DNA of 64,000 nt from Candidatus Promineifilum breve. Lineage in GTDB: Bacteria > Chloroflexota > Anaerolineae > Promineifilales > Promineifilaceae. The notes under the pieces were generated by a model. That model was given only the letters and a program-made list of their open reading frames with translations, was not told the origin of the DNA and searched no databases. The stretch is taken from NCBI RefSeq assembly GCF_900066015.1, contig NZ_LN890655.1:3822726-3886725 (forward strand), given 5' to 3'. The translations under genes and the position numbers were made by a program. Below are positions 1 through 64,000 of this stretch, in pieces. Each line of letters opens with the position of its first letter. Within the stretch, counting starts at the first letter, position 1.

Positions 1-129
1 CCACACCACCGCCGCCGGGTGGCTCGCCAGTTGCGACGGCGGGTCATCCGGCACGAACTGGATACCCGGCAAACCGCGCACAATGCCGATCACCCCATCG
101 ATGAATGTCTCAATGGTTGGATTAGACAT
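1..129 (-). CDS. Phage protein, partial (N-terminal 43 residues)
   Basis: An open frame starts at an ATG at 127-129 and runs off the left edge (starts MSNPTIETFIDGVIGIV). Its start overlaps the last codons of the upstream connector gene, the usual translational coupling of this operon. By position after the connector it should be a neck or tail-completion protein. The visible part carries no motif I recognise, so the function is only inferred from order. Confidence 0.6.
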   Translation of the reverse strand, partial: MSNPTIETFIDGVIGIVRGLPGIQFVPDDPPSQLASHPAAVVW

Positions 130-727
130 AGCGCCGGTCTACTCCATCCAGCATTGCCAGCACGTCGGCATCGGCGTTGATCCGCGCCTGCACGATCGTC
201 ACGCCCAGCCCCGGCGTACCGGCCACGCCGAAGATAGCGTCCTTGCGCATCCACAGCCGGTGCGCTATCAGCAAGCAAGCCTGTTGAATCGACGCGGGCG
301 GTTCCAGCGAATAGCCGAACATGCCCGTCACCTCGATAGCGCTATCGCCCGTCGGGAACGTTCGCCCGCTGTTTGCACGCCGCCGAATCTGCCGGTAAGG
401 GCGGTTCCTCATAGCCGCGTTCGCCGGCTCCAGAATGAAGTCGGAATCAAACCACGTGGTTTCATACACACCATCGCCGTCTTCATCCGTCGAGAGCATC
501 GTCAGCGACACCAGATCATCGATGTACAGCAAATCCGGCCACCGCGCCGTATAGACGCGCGACTCGGCCACCGCCCGAAAGCGCGTGTCCATCCGCTCGT
601 CAATCCAGCGCGTCGCCGCCGCCAATGCCGTGTTCATGTTGCCGACATTGGCGGCCTGCCACGAAACATCGCCGGACGCATCAATGTGCGCCTGCAGCTC
701 CGCAAGAGTTGCGTAGGTATTGCTCAT
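122..727 (-). CDS. Phage head-tail connector (gp6-like adaptor)
   Basis: A 201-residue protein downstream of the capsid gene. The N-terminal part (YATLAELQAHIDAS, then helical TALAAATRWIDERMDTRF) and the later helical stretch SIQQACLLIAHRLWMRKDA resemble small helical gp6-type adaptors that form the ring under the portal. The position, two genes after the capsid, fits that family. It overlaps the start of the next gene by 8 bases. The family call rests on overall pattern and synteny, not on a catalytic motif. Confidence 0.65.
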   Translation of the reverse strand: MSNTYATLAELQAHIDASGDVSWQAANVGNMNTALAAATRWIDERMDTRFRAVAESRVYTARWPDLLYIDDLVSLTMLSTDEDGDGVYETTWFDSDFILEPANAAMRNRPYRQIRRRANSGRTFPTGDSAIEVTGMFGYSLEPPASIQQACLLIAHRLWMRKDAIFGVAGTPGLGVTIVQARINADADVLAMLDGVDRRYV

Positions 728-745
728 CTCAACGTCCGGCGGCCA

Positions 746-1186
746 CTAGCCGACAATCTCATCAACCGATGCCAGGTCAGACCCCGACGCCGGGCCATAA
801 TCCGGGTTGAACCCCAGAATAGCCGCGCCCGCGATCGTTGCCGCAACCGCCGTCGTTACCGACAGCGCCACGTAGCGATATCCTTCGGTCAGTTCGTCGC
901 CGCGCAGGTTAATCAAAACCTGCTTGTTGCTATCGGTGCCCGCGGCGGTCAGTTCCGTCACCGCCTTGCCGGTGATGTCGGCCGGATTCGACCCGTCCGA
1001 CGCCTTCGATTGCACCAACTTGGCGTTAAACGTGCCGTTGGTCGTCATCGCGCCCAGCAGGATGATCGCCAGAAGTTGCTCGAATTTCGAGGCGTCCACC
1101 CAATCGCTTACATAGGTATTGGCCGTCAACGACGCCGGGTCAATTGTGGCGACCACAGCCGCCCGCTCACTTGGTTTACTTGCCAT
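746..1186 (-). CDS. Phage structural protein of unknown role, downstream of capsid
   Basis: A 146-residue protein without signal peptide or cysteines, rich in Ala and Thr (SKFEQLLAIILLGAMTTNGT, ELTAAGTDSNKQVLINLRGD). Similar proteins sit just after the capsid gene in many siphophages and are thought to be virion components, perhaps head decoration; that role is not shown here. It ends with SDLASVDEIVG, a tail that I recall as common in this group. A strong leader (GGAGAGTTTCAAC before ATG) supports the start at 1186. Confidence 0.6.
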   Translation of the reverse strand: MASKPSERAAVVATIDPASLTANTYVSDWVDASKFEQLLAIILLGAMTTNGTFNAKLVQSKASDGSNPADITGKAVTELTAAGTDSNKQVLINLRGDELTEGYRYVALSVTTAVAATIAGAAILGFNPDYGPASGSDLASVDEIVG

Positions 1187-1217
1187 GTTGAAACTCTCCT
1201 ATCGGGATCAACCCAGA

Positions 1218-3005
1218 CTAGTCTGCGTGATAGACAAACGGCCCAACCGTATAGCTGCCCGTCGGGTCAGCCAGCGTAATCGGCGACTTCAGCCACGGCT
1301 TACCGTCGTTGCGGCTCGTAAAGCGCCATGTCCCCTTGTCGCTGGTAAACGCCGCGTGCTCAGAGAATGCAATGCTCAGCGCTTCCCGCTCAAACATCAC
1401 GTAAGCGCCCAGATCGGCCAACAGCATGTCGCTCGACTTCCATTGCGGCATGTGCTCCGAGAACAGAATCGGATAGCCCAGCAGCGTGTTCGGCTGACCG
1501 GCGGCCAGATTCCCGGCCCAGACAACCGGCGACCCTGCGGCCACGGCCAGCGTGCCAATCTGCGGAATCAGCGACGGGTGCGCAATCCACACCGGCGACC
1601 CGCCGCTCACGGCCTTGAACCGCGCCCACATCGCCAGCACGTCGGCATAAGCAAACACGTCGTTCGTCACAGTCGTCACGCCAATCGTGCACGGCGCGTT
1701 AAAAATGCCCAACGGCTCGCCCGCGCCCGTCCCTCTCAGGATGTTGCGCTCGTTCTTCGAGCCGATAGCGATGCCGAACAGCGACCGAAGCAGCGCCTCG
1801 ATCGACTGTGGCGAATCGGCGATCAACTCATTCGACACCTCAACGTAGCCGCCAACCTTGTGAATGCGATATTCCAGATTGGTGAACTTCGGCTCGGTCT
1901 CGTCCAGAACGGCGGTCTCGGCCTTCGTCTTCGCCTTCACCCCGCCGGCCGCTGCGGTCTCGCCGCTGCCCGCCGTCGGCGCAACGAACGTATCCAATGC
2001 CGGATATTCGCCCGCGTCCGTATTCACCGGCTGTTTGCGAACCCGCGCGTAAATCGGCGATTGCTCGGCCGTCACGCGCAACAATTCATTGTGAAACTCC
2101 GACGGCACCAGATAGCCGCCGGTCACGCCCGAACCCTCGGCCATGTCCTTCGTCGCGCCATAGACGACGCCCAGGCGCTTGGTGTCCCCGCGCTTGATAG
2201 CCAGCAGGTAGTCACCAAAGCTCTTGTGCGCCGGGTCAGCCGCGCCGCCGTCATCGGTCGTGTAACCGGCCGACTTGAGCGCGGGCGACTTTTCCATCAA
2301 TTCGATCATCTGATTAACCCGCTCCGACAGCGCCTTGATCTCGGCGTCGCGCGGGTCGGTCACATTTTCACCGCTCATTTCTTCACTCTCCATGTCCGCA
2401 ATTTCTATCGTCGCCTTGCCCTCTCCCTCAACCGCGTCATCCGTCGCGGCTGCAAGGTCAATCCTCTCTGATTGACCTGTGGTCGCCTGTGGGATTACCG
2501 CCTCTAGCTCAGGATTTGACTCAACGACATGTTTCAACCGCCGCACGCTGCCGACCGTCCGAGGCTCGGCCGGGGTCAACGTGATTGACTCCTCGACAAT
2601 CGGCCAGCGCGTGATCGTCTTGCCCTCACGCCGGGCCAGATGCCCAATCGTGCCGCTCGACAACCCCGCCTTGCCCGTCGCCAGCATCGACTCAACGATG
2701 CGCCAATATCTGTTTGACTTCTCAACCTGTAGCCGCATATACAGCCCGGTATCATCCGGCATCACCTCGATAACCCGGCCCACCGGCTCGTCGATGCCCA
2801 TCAGCTTCACCCGCTTGCCGTCGGCCATGACATACGTATCCTCGCTGTGGTCGATGAAGGCCAGCTTCTCAGGCACTAGGTCAAGCATGAAATCCGTCTC
2901 GGCCGTAAACGTCTCGCCGTCGAGATCAGCGCCGCCATAGACGACGCCATACCCGCCGATGATCGCGTGGTCGTCCGTCTCGCTCAAGATTTTCAGTTCG
3001 TGCAT
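1218..3005 (-). CDS. Fused HK97 prohead protease and major capsid protein
   Basis: A 595-residue polyprotein. Residues about 1-165 match the HK97 prohead protease (S78 family): His53 in AFIDHSED and Ser116/117 in KAGLSSGTIGH are the expected catalytic pair, and residues near 134-155 (RWPIVEESITLTPAEP) are the typical end of the domain. Residues about 215-260 form a scaffold-like coiled segment (AEIKALSERVNQMIELMEK), and 265-595 is the HK97-fold capsid domain. In HK97 itself protease and capsid are separate genes; here they are one frame without stop, so the capsid must be released by self-cleavage. A terminator hairpin lies only 15 bases upstream of the start. Confidence 0.93.
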   Translation of the reverse strand: MHELKILSETDDHAIIGGYGVVYGGADLDGETFTAETDFMLDLVPEKLAFIDHSEDTYVMADGKRVKLMGIDEPVGRVIEVMPDDTGLYMRLQVEKSNRYWRIVESMLATGKAGLSSGTIGHLARREGKTITRWPIVEESITLTPAEPRTVGSVRRLKHVVESNPELEAVIPQATTGQSERIDLAAATDDAVEGEGKATIEIADMESEEMSGENVTDPRDAEIKALSERVNQMIELMEKSPALKSAGYTTDDGGAADPAHKSFGDYLLAIKRGDTKRLGVVYGATKDMAEGSGVTGGYLVPSEFHNELLRVTAEQSPIYARVRKQPVNTDAGEYPALDTFVAPTAGSGETAAAGGVKAKTKAETAVLDETEPKFTNLEYRIHKVGGYVEVSNELIADSPQSIEALLRSLFGIAIGSKNERNILRGTGAGEPLGIFNAPCTIGVTTVTNDVFAYADVLAMWARFKAVSGGSPVWIAHPSLIPQIGTLAVAAGSPVVWAGNLAAGQPNTLLGYPILFSEHMPQWKSSDMLLADLGAYVMFEREALSIAFSEHAAFTSDKGTWRFTSRNDGKPWLKSPITLADPTGSYTVGPFVYHAD

Positions 3006-3020
3006 AATTCACCAGACAAC

Positions 3021-3064
3021 AAAAAACCGGGCGCGAAAGAGACCTGTATCTCTCTCGCGCCCGG
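3021..3064 (-). terminator. Intrinsic terminator immediately upstream of the capsid gene
   Basis: Positions 3027-3064 form a hairpin with a GC-rich stem (CCGGGCGCGA with TCGCGCCCGG, extended by AGAGA/TCTCT). Read leftward it is followed by six T at 3021-3026, a canonical rho-independent terminator. It lies between the 126-residue gene and the capsid ATG at 3005, in the middle of the late operon. Confidence 0.85.
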
Positions 3065-3142
3065 TGGACTAACTACGTTAGTTTTGCCAGGGGGCACTAA
3101 CCAATACGCTGCTGCAATCTTACATCATTTGTCGCGCCGTTG

Positions 3143-3523
3143 TCAACTTGGCGGAATGGAATCGTCTGTCCAAAGCGTTTCATCCGCCGTCGCAAATAAC
3201 GGTGCTTGCGACGGCCACCAATTTGCCATATCCCACGACTTGATTTTACGGCCGGTGGCGCCCTCCCATAACGCTATCCAATGCAAGGCGTTTTCACCCG
3301 GCGAGAAGGATTTCCATTCACAATTGGTGTATGCATCCATGAGTTCCGGGCCGCCGAGGCCATCGGCACTGATGCAATCAGACACCAGAGGTGTCAAAAA
3401 AACACGATCCCCCGCGACGACTTGCGATGACCATGCAACAATCGGAACCACATATGCATCATCTTGGGGCCAAATAATAACTACGTAGCTACCCGGTTGC
3501 GCCGGAAAAACAGTAATATCCAT
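3143..3523 (-). CDS. Hypothetical phage protein (126 aa)
   Basis: Leftward frame in line with the operon, rich in Trp (seven or more) and acidic, ending WTDDSIPPS. No recognised motif, signal peptide or membrane segment. It lies between the small 70-residue gene and the terminator in front of the capsid gene. Its base composition is less GC-rich than its neighbours, so it may be a later insertion (a moron-like gene); the terminator directly after it fits that idea. Function unknown. Confidence 0.55.
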   Translation of the reverse strand: MDITVFPAQPGSYVVIIWPQDDAYVVPIVAWSSQVVAGDRVFLTPLVSDCISADGLGGPELMDAYTNCEWKSFSPGENALHWIALWEGATGRKIKSWDMANWWPSQAPLFATADETLWTDDSIPPS

Positions 3524-3532
3524 TTTAATCTC

Positions 3533-3745
3533 CTAATGCGGCCGCTTTCGCGCTGGAATCGACGGCGGCAAATTCAACATATCCTCGATCTTCCGCAACT
3601 CCGTAATCAGCGCCCGCCGCCGTTCACGCAAATAATCCAGCAGCGACGCCGGAAGCGGCTCATCCGCAATCAGCGCCGTCGGGCGACGGGAGTCGCCTTC
3701 ATCCGTTCGTTCATCGGTAAAATAGATAACCCTCGGTTCGCTCAT
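3533..3745 (-). CDS. Small hypothetical phage protein (70 aa)
   Basis: A charged protein with a helical middle (LLDYLRERRRALITELRKIEDML) likely to form a short coiled coil. Its ATG overlaps the TGA of the upstream gp10-like gene, showing coupling. No family recognised. Confidence 0.55.
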   Translation of the reverse strand: MSEPRVIYFTDERTDEGDSRRPTALIADEPLPASLLDYLRERRRALITELRKIEDMLNLPPSIPARKRPH

Positions 3746-4188
3746 TGCGTCAAATCCCGTACCTCGTCATCGAAAAACCCGACAACCTTGCGCTGCTCTT
3801 TCTCTACCACCTGCTCGTCGGTCAGCCAACCGTCACGCGCGTGAAACGCCGCCTGCTTCTCAGCGCTCTGCACATACGGCCCGTAGCTCGCATTATTCCC
3901 CACCACGCCCCGGCGACCGTCGCCGTCAACCTCATGCGACCAGCGCCGCCCAAGCGTCTCCGAAGTCGGCCACGCCATGCCCGTCCGCGATCTCGTCCCG
4001 AACCCACGCTCATACCAGCTATACCCATTCCCCGGACTATTCGCCGCCGTCGCCGGTGGATACTTGGCTATCTTGTCATGCAGATGCGCCACCGCCTTCA
4101 TCATCGGCCGCTTGAGCGCCCCGCGCCCGCCGACCTTTTCCAGCTTCTCGATCGCCTTGTCCAGCCCGCGTATTTTTACAGCCATCAC
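3742..4188 (-). CDS. HK97 gp10-like phage morphogenesis protein
   Basis: A 148-residue protein that begins VKIRGLDKAIEKLEKVGGRG, the typical N-terminus of gp10-like head-tail joining proteins, and contains YGPYVQ.AEKQAAFHARDGW, also common in that family. These proteins help join head and tail. Here the gene lies between MuF and capsid rather than after the connector, an unusual place. The start may be the GTG at 4188 or the ATG at 4185; it overlaps the stop of the previous gene. Confidence 0.7.
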   Translation of the reverse strand: MMAVKIRGLDKAIEKLEKVGGRGALKRPMMKAVAHLHDKIAKYPPATAANSPGNGYSWYERGFGTRSRTGMAWPTSETLGRRWSHEVDGDGRRGVVGNNASYGPYVQSAEKQAAFHARDGWLTDEQVVEKEQRKVVGFFDDEVRDLTQ

Positions 4189-4394
4189 GCCCCATTTTCA
4201 TCCAGCCAATACGGCCGCACTTCATCGGCCCGCTCGTTACCCTCCTCATCGACAACAAACACATCGCGCATATCGTCACCGGCCTGGATAGCGACGAATC
4301 GCTCAGCCTGTTCACGATCGTAACCCAACTTTGCCATGATCAACTTAATAGCCGCCTCGCGGTCAGTTCGCGCCAGTTCATTAAAATCTGTCAT
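4185..4394 (-). CDS. Small acidic phage protein downstream of MuF
   Basis: A 69-residue acidic protein (starts MTDFNELARTDREAAIK). I place the start at the ATG at 4394 because it overlaps the TGA of MuF as ATGA and has an AGGG-type ribosome site. The helical N-terminal half ending AKLGYDREQAERFVAIQAGD suggests a small UBA-like three-helix fold; this is a guess. Because it directly follows a MuF protein with an extra enzymatic domain, it could be an accessory or protective partner of that domain, but nothing in the sequence proves it. Confidence 0.55.
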   Translation of the reverse strand: MTDFNELARTDREAAIKLIMAKLGYDREQAERFVAIQAGDDMRDVFVVDEEGNERADEVRPYWLDENGA

Positions 4395-5854
4395 CGCAAC
4401 CACCCTAATCCCTTAAAAATCCCGTCGATAGCCTCGGCTATCGGCAAGAAATCGGTGTCATCCCAATGTTGCCCGCTATAAATCCTGTGCGCACGCGCTA
4501 CTTGAATGCTTTCAATCAGTAGCTCGTCACCGGATCGCAATGCAATGTATTGCGCATACGATCTGGACCATAGCTCTCTCGCGTCCAGCAAATAATCAAG
4601 GTGTCCCACATCTGGATAGATAGAAAGCTGTGGAAAGTCCCCCGGATAGTCTTTGGGGTTAAGTCGCATATCCCGCAGCAGATTGACCGCCTTGCTTCTC
4701 TCAGCCGCCGCCCTCCACACGGCAAGCTCCCCGGACTCGGAGCTAAAGCCGCTTCCCGGCAACCCGGCGTGATCAAGATAGTGACCCACCTCATGCACCA
4801 GCGCATACATACCGTTCCTTGTAGACGCCTCCTCTGATATTACAATCCCCACCCCGCGCGAACCAGCCGAACGATACCGGCCATCAACGAAATCGGGAAG
4901 ACGGCCCGCGGCAATTGGCAACTCCGGCAAATTCCTGGCTCCGTGAACCCGATCAATGGCTACCAGGCCCCGGTCAAGAGCCTCCCCGATGCGACCCCGT
5001 TCCGTAATGCGGAGTTGGCGACTAACAGGTATACCGGCCGGCCGCAACAGGCTGGAATCATCCACCACCACCGGCGTTATCCAGCAACGACAACGCGGAT
5101 GCGCCGGGGGATTGCCGATACCGCCATCAAACGGTGCGTCCAGCGCCACCACCTTACCCGCCAGCGGGCCGCACACCGGACAGACCAGTTCGTCGTTGTT
5201 CGTGTTCCAGCGCCGCTTTTGGATAACCCCACTCGCACGCCACGACACCATATTGCCTTCAGCAAATGCCCGCGTCACCTCCGTCACGGCGATCATCCGC
5301 GCCCGCTCGGCCGAAAAGCCCGACGCCGCCCGAATCCGCCCCGTCAACTGGCCGATAGTCTCACTATTACGCACATACTCAGCCACCTCAGCCTGTAGCG
5401 CGTCCCGCGTCGTCTGCACCAAACCCCGCGCCAACTCATAGCCGTAGCTCATCGCCCACTGCGCCGCCGCATTATTCGCCAATTCCCACACGCCGACTTC
5501 GACCGCCTTGCGAACGCCAAAGACATGAGCTTCCACCTGCTCCCGTCCGAACTCCGACCCCGCCACAGCCACCCGCCGCAACTGGCCTACAACCGCATCC
5601 TGAAACGGCCGCGTCACCCCCTCATCATCCAGCCGCGCCGTCAACTGCCCCACATTGCCGTCATTCAACCCGCGCACCAGCTCGAGCCGCAGCGCACTCA
5701 ACGCCCGCTCCACCCCCGCCTGAAACTCACGTTCCATCCGCCTCATCGCCCGGCCGTCCGGGTTAAGACTACGGATAACCTTGCCAGTCGTGGGCGCCGG
5801 AAGATGACGCTCGAAAGGGGGCATCGTCGCTATCAGCGCCCCCCAGGATGGCAA
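4391..5854 (-). CDS. MuF-type phage head morphogenesis protein with C-terminal zincin-like domain
   Basis: 487 residues. The N-terminal half is a Mu gpF-like minor head protein: a helical region, then AVTEVTRAFAEGN and the zinc-ribbon-like end VCPVCGPLAGK...PPAHPRCRCW near residues 220-260. Residues about 300-487 are an extra domain with HEVGHYLDH (His353, Glu354, His357), a classic HExxH zinc-peptidase motif, and a later ARELWSRSYAQYIA whose Glu near 426 could be the third ligand. The start at 5854 overlaps the portal gene by 86 bases; internal ATGs at 5824 or 5746 are alternatives. MuF proteins with C-terminal enzymatic domains are known among temperate phages. Confidence 0.88.
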   Translation of the reverse strand: MPSWGALIATMPPFERHLPAPTTGKVIRSLNPDGRAMRRMEREFQAGVERALSALRLELVRGLNDGNVGQLTARLDDEGVTRPFQDAVVGQLRRVAVAGSEFGREQVEAHVFGVRKAVEVGVWELANNAAAQWAMSYGYELARGLVQTTRDALQAEVAEYVRNSETIGQLTGRIRAASGFSAERARMIAVTEVTRAFAEGNMVSWRASGVIQKRRWNTNNDELVCPVCGPLAGKVVALDAPFDGGIGNPPAHPRCRCWITPVVVDDSSLLRPAGIPVSRQLRITERGRIGEALDRGLVAIDRVHGARNLPELPIAAGRLPDFVDGRYRSAGSRGVGIVISEEASTRNGMYALVHEVGHYLDHAGLPGSGFSSESGELAVWRAAAERSKAVNLLRDMRLNPKDYPGDFPQLSIYPDVGHLDYLLDARELWSRSYAQYIALRSGDELLIESIQVARAHRIYSGQHWDDTDFLPIAEAIDGIFKGLGWLR

Positions 5855-7193
5855 GCTTATCGGCCCGACTCAATACCATGCTCTCGAATTGGTCAGGATC
5901 AGGCGTCGCCCGCCGTTTCGCCCAGCGCACGAACCGGCGCGTCTCTTCAATCCGCTCTGTGTCATCAGGCACATTCCCGGCCGGTTGAGGTTGGCCGGTA
6001 AACGGAAGTAGCTGAGGAGGCGTCGAGCGAGAGGACTCGCTATCGCGCAACTCAATCCCGTCCGGCAAATCATACCCCAGCACGGCCAACGCCATTTCCA
6101 GCCCCATACCCGCCTGCACCAATTGATTCAGACTCGCCGCCCGCGCCGCCTCATCCTCCTGCATCACCGGCAACTCATCCGGCTTGAACTCCAGCCGCAA
6201 CCCCATCGGCCCCAGCAGTTGCCGATTGATGACCGTCGCCAGCCAACGACACTCCGGCGCGATCGTATCCTGAATAAACGCCCGCGCGTCCTGATTCGCC
6301 GTCGCAAAATTAGCCGCGTTCGCCGTCACCTTCGACTGCGGCACACCCAGCGCCGTGCATATCGATTCCCGCTGCTCGGCCGTCAGCGCCGTGTTTTGCA
6401 GATCTTTCAACCCCTCACCGACGACGACCGGCTTCACCTCCCCACGCAAAACCTCGGTATTGAAACTGTGCTTTAGCCCCATCACCGACCGCTGCCACCA
6501 TTCCCTCACCCGGCTGCGTTCGGTTTCCGTCACCGTCGCGTTCTCGTAAGTCAGCAACGTCGCCTTGACCATACCCCGGTCAAAATAACCTGTTAAAAAC
6601 ACGTCCAGCGACCGCAATACCCCCGCCGCGTTGAGCGCCGCCTTGCCCGGATAATGCTCCGCCGGGCCCAGCTCGACGAATGGATCAGGCAACCAGAAAT
6701 ACACCATATCATCGACAGCGAACGGGGTATCATTGCCGTCAATCGCGCGAGTGAAGCCATGCAACCCGTCACGGTCGATGCGCGGCCTCACACTATCCGG
6801 CCGCAGCCAGCGCACATTGAGCGTCCGCATGATATTGCGCTCGCGGAACCAGTACGCCCGCCCGGTCAACGCCACGGCCGCCTCAGTACGGTAGAGCAGA
6901 CCGATCAGGTCATCCAACCAGCCAAACTGCTCCGGCGCGACATCCTCCTGCGTCATAACCACCGCAGAGGCATCTCCCGATGCCCCGACGCGCTTGATCT
7001 CCCACGGCATATTAGCCACCGCCCCGGCTCGAATATCGATGCAGCGGTAAAGCCACGAAACAACTGCATACAGTTTCGCTGCCTCGCCCTGCCCGCCTCC
7101 CTCGCCCGCGATGACTCGCCACGCCTCCTCCGGCAAATCCTCCAGCCGCACAGACTTGCCACCCGTAAACAATTCCGCTTTTCCTTTGCTCAT
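5769..7193 (-). CDS. Phage portal protein (HK97 family)
   Basis: 474 residues. Portal proteins form the dodecameric ring through which DNA enters and leaves the head. Typical family stretches are visible: AVVSWLYRCIDIRAGAVANM near the N-terminus, ALTGRAYWFRERN, a crown/stem part, and LTAEQRESICTALGVPQSKV followed by NFATANQDARAFIQDTIAPE. Length agrees with HK97-type portals. It is 7 bases downstream of terL and overlaps MuF, the normal packaging order terL-portal-MuF. Confidence 0.92.
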   Translation of the reverse strand: MSKGKAELFTGGKSVRLEDLPEEAWRVIAGEGGGQGEAAKLYAVVSWLYRCIDIRAGAVANMPWEIKRVGASGDASAVVMTQEDVAPEQFGWLDDLIGLLYRTEAAVALTGRAYWFRERNIMRTLNVRWLRPDSVRPRIDRDGLHGFTRAIDGNDTPFAVDDMVYFWLPDPFVELGPAEHYPGKAALNAAGVLRSLDVFLTGYFDRGMVKATLLTYENATVTETERSRVREWWQRSVMGLKHSFNTEVLRGEVKPVVVGEGLKDLQNTALTAEQRESICTALGVPQSKVTANAANFATANQDARAFIQDTIAPECRWLATVINRQLLGPMGLRLEFKPDELPVMQEDEAARAASLNQLVQAGMGLEMALAVLGYDLPDGIELRDSESSRSTPPQLLPFTGQPQPAGNVPDDTERIEETRRFVRWAKRRATPDPDQFESMVLSRADKLAILGGADSDDAPFRASSSGAHDWQGYP

Positions 7194-7200
7194 GACTACC

Positions 7201-8517
7201 TCACAAAAATAACGAGACAGCGGCCCCCTCCATCAGGAGAGTCGCGCCCCACACCATTGCATCTAGCCTATCCGGGCTGTCGCTTTCGCCCGGCACATAG
7301 GAACAAAGCTGCTCCTCCAAATCCGAGTAATACCCCACCATGTGAGCGCGGCCCTGCTCCCATAGAGCGCACACAGGTTCGGCCCGCGTGTATTTACCCC
7401 GCGTCGCCCGAACCGTCTGATAGTTCACGACCTTTCCGCCGGGCACGGTACGGATCACCCGCTCCACCATATCGCCGCCGTTATTGATTTCAGCAACGAG
7501 CGTGTCAGCGCCCCATTTGTGATAAGCGCCCACGGCCGCGCTCGCCCATACATCCGGCTTGGCCCCCTCTTCGGTCGTCACATCGTCCAGTACATACACA
7601 TGATCCTGATCATCAATCCTGCCCACCCCCGCAACGATAATGCCCGCCTGCCCCGTCGTGGCCGGCGGGTCGATTGCCACGATAATTCGGTACAAATCCG
7701 GCGTCTGCGTCACTCGCGACGTTTCCAGCAACGCGCGATTCCACAACGCGCGCGGGTCGTCATCCAGAATTTGACCATGCAACTCCTGTTGCCCCAGTCG
7801 CGTACCCTCGTATCTCTCCACCACACGCTGGATGAAGCGCTCGCTTAGATTCTCCTTGTTTTCGTAAGTGGAACCCGTCGTCACAACGGTTTGAGAATCG
7901 GCAACGAGCCGCTTGATAATCGGTATCGGCCGCGGCGTGGACGTGACGACGACCTGCGGAGAATCCCCCAACCGCAACCCCATCTCCAGCATGTCCCAGG
8001 TTTCCTGTGGATAGCGAAATTTCGCCAACTCGTCAACCCATGCCCGATGATGTTGCGGGCCGCGCAACTGATCGGGTTCGTCGCCGCTATAGATCGTCGC
8101 TGCCGAACCATTAGGCCACACAAGCCGACGCTTTGACGGCTGATACTCAGGCCTGAACCACGGATCGCTAACCCGAAGAATGCTGCTCGCGCCCTGCTCG
8201 ATCATGGTATCCCTCACATCGCCCTTCGTTTGCCCGATAATAGCGATATGCTCAACCCCAGCCCGCGCCCACGCCCTGACCCATTCCGCGCCCGTCCTCG
8301 TTTTGCCGAACCCACGGCCCGACAGAAGAAGCCAGCAGAACCAAGCGCCCGCCGGGGGCAATTGCTTGTCACGCGCCTCCAGCGCATAAAACCAATCGAC
8401 TGCCTGGTATTCATCAGCCGACAGGCCGCTGACGAACTGCGTCCGCCGGTTCGGCGACATGGCCGCCAGATTTTCGCGCAATGTTCGCCAGGATTCGCTC
8501 ACGATGATCGGTGACAT
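7201..8517 (-). CDS. Terminase large subunit
   Basis: 438 residues. The ATPase domain has a Walker A motif GRGFGKTRTG (67-76) and Walker B RAWVDELAKF (Asp162-Glu163). The C-terminal nuclease domain has RIIVAIDPPATTG (Asp283) and DTLVAEINNGGDMV, the RNase H-like metal residues. It cuts and pumps phage DNA into the prohead. The ATG at 8517 is set by a very strong ribosome site (GGAGGTAA). It overlaps the preceding small-subunit gene by about 100 bases, which is long for this operon. Confidence 0.93.
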   Translation of the reverse strand: MSPIIVSESWRTLRENLAAMSPNRRTQFVSGLSADEYQAVDWFYALEARDKQLPPAGAWFCWLLLSGRGFGKTRTGAEWVRAWARAGVEHIAIIGQTKGDVRDTMIEQGASSILRVSDPWFRPEYQPSKRRLVWPNGSAATIYSGDEPDQLRGPQHHRAWVDELAKFRYPQETWDMLEMGLRLGDSPQVVVTSTPRPIPIIKRLVADSQTVVTTGSTYENKENLSERFIQRVVERYEGTRLGQQELHGQILDDDPRALWNRALLETSRVTQTPDLYRIIVAIDPPATTGQAGIIVAGVGRIDDQDHVYVLDDVTTEEGAKPDVWASAAVGAYHKWGADTLVAEINNGGDMVERVIRTVPGGKVVNYQTVRATRGKYTRAEPVCALWEQGRAHMVGYYSDLEEQLCSYVPGESDSPDRLDAMVWGATLLMEGAAVSLFL

Positions 8518-8875
8518 TTACCTCCTGCCGTTCCGTCGGTTGGCCCGATAGCAATTGATCCTTGTCGATCAGAATTCCGGCGGCCGTTGCCAGCTCACGA
8601 TAGGTGGCCTCTTGCCGCCGCTCCGCCATCGCCGGGAAAATGCCGGCCAACTCCGCCCGGATCGCCTCGCGTAAATCAATCCTTTTTTCCTTGCGAACTT
8701 CCGCCGGCGGCGGATTGTGCGCCCCGGTGAACCAGCCGCGCAACGTCGATAGCGGCACATCCAAATGACCACCCACACGCGAGAGCGCCCCTTCCCGGCC
8801 CGGATACCCCGCCGCCTCCAGCATCAGCACTGCTGAGGCGCGAAACTCGTCATCATAGCGTCGTCGTTTCATCAT
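8414..8875 (-). CDS. Probable terminase small subunit
   Basis: About 153 residues beginning MMKRRRYDDEFRASAVLMLE. The N-terminal HTH-like part (AASAVLMLEAAGYPGREGALSRVGGHLDVPLSTLRGWFTG in outline) fits DNA-binding small terminases, and it lies directly before terL. I chose the start at 8875, with GAGGTCT in front and 5 bases after the previous stop, over the longer frame from 8938, which would run back into the previous gene. The C-terminal part overlaps terL. Confidence 0.7.
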   Translation of the reverse strand: MMKRRRYDDEFRASAVLMLEAAGYPGREGALSRVGGHLDVPLSTLRGWFTGAHNPPPAEVRKEKRIDLREAIRAELAGIFPAMAERRQEATYRELATAAGILIDKDQLLSGQPTERQEVNVTDHRERILANIARKSGGHVAEPADAVRQRPVG

Positions 8876-8880
8876 AGACC

Positions 8881-9123
8881 TCAAAACGGCGGCCGCGTCG
8901 TCTCCGGCAGCTCGCACCGAACCGCGAAATACTCCCACGCGATGCCGAGTCCTGCCCGATATTTGTCCATCTGGAACAACACGGCCGGATCATCGGGCGA
9001 GATATACGTCCCGCCCACACTGCCGCGCATGAGACGCCAACCGGCCTTTCGCAACTCGGCCGCAAACTGCCGCCGCGTCCACAGCGCGGGGGCCACCGGC
9101 GACTGCACCGAATACGCCGTCAT
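8881..9123 (-). CDS. Hypothetical phage protein (80 aa)
   Basis: A compact, mixed protein (LWTRRQFAAELRKAGWRLMRG, then ISPDDPAVLFQMDKYRAGLG). ATGA overlap with the upstream gene and a ribosome site shared with its stop codon for the next gene show it belongs to the operon. No family recognised. Confidence 0.6.
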   Translation of the reverse strand: MTAYSVQSPVAPALWTRRQFAAELRKAGWRLMRGSVGGTYISPDDPAVLFQMDKYRAGLGIAWEYFAVRCELPETTRPPF

Positions 9124-9398
9124 GGATACGCCTCCAGCACCGCCGGAAGAAACATCACCGGGCCAGGGTAGGGAGCCGGGTAGCCGTCACCCGGTGGCGG
9201 GTAAGGGTCAACCGGCGGCGGATACGGCGCTATGGGCGTGGACGGGTCAGACGTCCCCACCATCGGCGGCGTAGCCGTCGGCAACTCCGCCGGCGAATCT
9301 CCCGCCACCGGCGCGATTGTCCACAGTGCCACACCGAGCGAGCCGACAATCAGCACCGCCGCTACCAATCCGCGTATCCAGTCAATCCGACGTTTCAT
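9120..9398 (-). CDS. Membrane-anchored Pro-rich phage protein
   Basis: About 92 residues beginning MKRRIDWIRGLVAAVLIVGS: positive N-terminus, one membrane segment (about residues 10-30), then a low-complexity tail with YPPP and YPAPYPGP repeats. The start at 9398 is preceded by GAGGTGAGT, better than the upstream ATG at 9464. The layout recalls small inner-membrane spanin-like or envelope proteins of phages, but no lysis gene is nearby, so the role is open. Confidence 0.55.
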   Translation of the reverse strand: MKRRIDWIRGLVAAVLIVGSLGVALWTIAPVAGDSPAELPTATPPMVGTSDPSTPIAPYPPPVDPYPPPGDGYPAPYPGPVMFLPAVLEAYP

Positions 9399-9400
9399 AC

Positions 9401-9496
9401 TCACCTCAATCCCACCCTGAGCGGCTTGCCGTGCTCGGCCGTCAGCCGCTCGAATAAATCCCAATCCAGTTCAGCGATGATATTGTGACGAGTCAT
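9401..9496 (-). CDS. Possible 31-residue phage ORF
   Basis: MTRHNIIAELDWDLFERLTA... ends at a TGA within the ribosome site of the next gene. Its frame fills the 100-base gap between two operon genes. Low evidence: only position and coupling support it. Confidence 0.35.
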   Translation of the reverse strand: MTRHNIIAELDWDLFERLTAEHGKPLRVGLR

Positions 9497-9512
9497 CCAT
9501 TCCGCACCGCCG

Positions 9513-9893
9513 TCACAACACGATCTCCCGCATACACACCGGACACGGATACATCGCCCGCGCCACCAGCCACCACGCCCCCGCGTGCCATGCGGCGCGA
9601 GATGAACCCGTCGGCGTCGGTATATCCCTCAGCGGCCCGGCCGTCACCACGTCCAGGCCGAGACATTCCGCGCCCAGGCAATTCGCGCAGACCGTCGGCG
9701 CCACGTCCGTTTCATCCCCGCAGGCCGTCAGCGTGAAGAAAAACACCCGATTACCGCCGCGCTTTCCTTGCTCGGCCGCATAGAACATCTCCTGCGTCAC
9801 CCGTCGCCCGGCCAACTGAAAGCGCGGCCGCTGCGGCCTGTCGGGTTCCGGGCGATACGCCGCCCGCGTCATTGTTGGTTGCTGATACATCAT
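9513..9893 (-). CDS. Cys-rich hypothetical phage protein (zinc-ribbon-like)
   Basis: 126 residues with several cysteines in pairs: TACGDET, VCANCLGAECLG and a C-terminal YPCPVCMREIVL. The pattern suggests a zinc-binding fold, but the spacing does not match a family I know. It follows the helicase-loader gene with a 4-base overlap (ATGA-like). Confidence 0.55.
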   Translation of the reverse strand: MMYQQPTMTRAAYRPEPDRPQRPRFQLAGRRVTQEMFYAAEQGKRGGNRVFFFTLTACGDETDVAPTVCANCLGAECLGLDVVTAGPLRDIPTPTGSSRAAWHAGAWWLVARAMYPCPVCMREIVL

Positions 9894-10480
9894 GCCTCCT
9901 CAAGTTGCGGCACCCGCCGCGCCGATAACCGCCGCGCCGCGTCCGCAATCAGCACCGCCGGATCGCGCCTCAAACCCTCGGCCAGTCGCTCACCATACTG
10001 CGCCGATGCCGGAAGCTGCATCATGTCCCGCGTCCGGCGCTTCAGCCGCTCGTCATACGCCGCGATAAAACGCGCCCGATCAGCCGCCGGATTCTCCGAC
10101 ATGCACAGATACAGCCACCCGCCCACATCCTGGACAGCCTGCGCAATGAGCGCGTTCTCCCACGCCGGATTACCCCAACTGCCCGTATAGCGCAAAGCCC
10201 GCGTAACCTCCCCCCACGCCTCGCTTCCCGGCGGCAACCCCTGCGCCTGGGTCACGATCTCGGCCGCATACTGGCGCAATTCGCCCGGCGTCGGGATTCG
10301 CGGATAAACGTTGTTCTCGATGAATCGCAGCGTCGCCGCTTTCAGCAACGCGCCGTCAATGTCGGCCAGCGTCGCGACGTAGGCGCGAGATTGCTCAGTC
10401 CCGAACGTGTGCCCATACGTGGCGCTGAGCAGATGCAAAATGGTGATGACATGCTGAGTCAAATTGTCCACGGTGACCAT
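9890..10480 (-). CDS. Probable replicative helicase loader/inhibitor (G39P-like)
   Basis: 196 residues. The N-terminus (ILHLLSATYGHTFGTEQSRAYVATLADID, then YPRIPTPGELRQYAAEI) resembles the G39P-type loaders of phages that deliver host DnaB to the origin. It overlaps the initiator gene by 22 bases, the same order as lambda O and P. No AAA+ motif is present, so it would be the small, non-ATPase type. Confidence 0.6.
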   Translation of the reverse strand: MVTVDNLTQHVITILHLLSATYGHTFGTEQSRAYVATLADIDGALLKAATLRFIENNVYPRIPTPGELRQYAAEIVTQAQGLPPGSEAWGEVTRALRYTGSWGNPAWENALIAQAVQDVGGWLYLCMSENPAADRARFIAAYDERLKRRTRDMMQLPASAQYGERLAEGLRRDPAVLIADAARRLSARRVPQLEEA

Positions 10481-11367
10481 TCTCCTGATTCGATTTCCTG
10501 CGCAACCTGCGCCAGCACGGCCCGGTTATGCGCCTCTCGCGCCATCGGGTCATTCTTGAAATTGGCGTGACCGTTGCCGTTGCCGTTCATCCGCTGCGTT
10601 AGCGGCAATAGCTCGCGGTCGATCATCGTCTGCACGTGGCCGGGCAACTTCGCCGGGTCGAGGATCGTCAAGCCCTGGGCCAGCATGTCATTGCGCACGG
10701 CCTGGACTTTCGCCTTCGCCACATCAACGTTTCGGCCGCAAGTGAGCCAGATGTCATTAAATGGCTTGAGCCAGTTGTCGCGGAAGGCATCGGATTTCCG
10801 CGACGGCGGTTTGCGTTTGGTCAGTTCCTCCCAGAACTCAATGAGTTCTGCGATTGCCTCCCTTGCTCGTTGCAGCGCTTCCCCGTCCGAGTCATCGTCA
10901 TCAGGCGCGGCGCTCCCCTCGCGCGCATATATATACTTAATGGGGTCTACTTCTTTTGGTCCTATTAATGGAAGAGACCCCACCTGGTGAAATTCTGGTT
11001 TCATGTGGTGAAATTCTGGTTTCATGTGGTGAAATTCTGGTTTCATGTGGTGAAGATTTTCTTCATGTGGTGAAATTACACTTTCATCAGGTGAAATTTC
11101 AGGCTCCGAAATCGAGGCTGTTTCAACGTCGGGAAGGGCCACTTCGTAGACCTTGCGACCATCAATTTTGCTCTTGATAAGCCACCCTATTTGCTCCAGT
11201 CGGTTACGCGCTTGCGACGCCTTGCCGATGCTCATGCCGGTCGACTCGGCGATGGATTCGAGCGTTTCCCAGCACTGCCCGCGTCGCCAGACACGTATCA
11301 AAAGCCGCGTCTCATAAGGGTCAAGGTCGCTGTCATCCAGTGCCCGGAAAAAGTCAATGGCCTTCAT
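10459..11367 (-). CDS. Phage replication initiator with winged-helix domain, iterons inside the gene
   Basis: About 302 residues from ATG at 11367 (MKAIDFFRALDDSDLDPYETRL). Residues about 15-75 form a winged-helix domain (ESIAESTGMSIGKASQARNRL) like phage initiators (DnaD or lambda O type). Residues near 120-145 carry three exact copies of HHMKPEF, encoded by the 21-base iterons. The C-terminal part (AIAELIEFWEELTKRKPPSR...DNWLKPFNDIWLTCGR) would contact the replisome. It is followed by the helicase loader. I rejected the longer frame to 11472 because it runs back through the upstream gene. Confidence 0.75.
   Translation of the reverse strand: MKAIDFFRALDDSDLDPYETRLLIRVWRRGQCWETLESIAESTGMSIGKASQARNRLEQIGWLIKSKIDGRKVYEVALPDVETASISEPEISPDESVISPHEENLHHMKPEFHHMKPEFHHMKPEFHQVGSLPLIGPKEVDPIKYIYAREGSAAPDDDDSDGEALQRAREAIAELIEFWEELTKRKPPSRKSDAFRDNWLKPFNDIWLTCGRNVDVAKAKVQAVRNDMLAQGLTILDPAKLPGHVQTMIDRELLPLTQRMNGNGNGHANFKNDPMAREAHNRAVLAQVAQEIESGEWSPWTI
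10921..11105. other. Candidate phage replication origin (iterons plus AT-rich stretch)
   Basis: Next to the iterons, 10926-10975 is AT-rich (CATATATATACTTAATGGG, TTCTTTTGGTCCTATTAATGG) in an otherwise GC-rich region. Iterons followed by an unwinding element within the initiator gene is the arrangement of the lambda origin in gene O. Inference from structure only. Confidence 0.6.
10985..11105. repeat. 21-base iterons (three exact, about three degenerate)
   Basis: TGGTGAAATTCTGGTTTCATG is repeated head to tail at 10985-11005, 11006-11026 and 11027-11047, followed by diverged copies at 11048-11067, 11068-11088 and about 11089-11105. Each unit is a partial palindrome (TGAAA...TTTCA), as expected for a dimeric initiator. 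The array lies inside the initiator coding region. Confidence 0.9.
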
Positions 11368-11374
11368 GATTGCG

Positions 11375-11599
11375 TCACTCCGGCACCGTCTCGGCCCCGG
11401 CCGCTTCCAGATGCCGGGCGGCAACCTGTAATCTGACCGTCGCCTCCAGCAGATCGCGCTCCAGCCCGACACGGGTATATTCCCCGCGCTGGATACGCTT
11501 CAACAGCCGTTCCAACTGCATCGCGGCCGTCGTTATTTCCTCGGCCGCGCGATCTCTGTGAACTCGCATCGCATTGGGCCACGGTCGTTTTTCTGTCAT
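11375..11599 (-). CDS. Small helical phage protein (74 aa)
   Basis: Highly charged, predicted all-helical (EITTAAMQLERLLKRIQRG, LLEATVRLQVAARHLEAAG), likely a coiled coil. It sits 7 bases upstream of the initiator gene and downstream of the membrane-protein gene. No family recognised; a regulator or replication accessory is possible. Confidence 0.5.
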   Translation of the reverse strand: MTEKRPWPNAMRVHRDRAAEEITTAAMQLERLLKRIQRGEYTRVGLERDLLEATVRLQVAARHLEAAGAETVPE

Positions 11600-11965
11600 T
11601 CATAACCCCTCACTCTCTGCGCGCCGAGCGCGGACATAACGGTAAATGTCGCCTACAGCCGGGAACAATCCCGACGCCGCAAACAGCACAAACAGCACCG
11701 CCGCGATCTGCCAACCGACAACAAAAGAGGCCGCGGCCAGCGTCACTCCCACGCCGACCACGACCTCCAGCCACACATAGCCGTCATTCAGACCGCGCCG
11801 GTGCAACTCGTGAATGATGTAATTGAACCCGATACCGAACACGAACAGGCCCAGCGCCACGACGGTCAGCGCGTCCCAATTCACGCCCGGATCGGCTCCC
11901 AATTGGCTCCCGTTTTCGAGAAAGTCGAAAACGAATGTATTCTGTAGATAGTTCATCCATTCCAC
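11600..11965 (-). CDS. Phage membrane protein, first gene of the leftward operon
   Basis: 121 residues with about three membrane segments: LTVVALGLFVFGIGFNYII, WLEVVVGVGVTLAAASFVVG and IAAVLFVLFAASGLFPAV, and a basic C-terminus (RYVRARRAE). Size and layout are holin-like, but a holin would be odd at the promoter-proximal end, so superinfection exclusion or another membrane role is equally possible. The start is at 11965 or the in-frame ATG at 11956. Confidence 0.6.
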   Translation of the reverse strand: MEWMNYLQNTFVFDFLENGSQLGADPGVNWDALTVVALGLFVFGIGFNYIIHELHRRGLNDGYVWLEVVVGVGVTLAAASFVVGWQIAAVLFVLFAASGLFPAVGDIYRYVRARRAESEGL

Positions 11966-11997
11966 TCTGGCCGGAAAAAAGGCCGGCCACCATCCAG

Positions 11998-12028
11998 ACG
12001 GTTGGGACGCTGCGAACGTCCCAACCGT
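11998..12028. promoter_or_regulatory. 12-base inverted repeat between divergent phage promoters
   Basis: ACGGTTGGGACG and its exact complement flank a 7-base loop (12010-12016). It lies in the 88-base gap between the leftward operon and the integrase. It could be an operator controlling both directions or an integrase/excisionase arm site; as RNA it could also form a hairpin, but no T-run worth the name follows. Confidence 0.6.
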
Positions 12029-12053
12029 TTACCCATGCCGCAAGGAGGCCCAC

Positions 12054-13052
12054 ATGACCCCTCGCATTCTTCCTGATAGACTTTCTGTGGCCGTGACCGC
12101 GTTCCTGGCCGAGAAACAGACCGAGCTATCCCCCTACTCCGTCCAACACCTGCGGAGCAGCCTCGTCCCCCTGGTCGATGCGCTGGACGATCCTCCCCTC
12201 GCCGCCATCACCTACGACGACCTGCGCGCCTACGCCGACGGCCTGCGCCGTAAGTACAAGCCGGGCACAATCAAGCCGACAGTCGGTGACATTCGCCAGT
12301 TCTTTGGTTGGTGCAAAGAGCGGAAGAAACGGAAAGGCAACCCGGCCAAACGGCTTAAACCGCCGTCGCGCCGCGTCGTAGTCGAATCGGCCGAACCGAA
12401 GGTCCCGCCGGAAGAAGGAATCCGGCGGCTATTTGACCATCTGGCCGCTCACCTGACCCGCGTCGTCTATCGCGATCTATTCGGGAATCTGTGCGCCGCG
12501 CCTTCCGACGAATGGCGCTACGACGAACGGCAAACCGTGCGCGACTTACTTGTCTTGTCTTTTCTCTACGAAACAGGGGCTAGGGCCGGGGAACTGTGGC
12601 GGCTGGGCAGCCGGGCAATGGACTTGGCAGTAGCCACGCCGGGGCCGGTCTACTGCGCTTCGTCCACCGGCAAAACTGGGGACACGCGGCTACGGTTTAC
12701 CCGCGCCACGGCCGAATTGTGGTCAATTTGGCAGTTGGTCCGACCGACCGGATGCGAAGAGTTTGCCGTTGTCGGCTGGAAGATCGGCCGCCCGCCCACA
12801 CCCATGAGCACCCAGACAATCTCAAAAACGATTGCCCGGCGATGTAAACGCGCCGCCGTCGCCCCCTTCCGCGCCCACGCGCTCAGGCATGCAAAAATCC
12901 GTAGGGGTGTGGACGCGGTAGGATTGGAGGCGACAAGCCGACTCATCGGCCACGGCAGCGCCGTCATCACGGCTGCCTATGCCGTGGCCGGCGAGCGCGA
13001 GTTAAACGACGCGGCCCTGGCGACGGGACTACACGGCCGACTTTGGACGTAG
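12054..13052 (+). CDS. int: Tyrosine-type site-specific integrase
   Basis: 332 residues. An N-terminal SAM-like core-binding domain (about 10-100) precedes the catalytic domain with the full set: Arg177 (TGARAGEL), Lys207 (STGKTGD), His275-x-x-Arg278 (HALRH), His300 (LIGHGS) and the nucleophile Tyr309 (ITAAYA). It would integrate and excise the prophage at the tRNA-like site that starts 8 bases after its stop. A strong AAGGAGG precedes the ATG. It is the only rightward gene in the element. Confidence 0.95.
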   Translation: MTPRILPDRLSVAVTAFLAEKQTELSPYSVQHLRSSLVPLVDALDDPPLAAITYDDLRAYADGLRRKYKPGTIKPTVGDIRQFFGWCKERKKRKGNPAKRLKPPSRRVVVESAEPKVPPEEGIRRLFDHLAAHLTRVVYRDLFGNLCAAPSDEWRYDERQTVRDLLVLSFLYETGARAGELWRLGSRAMDLAVATPGPVYCASSTGKTGDTRLRFTRATAELWSIWQLVRPTGCEEFAVVGWKIGRPPTPMSTQTISKTIARRCKRAAVAPFRAHALRHAKIRRGVDAVGLEATSRLIGHGSAVITAAYAVAGERELNDAALATGLHGRLWT

Positions 13053-13059
13053 CCAAAGC

Positions 13060-13120
13060 GGGCGCGTAGGGCGCACGGTTCACATCCGTGAGGTCGCGGG
13101 TTCGAGTCCCTCCGCGCCCA
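13060..13120 (+). tRNA. D-arm-less tRNA-Val(CAC)-like sequence, probable attachment site (attR)
   Basis: 61 bases. Acceptor GGGCGCG (13060-13066) pairs with CGCGCCC (13113-13119), the anticodon arm CACGG/CCGTG encloses TTCACAT with anticodon CAC at 13081-13083, and a T-arm with TTCGAGT follows. The D-arm is missing: only GGGCG stands between acceptor and anticodon arm. It is best read as the tRNA 3' half used as crossover site and left at the right end of the prophage; an intact tRNA-Val is expected at the other end. A deleted tRNA gene is the alternative. Confidence 0.7.
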
Positions 13121-13149
13121 TCAATCTTTTTCCCTTCCCACCGGCCAAT

Positions 13150-13506
13150 TTATTCTCCACGGCGTATGCCGACCACGTGCGACAGCGGCAATGCGAACAG
13201 AATGCCGCTATGCGGCCTGGTCAAATCGCCCACCACCGCTTCGGTCGCGGCGATCAGCTTTTCCACCATCGCCTCGCCTTCCACGATGGAAAAGAGCGTG
13301 CGATGGTGTTCCTCGCGGGCGTGGAACATGGCGCGCAGGCTGGGCATCAGGGGCATATCATCCCGCAACCCCTCTTTCCGGCGAATGCGCGCCAGGCCGG
13401 TGGTCTCGATGATCGTGATGCCGCCCGCCCCGGCCTGATCCCACGCATCCAGCACGTCGGACGAAAGATTCACGTCATCCAGAACGAGAGATACCAGGTA
13501 GTACAT
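13150..13506 (-). CDS. PII-like signalling protein
   Basis: 118 residues with the ferredoxin-like PII pattern: a first strand YYLVSLVLDD, then AGAGGITIIETTGLAR, a loop region with REEHHRTLFSIVEGEAMVEKLIAATEAVVGDL, and a last strand GILFALPLSHVVGI. The T-loop lacks the classic GlnB uridylylation Tyr context, so it is a PII-like rather than a nitrogen PII protein. It is the last gene after the CPA2 antiporter (20-base gap). Related PII-like proteins often sit beside transporters and bind nucleotides to tune them; that function here is inference. Confidence 0.7.
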   Translation of the reverse strand: MYYLVSLVLDDVNLSSDVLDAWDQAGAGGITIIETTGLARIRRKEGLRDDMPLMPSLRAMFHAREEHHRTLFSIVEGEAMVEKLIAATEAVVGDLTRPHSGILFALPLSHVVGIRRGE

Positions 13507-13526
13507 AGAATTAATTTCCTTGTCGC

Positions 13527-14789
13527 CTAGGAGGCGTCGCCCTCGGACAACGGGATAAAATCAGCCTTGTCGCCGGGCGCGCGGTTGTGGCCGGCGGGTT
13601 TGTTCTCGCCGCGATAGACCAAGCGCAGCAGCAACGGCGTCACCAGCGTGGCGATGATGACCATGAAAACGACGACGGAGAAAGCTTCATCGCTCATCAG
13701 GGCTTGCGACAGGGCGAAGGAAGCCACGATGAGGCCCACCTCGCCGCGCGAAATCATGCCGATGCCCAGTCGTAGCGCATCCAGCCGGTTGAACCCGGCG
13801 GCCAGCGCCCCGCCGCCGCTGCCGATGATCTTGCTGACCACGGCCACCACGGTCAGGACGATGGCGAATAGCCACAGTTCGCCGCTGATCGTGCGCAGGT
13901 TGGCTTGCAAACCGATGTTGACCAGAAACACGGGCACGAACAGGCTGTAGGCCATGGCCGAAATGCCCTCTTCGATTTGGCTGACCAAAGGCGTCCGCGC
14001 TAGAAAGAGGCCGGCCATGAACGCGCCGGTGATGGCCGCCACGCCGCCGAAGGCCTCCGACAGCCAGGCAAAGAGCAGGCAGGCCACCAGCGCGAAGGTG
14101 GTGATGGCCTGGCTGATGGGCAAATCGCTGACCCGACGCAGCAGCGGCGGCAACACATAGAAGCCGACGGCCGAGGCCGCCGCCAGAAAAACGACCATGC
14201 GCACCACGATGAGCAGCAGCCCGCCGCCCGCGCCGCCGGCCACCAGCAGCGCCGAGGCCGTGGACAGCAACAGCACCACCAGGATGTCATCGAAGACGGC
14301 CGCGCCCAACAGGGCAATGCCCACCTTGCTGCGCAACACGCCCAACTCCATGAGCGTCCGGGCCGAGATGCTGACGCTGGTGGCCGACAGCGCCAGACCG
14401 ATGAACACCGCCTCGGTCTGGCCCAGACCGAATAACAGGGCCGTCGCGTAGCCGCCCAGCAGGGGCAGGATGACGCCCAGCGTGCCGGCCAGCGCCGCCA
14501 CCTTGCCCGACTTGATCAGCTCGTCCAGCTCCAGTTCCAGCCCGGCCAGAAACATCAGCAACAGGACGCCGATCTCGCCGAACAGGGTCAGCGACTCTTC
14601 GAGGTGGGTGTCGCCGGCGAACCAGGGCACGATGTGGAACAGGTTCAGCACCGTCGGCCCCAGGAGAAGGCCGACGAGCAATTCGCCCAGCACCGCCGGC
14701 TGGCCGAGCCGCGCGCTGACGTAGCCCCCGGCCTTAGCGGCGATGATGACGATGACGACGGCCAGCAGGAAGTTCAACAATGGCGACAT
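13527..14789 (-). CDS. CPA2-family cation:proton antiporter (Kef type, no RCK domain)
   Basis: About 420 residues with some 12 membrane segments. Family stretches: GQPAVLGELLVGLLLGPTV, EIGVLLLMFLAGLELELDEL and ALSATSVSISARTLMELG, then AAVFDDILVVLLL with the Asp pair of the ion path. The C-terminus ends in a short tail without TrkA-N or RCK domain, so gating must come from elsewhere; the adjacent PII-like gene is a candidate. Start at ATG 14789 (SD GAGCGAGG) because the longer frame overlaps the aconitase X gene. Confidence 0.88.
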   Translation of the reverse strand: MSPLLNFLLAVVIVIIAAKAGGYVSARLGQPAVLGELLVGLLLGPTVLNLFHIVPWFAGDTHLEESLTLFGEIGVLLLMFLAGLELELDELIKSGKVAALAGTLGVILPLLGGYATALLFGLGQTEAVFIGLALSATSVSISARTLMELGVLRSKVGIALLGAAVFDDILVVLLLSTASALLVAGGAGGGLLLIVVRMVVFLAAASAVGFYVLPPLLRRVSDLPISQAITTFALVACLLFAWLSEAFGGVAAITGAFMAGLFLARTPLVSQIEEGISAMAYSLFVPVFLVNIGLQANLRTISGELWLFAIVLTVVAVVSKIIGSGGGALAAGFNRLDALRLGIGMISRGEVGLIVASFALSQALMSDEAFSVVVFMVIIATLVTPLLLRLVYRGENKPAGHNRAPGDKADFIPLSEGDAS

Positions 14790-14793
14790 GCCG

Positions 14794-16584
14794 TTAGCCT
14801 CGCTCAATGACCTGTAAGGTGACGGTGTCGCCCACGCGCCGCAGGGCCACCCGGTCGCCGTGGCGGATGAAGCGGGTGGGGTCGGTATCGAAGCTGCAGG
14901 CATAGGGGATGCCTTCCAGCGAGCAGGCGGGCGCGGTTTGTTGATCGATCTCGCTATTCACCACGGCGATGGGGCCGACGCCGCGATAATACAACTCCAG
15001 CACCACGTAGGGGGCCACGCTGGAGCCGGTGCCGCGGGGGAAGATGGCGATCTTGCCGGCCAGACTTTGGCCGTCGGCCGGGTGGCCCTCTTCCTCAATG
15101 ACGCCGGTCTGCCGGTTGACATAACCCAGGAAAGTGATCGGCGTGTCGGTGACGAACGCCTCGCCGATGATCTCGTAGTCAGCCTGCGACGGCAGGCCGC
15201 GGCCCAGGGCGGTTGTGACGGCCGCCGGTTCATCGGCCGGTTTGGTTGGCGCGGGTTGGGCCGGCTTGGGGGCCGGGGAGGCCGGGTGGATGTTCGGAGC
15301 AACCGGTGGGTGCGCTTGCTCGTTCAAAACCTGCTCGCCCGCCGCCAGGGCAATACAATCGGCCAGACGCATGACCGAGGTGGGAATGCCGTTCAGGCCG
15401 GACTTGATGTAATGTTCAGCCTTCATCGAGTTGGTCAGGATGTGGCTGACCCAGCTTTGGTCATAGGGCACCACTTCGGGGCAGGTGTTCTCCAGCAGCA
15501 GCGCTCCACTGCCGGTGATGGCCGCGGCCAGGCCGGTCTTCTCGGCGATGGCCTTCGACGTGGCCGAGGTGAACACCCACAGCGGCGGCGGTTGGCCGGG
15601 GGCGGCCGGGTCGGCCCCCACCTGGCGGCCGCGCAACAGGGCGGCGATGGCCCGCAATTCGCCGATGGAGGCCTGCGGGCAGCCGAGGACGATCAGGGAG
15701 ATGGGCGCGGCCGGGTGCAGCTCGGCGTAGCGCCCGGCCAGTTCGTCCGGCCCGAACGTCAACTGATCCTGAACGTCGGTTGGGAGCGCCTCAGCGGTGT
15801 CCACCAGATAGAGCAGGGGGCAGCCATAGTTGGCCGCCGCCGCGCTCAGGGCCTTGCGCTGCTCGTGGGTCAAGTCGGCCGGCAAGCCAGTGATGGCCGG
15901 GATGGGGCCATAGGGCATGCGCCAGCCGGGGCGGCGCTGCTTGCCGATCCAGTCGCCCAGGAGGGAAAAGTCGGTGGGGTCGGCGAGCGGCGCGGTGACG
16001 GTGACGGCCAGATTCGGCCGGCGCGCCGCCTCATCGAGCAGGCCGTAGTCGGGCGCGTAGCCGGTCAGGGCGCAGGCCAGCGCCGACAGCCCCGATTCGC
16101 GGTTGGTGCGCAAATCGCAATAGGAGTTGGCGAAACAGATGGCGTTCGATTCGGCCCAGGCGGCGGCCACACCGGGCTGGAGCGCGGGCAAGACATCATC
16201 CCACTCGTAGGGCACGCAGGATTGGATGGCCCGCACGCCCAGGCGGACGTAGGCGGCGACGATCTGGCGATGGTGATCCAGAAAATCGGGCACGGCGATG
16301 CGCATGGCCGGAAATTGGGCCTCGTCGCAGCCGGCGGCGTTGAGGGTGGTGGGCACGGCCACGCCCGCGCCGGGGTCTTCGGCCAGCCGGGCCAGGAACA
16401 GCCGCAAACCCAGCCCGCCGGTCAGCGGCGACACGCCCGACAGGTGGGCGCTGCCGATGGGCGTCAGGCGCTCGGCCCCGGCCATGGCCGCCAGGTCGAG
16501 CAGCAGGCGCATACCCATCTGCCGGGCGCGGCCTTGCTCGCCGGCCAGCATCGCGCGTTGGTCTTCGTTTAGCGTCATTGTCAT
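14794..16584 (-). CDS. Fused aconitase X (candidate phosphomevalonate dehydratase or related dehydratase)
   Basis: 596 residues. Residues 1-420 are the AcnX catalytic domain with AWAESNAICFANSYCDLRTN, VLGCPQASIGEL and LLLENTCPEVVPYD; these Cys-containing motifs are where the family holds its iron-sulfur cluster. A Pro/Ala linker (about 421-458) leads to the swivel domain 459-596 (TGVIEEEGHPADGQSLAGKI and FPRGTGSSVAPYV, with the expected active-site Ser). In archaea the two parts are separate subunits of mevalonate-5-phosphate dehydratase; bacterial fused AcnX includes hydroxyproline dehydratases. The adjacent UbiD-family gene (5-base gap) favours the mevalonate assignment, but it is not proven. 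Confidence 0.8.
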   Translation of the reverse strand: MTMTLNEDQRAMLAGEQGRARQMGMRLLLDLAAMAGAERLTPIGSAHLSGVSPLTGGLGLRLFLARLAEDPGAGVAVPTTLNAAGCDEAQFPAMRIAVPDFLDHHRQIVAAYVRLGVRAIQSCVPYEWDDVLPALQPGVAAAWAESNAICFANSYCDLRTNRESGLSALACALTGYAPDYGLLDEAARRPNLAVTVTAPLADPTDFSLLGDWIGKQRRPGWRMPYGPIPAITGLPADLTHEQRKALSAAAANYGCPLLYLVDTAEALPTDVQDQLTFGPDELAGRYAELHPAAPISLIVLGCPQASIGELRAIAALLRGRQVGADPAAPGQPPPLWVFTSATSKAIAEKTGLAAAITGSGALLLENTCPEVVPYDQSWVSHILTNSMKAEHYIKSGLNGIPTSVMRLADCIALAAGEQVLNEQAHPPVAPNIHPASPAPKPAQPAPTKPADEPAAVTTALGRGLPSQADYEIIGEAFVTDTPITFLGYVNRQTGVIEEEGHPADGQSLAGKIAIFPRGTGSSVAPYVVLELYYRGVGPIAVVNSEIDQQTAPACSLEGIPYACSFDTDPTRFIRHGDRVALRRVGDTVTLQVIERG

Positions 16585-16589
16585 GGTGA

Positions 16590-17900
16590 TTAGAGATAGC
16601 GGCTCAGGTCAACCCGGCCATATTCGCCGCGCTCATATTTGGCGCGGTCGGCATCCCAGGGGATGGTGCAATCCAGCCCCATCTTGGCCGTCAGGCTCTT
16701 GCGGCCGGGGACGTGGCTGCCCGACGGGTCGAGCGAACTGCCGGGTTGATTCGCATAGACATATAGGTCACGGTCGGCCTGGAAGCGGGTTGCCAGCGCC
16801 CACTCCACCTGGGCCGGGTCGTAGATGTCCACGTCGCTATCGACGACCCAGACGTGTTTGAGCGAGCCATGGCCGCGAAAGGCGGCTTCGATGGCGCGGC
16901 GGCCGTCGTCCGGCCCCTGCTTATCGATTTGTACCACGGCGTGGAGCCAGGACGTGCCGCCGGGGGTGATGTTGACCCCGGTGCAGCGCGTGACCTCGTT
17001 GACGGCGTTGAAGATGGTCGGCTCCTTGGGCATGCCCATCAGCAGCTTGTGCTCCAGACCGCCGGGCAGCAGGACGTGGAAGATGGGGTCGCGGCGGTGG
17101 GTCATCAGGTCGATCTCGATGATCGGCTGCATCCGGGTGATGTCCATCGTCTCGGTCAGGTCCATGAACGGCCCTTCGCTGTAGAATTGTTGGGTGATGC
17201 GCCCCTCTAACACGATCTCGGCTTCGGCCGGGACGTAGAGGTCATTGGTGAGGCACTTCACCAGCGGGGTGGGGGACAACGCTTGGGCCACGGCCAGTTC
17301 ATCGACGCCGGGCGACGGCGACATGGAGGCCGCCAGATGGACGCCCAGCGACACGCCGATGCAGATCGCCACCGGCAGATCGCCGGGCGTCTTCTGCATG
17401 GCGTTGTACGTGCCGCGATTCTCCACGATGCGGGCGGCGAAGCGCTTGCCGTCCAGCCGCAACAGGCGGTGGTAGCACATATTGCGCCCCAACTCAGGAT
17501 CGTTGATGATGACCACATTGCTGGCGATGTAGTGCCCGCCGTCCTGGGGCAGGTGGAGCAGGATGGGCAGTTGGTTGAGATCGACAGCCTCGACGACGAC
17601 TTCCTGGCAGGGCGCGCTGTCCACGACCGGCGGTGTCACCGGGTTGGCGACGGCCCGCGACAGGTGATGGAGCAGGTCGGGCACGGGGACGCCCAGATCC
17701 ATGCTGAAATTGCGGCGGTCGGCGCAGACCCCGGCGCAGAGACGCCAGCCGGGGTAATCCTGGATATGGTTAAACAGCACCGGCCGCCCGTCCAGCGCGT
17801 GGGCGACGTTGGCTGCCTCGTAAGTCGTATGGACGGGGGTGTCGATGACGATCAGATCGCCGCGCTGGGCGGCCATGTCGATGAAGCGGCGAAAACTCAT
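16590..17900 (-). CDS. UbiD-family decarboxylase (candidate anhydromevalonate phosphate decarboxylase)
   Basis: 436 residues from ATG at 17900, chosen for the AGAGGAAAGAG ribosome site. UbiD family stretches: YIASNVVIINDPELGRNMCYHRL, MQKTPGDLPVAICIG, ITQQFYSEGPFMDLTETMD and FRGHGSLKHVWVVDSDVDIYD. Such enzymes need prenylated FMN. Together with aconitase X they make trans-anhydromevalonate phosphate and decarboxylate it to isopentenyl phosphate in the archaeal mevalonate route. A TATAAT-like -10 lies at 17926-17931. It could also be an aromatic-acid decarboxylase, but the AcnX partner makes this less likely. Confidence 0.8.
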   Translation of the reverse strand: MSFRRFIDMAAQRGDLIVIDTPVHTTYEAANVAHALDGRPVLFNHIQDYPGWRLCAGVCADRRNFSMDLGVPVPDLLHHLSRAVANPVTPPVVDSAPCQEVVVEAVDLNQLPILLHLPQDGGHYIASNVVIINDPELGRNMCYHRLLRLDGKRFAARIVENRGTYNAMQKTPGDLPVAICIGVSLGVHLAASMSPSPGVDELAVAQALSPTPLVKCLTNDLYVPAEAEIVLEGRITQQFYSEGPFMDLTETMDITRMQPIIEIDLMTHRRDPIFHVLLPGGLEHKLLMGMPKEPTIFNAVNEVTRCTGVNITPGGTSWLHAVVQIDKQGPDDGRRAIEAAFRGHGSLKHVWVVDSDVDIYDPAQVEWALATRFQADRDLYVYANQPGSSLDPSGSHVPGRKSLTAKMGLDCTIPWDADRAKYERGEYGRVDLSRYL

Positions 17901-17971
17901 GTCTCTCTTTCCTCTCGCACGAACCATTATAGCCCAGTGCGCGGGTGGGGGCGATTGGAACGATTCTTATT

Positions 17972-18053
17972 GACACAGAGAACACAGAGAAGTCACAGAG
18001 ATAGGAGTCAGGCTCCTCTGTGTTCTCTATGACTTCTCCGTGGTCTCTGTGTC
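17972..18053. repeat. Dispersed CACAGAG-type inverted repeat
   Basis: Arms 17972-18001 and 18024-18053 are complementary over 30 bases with about three mismatches (CACAGAGAACACAGAGAAG / CTTCTCCGTGGTCTCTGTG). The same sequence family recurs at 46248-46336 and as a single arm at about 43204-43236. It lies between divergent genes. Confidence 0.85.
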
Positions 18054-18151
18054 GGCTTTTGACAACTGAAGAGGTGTATGGGTTTCTCTTTTGCGGGAAC
18101 CATTATAATAAAGCGACAAATGAATTATCTGGAACGAGTAGAGAGGTGGGC

Positions 18152-18574
18152 ATGAACGATCGGGCAATCGCGCGCTGGGGCATCTTGATCCTGTTACTCT
18201 CATCACTGGCCTGCAATGCTTTTGCCGGCCGCGTCGATACGTTGCCGCCGCCGCCGGCCAACCCGACGCCGACCGCGACCAGCGCCGCCCCGACGCCGCT
18301 GCCGGGCCTGGCCCCCACCGCCACGCTGCCGGGCGAGATCGCGCCGGAAGCGGCCGAGGGCACGGTGCGCATCCTCGTCGATCTGAATATCCGCTCCGGG
18401 CCGGGGGTCAGTTATGACCGGGTGGGCTTTTTGCTGAAGGGCGACCGGGCGCAGGTCGTGGGGCGCGATCCGATCGGCGGCTGGTGGCAAATCGCCTGCC
18501 CGCCGGCGGTGGAGGGCCGGTCGTGCTGGGTTTCCGGCGGCTCGCAATTCACCTTGCTGGAGAGCGCCGAATAG
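18152..18574 (+). CDS. SH3-domain lipoprotein
   Basis: About 140 residues. Signal sequence with lipobox SSLAC (Cys21), then a Pro/Thr linker (residues about 30-65), then one bacterial SH3 domain with RILVDLNIRSGPGVSYDRVG and WWQIACPPAVEGRSCWVSG. It is likely anchored on the outer face of the membrane and may bind peptidoglycan or another protein. I chose the ATG at 18152 because the lipoprotein signal begins there; the upstream in-frame stretch lies in the repeat region. Confidence 0.75.
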   Translation: MNDRAIARWGILILLLSSLACNAFAGRVDTLPPPPANPTPTATSAAPTPLPGLAPTATLPGEIAPEAAEGTVRILVDLNIRSGPGVSYDRVGFLLKGDRAQVVGRDPIGGWWQIACPPAVEGRSCWVSGGSQFTLLESAE

Positions 18575-18590
18575 GCCGGCTAAAAAGGAT

Positions 18591-18620
18591 GCTCCCCCTG
18601 TCCTGCGAAACAGGGGGAGC
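18591..18620. terminator. Hairpin between convergent genes
   Basis: GCTCCCCCTGT and ACAGGGGGAGC pair over 11 bases around an 8-base loop. It stands between the convergent lipoprotein and ftsZ genes and may stop transcription from both sides, although no clear T-run follows. Confidence 0.5.
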
Positions 18621-18691
18621 TGCAGAGGGGGGATGTAGCCTGCGAGCAAGCGTTGGAATCATCCGGGCGCACCCGGATGGTCGGTAAGCGA

Positions 18692-19828
18692 TTATTTGCG
18701 GCGCAAGAAGGCCGGCACGTCGAGATTGCCGGGGGCGAAGCGCGGGATGAGTTCAGCCGGGGCCGGCTCCACAATGCGCTCCGGCGGCCGTGGCATCGGT
18801 TCGGGCGGGCGCGCCTGACGGGCGGCGGTCTCGAACAGGCCGGTGTCGTTGTGTTGCAGCATCTGGCGGCGCACGTTGGTCTGGTCGAAGCGGGTGGCGA
18901 TGACCGTGATGCGGATTTCGTCGCCCATGGTCTCGTCAATCACCGCGCCGAAGATGACGTTGGCGTCGGGGTGGGTCGTCTCGCGGATGACTTCGGCCGC
19001 CTGATTGACCTCATAGAGGCTGAGCGTCGCCCCGCCGGTGATGTTGAACAATACGCCCTGCGCGCCGTCGATGGTCACGTCCAACAGACGCGAACTGATG
19101 GCCTGCTCGGCGGCGATGCGCGCCCGGTCTTCGCCGGTGCCGCGCCCCACGGCCATCAGTGCCGCGCCGCCCTGGCTCATAATCGTCTTCACGTCGGCGA
19201 AGTCGAGGTTGATTAGGCCGGGCACGGTGATAAGTTCGGTGATGCCCTGAATGCCCTGCCGCAGCACGTCGTCGGCCAACTGGAAGGATTCATAGAGCGG
19301 CATGCGCTTGTTGGTGATGTCCAGCAGCCGGTCATTGGGAATGACGATCAGCGTATCGACGTGTTGCTGGAGCTGCTCGATGCCGCGCTCGGCCGATAGC
19401 GCCCGCTTGCTCCCTTCGAAGTGGAAGGGGCGGGTAACGACGCCAATGGTCAGCGCGCCGATCTCGCGGGCGGCGCGGGCCACCACCGGGGCGGCCCCGG
19501 TGCCCGTGCCGCCGCCCATGCCGGCGGTGACGAACACCATATCCGCGCCTTGGAGGACGGCCTGAATCTCGTTGATCGATTCACCGGCCGCTTTTTCGCC
19601 CTGATCGGGGAACCCTCCCGCGCCCAGGCCTCTGGTCAGTTTGTCGCCGATGCGCACGCGAACCGGTGCATCAGAAAGGGAGAGAGCCTGGTTGTCTGTG
19701 TTGACGGCGATAAAATCGACGCCCTTGACACCTTCGGCGATCATGCGGTTGACCGCATTACTGCCTGCTCCTCCGACTCCGATAACACGGATGCTGGCGG
19801 CACAATCCGTATTCGTTCTTGATTGCAT
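18692..19828 (-). CDS. ftsZ: Cell division protein FtsZ
   Basis: 378 residues from ATG 19828. The tubulin-like GTPase that forms the division ring. It contains [16 protein letters not shown], the GTP-binding signature [31 protein letters not shown], the synergy loop [11 protein letters not shown] and the C-terminal end DVPAFLRRK, which in the family binds FtsA, SepF or ZipA. The linker (about 325-365) is Pro-rich. It is preceded on the same strand by a small HTH gene. No ftsA or ftsQ is next to it. Confidence 0.97.
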
Positions 19829-19890
19829 CCTCTTTTCCCTTCTTCCCTGACGAGCAAAGAGCAATGGATACCTACAAATGCACAGGTCAG

Positions 19891-20103
19891 CTAGAACAGT
19901 GTGGCCTTGTTCCCCGGTCGTCCGTCATAGCCGCTGGCAAATTGCTCCAGGACTGATTTCTCGACCAACCACTTGTTCCCGAATTTGATTGCCGGAAGCT
20001 TGCCGTCGCGGATAAGTCGACGAACCGACTCCGGGTGAATCCCTAACCTCTTGCTGACCTGATCGACATCGGCATAGTTTTCCAATAAAGTCTCTTTGCT
20101 CAT
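19891..20103 (-). CDS. Small MerR/excisionase-type HTH protein
   Basis: 70 residues from ATG 20103. [23 protein letters not shown] is a clear helix-turn-helix, followed by the wing [21 protein letters not shown]. The fold is shared by excisionases, BldC-like regulators and plasmid proteins. Being just upstream of ftsZ in the same direction it could be a developmental or cell-division regulator, but the 62-base gap gives no direct proof. The 200 bases before it (20104-20303) hold only AT-rich sequence with possible promoters. Confidence 0.7.
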
Positions 20104-20303
20104 AATGAAACCCCCGCTGACGATTAGCGGCCTGTCTTCCCACAAGCCGCTCGGCCAAAAGCTGAATATGTCATGCGGGATAATACAACATATTGCAACA
20201 ATACAACAGTTAGAACCCTAAGTCAATAGTACCATTCCACCGGAACAATGTTTTTACATTGACCCCGGTTTATTTTTAGGTTGGGAGGATTGACGGCGAA
20301 GGC

Positions 20304-21533
20304 TCAGTCCAGTAGGAGGCCGCAGATGGAAACCAGCGAGGTGTCGGTCGGGTCGGCCGGGCATTGGTCATAGGCGACCTGCCGGCCGCCACTCGTTTCC
20401 AGAAAGCGCAGCATCAGATAGAGGGGGGAAAAGCCGCAGATGCGATTGCGATCGCCCACGTTCCAGATTTGGCGGTAGTAATCGGCGGCATCGCCGCGCA
20501 GCGCGGCGGCCATCAGCTGCTGGTCGTGGTCGGCCAGCCGGGCGCGCCGCTTCTCGTCCATGGCGAACGAATCGCCGAAGGCCGGGCCGACGTGGGCCAG
20601 ATCGACCGAGGCCACGGCCAGCACGCGCCGGCCGCGGGTCGCTTCGCGCAGGGCGGCCAGAAATCGTACGAAGGGGGGATGGTCGGCCGGGTGCGCCCCG
20701 TTATGCAGGAAATGGTGGAACGAGCCGATCAGGATGGGGATCATCGGGCAGGGGGCGCGGCCGGCCTGGTGGAAGGTGTGGTGGAGCCAGACGGCCGACA
20801 GCTCGACCGAGTGCTCATTGCGGTGGTTCAACTCTTCGGCATAAGCCGCCTCGGGGCCGATACTCTCGGCCAGCCGGTCGATGAGCGCCGGATCGTTGGG
20901 CAACACGCCGTAGGGGGTAGCGTAGGGTTGGCGCGTCAGGGTGATGCTGCCGGGGCGGCCGTTGTGATCGGTGCCGAAGATGAGCACGACGTCGGCTTGC
21001 AGTATACTCGGTGTGGCCCGCCGCCAGACGCGAGCATAGACCGGCCCGCCGCGCCCATAGTCGATGTGGGGCGAGACAACGCCGCGCCCGCGCCAAGGCT
21101 CGGCCTCGCTCTCGTCATCCTCCGCGCCATACTGCCGGAATAGTTCGGCCAAATCGTCCGGCGCGGCGGGATAGCTCAGATCGGCCAGAGCCGGCGGCCG
21201 GTATGGCTGGCGCCGATAGTCGTCAAGCAGGCGGCGGCGCTGCGCCTCAAAGCGTTCATTGATGAGTAGATAGGCCTTGTCCAGTTCGGCCAGGGCCTCG
21301 GTCACCACGGACAGGGGCACTTCCTCGCCCAGTTGCGCGGCCAGCTCGCTCTGGATTTCTTCCGGCGTGCGCGTGCCATCGCACAATAGCAGCATCTGGG
21401 CCAGGGCTTGGGGGAAGATCAGTTGCCGCTCGCCCAGTTGCCAGGGATCGCGCAGCAGCCACATCGGCCGGCCGTGATGGCTGACCGGCTGAAAGTCGAG
21501 GGAGCGCAGGTGGGGCTTGCTCACGGACGGCAT
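20304..21533 (-). CDS. MEMO-family protein (AmmeMemoRadiSam system protein B) with N-terminal PqqD-like domain
   Basis: 409 residues. Residues about 30-95 (QMLLLCDGTRTPEEIQSELA, VVTEALAELDKAYLL) look like a small PqqD-like wHTH domain. Residues about 145-409 are the MEMO domain, with the family motifs SPHIDYGRGGPVYA, GTDHNGRPG, NHRNEHSVELSAVWL and SVDLAHVGPAFGDSF. MEMO proteins resemble non-heme iron dioxygenases; in bacteria they occur with AMMECR1 and a radical SAM protein. Neither partner is adjacent here, so the role is uncertain. Confidence 0.82.
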   Translation of the reverse strand: MPSVSKPHLRSLDFQPVSHHGRPMWLLRDPWQLGERQLIFPQALAQMLLLCDGTRTPEEIQSELAAQLGEEVPLSVVTEALAELDKAYLLINERFEAQRRRLLDDYRRQPYRPPALADLSYPAAPDDLAELFRQYGAEDDESEAEPWRGRGVVSPHIDYGRGGPVYARVWRRATPSILQADVVLIFGTDHNGRPGSITLTRQPYATPYGVLPNDPALIDRLAESIGPEAAYAEELNHRNEHSVELSAVWLHHTFHQAGRAPCPMIPILIGSFHHFLHNGAHPADHPPFVRFLAALREATRGRRVLAVASVDLAHVGPAFGDSFAMDEKRRARLADHDQQLMAAALRGDAADYYRQIWNVGDRNRICGFSPLYLMLRFLETSGGRQVAYDQCPADPTDTSLVSICGLLLD

Positions 21534-21555
21534 TGGTTAGGGTGTGGCGCGTGGC

Positions 21556-22260
21556 TCAGGGGCAGACCGGGGCAAAGCCAAAGGGGCCGAGAACGACCTG
21601 GAACAACGGCCGCAACGCGCCGCAGTAGAGTATCTGGCCCTGTTCATAGGCATCCAGCACCAGGAACGTGCCGGCGCAGACGAGCAGCAAGGCGACCAGC
21701 AGCCCGCACCCCACCCACAGGCCACGGCCGCGCCGTGGCGGTTCGGTGGTGTAGCTGGGGGGCGGTGTATAGGCCGGGGCGGGCGGCGGCGAGCTTGGGC
21801 GGGCCGGGGCGGGGGCGGGACGGGCGGGCGCGGGGGCCGGGCGAACGGGCGACGCGGGGCGCGGCGCGGCCGGGGCTTCGGCCTGATAGACGACCGGCGC
21901 AATCTGTTCGGTGGGCTTATCGGCCAGGTTGACCGGCGTGGCCGGGGGAACAGGGGCCAGCGACATGAACCGCAGCCGCACCGTATCCCCCAGATCGATC
22001 GTGTCGCCGTCTTGCAGCAGCGTCAGATGGCTGATGCGCTGGCCGTTGACAAACGTGCCGTTGGTGCTGCCGATGTCTTCGGCGGCGAAGCCATCGGCGC
22101 GACGCACGATGCGCACGTGCCGGCGCGATACTTCGGGATCGGCCAGCACCAGATCATTACCGGCGCTACGGCCGATGGTCAATTGCTCGCTGGTCAGCGG
22201 CACCTGGGTCGAGGGAACCGGCCCGCGCTCCACGACCAGCAGCGCTTCATTTTCGTTCAT
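21556..22260 (-). CDS. FHA-domain membrane protein
   Basis: 234 residues. The N-terminal FHA domain (about 20-100) has the conserved GRS..NDL, SRRHVRI and GSTNGTFVNGQ residues that read phosphothreonine. A Pro/Ala-rich linker (about 115-185) leads to one membrane segment (LWVGCGLLVALLLVCAGTFLVL) and a short outside part. It could link kinase signalling to the envelope; the neighbours do not include a kinase. Confidence 0.85.
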   Translation of the reverse strand: MNENEALLVVERGPVPSTQVPLTSEQLTIGRSAGNDLVLADPEVSRRHVRIVRRADGFAAEDIGSTNGTFVNGQRISHLTLLQDGDTIDLGDTVRLRFMSLAPVPPATPVNLADKPTEQIAPVVYQAEAPAAPRPASPVRPAPAPARPAPAPARPSSPPPAPAYTPPPSYTTEPPRRGRGLWVGCGLLVALLLVCAGTFLVLDAYEQGQILYCGALRPLFQVVLGPFGFAPVCP

Positions 22261-22307
22261 CTTGGCCTATGATGATATACGCATCGATCTGATTGCGCGA
22301 ACGATTT

Positions 22308-23039
22308 TTAGGCGGCGTCGCCCAGCCGGCTACGACGGGCCTCGCTGACGATGGTCTGCCAGACGGCGCGCTTGATGTCCGGGTCGGCCGTGCTCAAATA
22401 GATGGTAATCCGCTTGGGCGGCGGCAAGTCGCTGTCGTTGCCGTCCTCGTAGATCTGGCCGAAGCGGGTGTACTCCGGCCCCCAACGGGCCAGGAAGGTG
22501 ACGGCCAGGCAATCGATGGGCTGCGGCCCGAAGAGCAGCCAGCCGGGCTGAACGTTTTGCAGGCTGCGGGCGCTGAAAAATTGATAGAGGTATTTGCCCG
22601 GTTTTTCCTCGACCATGATGACGTGCTCGCCGAGCGGCACGCGCCAATAGTCGGCCGGGCGCAAGAGCAAGACGTCTTCCCGGCCGCTGACGCTGAACAA
22701 GCCCGTGGCCTGGACGGTGACCTTTTGGTTGGGCGGCAGCGGCTCCAGATCGGCCGCTTCCAGCAGCGAAGACGCGACGGGCACAAAGCGATTGTAATTA
22801 TCACGCTTGGCCCGCCAGAGAGAGTAGTTGATCCAGATGATGAGGAGCACGAGGGCGATGAGTACCGGCCCCGGCCAACGCCGCAACCAGCCCCACAGCA
22901 AAAGCAGGATCGGCAGCCAGCGCACGAGCGCAACTAGTCGAATACCGAGGAAGGAGCGCCGGCTCAGGGCGAACATGAACGCATAAGCCCGGCTCAGATA
23001 ACGATAGTAGAGGCGCTGCGGCAGGGATAGACTCTCCAT
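22308..23039 (-). CDS. Membrane protein of unknown function
   Basis: 243 residues. Two membrane segments near the N-terminus (ALVRWLPILLLLWGWL, GPVLIALVLLIIWINYSLW) are followed by a soluble domain rich in beta strands (TVQATGLFSVSGREDVLLLRP, HVIMVEEKPGKYLYQFF). No family recognised. It is transcribed in the same direction as the FHA gene (48-base gap) and may be its partner. Confidence 0.6.
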   Translation of the reverse strand: MESLSLPQRLYYRYLSRAYAFMFALSRRSFLGIRLVALVRWLPILLLLWGWLRRWPGPVLIALVLLIIWINYSLWRAKRDNYNRFVPVASSLLEAADLEPLPPNQKVTVQATGLFSVSGREDVLLLRPADYWRVPLGEHVIMVEEKPGKYLYQFFSARSLQNVQPGWLLFGPQPIDCLAVTFLARWGPEYTRFGQIYEDGNDSDLPPPKRITIYLSTADPDIKRAVWQTIVSEARRSRLGDAA

Positions 23040-23096
23040 GGCCGAATTTTACGCGATTGTCGCCCCATTGTCACCGTATTGTCCCCAACTTCCTGG

Positions 23097-23813
23097 CTAA
23101 CCCTTGCGGGCCACGCCGACGAGATGAATCCGCCGTTCGGCCGGCAACTGGTCGTCAATGAGGGCCATCAGCCGGAAGGTGGCGGCGTTGACGGCCAGAT
23201 AAGACGGGTCGGCCACGCAGTCGAGCGCCTCCAGGCTCAGACCGGCGGCGACCGTCAAGCGGCGCACCGTTTGCGGCGTGTTGGCCCGGTAGGCGGTGGG
23301 GAATGTATCCCCCTCGGCCCGGCCATAGATGGCATCCACCAGACGCCCCTGCCAACGCCCCAACCGGCCGGCGGCGCGATTGGCCCAGCCGAGGGGGTGG
23401 CCGCCGTTGGGCGTGAGGAAGATGAACGCGCCGCCCGGCCGCAAAGCCCGCGCCACGGCGGCGAAGGTGCGCGCCGGCTCGCCGAGATGTTCCAGCAGCC
23501 AGGCGGCGGTGATCACGTCGAACGTCGCCTCGCCGAAGGGCAGCCCGTCGCTGAGGGCCACGGCCCGCGCCAGGCCGGGCAGACGATGCCCGCGCAACGA
23601 GGCGTAATCCGGGTCGATGCCGAACGTCCGCGCCGCGGGGTGGGGCAATTGCTCCACCAGCCCGCCCCGGCCGCAGCCCAGATCGAGCCAACGGCCATCC
23701 GGCGGCAGCGACGCCCGGACGGCCGCGGCGAAGACCTCCGTCGCCGGTCGCCAGCCGGGGTGCTCGGCCCGATACCGTTCGCGCCACTCATTTTGTCGAT
23801 CGAGGGACAACAT
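23097..23813 (-). CDS. Class I SAM-dependent methyltransferase
   Basis: 238 residues from ATG 23813. It has the SAM-binding motif WLDLGCGRGGLVEQL, then TFGIDPDYASL, FDVITAAWLLEHLGEP and LRPGGAFIFLTPN, the order of a Methyltransf_11 type enzyme. Substrate unknown. The start was chosen because the longer frame overlaps the divergent lipoprotein's upstream region. Confidence 0.85.
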   Translation of the reverse strand: MLSLDRQNEWRERYRAEHPGWRPATEVFAAAVRASLPPDGRWLDLGCGRGGLVEQLPHPAARTFGIDPDYASLRGHRLPGLARAVALSDGLPFGEATFDVITAAWLLEHLGEPARTFAAVARALRPGGAFIFLTPNGGHPLGWANRAAGRLGRWQGRLVDAIYGRAEGDTFPTAYRANTPQTVRRLTVAAGLSLEALDCVADPSYLAVNAATFRLMALIDDQLPAERRIHLVGVARKG

Positions 23814-23903
23814 ATGACTGATTGTACCGGCGTTCGTGAGAATCGACTGAAAATGGCCCATCGGTTCACGATAACGGCCGCGGCGCGAGTACAATCACGC
23901 CCC

Positions 23904-25964
23904 ATGCGTTCAATCGGAATCCTGCTATTGTTGTCCCTGTGTCTGGGAGCTTGCTCGCTGTGGCCGGGGTCGGTTCCAGCCAATCAGATCGCTCTCCCGC
24001 CTAGCGGGGCGGCGACCAGCGCCGCGTCGCCCACGGCCGGGAGCTTGCCCACGGTCGAGAGTTCGCCCGTGCCCACGGCCGAGAGCGTGCTCACGCCCAC
24101 GCCTGTCCCACCGGCTACCGCCACCATCGTCCGCGTCACGCCGCCGCCCACCGACCTACCGGCGACGCCCGTCGCCACGTCTGTCTTCGACGGCTCCATC
24201 CCGCCCTTTCGCGACGACGTAGCGCTGGCCGTGGCCTATCTGGGCGTCGATCCGGCGCTGCCGACCCTGCAACCGGCCGTTGACCTGCAACCCGGCGCGG
24301 TGGATACCTTTTTCATCGGCAACGTGAAGGACAACACAATCGCCCAGGTCGAGGCGGAACTCAAGAGCGTCGGCGAAAGCGCCTACTTCTGGTTCGAGGT
24401 CGGCGACGCGGACGGCGAACCCGACGCGGCGTTGCTGGCTCAGGAGACGGCCGAATTCGACGCCATCTTCGACCGCCTCTACGACTATTACGGCGTGGCC
24501 CGGCCGGCCGGCGGGCGCGTCCACATCGTGCACATGTCGCCGGAGCGGTTGTGTGGCGAGGTTGAGCAGTGCGGTCTGGCCGGCTATTTTTCGTCGCGCG
24601 ATCTGCTGCCCCTGGCCGTCAGCCCGTCGTCGAACGAGCGGGCCATGTTCATCATGAATAGCCGCCAATTCGGCCAGCTAAGCTATCTGAGTACCCTGAC
24701 CCACGAACTGCGCCATCTGCTGGGCCACGACAACAGCCAGGGCGAGGAAGATTGGTTTGTCGAGGGGGCGGCCATGCTGGCCGAGGACTTATTGGGGTTC
24801 ACGCAAATCCCCCAGGATCGGGGCAGCCTGTTCCTGCAAAATACCGACCAGCAACTTAATCGCTGGACGGACGAGAACACCATCCCTTTCTACGGGCAGG
24901 GCTATCTGCTGAATCGTTTCCTCTATGACCGCCTGGGCGCGGACGGCTATCGTGAGTTTTCGCTCAGCCCGGTGCCGGGTCTGGCGGCGGTCGATGACAA
25001 TGCCGTGGCGATGGCGTTGGGCAAAACGGGCGACGCGCTATGGCTCGACTGGCTGGCGGCCATGGCCCTGCACGATACCGCCGGCGTGGCCGAAACGTAC
25101 CGGTGGGATGGCCCGGCCCTGGCGCCGATCTCCACTACCCAGGCCATCAATCTGCCGGCCCGCTTCGACACCAGCGTGCAACAATATGCCGCCGACTATT
25201 ACGAATTGCCCTCCAGCGGGACGATCACGCTGGATTTTGCCGGCGCGGAAAGCGTCTCGTTGTTGGGTTCGGCCGCGCCGTCGGGTGAACATTTCTGGTA
25301 TGCCCAACGGGCCAACAGCAGCAACCCCCGCCTGACCCGGACGGTCGATCTACGGGAAGTGGACTCGGCTACGCTGCAATACCGGGTCTTCGCCGACATC
25401 GAGCGCGGCTATGATTTCGCCTACGTCTCCGTCTCAGTCGATGGCGGCCAAACGTGGCAGGGGCTGACCGCCGCCGGGATGCAGGGGCTGGACCCGGTCG
25501 ATGACCCCTCCGCCAGTGCCTTGACCGAGCGCTTCTATACCGGACAGAACGGGCAGTGGCGGGCCGAAGAGATCGATCTGACGCCTTTCGCCGGGCAGGA
25601 AATACAACTGCGCTTTGAATACGTCACCGATCTGGTGCTGACGTATGGCGGGTTCGCCGTCGATGACATAGCCATTCCCGAAATCGGCTTTTTCGATGAC
25701 GCCGAAACGCTTGACGCAGGCTGGGTGGCCGAGGGGTTTGTGCGCGCCCCGGCCGAGTTGGCGCAACGCTGGGCCTTGCAACTGATCACGTTTGAGGATG
25801 GCCGGCCGTTGGTGACCGCGCTGGAGATTCCAGCCGACGGCCGATTGGAGCACACGCTGACGAGTATCGCCGGGGAAAGGCGGCCGATCCTGATCGTGGC
25901 CGCCCTTTCGCCGCAGACGTTACAGCCGGCCGCCTATACGCTGGCTGTCCATTCGTCCAGATAG
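23904..25964 (+). CDS. Secreted metallopeptidase lipoprotein with C-terminal MAM-like domain
   Basis: 686 residues from ATG 23904. Lipobox LCLGAC (Cys17), a long Pro/Thr/Ala linker to about residue 95, then a zinc-peptidase domain with THELRHLLGH (His267, Glu268, His271) and EEDWFVEGAAM (Glu287, likely third ligand), as in M30- or M6-like peptidases. Residues about 470-590 form a beta-sandwich (ADIERGYDFAYVSVSVDGGQ, LRFEYVTDLVLTYGGFAVDD) seen in immune-inhibitor-A-type proteins. It probably degrades proteins at the cell surface. Confidence 0.8.
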   Translation: MRSIGILLLLSLCLGACSLWPGSVPANQIALPPSGAATSAASPTAGSLPTVESSPVPTAESVLTPTPVPPATATIVRVTPPPTDLPATPVATSVFDGSIPPFRDDVALAVAYLGVDPALPTLQPAVDLQPGAVDTFFIGNVKDNTIAQVEAELKSVGESAYFWFEVGDADGEPDAALLAQETAEFDAIFDRLYDYYGVARPAGGRVHIVHMSPERLCGEVEQCGLAGYFSSRDLLPLAVSPSSNERAMFIMNSRQFGQLSYLSTLTHELRHLLGHDNSQGEEDWFVEGAAMLAEDLLGFTQIPQDRGSLFLQNTDQQLNRWTDENTIPFYGQGYLLNRFLYDRLGADGYREFSLSPVPGLAAVDDNAVAMALGKTGDALWLDWLAAMALHDTAGVAETYRWDGPALAPISTTQAINLPARFDTSVQQYAADYYELPSSGTITLDFAGAESVSLLGSAAPSGEHFWYAQRANSSNPRLTRTVDLREVDSATLQYRVFADIERGYDFAYVSVSVDGGQTWQGLTAAGMQGLDPVDDPSASALTERFYTGQNGQWRAEEIDLTPFAGQEIQLRFEYVTDLVLTYGGFAVDDIAIPEIGFFDDAETLDAGWVAEGFVRAPAELAQRWALQLITFEDGRPLVTALEIPADGRLEHTLTSIAGERRPILIVAALSPQTLQPAAYTLAVHSSR

Positions 25965-25972
25965 CGGATTAG

Positions 25973-26068
25973 CGGGAGCGGATGGGAGTCGAACCCACCA
26001 CCGCCTACTGTGCGTAGCCGGCCACTTATTTTGAAGACAAGGGCATCCACCGGGACACAACCACTCCC
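25973..26068 (-). tRNA. selC: tRNA-Sec (anticodon TCA)
   Basis: About 96 bases. An 8-base acceptor stem (GGGAGTGG with CCGCTCCC), an anticodon loop CTTCAAA with UCA (26032-26034 on the + strand) in a CTTGT/ATAAG stem, a long variable arm and a T-loop TTCGACT. The extended acceptor and variable arm are the marks of selenocysteine tRNA. It implies that the genome encodes selenocysteine; selA, selB and selD are not in the window. Confidence 0.9.
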
Positions 26069-26140
26069 ATCAGGAATTGTGGCCGCTGGTGGGGGGATTG
26101 TCAATAAAAGGAGACGAGGCTGAGCGGCGGCTTCATTCCC

Positions 26141-26169
26141 TTGACAGCCGGCGGCCATTCCGATAGAAT
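26141..26169 (+). promoter_or_regulatory. Sigma70-type promoter for the tRNA cluster
   Basis: TTGACA at 26141-26146 and TAGAAT at 26164-26169 with a 17-base spacer, 34 bases before tRNA-Phe. Confidence 0.85.
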
Positions 26170-26202
26170 GGCAGTACCATTAACAACAAGCCAATCCCAC
26201 TG

Positions 26203-26275
26203 GCCGGGATAGCTCAGTTGGTAGAGCACTTCACTGAAAATGAAGGTGTCCCCAGTTCGAGTCTGGGTCCTGGCA
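26203..26275 (+). tRNA. tRNA-Phe (GAA)
   Basis: Complete cloverleaf: acceptor GCCGGGA/TCCTGGC, D-arm AGCTCAGTTGGTAGAGC, anticodon loop CTGAAAA, T-loop TTCGAGT, discriminator A. Confidence 0.97.
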
Positions 26276-26305
26276 TCGGTTCTGATTTACATAGCTAGAG
26301 ACCAT

Positions 26306-26377
<72 letters not shown>

Positions 26378-26387
26378 CTCAACTTAA

Positions 26388-26416
26388 ACGGCAGGCCGCA
26401 GGGCCTGCCGTCTTGT
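26388..26416 (+). terminator. Terminator-like hairpin between tRNA-Gly and tRNA-Cys
   Basis: ACGGCAGGCC pairs with GGCCTGCCGT around a 4-base loop and is followed by CTTGTT. May end or attenuate the tRNA transcript. Confidence 0.65.
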
Positions 26417-26419
26417 TAT

Positions 26420-26490
26420 GGCGACGTGGCCAAGTGGTAAGGCATGGGTCTGCAAAACCCTGATCACCGGTTCGAATCCGGTCGTCGCCT
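26420..26490 (+). tRNA. tRNA-Cys (GCA)
   Basis: Acceptor GGCGACG/CGTCGCC with discriminator T as usual for Cys, anticodon GCA within CTGCAAA, T-loop TTCGAAT. Confidence 0.96.
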
Positions 26491-26520
26491 CTGCGCTCCT
26501 GAATCAGAACGTGTAGCTAT

Positions 26521-26552
26521 AAAGCTCTTGCCCGCGCAAGAGCTTTCTTTTT
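26521..26552 (+). terminator. Intrinsic terminator after the tRNA cluster
   Basis: AAAGCTCTTG/CAAGAGCTTT stem (10 pairs, 6-base loop) followed by CTTTTTG. Confidence 0.85.
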
Positions 26553-26582
26553 GGATACAATGCCACGCTGGAGTAATAACCC

Positions 26583-28301
26583 ATGTCTCTTTCCCCTATC
26601 CCCGATACACCTTTTCCCATCGACCCGACGCAATGGGAGTCCTTCGCCGGCCACTTCGAGCGCCTGCTGCATGTGCCCCTGGATGAAGCCAACGTGCGCG
26701 ATTGGCTGCGCGAGTGGTCGGACCTGAACCGCCTGGTCGATGAGGCCGGGGCCATCGTCTACATTGAATCGACGCTGGACACGGCCGACCCGGCCCGCGA
26801 GCAAGCCTTCCTGAATTACGTCGAGAACGTCGATCCGAACTATCGCCGCGCCGAACAAGCCCTGAAGGAACGGCTGCTGGCCTTCGCCGCCGACGATGAC
26901 GCCTTCGGGCCGGAGATGCGCATGGCCCTGCGCAAGATGCGCAATCAGGCCGACTTGTTCCGCGAGGCCAACGTGCCCCTCTTCACCGAACTAGCCAAGC
27001 TGGGCAACGAATACGACAAGCTCACCGGCGCGATGAAGGCCGATTGGGACGGCGAAGAGAAGAACCTGAGCCAACTGGATTCCCTTCTCCAGAACCGCAA
27101 CCGGGCGACGCGCGAGCGGGCCTGGAAAACGATCATGGGCCTGTGGCAGGACAAGCGGGCCGAGTTGAACACGGTCTACCGCCAGATGCTGGAATTGCGC
27201 CGCCAAATCGCCGAAAACGCCGGGCTGCCGGATTTCCGCGCCTATACCTTCCGCGCCTATAACCGTTTCGACTATACCCCCGATGATTCCCTGCTCTTCC
27301 ACGACGCCATCGAGGCCGTCGTTGTGCCCGCGGCGCGGCGCGTCTACGAGAAGAAACGGGCGCAGTTGGGCCTCGATGCCCTGCGGCCGTGGGATGCCGA
27401 GGTCGACGCCGCCGGCCAGCCGCTGCAACCCTATCAGGGGCAGGACGCGCTCATCCAGGGCAGTCTGAATATGTTCGAGCACGTCGATGGGACGCTGGCC
27501 CGCCAATTCGCCACGATGGCCGAAGAGGGCTTGCTCGATCTGGACACGCGGGCGGGCAAGGCGCTGGGCGGCTATTGCAGCAGCCTGAATTGGCGGCAGC
27601 GGCCCTATATCTTTATGAACGGCGACGGCACCCACGATGACCTGCAAACCATGCTCCACGAGGCCGGCCACGCCTTCCACGCCTTCGAGAGCTACGCCCT
27701 GCCCTACGTCTGGCAACTGGACGTGCCGATGGAATTTTGCGAGGTAGCGTCGATGAGCATGGAGTTGCTGGCCGCGCCCTATCTGACCCGCCGGTTCGAT
27801 GGCTTCTATACCGAGGCCGAAGCGGCGCGGGCGCGCATCGAGCATCTGAGTAAAATCCTCACCTTCTTGCCTTACATGGCCGTCGTTGACGGCTTCCAAC
27901 ACTGGGTATACACTCATCCCGAAGCGGCGCTGGATGCCGCGGCCTGCGACAAGGCCTGGGGCGATCTGTGGGATCGCTTCATGCGCGGCATCGACTGGAC
28001 GGGCTTCGAGGCGGAACGGGTTAGCGGCTGGCATCGCAAGCTGCATATCTTCCACGTCCCGTTCTACTACATCGAGTACGGCATGGCCCAGGTGGGGGCC
28101 TTGCAGGTGTGGCGCAATGCACTGCGCGATCAGGCCGAGGCCGTCGCCACCTACCGGCAGGCGTTGCAACTGGGCGGAACGCGCCCGCTGCCGGAGCTAT
28201 TTTCGGCCGCCGGCGCGGCTTTTCGCTTCGATGAAGCGCTGTTGACGGAATTGGTCGATCTCATCGAAACAACGCTGGCGCAATTGGAGCGCGCGAACTA
28301 A
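26583..28301 (+). CDS. pepF: Oligoendopeptidase F (M3 family)
   Basis: 572 residues, normal for the PepF/M3B group. Zinc site HEAGHAFH (His359, Glu360, His363) within TMLHEAGHAFHAFES, preceded by the family stretch PYIFMNGDGTHDDLQ and followed by PMEFCEVASMSMELL with the third ligand Glu. N-terminal helical part (1-200) is the lobe that limits substrate length. It is a cytoplasmic enzyme that trims peptides of about 7-17 residues. It is separated from the regulator gene by 5 bases, so the two are probably one transcript. Confidence 0.93.
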   Translation: MSLSPIPDTPFPIDPTQWESFAGHFERLLHVPLDEANVRDWLREWSDLNRLVDEAGAIVYIESTLDTADPAREQAFLNYVENVDPNYRRAEQALKERLLAFAADDDAFGPEMRMALRKMRNQADLFREANVPLFTELAKLGNEYDKLTGAMKADWDGEEKNLSQLDSLLQNRNRATRERAWKTIMGLWQDKRAELNTVYRQMLELRRQIAENAGLPDFRAYTFRAYNRFDYTPDDSLLFHDAIEAVVVPAARRVYEKKRAQLGLDALRPWDAEVDAAGQPLQPYQGQDALIQGSLNMFEHVDGTLARQFATMAEEGLLDLDTRAGKALGGYCSSLNWRQRPYIFMNGDGTHDDLQTMLHEAGHAFHAFESYALPYVWQLDVPMEFCEVASMSMELLAAPYLTRRFDGFYTEAEAARARIEHLSKILTFLPYMAVVDGFQHWVYTHPEAALDAAACDKAWGDLWDRFMRGIDWTGFEAERVSGWHRKLHIFHVPFYYIEYGMAQVGALQVWRNALRDQAEAVATYRQALQLGGTRPLPELFSAAGAAFRFDEALLTELVDLIETTLAQLERAN

Positions 28302-28306
28302 ACCGG

Positions 28307-28975
28307 ATGGACTCACGCGACGTCATGGAACCCAGCGCGGCAATGCGCGAATACCTGGCCGAGATCTACCGCCTACAGGAAGATTCACCGACAGTCAGCA
28401 CCACCAGCCTGGCCGATCGTCTGGACGTGTCGCCGCCGGCGGTGCCGCGTATGCTCAAGCGGCTACAGAGCGTCGGCTTCGTTAAGCACGTCCCCTATCA
28501 GGGCGTGGAGCTAACGGCGCGTGGGCGCGAAGAGGCACTGCACGAGATCCGCCGCCACCGCATCCTGGAGGTCTTTCTGGTCAACGTGATGGGTTTCACC
28601 TGGGACGAGGCGCACGATCACGCCGACGGGCTGGGCGCGGGCCTCAACGACCGGCTGACGGAGCGCATGGCCGAGATGACCGGCTTTCCGCAACGCTGCC
28701 CTCACGGCGAACCCATCCCCGACCCCGAGGGACGGCTGCCGGCGATCAACGACGTGTGCATCGTCAATCTGGGCGTCGGCCACAAAGGGCTGGTCAGCCG
28801 CGTGCGCACCCACGAGCCGGAGAAGTTGCAATACATGGCCAGCCTCAGCCTGACGCCGGGCACGCCGTTCGAAATCCTCGGCCGCGCCCCGTTCAATGGC
28901 CCCATGCGCCTGCGCGTCGGCCGCGAGGAAGTGATCGTCGGCTATGAATTGATGAAATCGCTGTGGGTCACCTGA
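28307..28975 (+). CDS. DtxR/MntR-family regulator with altered metal-binding helix
   Basis: 222 residues. N-terminal winged helix (about 10-70: VSTTSLADRLDVSPPAVPRMLKRLQ), dimer/metal domain (75-140) and FeoA/SH3-like domain (150-222). In the dimer helix the family has H-x-x-A-x-x-x-EH; here it reads AHDHADGLGAGL, so the Glu-His pair and the Cys or Glu before it are replaced by Gly and Ala. The end FPQRCPHGEPIP is normal. It probably represses metal or oxidative genes, but its metal control is doubtful. It is followed by a strong terminator. Confidence 0.85.
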   Translation: MDSRDVMEPSAAMREYLAEIYRLQEDSPTVSTTSLADRLDVSPPAVPRMLKRLQSVGFVKHVPYQGVELTARGREEALHEIRRHRILEVFLVNVMGFTWDEAHDHADGLGAGLNDRLTERMAEMTGFPQRCPHGEPIPDPEGRLPAINDVCIVNLGVGHKGLVSRVRTHEPEKLQYMASLSLTPGTPFEILGRAPFNGPMRLRVGREEVIVGYELMKSLWVT

Positions 28976-29001
28976 GCCGCGGCGGTCAGGTTTTTGTGTA
29001 A

Positions 29002-29033
29002 AAAAAGCCGGCCTGATGGCCGGCTTTTTATTT
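29002..29033. terminator. Bidirectional intrinsic terminator
   Basis: AAAAAGCCGGCC/GGCCGGCTTTTT stem with TGAT loop and T-runs on either side, between the convergent regulator gene and the DivIC-like gene. Confidence 0.92.
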
Positions 29034-29034
29034 T

Positions 29035-29466
29035 CTAGCGGGTGGGTTGGGGAGCGTCGGTCAGCAGCCGCCACCACGCCTGCCAGGGGCGGGCGTCCAG
29101 CGCCGGGTCGGGCGTGGCTGGCGGCGCGGGCGTGGGTTCGGGCGTGGCTTCCTGCAACATGGGCACAATGCGCCGTTCGCCGGGCAGGATCATGCCGCCC
29201 TCGTTGCGGGCGTAGGCGGCCACGTAATCGTCGCTGCTGACGTATTCCAGCGTGGCCTGTAGTTCCACCTGCCGGGTCGCTTCGCTGTCGATTTGGGCCT
29301 GGAGCGCCTCTTCGCCGCTACCCACCAGCCGCCCCGCCTGCGCCCGGTTGTTCAGATCGACGGCGATAATGATCGCCACGACGATGACCAGGAAGAAGAT
29401 CACCTGCGGCAGGCTAAAGAGCGGCCGCGCGCGAAAAACGGGTGAATCGAACAACCTTTTGGCCAT
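29035..29466 (-). CDS. FtsB/DivIC-like septum formation protein
   Basis: 143 residues from ATG 29466. One membrane segment (LPQVIFFLVIVVAIIIAVDL), a short heptad coiled coil (about 45-75) and the typical outside motif YVAAYARNEGGMILPGERRIVP, then a Pro-rich tail. Such proteins join FtsL and FtsQ in the divisome. In Chloroflexota it stands alone rather than in the ftsL cluster here. Confidence 0.8.
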   Translation of the reverse strand: MAKRLFDSPVFRARPLFSLPQVIFFLVIVVAIIIAVDLNNRAQAGRLVGSGEEALQAQIDSEATRQVELQATLEYVSSDDYVAAYARNEGGMILPGERRIVPMLQEATPEPTPAPPATPDPALDARPWQAWWRLLTDAPQPTR

Positions 29467-29501
29467 CGTTGAAATCTTAGCCTTAATGATACTCGTTGGC
29501 A

Positions 29502-29570
29502 AGACCTGACAGGTGGGCGGCGCTAGAACTTTTACATAAACGATACCGGGGCCGCCCACCTGTCAGGTCT
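29502..29570. repeat. 20-base perfect inverted repeat (ACCTGACAGGT family)
   Basis: AGACCTGACAGGTGGGCGGC at 29502-29521 and its exact complement at 29551-29570, 29-base spacer, between divergent genes. The core GACCTGACAGGTC recurs as a palindrome at 32131-32147; ACCTGTCAGG also at 46354. Confidence 0.88.
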
Positions 29571-29620
29571 AGGTAGACCGACTCCTTGCCGATTCCCTCC
29601 GGCCTAAGTAGAATGCACCG

Positions 29621-30490
29621 ATGCAAACGCGCGCGCCCCATCCACCTGTCGATTACCTGGCGGTTGGTCACATCTGTCTGGATGTGGCCCCCGGCGGCTA
29701 CGTGACCGGCGGCGCGGCGGCCTACACGACCGCCGTGGCCCGCGCGTTGGGTTGCCGGGCGGGCATCGTCACCAGCGCCGCGCCCGCTAGCGAATTCGCC
29801 GACGTGTCGCCGCGCATCCCCATCCATCGCGTTGACGCCCCGGCCACGACGATTTTCGAGAACATCTACGACGGCGGCCAACGCCGGCAGATCATCCATA
29901 GCGTGGCCGGGACATTAACGGCCGAGGACGTTCCCGCGCTCTGGGCGCGCGCGCCGATGGTGCATCTTGGCCCCATCGCCAACGAGATCGACCCGGCCAT
30001 GATCACCCTGTTCAGCAACAGCAGCGTCTGTATCGGGCCGCAAGGCTGGATGCGTCGCTGGGATGAACGGGGCCGGGTCTATCAGGTCGAATGGGCCGCG
30101 GCGGCCGAGGTGTTGCCCCTGGCGGCTGTCACTGTGCTGAGCACCGAGGACTTGCCCGATCCGTCCCTGGCCGACGACTACGCCGGGTTGGCCCGCCTGT
30201 TGGTGATGACCGACGGCGCCAGCGGCTGCCTGGTTTATCATAACAATGAGGTGCGGGCCTTTGCCGCGCCGGCCGTGAGCGTGGCCGACCCCACCGGCGC
30301 GGGCGACGCCTTCGCCGCCGCCTATCTGGTGCGCCTCTATCAGACCGACGGCGACGTGTGGGAAGCGGCCGAGTTCGCCAATCGCGTCGCTGCCCGCTCG
30401 GTGACCCGGCGCGGCCTGGCCGCCAAAGCCGCGGCGATTGGCGACCTGCTCAGCGAAGAGACGCGCCAACCGGCCCGAGGGATTCGCTAA
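29621..30490 (+). CDS. PfkB-family sugar kinase
   Basis: 289 residues of ribokinase fold. Start motif YLAVGHICLDVAPGGYVTGGAAAYTT and the family signature DPTGAGDAFAAAYL (catalytic Asp) near residues 220-235. The middle part (IHSVAGTLTAEDVPALWARAPMVHLGPIANEID) forms the lid. The substrate is unknown. It is directly upstream of parA (4-base gap), probably only by chance of operon structure. Confidence 0.87.
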   Translation: MQTRAPHPPVDYLAVGHICLDVAPGGYVTGGAAAYTTAVARALGCRAGIVTSAAPASEFADVSPRIPIHRVDAPATTIFENIYDGGQRRQIIHSVAGTLTAEDVPALWARAPMVHLGPIANEIDPAMITLFSNSSVCIGPQGWMRRWDERGRVYQVEWAAAAEVLPLAAVTVLSTEDLPDPSLADDYAGLARLLVMTDGASGCLVYHNNEVRAFAAPAVSVADPTGAGDAFAAAYLVRLYQTDGDVWEAAEFANRVAARSVTRRGLAAKAAAIGDLLSEETRQPARGIR

Positions 30491-30494
30491 CGAC

Positions 30495-31289
30495 ATGGCC
30501 CGCATCTATGCCATCGCCAATCAGAAAGGCGGCGTGGGCAAGACGACCACCGTCGTCAACCTGAGCGCCTATTTGGCCGGCAGCGGCCGGCGGGTGCTGG
30601 TGGTCGATCTGGATCCGCAGGCCAACGCTACCTCGGCCCTGGGCTTCGACAAAAACCAAATGAAGCCCTCGACCTACGAACTGCTGCTCGATCAGGCCCC
30701 GGTGGGCGACGTGCGCCTGCGCCACGACGAGTTTGGGCTGGATCTGTTGCCGTCCCATCCCGCCTTGGCCGGGGCGGAGATCGAACTGGTGCAGGCCATC
30801 GGCCGGGAATATCGCCTGCAGCGCGCCTTGCAGGAGACCGCCGACGAGTACGACTATATCCTGATCGATAGCCCGCCCAGCCTGGGCCTGCTGACCGTCA
30901 ACGCCCTGACCGCCGCCCGCGACGGCGTGCTCATCCCGGTGCAGTGCGAATATCTGCCGCTGGAAGGTCTGTCGCAGTTGACCAAGACCATCCATCTGGT
31001 GCAGGAGTATCTCAATCCGGCGCTCCACATTCGCGGCGTGATGATGACCATGTACGACAGCCGCACCAATCTGAGCCGCCAGGTCGTGGAGGAGGTGCGC
31101 CGCCACTTCCCCAACAAGGTGTTCCGCACCATCATCCCGCGCAATATTCGCCTCAGCGAGGCCCCCAGCTTCGGCCGGCCGATCAACTTCTACGCCCCCC
31201 AATCGCCCGGCGCGGTGGCCTACCGGCTGCTGGCGACGGAGTTGCTCAACGGCGACCGGCGCAACGGTGGAGGCGAACATGCCGAATAA
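30495..31289 (+). CDS. parA: Chromosome partitioning ATPase ParA (Soj)
   Basis: 264 residues. Deviant Walker A QKGGVGKTTT (residues 10-19), then VVDLDPQANATSALG, and YILIDSPPSLGLLTVNA (Walker B). It drives origin movement with ParB. Start at ATG 30495; an upstream in-frame stretch lies inside the kinase gene. It ends inside the first codons of parB. Confidence 0.97.
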   Translation: MARIYAIANQKGGVGKTTTVVNLSAYLAGSGRRVLVVDLDPQANATSALGFDKNQMKPSTYELLLDQAPVGDVRLRHDEFGLDLLPSHPALAGAEIELVQAIGREYRLQRALQETADEYDYILIDSPPSLGLLTVNALTAARDGVLIPVQCEYLPLEGLSQLTKTIHLVQEYLNPALHIRGVMMTMYDSRTNLSRQVVEEVRRHFPNKVFRTIIPRNIRLSEAPSFGRPINFYAPQSPGAVAYRLLATELLNGDRRNGGGEHAE

Positions 31290-32139
31290 ACGCCAGGCCC
31301 TCGGCCGCGGTCTGGAAGCCCTCTTCGCCGGCAACGAACGCCCGGCGCGCGAAACGGGCGTGCTGACTGTCGGCATCGACCAGATCATCCCCAACCCGCG
31401 CCAGCCGCGCACGTCGATGAACGGCGAGCAGTTGGCCGAGTTGGCGGCGTCGATCACGATCCACGGCCTCATCCAGCCGCTCGTCGTCACCGAAACCCTC
31501 GAGGGCTACGTGCTCATCGCCGGGGAGCGCCGCTGGCGGGCCTCACAACTGGCCGGGCTGGAGCAGGTGCCGGTCATCGTCAAGGAGACGACGCCGCAGG
31601 ACATGCTGGAGTTGGCCCTCATCGAGAACATCCAGCGCGCCGACCTAAACGCACTGGAAGAGGCCCACGCCTACCGCCACCTCATCGACGAGTTTGGGCT
31701 GACCCAGGAGGCGGTGGCCGAGCGGGTGGGCAAGGCGCGCTCGACGGTCGCCAATCTGCTGCGCTTGCTGACGCTGCCCGACGGTGTGCAGGCGGCGGTG
31801 AATGACGGCCGTCTCAGCGGGGCGCACGGCCGGGCGCTGCTGCCCTTGCCCACGGCCGAGATGCAGACGGCGGCCATGAACCAGATCCTCAAGCTGGGCC
31901 TCAGCGTGCGCCAGACGGAAACCCTGGTAGTCCACCTGCTGGCCGACGCCCGACCCGACCCCCGGCCGCGACCCCAACTGTCGCCGGAACTCCTCGATCT
32001 CCAGAGCCGCTTTGAATCGTCGCTGGGCACGCGGGTGAGCATCGAGAAAGGCGCCAAGGGCGGCCGGGTGATCATCCACTACTACTCCGACGAAGACCTC
32101 AGCGCGATCTACGAATCGATCGTTGGCGATGAGACCTGA
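31279..32139 (+). CDS. parB: Chromosome partitioning protein ParB
   Basis: 286 residues. N-terminal basic box RQALGRGLEALF (contacts ParA), then the CTP-binding ParB domain with PNPRQPRTSM, IQPLVVT and GERRWRAS (residues about 25-110), the HTH domain LTQEAVAERVGKARSTVAN (about 140-160), and a C-terminal dimer part. Start ATG 31279 lies within the parA end; SD GGAGGCG. No parS site was recognised near by. Confidence 0.95.
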   Translation: MPNKRQALGRGLEALFAGNERPARETGVLTVGIDQIIPNPRQPRTSMNGEQLAELAASITIHGLIQPLVVTETLEGYVLIAGERRWRASQLAGLEQVPVIVKETTPQDMLELALIENIQRADLNALEEAHAYRHLIDEFGLTQEAVAERVGKARSTVANLLRLLTLPDGVQAAVNDGRLSGAHGRALLPLPTAEMQTAAMNQILKLGLSVRQTETLVVHLLADARPDPRPRPQLSPELLDLQSRFESSLGTRVSIEKGAKGGRVIIHYYSDEDLSAIYESIVGDET

Positions 32140-32147
32140 CAGGTCTC
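32131..32147. repeat. 17-base palindrome at the parB stop
   Basis: GAGACCTG-A-CAGGTCTC, overlapping the parB TGA and the stop of the next, convergent small gene. Member of the GACCTGACAGGTC family seen at 29502. Confidence 0.75.
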
Positions 32148-32316
32148 ACTGGGCCAATCGCTTCTCCAGTTCGCGCACCCGCGCCTGTGCCTCCGCGAAG
32201 CGATCCAGCAGGTCGAGCGCGCCATCCTCGGTGGAGGTGCTCTTCTGGTAGTACCAGACGATGAGGGCGGTCAAGGCGGCGATGAGAAAGCCGATCAGGA
32301 AGGTTGATCGTCGCAT
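32146..32316 (-). CDS. Small membrane protein (56 aa)
   Basis: 56 residues: a basic N-terminus (MRRS), one membrane segment TFLIGFLIAALTALIVWYY, then a charged coiled coil (DLLDRFAEAQARVRELEKRL). It is read leftward and converges with parB. Unknown function; the layout (anchor plus coiled coil) is common for small envelope proteins. Start at ATG 32316. Confidence 0.6.
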   Translation of the reverse strand: MRRSTFLIGFLIAALTALIVWYYQKSTSTEDGALDLLDRFAEAQARVRELEKRLAQ

Positions 32317-32355
32317 AAGTTCACTCCGTGGCCGTGTTTCTGGCCGGCCGTGTTG

Positions 32356-32736
32356 TCAATCGGACTCTGCGCTGTGCTCTAGCAGATAGCGGTTAATGGC
32401 CTCGCGGGCCGCCGGCAAATGTTGCATCGCCCGCCAGTCGCCGGGGATGGCCTCCGGCGCGGCGATGGCGAGCAGCAGGTCAAAAGGATCGGTTTGCGTC
32501 GGCGCGCCGGCGGCGCGGGTGGCCTGCCAATGGGGGCGCAACGGCTCGGCCCAGTGGGCATAGCGCCGGCGCAGGCGGGGCCAGACCTGGGCGAATTCCG
32601 GCTCGGCCGCGGCCACGGCCAGTTTGGCCCGGTAGACGCCGATGACCAGCCGCTCCAGCCGATCCCAATCGGCGACGAACGCGGCGAAGCTATCGTCGGT
32701 TGACCATTGGCTGAGGTATCGTGTGAAGGGGTTCAT
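32356..32736 (-). CDS. Hypothetical protein (126 aa)
   Basis: Helical, Trp- and Ala-rich cytoplasmic protein (DRLERLVIGVYRAKLAVAAAEPEFAQVW, MQHLPAAREAINRYLLEHS). No signal, no motif recognised. It may be cotranscribed with the small membrane gene 40 bases downstream. The following 110 bases up to the his promoter hold only short direct-repeat-like sequence (GCCCA..ACTT..ATTGCC). Confidence 0.5.
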   Translation of the reverse strand: MNPFTRYLSQWSTDDSFAAFVADWDRLERLVIGVYRAKLAVAAAEPEFAQVWPRLRRRYAHWAEPLRPHWQATRAAGAPTQTDPFDLLLAIAAPEAIPGDWRAMQHLPAAREAINRYLLEHSAESD

Positions 32737-32850
32737 TCGTTGCCCAATACTTTATTGCCCACTGCTTAATTGCCTGCTCACGGATTATACCAACATCTTG
32801 CTTGTATGATCTGACCTGTCTGTGGTCATGGGATTAGGTAAAATAAGTCG

Positions 32851-32879
32851 TTGACGCCCCCCGCGCCATATGCTAGACT
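32851..32879 (+). promoter_or_regulatory. Sigma70-type promoter of the his operon
   Basis: TTGACG at 32851-32856 and TAGACT at 32874-32879 with a 17-base spacer, about 30 bases before the leader ORF. Confidence 0.85.
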
Positions 32880-32907
32880 GTGCCGCAACATGCAACTTCA
32901 GGCAACA

Positions 32908-32970
32908 ATGAACCTCTTTGGCCGCGCGGCTCATCATCACGGTGGGAGAGTTCGCCTTGCCCGGGGTTGA
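32908..32970 (+). CDS. hisL: his leader peptide (MNLFGRAAHHHGGRVRLARG)
   Basis: A 20-residue ORF with three consecutive His codons (CAT CAT CAC, 32932-32940) between the his promoter and a terminator at 33011-33040. His codons in a short leader just before an intrinsic terminator are the classical sign of ribosome-mediated attenuation. An in-frame ATG at 32890 lies close to the expected transcript start; 32908 is preceded by AGG and preferred. Only three His codons (enteric leaders have more), so confidence is moderate. Confidence 0.75.
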   Translation: MNLFGRAAHHHGGRVRLARG

Positions 32971-33010
32971 GGTTGCCGGCCGGTTCGGCCGTTCACGCGA
33001 GAGAATAGCA

Positions 33011-33040
33011 CCCTCCTCAGTCCCTGGGGAGGGTTTTTTT
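33011..33040 (+). terminator. his attenuator terminator
   Basis: CCCTCC (33011-33016) pairs with GGAGGG (33028-33033) and is followed by seven T (33034-33040), 16 bases before the hisG start. A competing hairpin upstream (GCCGGCCGGTTCGGCC, about 32974-32990) could be the antiterminator or pause structure. Confidence 0.85.
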
Positions 33041-33055
33041 GTACCTGGAGAGCCT

Positions 33056-34111
33056 ATGGAACGAAACGACGTGCGGTTGGCGCTGCCGAGCAAGGGTATC
33101 TTGCAGCATGGCGCTGAGGATTTTCTAGAGGCGTGCGGGCTGAAGGTCTACCGGCCCAACCCGCGCCAATACGCGGCGACGATTCCCGGTATGCCCGGCG
33201 TGACCGTCCTTTTCCAGCGGCCGGGCGACATCGTGACCAGCGTGCAGGCGGGCAGCATCGATTTCGGCATCACCGGCTACGACGTGCTGTCCGAGAAGGG
33301 GGCTAACGGCGGCGCGGCGCTGGTGATCCACGACGATCTGGGCTTTGGCGCGTGTTCGCTCAATCTGGCCGTGCCCGAGCGGTCGGCGGCTCAGACGGTG
33401 GACGATTTGCGCCAATGGGCGGCCGAGGCGGGGCAGGCCGGTTATCCGATTCGCATAGCCACGAAGTTTCCCCACGTGACGGCGGCCTTCCTCGATCGCC
33501 AGGCCATTACGCCCTACCGGCTGATCGGCGTCGAAGGCACGCTGGAGATCGCTCCGGCCATCGGCTATGCCGATCTCATCTGCGACCTGGTATCGTCGGG
33601 CATCACCCTGCGCGACAACCATTTGCGCCCACTGACGGATGGCGTTGTCCTGCGCTCGCAAGCCGTGCTGATCGCCAATCGGCCGGCGCTGCGGAGCAGG
33701 CCGGAGGTGTTAGCTATCGCCCATCATCTGTTGGAATACGTTGAAGCCTATGCCCGCGGCCGTGGCTCCTATCTGATCATCGCCAACATGCGCGGCGATT
33801 CGCCCGAAGCCATCGCCCAACGTATGTTCGCGCAGACCAGCCTGGGCGGCCTGCAAGGGCCGACCATCGCCCCCGTCGTGGCCCGCGAGCATTTGCGCGC
33901 CGCTTCGGACTGGTTCGCCGTCAACGTCGTCGTGCGCCGCGAGCACTTGTTCGAGGCCGTGGGCGAGCTGCGGGCCATCGGGGGCAGCGGCGTGGTCGTT
34001 GTGCCCTGCGCCTACATCTTTGAGGAAGAGCCGGTGCGCTATCGGGCCATGCTCGATGCGCTGGCCGCCGAGCAACAGGCGGCGACATCGGCCGCCGGGG
34101 AGGGGGAGTAA
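33056..34111 (+). CDS. hisG: ATP phosphoribosyltransferase HisG
   Basis: 351 residues: first enzyme of histidine synthesis, joining ATP and PRPP. N-terminal MERNDVRLALPSKGILQHG, then GSIDFGITGYDVLSEKG and the PRPP-binding stretch ATKFPHVTAAF...GTLEIAPAIGYADLICDLV. The long form with a C-terminal ACT-like regulatory domain (residues about 275-340) is present, so feedback by histidine is expected and no hisZ is needed. First gene of the operon, 3 bases before hisD. Confidence 0.95.
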   Translation: MERNDVRLALPSKGILQHGAEDFLEACGLKVYRPNPRQYAATIPGMPGVTVLFQRPGDIVTSVQAGSIDFGITGYDVLSEKGANGGAALVIHDDLGFGACSLNLAVPERSAAQTVDDLRQWAAEAGQAGYPIRIATKFPHVTAAFLDRQAITPYRLIGVEGTLEIAPAIGYADLICDLVSSGITLRDNHLRPLTDGVVLRSQAVLIANRPALRSRPEVLAIAHHLLEYVEAYARGRGSYLIIANMRGDSPEAIAQRMFAQTSLGGLQGPTIAPVVAREHLRAASDWFAVNVVVRREHLFEAVGELRAIGGSGVVVVPCAYIFEEEPVRYRAMLDALAAEQQAATSAAGEGE

Positions 34112-34113
34112 CC

Positions 34114-35439
34114 ATGATACCGATCTATACCGTTGAGGAAGCCCGGCAATCCATCCTGCGCCGGGATAGCGCGCTGGAACCCGATGTCCCCGCTGCCGTT
34201 CGCGACAGCCTGCGGCGCATCTTCGGCGCGGACATCACGCCCGCCGCGGCCGTGGCCCAAATTCTAGCTGACGTGCGGGCGCGCGGCGACGATGCCCTGC
34301 TGGAGTGGACGCGGCGCATCGACGGCGTGGCGCTGCCCGGCGTGGTCGTCGATCCGGCCGAGATTCGGGCCGCGCCGGCCGCCCTGCCGCCCGGCCTGTG
34401 GGACGCCCTGTGTCTGGCCGCCGGGCGAATCCGCGCTTTCCACGCCCTCCAGCCGGTGCAATCGTGGACGACGGACACGCTTGGCGGCCGTCTGGGGCAG
34501 CGCGTGTCGCCGCTGGGCCGGGTCGGCGTCTACGTGCCCGGCGGCACGGCCCCGCTGCCGTCGTCGCTGCTCATGTCGGCCATCCCGGCCCAGGTGGCCG
34601 GCGTGGCCGAGATCGTCGTTGCCACCCCGCCGGGGCGCGACGGCCGCGTGCCGCCGGTCATCCTGGCTGCCGCCGCCGCCGTGGGCATCGAGACGGTCTA
34701 CCCGTTGGGCGGGGCGCAGGCCGTGGCCGCGCTGGCTTTCGGCACGGCGACCATCCCGCGCGTGGATAAAATCGTCGGGCCGGGCAATCTGTTCGTCACT
34801 CTGGCCAAGCAGCAGGTCTTTGGGCTGGTGGGCATCGACGGGCTGAACGGCCCCACGGAGACGGTCATCATCGCCGACGAGACGGCCAACCCGGGCTGGC
34901 TGGCGGCCGATTTGCTGGCCCAGGCCGAGCACGATCCGCTGGCGACGGCCATCCTGCTCACGCCATCGGCGGCGCTGGCCGTGGCGGTGCAGGCCGAAGT
35001 CGCCCGCCAACTGGAGGGCCTTAGCCGCGACCGGATCATCGCCGTGTCGCTGGCCGGGCGAGGCGGCATCGTCGTCACCGCCGATCTGGCCCAGGCCGCG
35101 GCCCTGGCCGACGACTTTGCACCCGAACACCTGTGCCTCGCCACGCGCGAGCCGCGGGCGCTGGCCGAATCGCTGCGGCAGGCCGGCGGCCTGTTCTTCG
35201 GCGAGCACTCGTTCGAGGTGTTGGGCGATTACGTCGCCGGGCCGAGCCACACCATGCCCACCGGCGGCACGGCCCGTTTCGCCTCGCCGCTCAATGTGCT
35301 GGACTTCGTGCGCATCACCAGCCTCATCGATCTGGACGCGGGCACGATGGCCGAGCTGGCCCCGGCGGCGGCCTTATTGGCCCAGGCGGAGGGGCTGACC
35401 GCCCACGCCGCCGCGGCCGAGCGCCGGGTGCGGCCATGA
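34114..35439 (+). CDS. hisD: Histidinol dehydrogenase
   Basis: 441 residues, the family length. It oxidises histidinol to histidine with two NAD+ and a zinc ion. Signatures GQRVSPLGRVGVYVPGGTAPLPSS, DKIVGPGNLFVTLAK, the active-site part DGLNGPTETVII and QAEHDPLATAILL, and the C-terminal EHSFEVLGDYVAGPSHTMPTGG are all visible. Its stop overlaps the hisC start (ATGA). Confidence 0.97.
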   Translation: MIPIYTVEEARQSILRRDSALEPDVPAAVRDSLRRIFGADITPAAAVAQILADVRARGDDALLEWTRRIDGVALPGVVVDPAEIRAAPAALPPGLWDALCLAAGRIRAFHALQPVQSWTTDTLGGRLGQRVSPLGRVGVYVPGGTAPLPSSLLMSAIPAQVAGVAEIVVATPPGRDGRVPPVILAAAAAVGIETVYPLGGAQAVAALAFGTATIPRVDKIVGPGNLFVTLAKQQVFGLVGIDGLNGPTETVIIADETANPGWLAADLLAQAEHDPLATAILLTPSAALAVAVQAEVARQLEGLSRDRIIAVSLAGRGGIVVTADLAQAAALADDFAPEHLCLATREPRALAESLRQAGGLFFGEHSFEVLGDYVAGPSHTMPTGGTARFASPLNVLDFVRITSLIDLDAGTMAELAPAAALLAQAEGLTAHAAAAERRVRP

Positions 35440-36557
35440 TCGCCCAACGCCTGCTGCGCCCCGATCTGGCGGCCATCGAAGTCTACCAGCCGATCGTGCC
35501 GTTCGAGGTGCTGGCCGAGCGTTTGGGCCGGCCCATCGGCGACATTGTCAAGCTGGATGCCAACGAGAACCCCTATGGCCCGCCGCCGGGGGCGTTGGCG
35601 GCGCTGGCTGCTGGCCGCCATTACCACATCTACCCCGACCCGGACGCCAACGGCTTGCGCCAGGCCATCAGCCGCTACACCGGCGCGCCCGCGAGTTGCC
35701 TGCTGGCGGGCATGGGGGCCGATGAACTGATCGATCTGGTGTTGCGGGCGGTGCTCATGCCGGGCGACGTAGTGATCAATTGTCCGCCGTCGTTCGGCAT
35801 GTACCCCTTTTCGACGGCGGTCAACGGCGGGCGCACCGTGGCCGTGCCGCGCCGGGCGGATTTCGGCCTCGACGCGGCGGGCATCGCGGCGGCCGTCGCC
35901 GCCGAGCCGCGGGCCAAGGTGCTGTTTGTCTGCTCGCCCAACAATCCCGACGGCAGTGTGGTCGATGACGCGACCTTGCGCCGTTTGCTGGCCCTGCCGC
36001 TGTTGGTCGTCCTCGATGAAGCCTATATCGACTTCGCCGAGGCGGAGGGGTTCAGCAGCCGTCTGTCGTGGGTGGCCGAGCACGACAACCTGGTCGTCCT
36101 GCGCACGTTCAGCAAGCTGGCTGGGCTGGCCGGGCTGCGCGTCGGCTATGGCGCGTTCCCCGACTGGTTGTTGCCCCACCTGTGGAAGATCAAGCAGCCC
36201 TACAACGTCAACGTCGCCGCCGCCGTTGCCGCCGTGGCCGCGCTGGAGGATGGCGATTGGCTGCGGGACAAGGTCGGCCGCCTGGTTGCCGAGCGCGAGC
36301 GCCTGGCCCGCGAGTTGGCGGCGTTCGGCTTCCTTCAGCCTTATCCCAGCCGGTCGAACTTCGTCCTCCTGCGTGTCGTTGGCCGCCCGGCCCTGGCGTT
36401 GAAGCGGGCGCTGGAGGAGGAGGGCGTGCTCGTGCGTCACTTCGACAAGCCGGGCGTAGACAACTGTATCCGCGTCAGCGCCGGGCGGCCGCAGGACACC
36501 GACCGGCTGCTCGCGGCGTTGCGGGCCATTATCGCGCGGGAGGCAAGCCATGAGTAA
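35436..36557 (+). CDS. hisC: Histidinol-phosphate aminotransferase
   Basis: 373 residues, PLP-dependent class I/II aminotransferase. [27 protein letters not shown], the SPNNPDGSV segment, [10 protein letters not shown] and the PLP lysine region [17 protein letters not shown] are present. Acts on imidazole-acetol phosphate. It overlaps hisD by 4 and hisB by 8 bases. Confidence 0.96.
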
Positions 36558-37146
36558 CCGTCAGGCCACCATCCAACGCCGCACGGCCGAGACCGACATC
36601 ACGTTGACCATCGACCTCGACGGCCGGGGCGATCACGACGTCGCCACGGGCATCGGCTTTCTCGATCACATGCTGGCCGCGCTGGCCGTCCACGGCCTGT
36701 TCGATCTGACCGTGCGCGCCGTGGGTGACTTGCACGTGGACACCCACCACACCATTGAGGACGCGGGCATCGTGCTGGGGCAGGCCGTTCATGCCGCGCT
36801 GGGCGACCGGCGGGGCATCGTCCGCGTGGGCCACGGCTACGTGCCGATGGATGAGGCGTTGGGCTTCGTCGCCATCGATCTGAGCGGGCGGCCGTATACG
36901 GTCTTCCAGGCCCAATGGCGGACGCCGGCCGTGGGCCAGTTCCCGACCGACCTGGTGGAGCACTTCTTTGAATCGTTCGCCGTCCATGCCCGGCTGACGC
37001 TCCACGCCCGCCTCGACAACAGCCGCAACGACCACCACGGTATCGAGGCGCTGTTCAAGGCGCTGGCCCGCGCCCTGCGTCTGGCCGTCGAGGTCGATCC
37101 GCGCCGGGCCGGCGTGCCGTCGACCAAGGGGACACTGGCGACATGA
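36550..37146 (+). CDS. hisB: Imidazoleglycerol-phosphate dehydratase
   Basis: 198 residues, single-domain form without the phosphatase part. Manganese-binding motifs [27 protein letters not shown] and [16 protein letters not shown] separate histidinol phosphatase is not in this operon. Overlaps hisH by 4 bases. Confidence 0.97.
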
Positions 37147-37805
37147 GCGGGCAGCCTATCACGATGATCGATTACGGCGGCAGCAATCTGCGCTCGGTGC
37201 AGAAGGCGTTTGAGGCGGTGGGCGCGGCCGTGGTGGTGACGGCCGACCCGGCCGCGATTAGCCGGGCCGCGAAGCTGGTGTTGCCCGGTGTGGGGGCCTT
37301 CGGCGCGGGCATGGACGCGCTGCGGGCGCGCGGCCTCGATGCGGCCGTCAGCGATGGCGTGGCGCGGGGGGCGTGGCTGCTGGGCATCTGCCTGGGGATG
37401 CAATTCCTGTTCGACGCGAGCGAAGAAATGGGGCAGTGGCCGGGGTTGGGCTTGCTGCCCGGTCGCGTCGTCCGCTTCGAGCAGATCGCCGGCGCGTCGC
37501 TGAAGGTGCCGCATATGGGCTGGAACGAGATCGAATCGCGCGCGCCCCATCCCCTGCTGGCGAATGTCGCCCCCGACGCGCACGCCTATTTTGTCCACTC
37601 CTACGTTTGCGTCCCCGACCGCCCGGCCGACGTGCTGGCGACGGCCGACTATGGCGGCCCATTCGCGGCCATCGTCGGCCGGGGGCGGGTCTATGGCCTG
37701 CAATTTCACCCGGAGAAGAGCCAGGCGGCCGGTTTGCGCATCCTGGGCAACTTCGCGGCACTGGAGGAAGATGGCGATGGCCTTCCATATCTACCCGGCG
37801 ATTGA
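37143..37805 (+). CDS. hisH: Imidazole glycerol phosphate synthase, glutaminase subunit
   Basis: 220 residues, class I glutaminase. Triad: nucleophile Cys in [15 protein letters not shown], His and Glu in [12 protein letters not shown]. Start [13 protein letters not shown]-like: [16 protein letters not shown]. Supplies ammonia to HisF. The end overlaps hisA. Confidence 0.96.
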
Positions 37806-38526
37806 TTTGCGCCACGGCCGCGTCGTGCGGCTGGAATTGGGCGATCCGGCCCGCCAGACGGTCTTCAGCGACGACCCGCTGGAGACGGCCGGGCGCTGGC
37901 TGGCCGCGGGGGCCGACCGGCTCCACGTCGTCAACCTCGATGGCGCGTTCGCCGAGACGGGGCAGGCCAATTGGGCGGCGCTGGCCCGGTTGGGCCAGCT
38001 GGCGGCCCGCATTCAGTTCGGCGGCGGCCTGCGGACGTTGGCCGACGTGGACGCGGCGCTGGCCTGCGGCGTGTGGCGCGTCGTGTTGGGCACGGCGGCG
38101 CTGGAGAACCCCGAACTGGTGGCCGCCGCGCTGGCCGGCTATGGGCCGGAACGGGTGGCGGCCGGCATCGACGCCCGCGACGGTCGGGTGCGCACCCACG
38201 GCTGGCAGGCGGCCACGGACGTGTCGCCGGTCGAGCTGGGCCGGACGATGCGGGCCGCCGGCATCCGTACCGCCATCTACACCGACATCGCCCGCGACGG
38301 CATCCTGAGCGGCGTCAACGTGACCGCCACGGCGGCGCTGGCCGAGGCGACCGGGCTGGAGATCATCGCCTCGGGTGGCGTCAGTTCGCTCGACGACGTA
38401 GCCCAGTTGCGGGCCTACGCGCCGGGCATCGGCGGGGTCATCATCGGCCGCGCCCTCTATGATAACCGCGTCGATCTGGCGGCGGCCGTGGCCCTGGCCG
38501 GTGAAGGAGATAGTCATGCTGGCTAA
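37777..38526 (+). CDS. hisA: ProFAR isomerase HisA
   Basis: 249 residues, TIM barrel. Start [17 protein letters not shown] at 37777 (GGAGG 9 bases upstream; an ATG at 37771 is possible). The catalytic Asp of [20 protein letters not shown] and [14 protein letters not shown] are the family's phosphate-binding and catalytic stretches. Overlaps hisF by 11 bases. Confidence 0.96.
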
Positions 38527-39286
38527 GCGCATCATTCCCTGCCTCGACGTGAAGGACGGCCGGGTCGTCAAGGGTATCAATTTCGTGGCCCTGCGTGATG
38601 CCGGCGACCCGGTGGAGCAGGCGAGCTACTACGACGCGGAAGGGGCCGACGAACTGGTCTTCCTGGACATTACGGCCACCCACGAGGCGCGGGGGACGGT
38701 CATGGCGATGGCCCGCGCCGTGGCCGACCGGGTGTTCATCCCGTTCACGGTTGGCGGCGGCATTCGCACGGTGGACGACATGCGGGCCATCCTGCGCGCC
38801 GGGGCGGACAAGGTGAGCATCAACTCGGCCGCCGTCCGCACCCCGGAACTGATCGCCACCGGGGCGACCGCGTTCGGCAGCCAGGCCATCGTCGTCGCCA
38901 TCGACGCGCGGCGGCGAACGGCCGGACCGGACGGCTGGGAAGTCTACGTCAGCGGCGGCCGGGTGGCGACCGGGCTGGACGCGCTGGAGTGGGCGGCGCG
39001 GGTCGAGGCGCTGGGCGCGGGCGAGATCTTGCTGACCAGTATGGACGGCGACGGCACGCAGGCGGGCTACGACGTGGCGCTGACGCGGGCCGTGGCTGAG
39101 GCGGTCAACATCCCGGTCATCGCTTCCGGCGGCGCGGGTACAATGGCGCATTTCGCCGACGTGCTGACGACGGGGCAGGCCGACGCGGCGCTGGCGGCGT
39201 CGCTATTCCACTACCGGCAGTTGGCGATCCACGATCTGAAGCGCTATTTGCGGCAACAAGGAATTCACGTGCGCTATGACGGCTGA
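38516..39286 (+). CDS. hisF: Imidazole glycerol phosphate synthase, cyclase subunit
   Basis: 256 residues, TIM barrel. [20 protein letters not shown], the catalytic Asp in [20 protein letters not shown] and [14 protein letters not shown] (second Asp) are present. Works with HisH. The end overlaps hisI by 11 bases. Confidence 0.97.
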
Positions 39287-39614
39287 GTTGAAATTCGATG
39301 ATCGCGGCCTGATCGTGGCCGTGGTGCAGGACGCGACGACGCGCGCCGTGCTGATGGTGGCCTACATGAATGGCGAGGCGTTGCGCCTGACCCGTGCCAC
39401 GGGCGAGGCCCACTTCTGGAGCCGCAGCCGGCAGGCGCTATGGCACAAGGGCGGCACGTCGGGCAACGTGCAGCGCGTGCGCGAAATCCGGTATGATTGC
39501 GACGGCGATGCCCTGTTGCTGCTGGTCGATTCCGCCGGGCCGGCCTGCCACACCGGGGAGATGTCGTGTTTCTATCGCCCGCTGCCCGTCGGGGACGAAC
39601 CGCAGGAAGGATGA
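39276..39614 (+). CDS. hisI: Phosphoribosyl-AMP cyclohydrolase
   Basis: 112 residues, the separate HisI form. Zinc residues in [27 protein letters not shown] and the motif [19 protein letters not shown]. HisE is a separate gene 4 bases later, whereas many bacteria have a HisIE fusion. Confidence 0.95.
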
Positions 39615-39618
39615 TACC

Positions 39619-39906
39619 ATGAGCGACGTGATCCACAGGCTGGAAGCTGTATTGGCTGAACGAAAGAATGAGTCGCCGGAGCGATCGTACACGTCCCGGC
39701 TGCTGGCGGCGGGCGAGGATGAGATCGTCAAGAAGATCGGCGAAGAGGCCATCGAGGTGATCCTGGCCGCCAAGGGGCAGGGGGATGGCCGCGTGGTCGA
39801 AGAATCGGCCGATCTGGTCTATCATCTGTTGGTGCTGCTGCTGGCACGCGGGCAGTCATGGGCCGCGGTCGAGGACGAACTGTCGCGCCGCATGGCCCCG
39901 AAATAA
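39619..39906 (+). CDS. hisE: Phosphoribosyl-ATP pyrophosphatase
   Basis: 95 residues, all-helical MazG-like. SPERSYTSRLLAAGEDEIVKKIGEEAIEVILAAK and ESADLVYHLLVLLL contain the acidic magnesium ligands. Last gene of the his operon. Confidence 0.95.
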   Translation: MSDVIHRLEAVLAERKNESPERSYTSRLLAAGEDEIVKKIGEEAIEVILAAKGQGDGRVVEESADLVYHLLVLLLARGQSWAAVEDELSRRMAPK

Positions 39907-39909
39907 TTA

Positions 39910-39947
39910 GTACACGGATTACACGGATTAGGCGGATTGACACGGAT
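39910..39947. repeat. ACACGGATT-type short repeat
   Basis: TACACGGATTACACGGATT and GACACGGAT copies between hisE and the DUF2723 gene, possibly covering its start. A common intergenic repeat type; here only one site. Confidence 0.5.
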
Positions 39948-42801
39948 AAGAGACATTGATCTGGCCGGACTAATGCGATTTACGTCGGGTGGGGCGTTGG
40001 GCATCTTTGTCGCCCGCGTCCTCGGCGAGGCGCTAGGCTTGCCCGGCGCGTGGGCGGCCGTGGCCCTCAGCGGCTTGCTGGGCGCGGTCGGGGCGTGGCT
40101 GTTGGCCCGCCGTCCGTTGGCGCAAACGTGGCCGGCCCTCATTCTCCTGGCTTACATTGTTTATCCCGAACCGGATATGGCGTTGGCCGGGCGTGTGGCG
40201 GCCACGACCGTTCTGGCCGTCGCGCTGGTCAAGCTCTATCCCGTCCGGCCGCGAACGGTAGACCCCCTTTCGCCGCAGACAAGCCGCGTCGATTGGTTGC
40301 TCGCGGCGCTATCGACCGTGGCATTTTTCGGGCTATACGTGGCGACGCTGGCCCCCGACGTATTGGCCGCCGACAGCGGCGAGCTTCAGGTCGTGGCCGC
40401 CCAACTGGGTGTGGCCCACCCGCCGGGCTTTCCGCTGTACGTCATGGTGGCCCATCTGTTCACGCGGTTGCTGCCGTTCGTGTCGCCGGCCTACGCGGTC
40501 AATCTCTTCTCGGCGGTGACGAGCGCGCTGACCGTGGGCGTCGTCTATCTGTCGGCCGCCCGGCTGACCGGCCGCCGCCTGCCCGGACTGGTGGCGGCCG
40601 TCGCCCTGGGCACGGCGACCACCTTCTGGTCGCAGGCGACGACGGCCAACGTGCGTAGTCTGACCGGCCTCTTCGCGGCGCTGATCCTCTACGCCCTCAT
40701 CCGCTTTAGAGGGGCGACCGTGGACGGCGACAAGATTGCCGCCGACTGTTGGCTGATCCTCACCGCGCTATTCATGGGCTTTGGTCTGACCCACCACGTC
40801 TCGCTCCTCTTCCTCGTCGCCGTGGGGTTGCTGTTCATCTTGATTGTCGATCGGTCGCTGATGCGCACGCCGCGCCGCTGGTTGTGGCCGGTGGTGGCCG
40901 GGTTGGCCGGTCTCGCGCCGTTGCTGTATCTGCCGCTGCGGGCGGCGGCCGAGGTGCGCGGCGCGTCGCCCGATCTGGCGACGTGGCCCGGCTTCCTGGA
41001 GCACGTCCTGGCGACCGGCTTTCGCGGCGATCTGTTCTACTACCTCGCGCCGGGCGACCTGTGGCAACGGCTGCTCATCATCGGCAACGTGCTGACCTTC
41101 CAGTTCGGGACGTTGGTGTTGATCGGCATGGGTTTCGGCCTGGTCGTTCTCTTGTGGCGAGACAGGCGGGCGGCGTGGCTGCTGGGCGGCGCTTTCACGG
41201 CCTATGCGCTGGTGGCGGCGACCTATCGCGCGCCCCAGACGGTGGAATACATGCTGCCGGCCTATATCGCCGCGGCGCTGCTGTTGGCGGCGGCCGTGGG
41301 CCATCTACCGGCGATTGGCGCGCGACTGGGCGAGGCGGGGAAAGCGGCCGTGGCCCTGGCGGTGGCATTCATTCTGATGAGCGCCTTCGGGCAGGGGTTC
41401 GCCAACGTGTCGGCGGCGGGCAGGAACCACGAGGCCACGTCCGCCCGCGACTATGCCCTGACGCTGCTGGACGGCGCGCCGGCCGACAGCGTCATTTTGA
41501 GCCATTGGCATTGGGCCACGCCGCTGTGGTATCTGCAAGAGGTGGAGGGCCTGCGCCCCGACGTAGACGTGCGGTTTGTCTTCCCGGAGGGGGAACCGTA
41601 TGAGGCGACCTGGGAACGGCGCACGCGGGCGGAGTTGGCCGCCGGACGGCCGGTCATCACGACCTGGGTTCCCGTGTCGCCGCTGCCGGAGCTGCCCGTG
41701 CCGGAGCCGATTGGCGAGGCATTGCTCTATCCGACCGAAGCGCGGGAAACGCTGCCGGAATCATTCACGCCCACGACGGTCGAGGTTGGCGCTGTCCAGG
41801 TCGTAGGCTATCGCCTGGAGCAGCCGCAAACGGGCGTACTGGGGCCGGGCGTGGCGTCGGTGATTACCGTGGCCTGGCGGCCGGCCGGCGAACTTCAGGC
41901 AGGCGCGAGCCTCTTCCTGCACGTGGCCGGCGACGGGGTCATCTACGCCCAGGATGACCGCCCGGCCATTGCCGCCGCCGACGGCCTCACCCTGACCCAA
42001 TTTCGCGCGACACCCCGCCTGTGGTTGCCGACCGGCAGCATGATTGTCTACATCGGCATGGCTGGGGACGGGGTGAATGACCGGGAAGTTCTGACCCAGG
42101 TTAGGACTACGTCTTATGCCGCGGCCCCATTGACCCGCAATCGGGTCAGTCGTGTGGTGATGGATTCATTGCTCAATCGGCTGGTCGGCTACGACTGGGA
42201 TCACACGCTGGCCGAGCGTTCGCGCCTATACCTGCATTGGCGAACCACGGCCGGGGAATATTTCACGCAAACCGTGGATGATGCGGCGATTGATTCGCTA
42301 ACCCTGGCTCCTTATCGCGGGCCGTGGGGCGTGCCCGTGGCGCGGTGGCAATTCCCACGCGGCCGCGAGAGCGGCCATTACGTGCCGTTTGGCGAAGGCA
42401 TTGTCTGGACGGGCGAAACGTTCAATGGCGTGACGCTCTCACCGGGTGAAGCGACAGTCATCGATCAGGCGTTCCATAGCGCGCGGCCGATCAATCGCGA
42501 TTACGTGGTGTCGGTGCGTCTGATCGGTCTGGAGCCGGACGGCGTGCATTGGGCGTGGTGGGATTTGCAGGATTCCGTCCCGGCGATGGGGGCTATCCCG
42601 ACGCTGAAGTGGATCGCTGGGTCATTCGTCCGCTCGCCCCATCGGGTGACCGCGGCGGCGACGGCCACGCCGGGGCAAACTCTGACCGGGGCGCTGACGC
42701 TCTACGACGCCTTCACCAATCGCCCCTTGCCGATTTTGGACGAACGAATGACGGCCGAGAATCCGTGGGTGCCGCTGTGTGAGGGAGTAGTCGATCAGTA
42801 G
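39937..42801 (+). CDS. DUF2723 membrane glycosyltransferase-like protein
   Basis: About 950 residues. Some 11 or more membrane segments in residues 1-490, with the DUF2723 signature TLAPDVLAADSGELQVVAAQLGVAHPPGFPLYV, related to protein O-mannosyltransferases. A large outside beta-rich domain follows (about 500-954). It may transfer sugars to surface proteins. The start is uncertain: TTG 39937 lies in a repeat; ATG 39973 is a good alternative. Confidence 0.82.
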   Translation: MTRIRDIDLAGLMRFTSGGALGIFVARVLGEALGLPGAWAAVALSGLLGAVGAWLLARRPLAQTWPALILLAYIVYPEPDMALAGRVAATTVLAVALVKLYPVRPRTVDPLSPQTSRVDWLLAALSTVAFFGLYVATLAPDVLAADSGELQVVAAQLGVAHPPGFPLYVMVAHLFTRLLPFVSPAYAVNLFSAVTSALTVGVVYLSAARLTGRRLPGLVAAVALGTATTFWSQATTANVRSLTGLFAALILYALIRFRGATVDGDKIAADCWLILTALFMGFGLTHHVSLLFLVAVGLLFILIVDRSLMRTPRRWLWPVVAGLAGLAPLLYLPLRAAAEVRGASPDLATWPGFLEHVLATGFRGDLFYYLAPGDLWQRLLIIGNVLTFQFGTLVLIGMGFGLVVLLWRDRRAAWLLGGAFTAYALVAATYRAPQTVEYMLPAYIAAALLLAAAVGHLPAIGARLGEAGKAAVALAVAFILMSAFGQGFANVSAAGRNHEATSARDYALTLLDGAPADSVILSHWHWATPLWYLQEVEGLRPDVDVRFVFPEGEPYEATWERRTRAELAAGRPVITTWVPVSPLPELPVPEPIGEALLYPTEARETLPESFTPTTVEVGAVQVVGYRLEQPQTGVLGPGVASVITVAWRPAGELQAGASLFLHVAGDGVIYAQDDRPAIAAADGLTLTQFRATPRLWLPTGSMIVYIGMAGDGVNDREVLTQVRTTSYAAAPLTRNRVSRVVMDSLLNRLVGYDWDHTLAERSRLYLHWRTTAGEYFTQTVDDAAIDSLTLAPYRGPWGVPVARWQFPRGRESGHYVPFGEGIVWTGETFNGVTLSPGEATVIDQAFHSARPINRDYVVSVRLIGLEPDGVHWAWWDLQDSVPAMGAIPTLKWIAGSFVRSPHRVTAAATATPGQTLTGALTLYDAFTNRPLPILDERMTAENPWVPLCEGVVDQ

Positions 42802-42824
42802 GTCAGCTGGTCAGTAGAAGAGAG

Positions 42825-42896
42825 TGGGCCTGCTAGGATTCGAACCTAGAACCAATCGGTTATGAGCCGACCGCTCTGCCGTTGAGCTACAGGCCC
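42825..42896 (-). tRNA. tRNA with CAT anticodon (elongator Met or Ile2)
   Basis: Acceptor GGGCCTG/CAGGCCC, discriminator A, anticodon loop CTCATAA. The paired G1-C72 argues against initiator tRNA. The GGGCCTG acceptor and nearby tilS leave tRNA-Ile2 (lysidine) possible; elongator Met is the alternative. Confidence 0.88.
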
Positions 42897-42901
42897 TTCC
42901 T

Positions 42902-42981
42902 AGTGGGCAGTGGACAGTGGGTAGTGGGCAGAGAAGAGTTTGGGCGGTTCACTGTCCACTACCCACTATCCACTGTCTACT
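42902..42981. repeat. AGTGGACAGTGG-type inverted repeat between tRNAs
   Basis: GTGGACAGTGGGTAGTGGGCAG on the left arm and the complement (CACTGTCCACTACCCACTATCC) on the right, spacer about 20 bases. Both arms are made of short direct repeats. Confidence 0.78.
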
Positions 42982-42986
42982 GTTGA

Positions 42987-43057
42987 AGCGGCAGACGGGA
43001 TTCGAACCCGTGAAAACAGCTTGGAAGGCTGATGTGTTACCACTACACCACTGCCGC
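42987..43057 (-). tRNA. tRNA-Gly (TCC)
   Basis: Acceptor GCGGCAG/CTGCCGC, loop CTTCCAA with anticodon TCC, T-loop TTCGAAT, discriminator T. Confidence 0.96.
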
Positions 43058-43064
43058 AAACCAG

Positions 43065-43138
43065 TCGGGGCGGCCGGATTCGAACCGGCGGCCTCTCGGT
43101 CCCAAACCGAGCGCTCTGCCAAACTGAGCTACGCCCCG
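43065..43138 (-). tRNA. tRNA-Pro (TGG)
   Basis: Acceptor CGGGGCG/CGCCCCG, anticodon stem CTCGG/CCGAG with TTTGGGA, discriminator A. Confidence 0.96.
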
Positions 43139-43253
43139 GTCGCCGACGCACTGGATAGTATAGCGGCGCGACGGATGGGCGTCAACCCGCCCTTCCACCA
43201 CGCCCTCTGTGTCTGCTCTCCGTGGTCTCTGTGTAATCTGATTGTCGAACGCC

Positions 43254-44684
43254 TTACGTTCTGTCCGGGGGCAGGCAGCGCAGGCGGATGACATCGGTGT
43301 CGTCAGGGTGTACGCGGGCGCGCTCGTCGAGGAGCAGGCTGGGCAGCCACACCGGATGGGCGGCCGTGGCGATGACCGGCCACAGGGCGCGGGCCGCGGC
43401 CGGCAGCTTGCGGTCGATCATCACCTCTTTGATTTTGGTCTCACCCTGTAAGCCAAGGGGCCGGATGTGTTCGCCGGGCATACGGCCGCGAACCACGAGT
43501 TGCGCCATCTCCGGCGCAAGATAGGCCGTCCACGGGTCGCGGTTGCCGGCAATGGCGGCGAAATCGACCGTCACCCGCTCGGCGGTGATCCGCCAGCCGC
43601 CGGCCAAATCGACCGCGCCGGGCACGGGCAATGGCCGGGCTGTCGCGGTGGGTAATTGGGGCAAACCGGCCGCCGGGTCGTGGGCGGCGGAAGCCACTAG
43701 CAGCCGTCCGTAGCCGACGGACAGGGCCAGCCCACCGGGCAGGGCCGCTTGCGCGCCGGTCGCGCCCCGCTCGGCCACCAGCCGCGCCGCCTCCAGCGCG
43801 CGAAACCCCACGTCGCGCAGGTCGGGGCGCAGCGCGGCAATGGCCCGGCGCAGCGTGCGGCGGCGCAAGCCTAACGGCAGGGCGCGCCATTCGTCCAATC
43901 GCAGCGCGCTGTGGGCGGCATCGCCATCCAGATAAATGTCGTCCCAGGCGCGGGCCGTCCGGTCTTCGAGCAGGGCCTCATCGGCGGCGACGATTTCGGC
44001 CAGGTGGGTCAGCCGTTGCCTGATTTGGGGGCTGTAGGATTCCAGGGCCGGCAACAGCTCATGGCGCAGCCGGTTGCGGAAGAAGGCCGGGTCGTTGTTG
44101 CTGGCGTCGTGCAGGGGCCGGAGATCGTGTTCGACGCAATAGGCGGAGAGGACGGCGCGGCCGAGGGACAACAACGGCCGCCAGAGCCACAAATCGGGGT
44201 GGCCGGGCAGACGCGCCGCCGGCCGCATCCCCCGCAGCCCGGCCAAGCCGCTGCCGCGCAAGAGGTGCATCAGCACCGTTTCGGCCTGGTCGCCAGCGTG
44301 GTGGCCGGTGACGATGACCGGCGCGCCCTCCCGCCGGGCCACGCGGGCCAGGAAGTCGTAGCGGGCCACCCGCGCGGCTTCTTCCAGCGAAAGATGCGCG
44401 GCTTGCGCGACCTGGGCCACGTCCACCCGCTCGCTATGGAAACGCAGACCTTGCGCCATCGCCTCAACGCTGAGGGCCTCGGCCGCAGATTCCGGCCGCA
44501 AGCCATGATCGAGGTGGGCGACGATGAGTTGCTCCGGGGTCAAGAGTTGCCCGAGCACGGCCAGCAGGGCCAGCGAATCCGGGCCGCCGGAGACGCCGAC
44601 GACGAGAGAGGCGGCCGACAGATCAATCCCCGACGTTTCGGCCGCCTGTGCCAGCATGTCTCGCGCTTGATCGAACAACTTCAT
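43254..44684 (-). CDS. tilS: tRNA(Ile)-lysidine synthase
   Basis: 476 residues. PP-loop SGGPDS (residues 32-37), AHLDHGLR and GHHAGDQAETVLMHLLRGSG mark the N-terminal ATP-pyrophosphatase domain; the C-terminal two domains (about 240-476) recognise tRNA. It converts C34 of tRNA-Ile(CAT) to lysidine so that it reads AUA. It lies near a CAT tRNA gene. Confidence 0.95.
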   Translation of the reverse strand: MKLFDQARDMLAQAAETSGIDLSAASLVVGVSGGPDSLALLAVLGQLLTPEQLIVAHLDHGLRPESAAEALSVEAMAQGLRFHSERVDVAQVAQAAHLSLEEAARVARYDFLARVARREGAPVIVTGHHAGDQAETVLMHLLRGSGLAGLRGMRPAARLPGHPDLWLWRPLLSLGRAVLSAYCVEHDLRPLHDASNNDPAFFRNRLRHELLPALESYSPQIRQRLTHLAEIVAADEALLEDRTARAWDDIYLDGDAAHSALRLDEWRALPLGLRRRTLRRAIAALRPDLRDVGFRALEAARLVAERGATGAQAALPGGLALSVGYGRLLVASAAHDPAAGLPQLPTATARPLPVPGAVDLAGGWRITAERVTVDFAAIAGNRDPWTAYLAPEMAQLVVRGRMPGEHIRPLGLQGETKIKEVMIDRKLPAAARALWPVIATAAHPVWLPSLLLDERARVHPDDTDVIRLRCLPPDRT

Positions 44685-44693
44685 ATCGGCTTG

Positions 44694-45167
44694 CTAAAAC
44701 TTACCCATCAGGTGTAAGTAGTAATCTTGAGCAAAGCTCTTCGCTCCCAATTGGGCCAGCATCGATAGTGTTTGCGCCCGGTGATCCGTGCCGTGATTCA
44801 GCACGTGAAAAAGTACCTGCCACACGGCGGCGTGTTCGTCATAAGGCCGCTCTAATTCCGTGGCGGTGAGCCGGGATAGGTAGTCGCGAGTATTAGCCTC
44901 GATGGTGTCCCATCGGGCACGAACGGCGGCCTGAGTGCCGAAGTAGACGGGGTTGAGGATGCCCGGAACCGCAACGCCGCGCAACGCGGAGAACCAGCGA
45001 TCCTCGATGTTCATGAGGTGAACAATTTGGTTGCGGACTGAACCCAGAGAATAGGGAAGCTTGCGGCGGAATTCCTCAGGCGTCAGGCCGACAATGCACC
45101 GCTCCCAAAGGGTATGATTGGCCGCGAAGTGGTAGTCGTATAAGCGGCGAATCGCTTCGGGATTCAT
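44694..45167 (-). CDS. DinB-like protein
   Basis: 157 residues from ATG 45167. Four-helix bundle pattern with the usual metal His positions: RRLYDYHFAANHTLWE, NQIVHLMNIEDRWF and VLFHVLNHGTDHRAQT (His in positions near 45, 125 and 130). DinB/YfiT family members are metal-dependent thiol or damage-related enzymes; the exact role is unknown. Overlaps the ADP-ribosylglycohydrolase gene by 4 bases. Confidence 0.85.
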   Translation of the reverse strand: MNPEAIRRLYDYHFAANHTLWERCIVGLTPEEFRRKLPYSLGSVRNQIVHLMNIEDRWFSALRGVAVPGILNPVYFGTQAAVRARWDTIEANTRDYLSRLTATELERPYDEHAAVWQVLFHVLNHGTDHRAQTLSMLAQLGAKSFAQDYYLHLMGKF

Positions 45168-46090
45168 GACGCCCAAATCAACAGATCATCGGCGAAGCGG
45201 GTGATCACCTCCCGATGCGCCAAATTTTCGAGCCAAGGGCGCGGAATGCCGTCCACACCGTAATATGCGCCGGCCAATTGCCCGTAAACGGCGGCGGTGG
45301 TGTCGGCGTCATCCCCCAGGTTGGCCGCCAGCAGACAGCCTTCGGCGAATGATTCCGAGCGATGGAAAGCCCATAGCGCGGCTTCCAGAGACTCAACGAC
45401 GTAGCCGGTGCCTCGGATGGCGGGCGGGTTCTTCGTCTTGAAAGAGCCAGCGGCGATGGCGGCGATGGGGGCGGCCAATTCGCCGTCTGCCCAGGCTGTC
45501 CCGGTGGGCGAATAATGCGGGGCTAACAATTCGGTCTTGGCGACGCCCTGCAACGCGCCCACAATCAGCCCGCCCAGATAGCGGCAGGCGGCGACGCAGG
45601 TTTCCGCGCCGTGGGTCGTGCGCGAGCTTTCGCCGCTCAGGTGGATGGCATTGGCCGCATCGCGGGCGAAGAACAGGGGCACGGGGGCCAGGCGCATGAT
45701 GCTGCCGTTGCCGGCGCTGTAGCGGTCGGTGGAACCGGCGAAAGGGTCGCCGTTTTGCTCAAATCGGCGCAGGGCCGCGCTGACCGTGCCGCCGATGTCG
45801 AAGCAGCGGCCGTTGCTGCTCAGATGGCCGTCGTCGCGCCACACCAGGTAGCGCCACATCTGATCGGCGGCATCAAAGCCGTTGCGTTTGATGAGGCTTT
45901 CGGCCAGGCAGAGGGCCATCGAGGTGTCGTCGGTCCATTCGCCCACTTGCAGGCGAAACGGCCCGCCGCCGACCATATCGGTGATGGGGGTGAAGCTGCC
46001 GGGTGGGCGAAACTCCAGGGTGGTGCCGACCGCATCCGCGCAAGCCAGCCCCAACAAACTACCGCGATAGCGTTCTTGAAGCGTGATCAT
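45164..46090 (-). CDS. ADP-ribosylglycohydrolase family protein
   Basis: 308 residues from ATG 46090 (ITLQERYRGSLLGLACADAVGTTLEF). Metal-binding acidic residues in GEWTDDTSMALCLAES and NLGDDADTTAAVYGQLAGAYYG, the two signatures of the DraG/ARH family. It removes ADP-ribose from proteins or nucleic acids. The tRNA-Leu gene starts just upstream. Confidence 0.92.
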   Translation of the reverse strand: MITLQERYRGSLLGLACADAVGTTLEFRPPGSFTPITDMVGGGPFRLQVGEWTDDTSMALCLAESLIKRNGFDAADQMWRYLVWRDDGHLSSNGRCFDIGGTVSAALRRFEQNGDPFAGSTDRYSAGNGSIMRLAPVPLFFARDAANAIHLSGESSRTTHGAETCVAACRYLGGLIVGALQGVAKTELLAPHYSPTGTAWADGELAAPIAAIAAGSFKTKNPPAIRGTGYVVESLEAALWAFHRSESFAEGCLLAANLGDDADTTAAVYGQLAGAYYGVDGIPRPWLENLAHREVITRFADDLLIWAS

Positions 46091-46096
46091 CTTGAG

Positions 46097-46179
<83 letters not shown>

Positions 46180-46247
46180 GCGGCTAAGGTCTCTTATTAT
46201 AGCCGTGGGGCGGCTTGTCTTCAACCACAGCCACGTTATCAGAAGAT

Positions 46248-46336
46248 GACACAGAGTACACGAAGGGACACAGAGAGCACGGAGGAAGAATTTTACTCTC
46301 TGTGGTCTCTGTGCCCCTCCGTGTCCTCTGTGTGCC
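46248..46336. repeat. Dispersed CACAGAG-type inverted repeat
   Basis: GACACAGAGTACACGAAGGG and the complement of its partner at about 46310-46336, with several mismatches. Same family as 17972-18053. Confidence 0.8.
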
Positions 46337-46354
46337 AAGCCGACAAAAAAACAC

Positions 46355-46383
46355 CTGTCAGGCCGGGCGGGGGCTGCTATACT
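46355..46383 (+). promoter_or_regulatory. Probable thyA promoter
   Basis: CTGTCA (46355-46360) and TATACT (46378-46383), 17-base spacer, 29 bases before the thyA ATG. Confidence 0.6.
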
Positions 46384-46412
46384 TTCCCCAGCTTGTAACG
46401 GGAGAACAGGGA

Positions 46413-47207
46413 ATGCGGCAATATCTCGATTTGATGGCCCACGTATTGGCTAACGGGACGCGCAAGGAAGACCGCACCGGCGTCGGCACGCTCAGCGTGT
46501 TCGGCCACCAGATGCGATTCGATCTGGCCGGCGGCTTCCCGCTGGTGACGACCAAAAAGGTGCATCTGCGCGCCATCATTCACGAACTGCTGTGGTTCCT
46601 GCGCGGCGAGAGTAACGTGCGCAGCCTGCAAGCCAACGGCGTGACCATCTGGGACGAGTGGGCCGATGCCGACGGCGAGTTGGGGCCGGTCTATGGCCGG
46701 CAATGGCGCTCGTGGGCCGCGGCCGACGGGCGAACGATTGACCAGATCGCGCAAGTCGTCGAGCAGATACGCACCAAGCCCGACTCGCGCCGCCTCATCG
46801 TCAGCGCCTGGAACGTGGGCGAGATCGAGCAGATGGCCCTGCCGCCCTGCCACTGCCTGTTCCAGTTCTACGTGGCCGACGGCCGCCTCTTCTGCCAGCT
46901 GTACCAGCGCAGCGCCGACATCTTTCTCGGCGTGCCGTTCAATATCGCTTCCTACGCCTTGCTGACCATGATGATCGCCCAGGTGACCGGCTACGAACCG
47001 GGCGAATTCGTCCACACCCTGGGCGACGCCCATCTTTACTTGAACCATCTGGAGCAGGCCAACCTACAACTGACCCGCGACCCCTTCCCTCTGCCGCGGA
47101 TGTGGTTGAACCCGGCGGTGGCGTCGGTCTTCGATTTCCGCTATGAGGATTTCGAGCTGGTCAACTACCAATCGCACCCGCGCATCGCCGCGCCGATTGC
47201 GGTTTAG
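46413..47207 (+). CDS. thyA: Thymidylate synthase ThyA
   Basis: 264 residues, exactly the E. coli length. Catalytic Cys in [11 protein letters not shown], arginines in [12 protein letters not shown], the folate part ([17 protein letters not shown]) and the C-terminal [10 protein letters not shown]. Makes dTMP with methylene-THF. folA follows 10 bases later, the usual pair since thyA oxidises folate to dihydrofolate. Confidence 0.98.
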
Positions 47208-47217
47208 GAGAACCCCC

Positions 47218-47730
47218 ATGCCCCGCCCGCGCATCGCCTTCGTCGTGGCCATGGACGACAACCGGCTCATCGGCCGCGACAACGCCCTGCCCTGGCGCCT
47301 GCCCGACGACATGGCCTGGTTCCGCGAGGTGACGCTGGGCAAGCCGTGCATTATGGGCCGCAAGACGTACGATTCGCTGCCCGCCCGCTTCCGGCCGCTG
47401 CCCGGCCGCCAGAACATCGTCGTCACGCGCAACCGCGACTACGCAGCGCCGGGGGCGGTCGTCGTCCATTCGGTCGAGGACGCGCTGGCTGCCGCCGGCG
47501 CGGCCGACGAAATCATCATCGTCGGCGGGGCCGATCTGTTTCGCCGGTTGTTGCCCGTGGCCGGCCGCCTCTATCTGACCCAGGTGCATGGCGCGGTCGA
47601 GGGCGACGTCTACTTCCCGGCCTACGACGCCGCCCAATGGCGCGAGGTGTACCGGGCCGACCACCCCGCCGACGCGCGCCACCCGTTCGCTTTCACCTGG
47701 CTCATCCTCGACCGCGTGGCCGAGGGCTAG
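47218..47730 (+). CDS. folA: Dihydrofolate reductase
   Basis: 170 residues. IAFVVAMDDNRLIGRDNALPWRLPDDMAWF, GRKTYDSLP, the NADPH loop PLPGRQNIVVTR and VGGADLFRRLLP are typical. Regenerates tetrahydrofolate for ThyA. It converges with valS with a 4-base overlap of stops. Confidence 0.97.
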   Translation: MPRPRIAFVVAMDDNRLIGRDNALPWRLPDDMAWFREVTLGKPCIMGRKTYDSLPARFRPLPGRQNIVVTRNRDYAAPGAVVVHSVEDALAAAGAADEIIIVGGADLFRRLLPVAGRLYLTQVHGAVEGDVYFPAYDAAQWREVYRADHPADARHPFAFTWLILDRVAEG

Positions 47731-50168
47731 AGAATGAGCCGGATCGCCACCGCGCCGGCCGCCAGCCAATCCGTGCCGTTGCCGGCCCGCTCGAAGGTGA
47801 TGGCGCGGGCGCGGGTGATGCTCAGCAGGTCAAGCTCGGCCGCCTCCAGCGCGGCGCGCAACTCCTCATCGGCCACGCTTAGCTGCAATTCCGCCGCCGC
47901 CGCGCCCGGCGACAGATTGCGCTCGCTTTTGAAGCGGCGCGCCGCCGTGGCGATGTCGAGCAGGGCCACCCCGGCGGCCAGCGCCGCCGGGTCATCAAAC
48001 CGCTCGTCGGCCCGCGGCCACTCCGCGTGATGGATTGTGGCCGGGCCTCCGGAACCGGCAAACAGGTCGCGATAGATGGCATCGGTCACGTAGGGCAGGA
48101 GCGGGGCCAGCAGCTTCAGCAACGCGGCGAGGGTGACGTATAACGTGTAACGCGCGGCCTCATGGCCCGGCCCGCCATCATAGAGCCGCTTTTTCGCCAT
48201 CTCCAGATAATTATCGGCCAGATCGCGCCAGAAGAATTCCTCGATCTCGCTCCGGGCCGTGGCGTAGTCGTAGTCGTCAAAAGAGGCTGTTGTGGCGGCG
48301 ATCAGTTGATTCAGGCGGGCCAGCAGCCAGCGGTCGGCCGTCGTCAGATCGGCCGGCGGCAGGGGCGGACAGGCGTAATCGCCCAAGAAGCGCTCGCTGA
48401 AACGGGCCACATGCCACAACTTGGTCACCCACTTGGCCCCGGCCTGAATGCGCTTCTCGTCGATGAAGGCATCCTTGCCCAGACTGGTGCCGGCCGCCCA
48501 GTAGCGCACGGCGTCGGCCGAATGGCGGGCCAACATTTCCTGAGGGCCGGTCACCTTGCCGCCGCCGCGGCTCTTGCTCAGCTTTCCCTCGCCGTCGGCG
48601 GCCAACCCCCAGCCGGAGATAGCCACGTCTTGCCACGGCAATTGCCCGGTGTGATAGAGCGAGCGCACGATGGTATAGAAGGCCCAGGTGCGGATGATCT
48701 CGTGCGCCTGGGGCCGCAAGGTCATGGGGAAGACCTGTTGGAATAGCGCCGGGTCGGCCAGGAAGCGGCCGACGATCTGCGGCGACAGCGACGAGGTGGC
48801 CCAGGTGTCCATCACGTCCATCTCGGGCACGAACGCCGTCCCGCCACAGGCGCAGGGGCGCGATGGCTGGTCTTCGCTGGGGTCGATGGGCAAATCAGCC
48901 AGGTCGGGCGTCATCGGCTCGCCACAGGCCGCGCAATACCACAGCGGGAAGGGCACGCCAAAGGTGCGCTGGCGGCTGATGCACCAATCCCAGTTGAGAT
49001 TTTCCACCCATTGACGGTAACGCGTGCCCATGTGTTCGGGATGCCAGGCGATCCGGTCACCGGCGGCCAGGAACCGCGCCCGCTGATCGAGGACGCGCAC
49101 AAACCATTGGTGGCTGATGATCGTTTCCACGGCCGTATCGCACCGTTCGTGGACGCGCACCGTTTGCTCCAGCGGCTGCGCGTCCAGCAATCCGGCGCGG
49201 GCGGCAATATCGGCCACGATGCGGCGGCGCGCCTCGGCGGTGGACAGGCCGGCATAGCGGCCGGCGGCAGCCAACAGCCGCCCATCGCGGCCGATGACCT
49301 CGATCAGCGGCAGGTCGTGGGCGCGCCACCAGGCCACGTCGGTCGTGTCGCCGAAGGTGCAGCACATCACCGCGCCGGTACCCTTGGCCGGGTTGGCCGC
49401 CGGGTCGGCCAGGATAGGCACGCGCCGGCCGAAAAGCGGCGTCACGGCCTCGCGGCCGATGAGCCGCTGGAAGCGCTCGTCATCGGGATGGACGAAGACG
49501 GCCACACAGGCCGGCAACAGTTCCGGCCGCGTCGTGGCGATAGGCAGCGCGCCGCCGTCGGCCAGGTCAAAGGCCAGGGTGTAGAAAGTGGTCCGCCGCC
49601 CCTCGTCGTTCACTTCCGCCTGCGAGATGGCCGTGCCGCACTCCGGGCACCAGATGGTCGGCGCTTGCTGCCGGTAGGCCAACTCCTGACGGAGCAGATC
49701 GAGAAAGCCCCATTGGGCCACGCGGCGCGATTCGTCATCGATGGTGCGATAGGTGTAGCGCCAATCGATAGACAGGCCCAGTCGCCGCCACAGGGCTTCG
49801 TATTGGCGTTCGGCCGCTTCGCTGACGGCCAGGCATTCGCGGATGAAGGCTTGGCGGCCGATGTCGGCGGCGCGCACACCGCGCTCGCGCTCCACCAGCC
49901 GCTCCGTCGGCAGGCCATTGTCGTCGAAGCCCATCGGGTAGAATACGGCGTCGCCGCGCATGCGCCGGTAGCGGGCGAAGAAGTCGGCGTGGGCGTAGGA
50001 GTAGACGTGGCCCAGGTGAAGATGACCCGAAACGGACGGCGGCGGGGTGTCGATGGCGTACACCGGCGCGCCGGCCGCGGGCTGGAAGCGATAGACGCCC
50101 TCCCGCTCCCACGCCGCCGCCAGTTCCGTCTCCCGTGCCTGGGCATCATAGCGATCGGTTAATATCAT
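47727..50168 (-). CDS. valS: Valyl-tRNA synthetase
   Basis: 813 residues from ATG 50168. The HIGH-like motif SGHLHLGH, GFDDNGLPTE, the editing domain (about 170-310, TTRPELLPACVAVFVHP), KLSKS in SKSRGGGKVTG, and a helical anticodon domain near 630-720. The GFDDNGLPTE variant and the length (shorter than 950) mark the less common ValS type also found in archaea and some bacteria. It is controlled by the T-box just upstream. Confidence 0.94.
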   Translation of the reverse strand: MILTDRYDAQARETELAAAWEREGVYRFQPAAGAPVYAIDTPPPSVSGHLHLGHVYSYAHADFFARYRRMRGDAVFYPMGFDDNGLPTERLVERERGVRAADIGRQAFIRECLAVSEAAERQYEALWRRLGLSIDWRYTYRTIDDESRRVAQWGFLDLLRQELAYRQQAPTIWCPECGTAISQAEVNDEGRRTTFYTLAFDLADGGALPIATTRPELLPACVAVFVHPDDERFQRLIGREAVTPLFGRRVPILADPAANPAKGTGAVMCCTFGDTTDVAWWRAHDLPLIEVIGRDGRLLAAAGRYAGLSTAEARRRIVADIAARAGLLDAQPLEQTVRVHERCDTAVETIISHQWFVRVLDQRARFLAAGDRIAWHPEHMGTRYRQWVENLNWDWCISRQRTFGVPFPLWYCAACGEPMTPDLADLPIDPSEDQPSRPCACGGTAFVPEMDVMDTWATSSLSPQIVGRFLADPALFQQVFPMTLRPQAHEIIRTWAFYTIVRSLYHTGQLPWQDVAISGWGLAADGEGKLSKSRGGGKVTGPQEMLARHSADAVRYWAAGTSLGKDAFIDEKRIQAGAKWVTKLWHVARFSERFLGDYACPPLPPADLTTADRWLLARLNQLIAATTASFDDYDYATARSEIEEFFWRDLADNYLEMAKKRLYDGGPGHEAARYTLYVTLAALLKLLAPLLPYVTDAIYRDLFAGSGGPATIHHAEWPRADERFDDPAALAAGVALLDIATAARRFKSERNLSPGAAAAELQLSVADEELRAALEAAELDLLSITRARAITFERAGNGTDWLAAGAVAIRLIL

Positions 50169-50196
50169 GTCGTTCACCCATTTCCACAAAATAAAA

Positions 50197-50460
50197 AGCC
50201 CCTTCGTCCTAGAGGACGAAAGGGCTGTGCTTCCGTGGTACCACCTCAGTTCGCCGGAGTTCCGGCGCGCTCATTGCCCCAACAGTCATTGGGGCGGCGC
50301 GTTAACGGGCGCACCCGTGCCGATCTAATAAGGCTAAGCCCGTTCTTCGGCAGCCGACCCGGACGACTTCGGCGCTCGATGGCCGTCGGGGCTTGCAGCT
50401 CATTGGCCCCTGTCTCTGTTGGCATCGCGCGCGCCTACTCCTTCCGGTCAAGGCGCTATG
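50197..50460 (-). ncRNA. T-box riboswitch, valine (specifier GUC)
   Basis: Reading leftward from the promoter: Stem I with the AGTA part of the loop E motif (about 50435-50438) and a GAA-GTC specifier at 50365-50370 (GTC = Val), the T-box sequence GAGGTGGTACCACGG (50233-50247), then a terminator hairpin (50197-50226) with TTTTTATTTT. The UGGU bulge would pair with ACCA of uncharged tRNA-Val. It controls valS by sensing the charging of tRNA-Val. Confidence 0.92.
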
Positions 50461-50473
50461 TAGTTGTCAATTC

Positions 50474-50501
50474 ATTATAAGGCTTGCCGCTCGCCTGTCA
50501 A
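50474..50501 (-). promoter_or_regulatory. Near-consensus promoter of the valS T-box transcript
   Basis: Complement reads TTGACA (50496-50501), 16-base spacer, TATAAT (50474-50479), both perfect. Confidence 0.92.
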
Positions 50502-50579
50502 TATGGCAGATAGGAGTATACTTGCGCGGGCTGGAATGGCGGCAACGTGCGCTACCGCTCGCACGGACGGAACGGAACG

Positions 50580-51665
50580 ATGTGGCAAGATCGAATCAGT
50601 GAAGTACGCCTGGTGTTGACCTCGCAAGGGCGCGTCGTTCGCCTCGTGTTGTTCATCGCGTCTATTTTCGTGGCCGGCACAGTGGGCTATATGGTGCTGG
50701 AGCAGTACACGCCGCTGGAAGCGTTCTACATGACCGCCATCACCCTGACGACGACCGGCTTTGGTGAGGTGAGGCCACTGAGCGATGTCGGCCGTATCTT
50801 CACCATTTTTCTGCTGTTCTTGGGCGTCGGCGTGCTGGCCTTTGTCCTGAGTACCACCGTTGATTTCCTGATGGGCAGCTTTAGCGGCCAACTAACGAGG
50901 CGGCGTATGCAACGAACAATCGATCAACTGAGCGGCCATATCATTGTGTGCGGCTATGGCCGCGTGGGCGCCAGTTCGGCCGCGGCGCTCCACCAGAGCG
51001 GCTACGACATCGTCGTTATCGAGAAAGATCATGCCCTGATGAATGCCGCCGGCGAGAACGACCTGCTGGTGCTGGAGGGGGATGCGACGAGCGACGACAC
51101 GTTGCGCGAGGCCGGCATCGAGCGGGCCGGCGGGCTGCTGGTCTGCACCGGCGACGATGCCGTGAACCTGTTCGTCGTGCTATCGGCGCGCTCCTTGAAC
51201 GCCAATCTGTTCATCATCTCGCGCAGCGCCAACCAGGAGAACGAGCGCAAGATGCGCCAGGCGGGGGCCAACCGCATCGTCTCGCCCCATCGCATCGGCG
51301 GCCAGCACATGGCTAACATCATCATCCGCCCCCACGTGACCGACTTCTTCGACGTGGTGACCCTCGACAACGGCCAGGAGCTATGGCTGGAGGAGTTCGT
51401 GCTGGCCAATGATTCGCCGTTGTGCGGCCGGACCATCGGCGAGGCCGACGTTCGCCGCCAGACCGGGGTCACCATCGTCGCCATCGTCCGCCGGGATGCC
51501 GGCTCGACCATCACCCCCAAGGCGGCGACCACGCTGGAAAGCGGCGACCAGCTCATCGTATTGGGCACACGCGACCAACTCACCAATCTGGAAGACGCGA
51601 CCAACCCGACCGATGGCGAAACGCCACGCACCACGACCATGCGCCGCCAGTTGCGCCGCCCGTAG
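50580..51665 (+). CDS. RCK-gated potassium channel
   Basis: 361 residues from ATG 50580. Two membrane segments flank a pore loop with the filter TTTGFGE (residues 57-63), which departs from TVGYGD but is common in bacterial K+ channels. Then an RCK domain (TrkA-N fold, CGYGRVGASSAAALHQSG; residues about 105-235) and a TrkA-C domain (about 245-345). Cytoplasmic ligands (NAD, Ca2+, c-di-AMP) may gate it. Confidence 0.92.
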   Translation: MWQDRISEVRLVLTSQGRVVRLVLFIASIFVAGTVGYMVLEQYTPLEAFYMTAITLTTTGFGEVRPLSDVGRIFTIFLLFLGVGVLAFVLSTTVDFLMGSFSGQLTRRRMQRTIDQLSGHIIVCGYGRVGASSAAALHQSGYDIVVIEKDHALMNAAGENDLLVLEGDATSDDTLREAGIERAGGLLVCTGDDAVNLFVVLSARSLNANLFIISRSANQENERKMRQAGANRIVSPHRIGGQHMANIIIRPHVTDFFDVVTLDNGQELWLEEFVLANDSPLCGRTIGEADVRRQTGVTIVAIVRRDAGSTITPKAATTLESGDQLIVLGTRDQLTNLEDATNPTDGETPRTTTMRRQLRRP

Positions 51666-51745
51666 CTCTGGCTATTTGCCATCAATAAAAAAGACAGTAG
51701 ACTTGTCCGGCAATTGCGAATCTTACGACAAAGGTTTGATCCCCC

Positions 51746-52114
51746 ATGGAACCCGAACTGATCACCATCGTGGAAGGCCCCACGCCCGATTTCATGCCCA
51801 ATCCACAGGGCTGGGTGCAATCGATTTATGAAGGCCCGCAGGAAACCGACGTTGCCCTGTGCCAGTTGCGCACCGGCAACGGCGGCGACATCATGGATCG
51901 CTGCCAGCAGGCCTGGAAGGAAGGCCGCCCGGTGCGCCTCGATTACCCCGACGATCTGCGCCTGCGGCAACAGGTAGACGTGGTAGCCCTGCGCCTGACG
52001 AAGATTGACGAAGGCGAATTACTCCTGCTCTGGGTGACAATGCCCTGGGAACTGGAGGACGTTGAGGAAGGGGACGAGGCCGACGACGACATGGATTCGG
52101 ACATTCCTTTCTAG
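51746..52114 (+). CDS. Hypothetical acidic protein (122 aa)
   Basis: Acidic (C-terminal WELEDVEEGDEADDDMDSDIPF), starts MEPELITIVEGPTPDFMPNP. No membrane segment or family recognised. Precedes the hydratase gene by 26 bases and may be cotranscribed. Confidence 0.6.
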   Translation: MEPELITIVEGPTPDFMPNPQGWVQSIYEGPQETDVALCQLRTGNGGDIMDRCQQAWKEGRPVRLDYPDDLRLRQQVDVVALRLTKIDEGELLLLWVTMPWELEDVEEGDEADDDMDSDIPF

Positions 52115-52140
52115 GGCGCGGTGGGAGTGAGGGAGCGGCC

Positions 52141-62113: not shown

Positions 62114-63334
62114 TCAGACGGGATTGGATGGATTGGTGGTCAGGACAGTCGCTAACTCGGCGCTGAGCAGTTCTTCCAGATAGGGGGTAACGCCCCAATA
62201 CGTCTTGAGCGCCCGGTATTCGGCCACGAGGGCCGGAGTGGGCGGCGCGCCAGTGTGGACGGCGCGAATCATCAGGTTTTTGGGCGTGTGCTCCACGGCG
62301 ACGAACTCCAGCACCTCGGCCCGGTAGCCCAGCAGGCGCAGGATGTGGGCGCGCAGGGCATCGGTCAGCGCGTCGCCCAGCCGCTCGCGCAGGATGCCAT
62401 GGCGCAACACGGGGCGAAACGGCGACGGCGTCTCGGCCGCGGCCAGTTGGGCTTGCAAATGATGGTGGCAGCAGGGGGCGCTGAAGATGAGCCGGCTGCC
62501 CCAACGCACGGCGCGGGCCAGGGCGTCGTCGGTGGCCGTGTCGCAGGCGTGCAGAGCCAGCACCACGTCGGGGGCCTCGGCCGGGGCATAATCGAGAATT
62601 TGGCCGGCGGCGAAGGTCAGCCCCTCCCAACCCAGTTCAGCGGCCGTGGCCTGGTGGCGAGCCATCAGGAACTCCTTGGCATCGACGCCGGTCATCGCCG
62701 TGGGGATGTCTTTGATCGTGGTCAGATAGTGGTAGGTGGCGAAGGTCAGCGCGGCGCTGCCGCAGCCCAGATCGACGACGCGCAACGGGCGGGTCGTGAC
62801 CTTATCGATCTCGCCCGTCTCATCGATCAGGCGCAGGAACTCATTGATCTGGCGAAACTTGCGCTCCTGATTGGCGCGGATGCGGCCGTCGGCCGTCGTC
62901 ACGCCGATGGCCCGCAGGAAGGGCGGCGGCGCGTCGGCCGGCAGGATGCCCGCTTTGGGCCGGTCGTGGGCCAGATCGAGGGTGATCGGCTGCCCATTCG
63001 TTCGTTTTTCGCGGTGGACGATGGGCTTGCCCTTTTTGCTGAACTGCACGCGAATCGTCTCGGTCGCGGTTTCGGCCTGGATGCTGTGGAAGGGCAAGGC
63101 CAGCAGCTCGCGCAGAGGGCCAGTTGCTTCCCCAGCGCGATAGTTCCGGGCAACTTCCTGCCGCCCATCGAAATAGACGAATTGCAGGTGGCGGCCGTCC
63201 TTGATCAGCACCGGCCGAATGGTGACTCGTGCCCAGGGCACATCCGCGCCGCGCCGCGCGCCGTGGAAGCCGGCTTCGATGAACTCCTCAGCGGCTATTG
63301 TCGCTTCCAATAGCGTTTGGTACGACTCGGACAT
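62114..63334 (-). CDS. SAM-dependent methyltransferase (Methyltransf_32-like)
   Basis: 406 residues. N-terminal domain of unknown type (about 1-185), then the SAM site VVDLGCGSAALTFATYHY, TGVDAKEFLM, DVVLALHACDTATDDALA and a cysteine-histidine motif FSAPCCHHHLQAQL, as in METTL25/RRNAD1-like enzymes. It may methylate RNA or protein. It ends 20 bases before the amidohydrolase. Confidence 0.82.
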   Translation of the reverse strand: MSESYQTLLEATIAAEEFIEAGFHGARRGADVPWARVTIRPVLIKDGRHLQFVYFDGRQEVARNYRAGEATGPLRELLALPFHSIQAETATETIRVQFSKKGKPIVHREKRTNGQPITLDLAHDRPKAGILPADAPPPFLRAIGVTTADGRIRANQERKFRQINEFLRLIDETGEIDKVTTRPLRVVDLGCGSAALTFATYHYLTTIKDIPTAMTGVDAKEFLMARHQATAAELGWEGLTFAAGQILDYAPAEAPDVVLALHACDTATDDALARAVRWGSRLIFSAPCCHHHLQAQLAAAETPSPFRPVLRHGILRERLGDALTDALRAHILRLLGYRAEVLEFVAVEHTPKNLMIRAVHTGAPPTPALVAEYRALKTYWGVTPYLEELLSAELATVLTTNPSNPV

Positions 63335-63358
63335 GACACGTTTAAGCGGCCGGGCGCG

Positions 63359-64000
63359 TTATTCGCCCCACTCCAGTTCCTGGTCGCCAATGAACACGGA
63401 GTCGCCGACCTTCACGCCCGCTTCGGTCAGCGCGGCGGTGATGCCCGACTTTTCCAGCATCGTCTGGAAGCGCCGCGCCGCGTCGTCGAATTCGAAATAG
63501 GTCATGGCGGCGATGCGCTCGATGTCCTTGCCGCGCACGCGCCAGACGTTGTTGCCCTCGCGCTTGACCGTAAATTCCTTGCCGTCGCTGGGCGGGCGGA
63601 TGATGATCGGCTCCTCGGCCGCTGTCGCCTGGGCCGGGGGAGCGGCATCGGCCAGACGCTTGACCTCGTAGAGCATGGCCTGCACCCCTTCGCCGGTAAC
63701 GGCCGAGAGGCTCATAAACGGGTAGCCGGCGGCGGTGATGGCCGCGCGTATGTCCGGCTCGGCCGCCCGCGTGTCGGGCAGATCGATCTTGTTGAGGACG
63801 ACCAGTTGCGGCTTGGTTGCCAGAACGGGATTATAGAGGGCCAGTTCCTCGTTGATCATCCGCCAATCGGCCAGCGGCTCGGCCGCCAGACCGTCGAGCA
63901 GGTGGACGAGAACGCGCGTGCGCTCGATGTGGCGCAGAAAATCGTGGCCCAGCCCGACGCCTTCCGACGCGCCCTCGATCAGGCCGGGGATGTCGGCCAT
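63359..64000 (-). CDS. obg: GTPase Obg/CgtA, 3' part
   Basis: 213 residues, C-terminal part; the N-terminal glycine-rich Obg domain lies beyond the right edge. DIPGLIEGASEGVGLGHDFLRH (G3 and switch II), NKIDLPD (G4), and SAVTGEGVQAML (G5) belong to the G domain; the final third is the OCT domain (KEFTVKREGNNVWRVRGKDIERIAAMT). A ribosome-assembly GTPase. Partial at the right edge. Confidence 0.95.
   Translation of the reverse strand: MADIPGLIEGASEGVGLGHDFLRHIERTRVLVHLLDGLAAEPLADWRMINEELALYNPVLATKPQLVVLNKIDLPDTRAAEPDIRAAITAAGYPFMSLSAVTGEGVQAMLYEVKRLADAAPPAQATAAEEPIIIRPPSDGKEFTVKREGNNVWRVRGKDIERIAAMTYFEFDDAARRFQTMLEKSGITAALTEAGVKVGDSVFIGDQELEWGE

What the first reader, a model, noticed from the sequence alone, without database searches (positions are those of the whole stretch)
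14794..17900. Aconitase X and UbiD-family genes side by side: archaeal-type mevalonate route in a bacterium?
Seen: a fused AcnX (catalytic domain, Pro/Ala linker, swivel domain) lies 5 bases downstream of a UbiD-family gene, with shared direction. Known: in most archaea mevalonate-5-phosphate dehydratase (AcnX, two subunits) and anhydromevalonate phosphate decarboxylase (UbiD family) act in sequence to make isopentenyl phosphate. Inference: this pair could do the same, in a fused-subunit form, in a bacterium. A bacterial copy with a linker-joined subunit pair would be unusual.
Basis: partly seen in the sequence, partly recalled or inferred. Interest (0 to 1): 0.75.

Follow-up and report, generated by a model that had tools for sequence, protein, structure and literature searches.

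The report
Archaeal-type mevalonate enzymes in Promineifilum breve
Two neighbouring genes in a filamentous Chloroflexota bacterium almost certainly encode the two enzymes of the archaeal route to isoprenoids; this was already published for this very organism in 2024, but the same route also appears in about half of the related species sampled here.

Summary
An AcnX protein (catalytic domain, Pro/Ala-rich linker, C-terminal swivel domain; 14794-16584, minus) starts 5 bases after a UbiD-family gene (16590-17927, minus).

AcnX carries the three cluster cysteines and most substrate residues of archaeal mevalonate-5-phosphate dehydratase. The 99.96% complete genome has archaeal-type HMG-CoA synthase, HMG-CoA reductase, mevalonate kinase, isopentenyl phosphate kinase, UbiX and a single UbiD. 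No DXP reductoisomerase and no mevalonate-(di)phosphate decarboxylase was found.

It is not new. The genome's rubisco matches PDB 6URA, from Candidatus Promineifilum breve, over all 296 residues compared. Kanno et al. 2024 reported the archaeal mevalonate pathway in that bacterium. I saw that paper only as a citation.

Two things go beyond what I found in print. (1) The fused AcnX forms one clade (support 100) with fused AcnX of marine group II/III archaea (Poseidoniia), far from the split-subunit AcnX of other species of the class; this points to transfer between domains. (2) About half of 100 species in the class carry PMDh-like AcnX, often in UbiD-AcnX-IPK clusters, largely where the decarboxylase is missing (Fisher p = 5e-12).

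The parts
16590..17927 (-). UbiD-family decarboxylase, proposed trans-anhydromevalonate 5-phosphate decarboxylase (AMPD); start may be the internal Met at 17900
   Evidence: PF20695/PF01977/PF20696 all over cut-off; TIGR00148 319 bits, cut-off 245; only UbiD in the genome
14794..16584 (-). Fused AcnX, proposed mevalonate 5-phosphate dehydratase (PMDh)
   Evidence: PF04412 and PF01989 in one chain; aligns with T. kodakarensis PMDh 7CNR; clade with fused archaeal AcnX
15352..16578 (-). Catalytic domains 1-3 (residues 3-411): cluster cysteines Cys123, Cys302, Cys368; phosphate-site GVS 50-52; Asn82; Glu145-Ser146; Lys388; Tyr392
   Evidence: positions; roles from PMC8184944 and PMC10040528
15139..15351 (-). 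Pro/Ala-rich linker joining the two domains (residues 412-482)
   Evidence: region between the two Pfam domains
14905..15138 (-). Swivel domain 4 (residues 483-560) with GTGSSV active-site motif (Thermococcus counterpart Ser62-Thr63-Val64)
   Evidence: PF01989; motif

Best explanation
[quoted passage not shown] The fused AcnX uses a [4Fe-4S] cluster held by three cysteines to remove water from mevalonate 5-phosphate, giving trans-anhydromevalonate 5-phosphate. The UbiD-family enzyme, with prenylated FMN made by UbiX, decarboxylates this to isopentenyl phosphate. Isopentenyl phosphate kinase then makes isopentenyl diphosphate. This is the genome's only visible isoprenoid route. Shown here: gene content, domain order, residue conservation, AcnX phylogeny, co-occurrence. 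Inferred: the reactions themselves. The genome is Candidatus Promineifilum breve, for which the pathway is published (Kanno et al. 2024).
For: AcnX aligns with T. kodakarensis PMDh (147 bits) and keeps cysteines A, 1 and B, the GVS phosphate motif, and the Asn79, Glu129, Ser130, Lys361 and Tyr365 counterparts (residue roles from PMC8184944, and PMC10040528). The paralogue elsewhere in the genome instead has DGCLY and Ser at site 1, like hydroxyproline dehydratase. AcnX groups with archaeal fused AcnX at support 100; the paralogue groups with C3LHyp dehydratase at 99. Genome content: MVK TIGR00549 236 bits (cut-off 163) and IPK NF040647 149 bits (cut-off 120); archaeal-type HMGS TIGR00748 543 bits (cut-off 353) in a cluster with HMGR, thiolase and DUF35; UbiX TIGR00421 238 bits (cut-off 109); one UbiD. 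No DXR and no MVD-like protein, with control genomes matching in both searches. In the class, PMDh-like AcnX and MVD tend to exclude each other: 8 both, 44 AcnX only, 40 MVD only, 8 neither, p = 5e-12. Relatives cluster UbiD, AcnX large, AcnX small and IPK, once with MVK too. Rubisco is 296/296 identical to 6URA, named as P. breve in PMC10135865. Kanno et al. 2024 title seen in PMC13001223.
Against: No activity was measured here. Asn53 and Ser131 of the Thermococcus enzyme are Thr and Asn in this protein. Neither protein scores above an NCBIfam cut-off specific for PMDh or AMPD. The UbiD tree has an unresolved backbone and lacks a characterised AMPD reference. In some relatives UbiD lies 2-4 kb from AcnX rather than next to it, and for several split-AcnX contigs no UbiD was seen within the flanks held. 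I could not read Kanno et al. 2024.
Confidence: 0.95

Rival explanations
1. [quoted passage not shown] their adjacency is incidental.
For: The best PDB score is to the Agrobacterium hydroxyproline dehydratase, only slightly above Tk PMDh, and the only NCBIfam name hit for the catalytic domain is C3LHyp dehydratase, far below cut-off (215 of 700).
Against: Site 1 is Cys and the pocket is GVS, not Ser and DGC[IL]. The genome holds a separate AcnX with the hydroxyproline-type residues. The tree separates them. Without this pair the pathway from mevalonate phosphate to isopentenyl phosphate has no visible enzyme.
Confidence: 0.03
2. The pair belongs to one of the uncharacterised bacterial AcnX subclasses (types IIc-IIf) and makes and decarboxylates another unsaturated acid.
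For: PMC8184944 reports that bacterial types IIc-IIf lack the landmark residues and are of unknown function; two Tk residues differ here.
Against: The landmark residues are mostly present; the pair tracks absence of MVD across the class and clusters with IPK and MVK in relatives.
Confidence: 0.02

Closest known systems
Archaeal mevalonate pathway of Candidatus Promineifilum breve (Kanno et al. 2024, Appl Environ Microbiol 90:e0110624)
   Same: Same organism by identical rubisco and, by its title, the same pathway.
   Different: Probably nothing at the gene level; the paper is not held. From memory, its abstract reports activity of both enzymes.
Archaeal PMDh, AcnX type IIb (Aeropyrum pernix, Thermococcus kodakarensis 7CNR/7CNS)
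   Same: Cluster cysteines and most substrate residues.
   Different: Those are two subunits; here one chain in the order catalytic-linker-swivel.
Fused AcnX of Poseidoniia (marine group II/III archaea)
   Same: Same domain order, 43-53% identity over nearly full length, one clade at support 100; some loci, including marine group III ones, also have UbiD and MVK next door.
   Different: Archaeal host; the neighbouring UbiD is only about 41-45% identical in most loci.
[quoted passage not shown]
   Same: Single-chain AcnX.
   Different: Opposite domain order (swivel first), [2Fe-2S] residues, DGC[IL] pocket (PMC8184944).
Phosphomevalonate decarboxylase plus IPK route of other Chloroflexota (Dellas et al. 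2013, PMC3857490)
   Same: Also reaches isopentenyl phosphate and uses IPK.
   Different: Uses a GHMP-type decarboxylase, which was not found in this genome.

Membership tests
Archaeal-type PMDh (AcnX type IIb) | Three cysteines for a [4Fe-4S] cluster (sites A, 1, B; no Cys at site C) | tested here: met
   Cys123, Cys302, Cys368; no Cys at site C
Archaeal-type PMDh (AcnX type IIb) | Mevalonate 5-phosphate binding residues | tested here: inconclusive
   GVS, Asn79, Glu129, Ser130, Lys361, Tyr365 kept; Asn53 is Thr, Ser131 is Asn, swivel Thr63 is Ser
Archaeal-type PMDh (AcnX type IIb) | Groups with archaeal PMDh rather than C3LHyp dehydratase | tested here: met
   Clade with fused Poseidoniia AcnX at support 100, separated from the C3LHyp group at 99; Poseidoniia enzymes are not biochemically characterised to my knowledge, and only one characterised archaeal PMDh (Tk) was in the tree
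Archaeal-type PMDh (AcnX type IIb) | Two separate subunits | tested here: not met
   Single chain; also single-chain in Poseidoniia, so I treat this as a fused variant
Archaeal-type PMDh (AcnX type IIb) | Dehydrates mevalonate 5-phosphate | not testable with these tools
   Needs an enzyme assay
AMPD (UbiD family) | Complete UbiD domain set and a UbiX in the genome | tested here: met
AMPD (UbiD family) | Groups with characterised archaeal AMPD | not tested
   No characterised AMPD sequence was at hand; tree used Poseidoniia neighbours and was unresolved at its base
Archaeal mevalonate pathway | HMGS, HMGR, MVK, PMDh, AMPD, IPK present; no MVD/PMD; no DXP route | tested here: met
   only DXR was tested for the DXP route
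Type I C3LHyp dehydratase | Swivel-catalytic order, DGC[IL] pocket, Ser at site 1 | tested here: not met
   the genome's other AcnX has the pocket and Ser

The most novel reading that the evidence does not exclude
The archaeal mevalonate pathway is not an exception in P. breve but a common, probably old alternative throughout its class: about half of sampled species use AcnX-UbiD, mostly with split subunits and often in a gene cluster with IPK, in place of the mevalonate-phosphate decarboxylase. Within this background the Promineifilum lineage carries a fused AcnX exchanged with marine group II/III archaea.
Probability: 0.75. Interest if true: 0.55.

Novelty: already known. Interest (0 to 1): 0.4.

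Why it matters
The archaeal mevalonate pathway was thought to be nearly exclusive to archaea. A complete bacterial set matters for how isoprenoid synthesis evolved and as a source of enzymes that work in ordinary bacteria. The specific case is published. What could still change the picture is breadth: if half of this class uses the pathway, bacteria are a major holder of it, and the fused enzyme marks a traceable exchange between domains.

Tried and rejected
Hydroxyproline dehydratase reading: rejected on pocket residues, tree and the presence of a dedicated paralogue. First HMGR hit (C1:88-1632): set aside, since a class-I-like HMGR relative with an N-terminal extension in P. breve is described as the fatty acyl-CoA reductase FcrA (PMC11948995); the class-II HMGR (L017:9282-10661) sits with HMGS and is the likely true one. 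UbiD tree for direction of transfer: backbone unresolved. Direct reading of Kanno et al. 2024 was not possible. G011/L033, an AcnX in a 640-contig, 8%-contaminated assembly, was not leaned on. No structure was predicted: solved homologues already fixed the residue comparison.

Full report
What is there. Two minus-strand genes lie 5 bases apart: UbiD-family (16590-17927) and AcnX (14794-16584). AcnX is one chain with catalytic domain, Pro/Ala-rich linker and swivel domain. That order differs from known single-chain bacterial AcnX, where the swivel comes first (PMC8184944).

Residues. Archaeal phosphomevalonate dehydratase holds a [4Fe-4S] cluster with cysteines at sites A, 1 and B and lacks the site-C cysteine of hydroxyproline dehydratase (PMC10040528). 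The window protein has Cys123, Cys302 and Cys368 and no site-C cysteine. Of the mevalonate 5-phosphate contacts in the Thermococcus structure (PMC8184944), GVS, Asn79, Glu129, Ser130, Lys361 and Tyr365 are kept; Asn53 is Thr, Ser131 is Asn and swivel Thr63 is Ser. A second AcnX in the genome (C1:1362655-1363878) has the hydroxyproline-type pocket and Ser at site 1.

Genome. The assembly is 5.03 Mb and 99.96% complete. It holds archaeal-type HMG-CoA synthase, class-II HMG-CoA reductase, thiolase and DUF35 side by side, mevalonate kinase and isopentenyl phosphate kinase, UbiX and only one UbiD. DXP reductoisomerase and MVD-like decarboxylases gave no match, while control genomes did. The other three GHMP kinases match homoserine kinase, galactokinase and a heptose-kinase-like family best. 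So the pair fills the only gap between mevalonate 5-phosphate and isopentenyl phosphate.

Organism and prior work. The rubisco large chain is identical over the 296 residues compared to 6URA, which PMC10135865 names as Candidatus Promineofilum breve. A 2026 review states that some Chloroflexota encode an archaeal-type pathway and cites Kanno et al. [quoted passage not shown] The paper is not held. From memory, its abstract reports in vitro dehydratase activity and carotenoid production through the decarboxylase in E. coli, and says the two enzymes are missing in closely related Chloroflexota; that recollection is not a tool result. The finding is therefore correct but known.

Fusion and transfer. 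A scan of 84,980 species genomes with a PMDh-like profile kept, as its best 80 loci, 14 Chloroflexota AcnX at 64-74% identity and then archaea, mostly labelled Poseidoniia or marine group II/III, at 43-53%; nearly all are fused. In the AcnX tree (quick search, SH-aLRT only) fused Chloroflexota and fused Poseidoniia form one clade at 100 on a branch of 1.93, apart from the split AcnX of the same bacterial class. One fusion event and exchange between the domains is the simplest reading; direction is open. UbiD behaves differently: the window's UbiD is 46-59% identical to full-length UbiD beside or near split AcnX in its own class but about 41-45% to most Poseidoniia neighbours, and its tree is unresolved at the base. 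A mosaic, with AcnX replaced and UbiD kept, is possible but unproven.

Distribution. In 100 species of the class, 52 have PMDh-like AcnX (profile E at most about 1e-113; the hydroxyproline-like ones fall at about 1e-100 to 1e-109) and 48 have a strong MVD match (75 bits or more). Both thresholds were set by me after seeing the tables. Both 8, AcnX only 44, MVD only 40, neither 8; Fisher p = 5e-12. Counting each family once: 8, 19, 17, 0, p = 1.6e-6. Species are not independent, so these values are only a guide. All 30 class loci fetched, the window's own among them, carry the GVS motif and Cys at site 1. Gene clusters support function: UbiD, AcnX large, AcnX small and IPK in L037, L156, L158, L161, L163, L164, L167 and L169; MVK and UbiD near AcnX and IPK in L175; UbiX after AcnX in L031. 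Several other contigs show no UbiD within the flanks held, and UbiD elsewhere in those genomes was not searched. I found no paper reporting this breadth in the library searched, which does not show that none exists.

Verdict. The class-wide distribution and the shared fusion are the parts worth a follow-up.

Noticed in passing
G000:C1:1362655-1363878 (L003:12070-14097, minus): A second AcnX with hydroxyproline-dehydratase residues is also fused in the order catalytic-linker-swivel, opposite to the known type I order; same arrangement in the same-genus genome G144 (L057).
   Followed up: partly
G000:C1:88-1632 (L016): Class-I-like HMGR relative with an N-terminal extension, probably the fatty acyl-CoA reductase FcrA described from P. 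breve.
   Followed up: partly
window 9500-13052: Tyrosine-recombinase-like gene (12054-13052) near small helix-turn-helix and replication-like genes; looks like a mobile element beside the AcnX region. Judged by eye only.
   Followed up: no
window 18692-19864: FtsZ-like gene shortly upstream of the UbiD-AcnX pair, same strand. Judged by eye only.
   Followed up: no
L061-L068, L189: In more distant fused-AcnX Chloroflexota the UbiD gene lies 2-4 kb upstream instead of directly adjacent; the genes between were not read.
   Followed up: no
G201, G232, G262 (family f69): All three sampled species of this family hold both PMDh-like AcnX and MVD, so both routes may coexist there.
   Followed up: no
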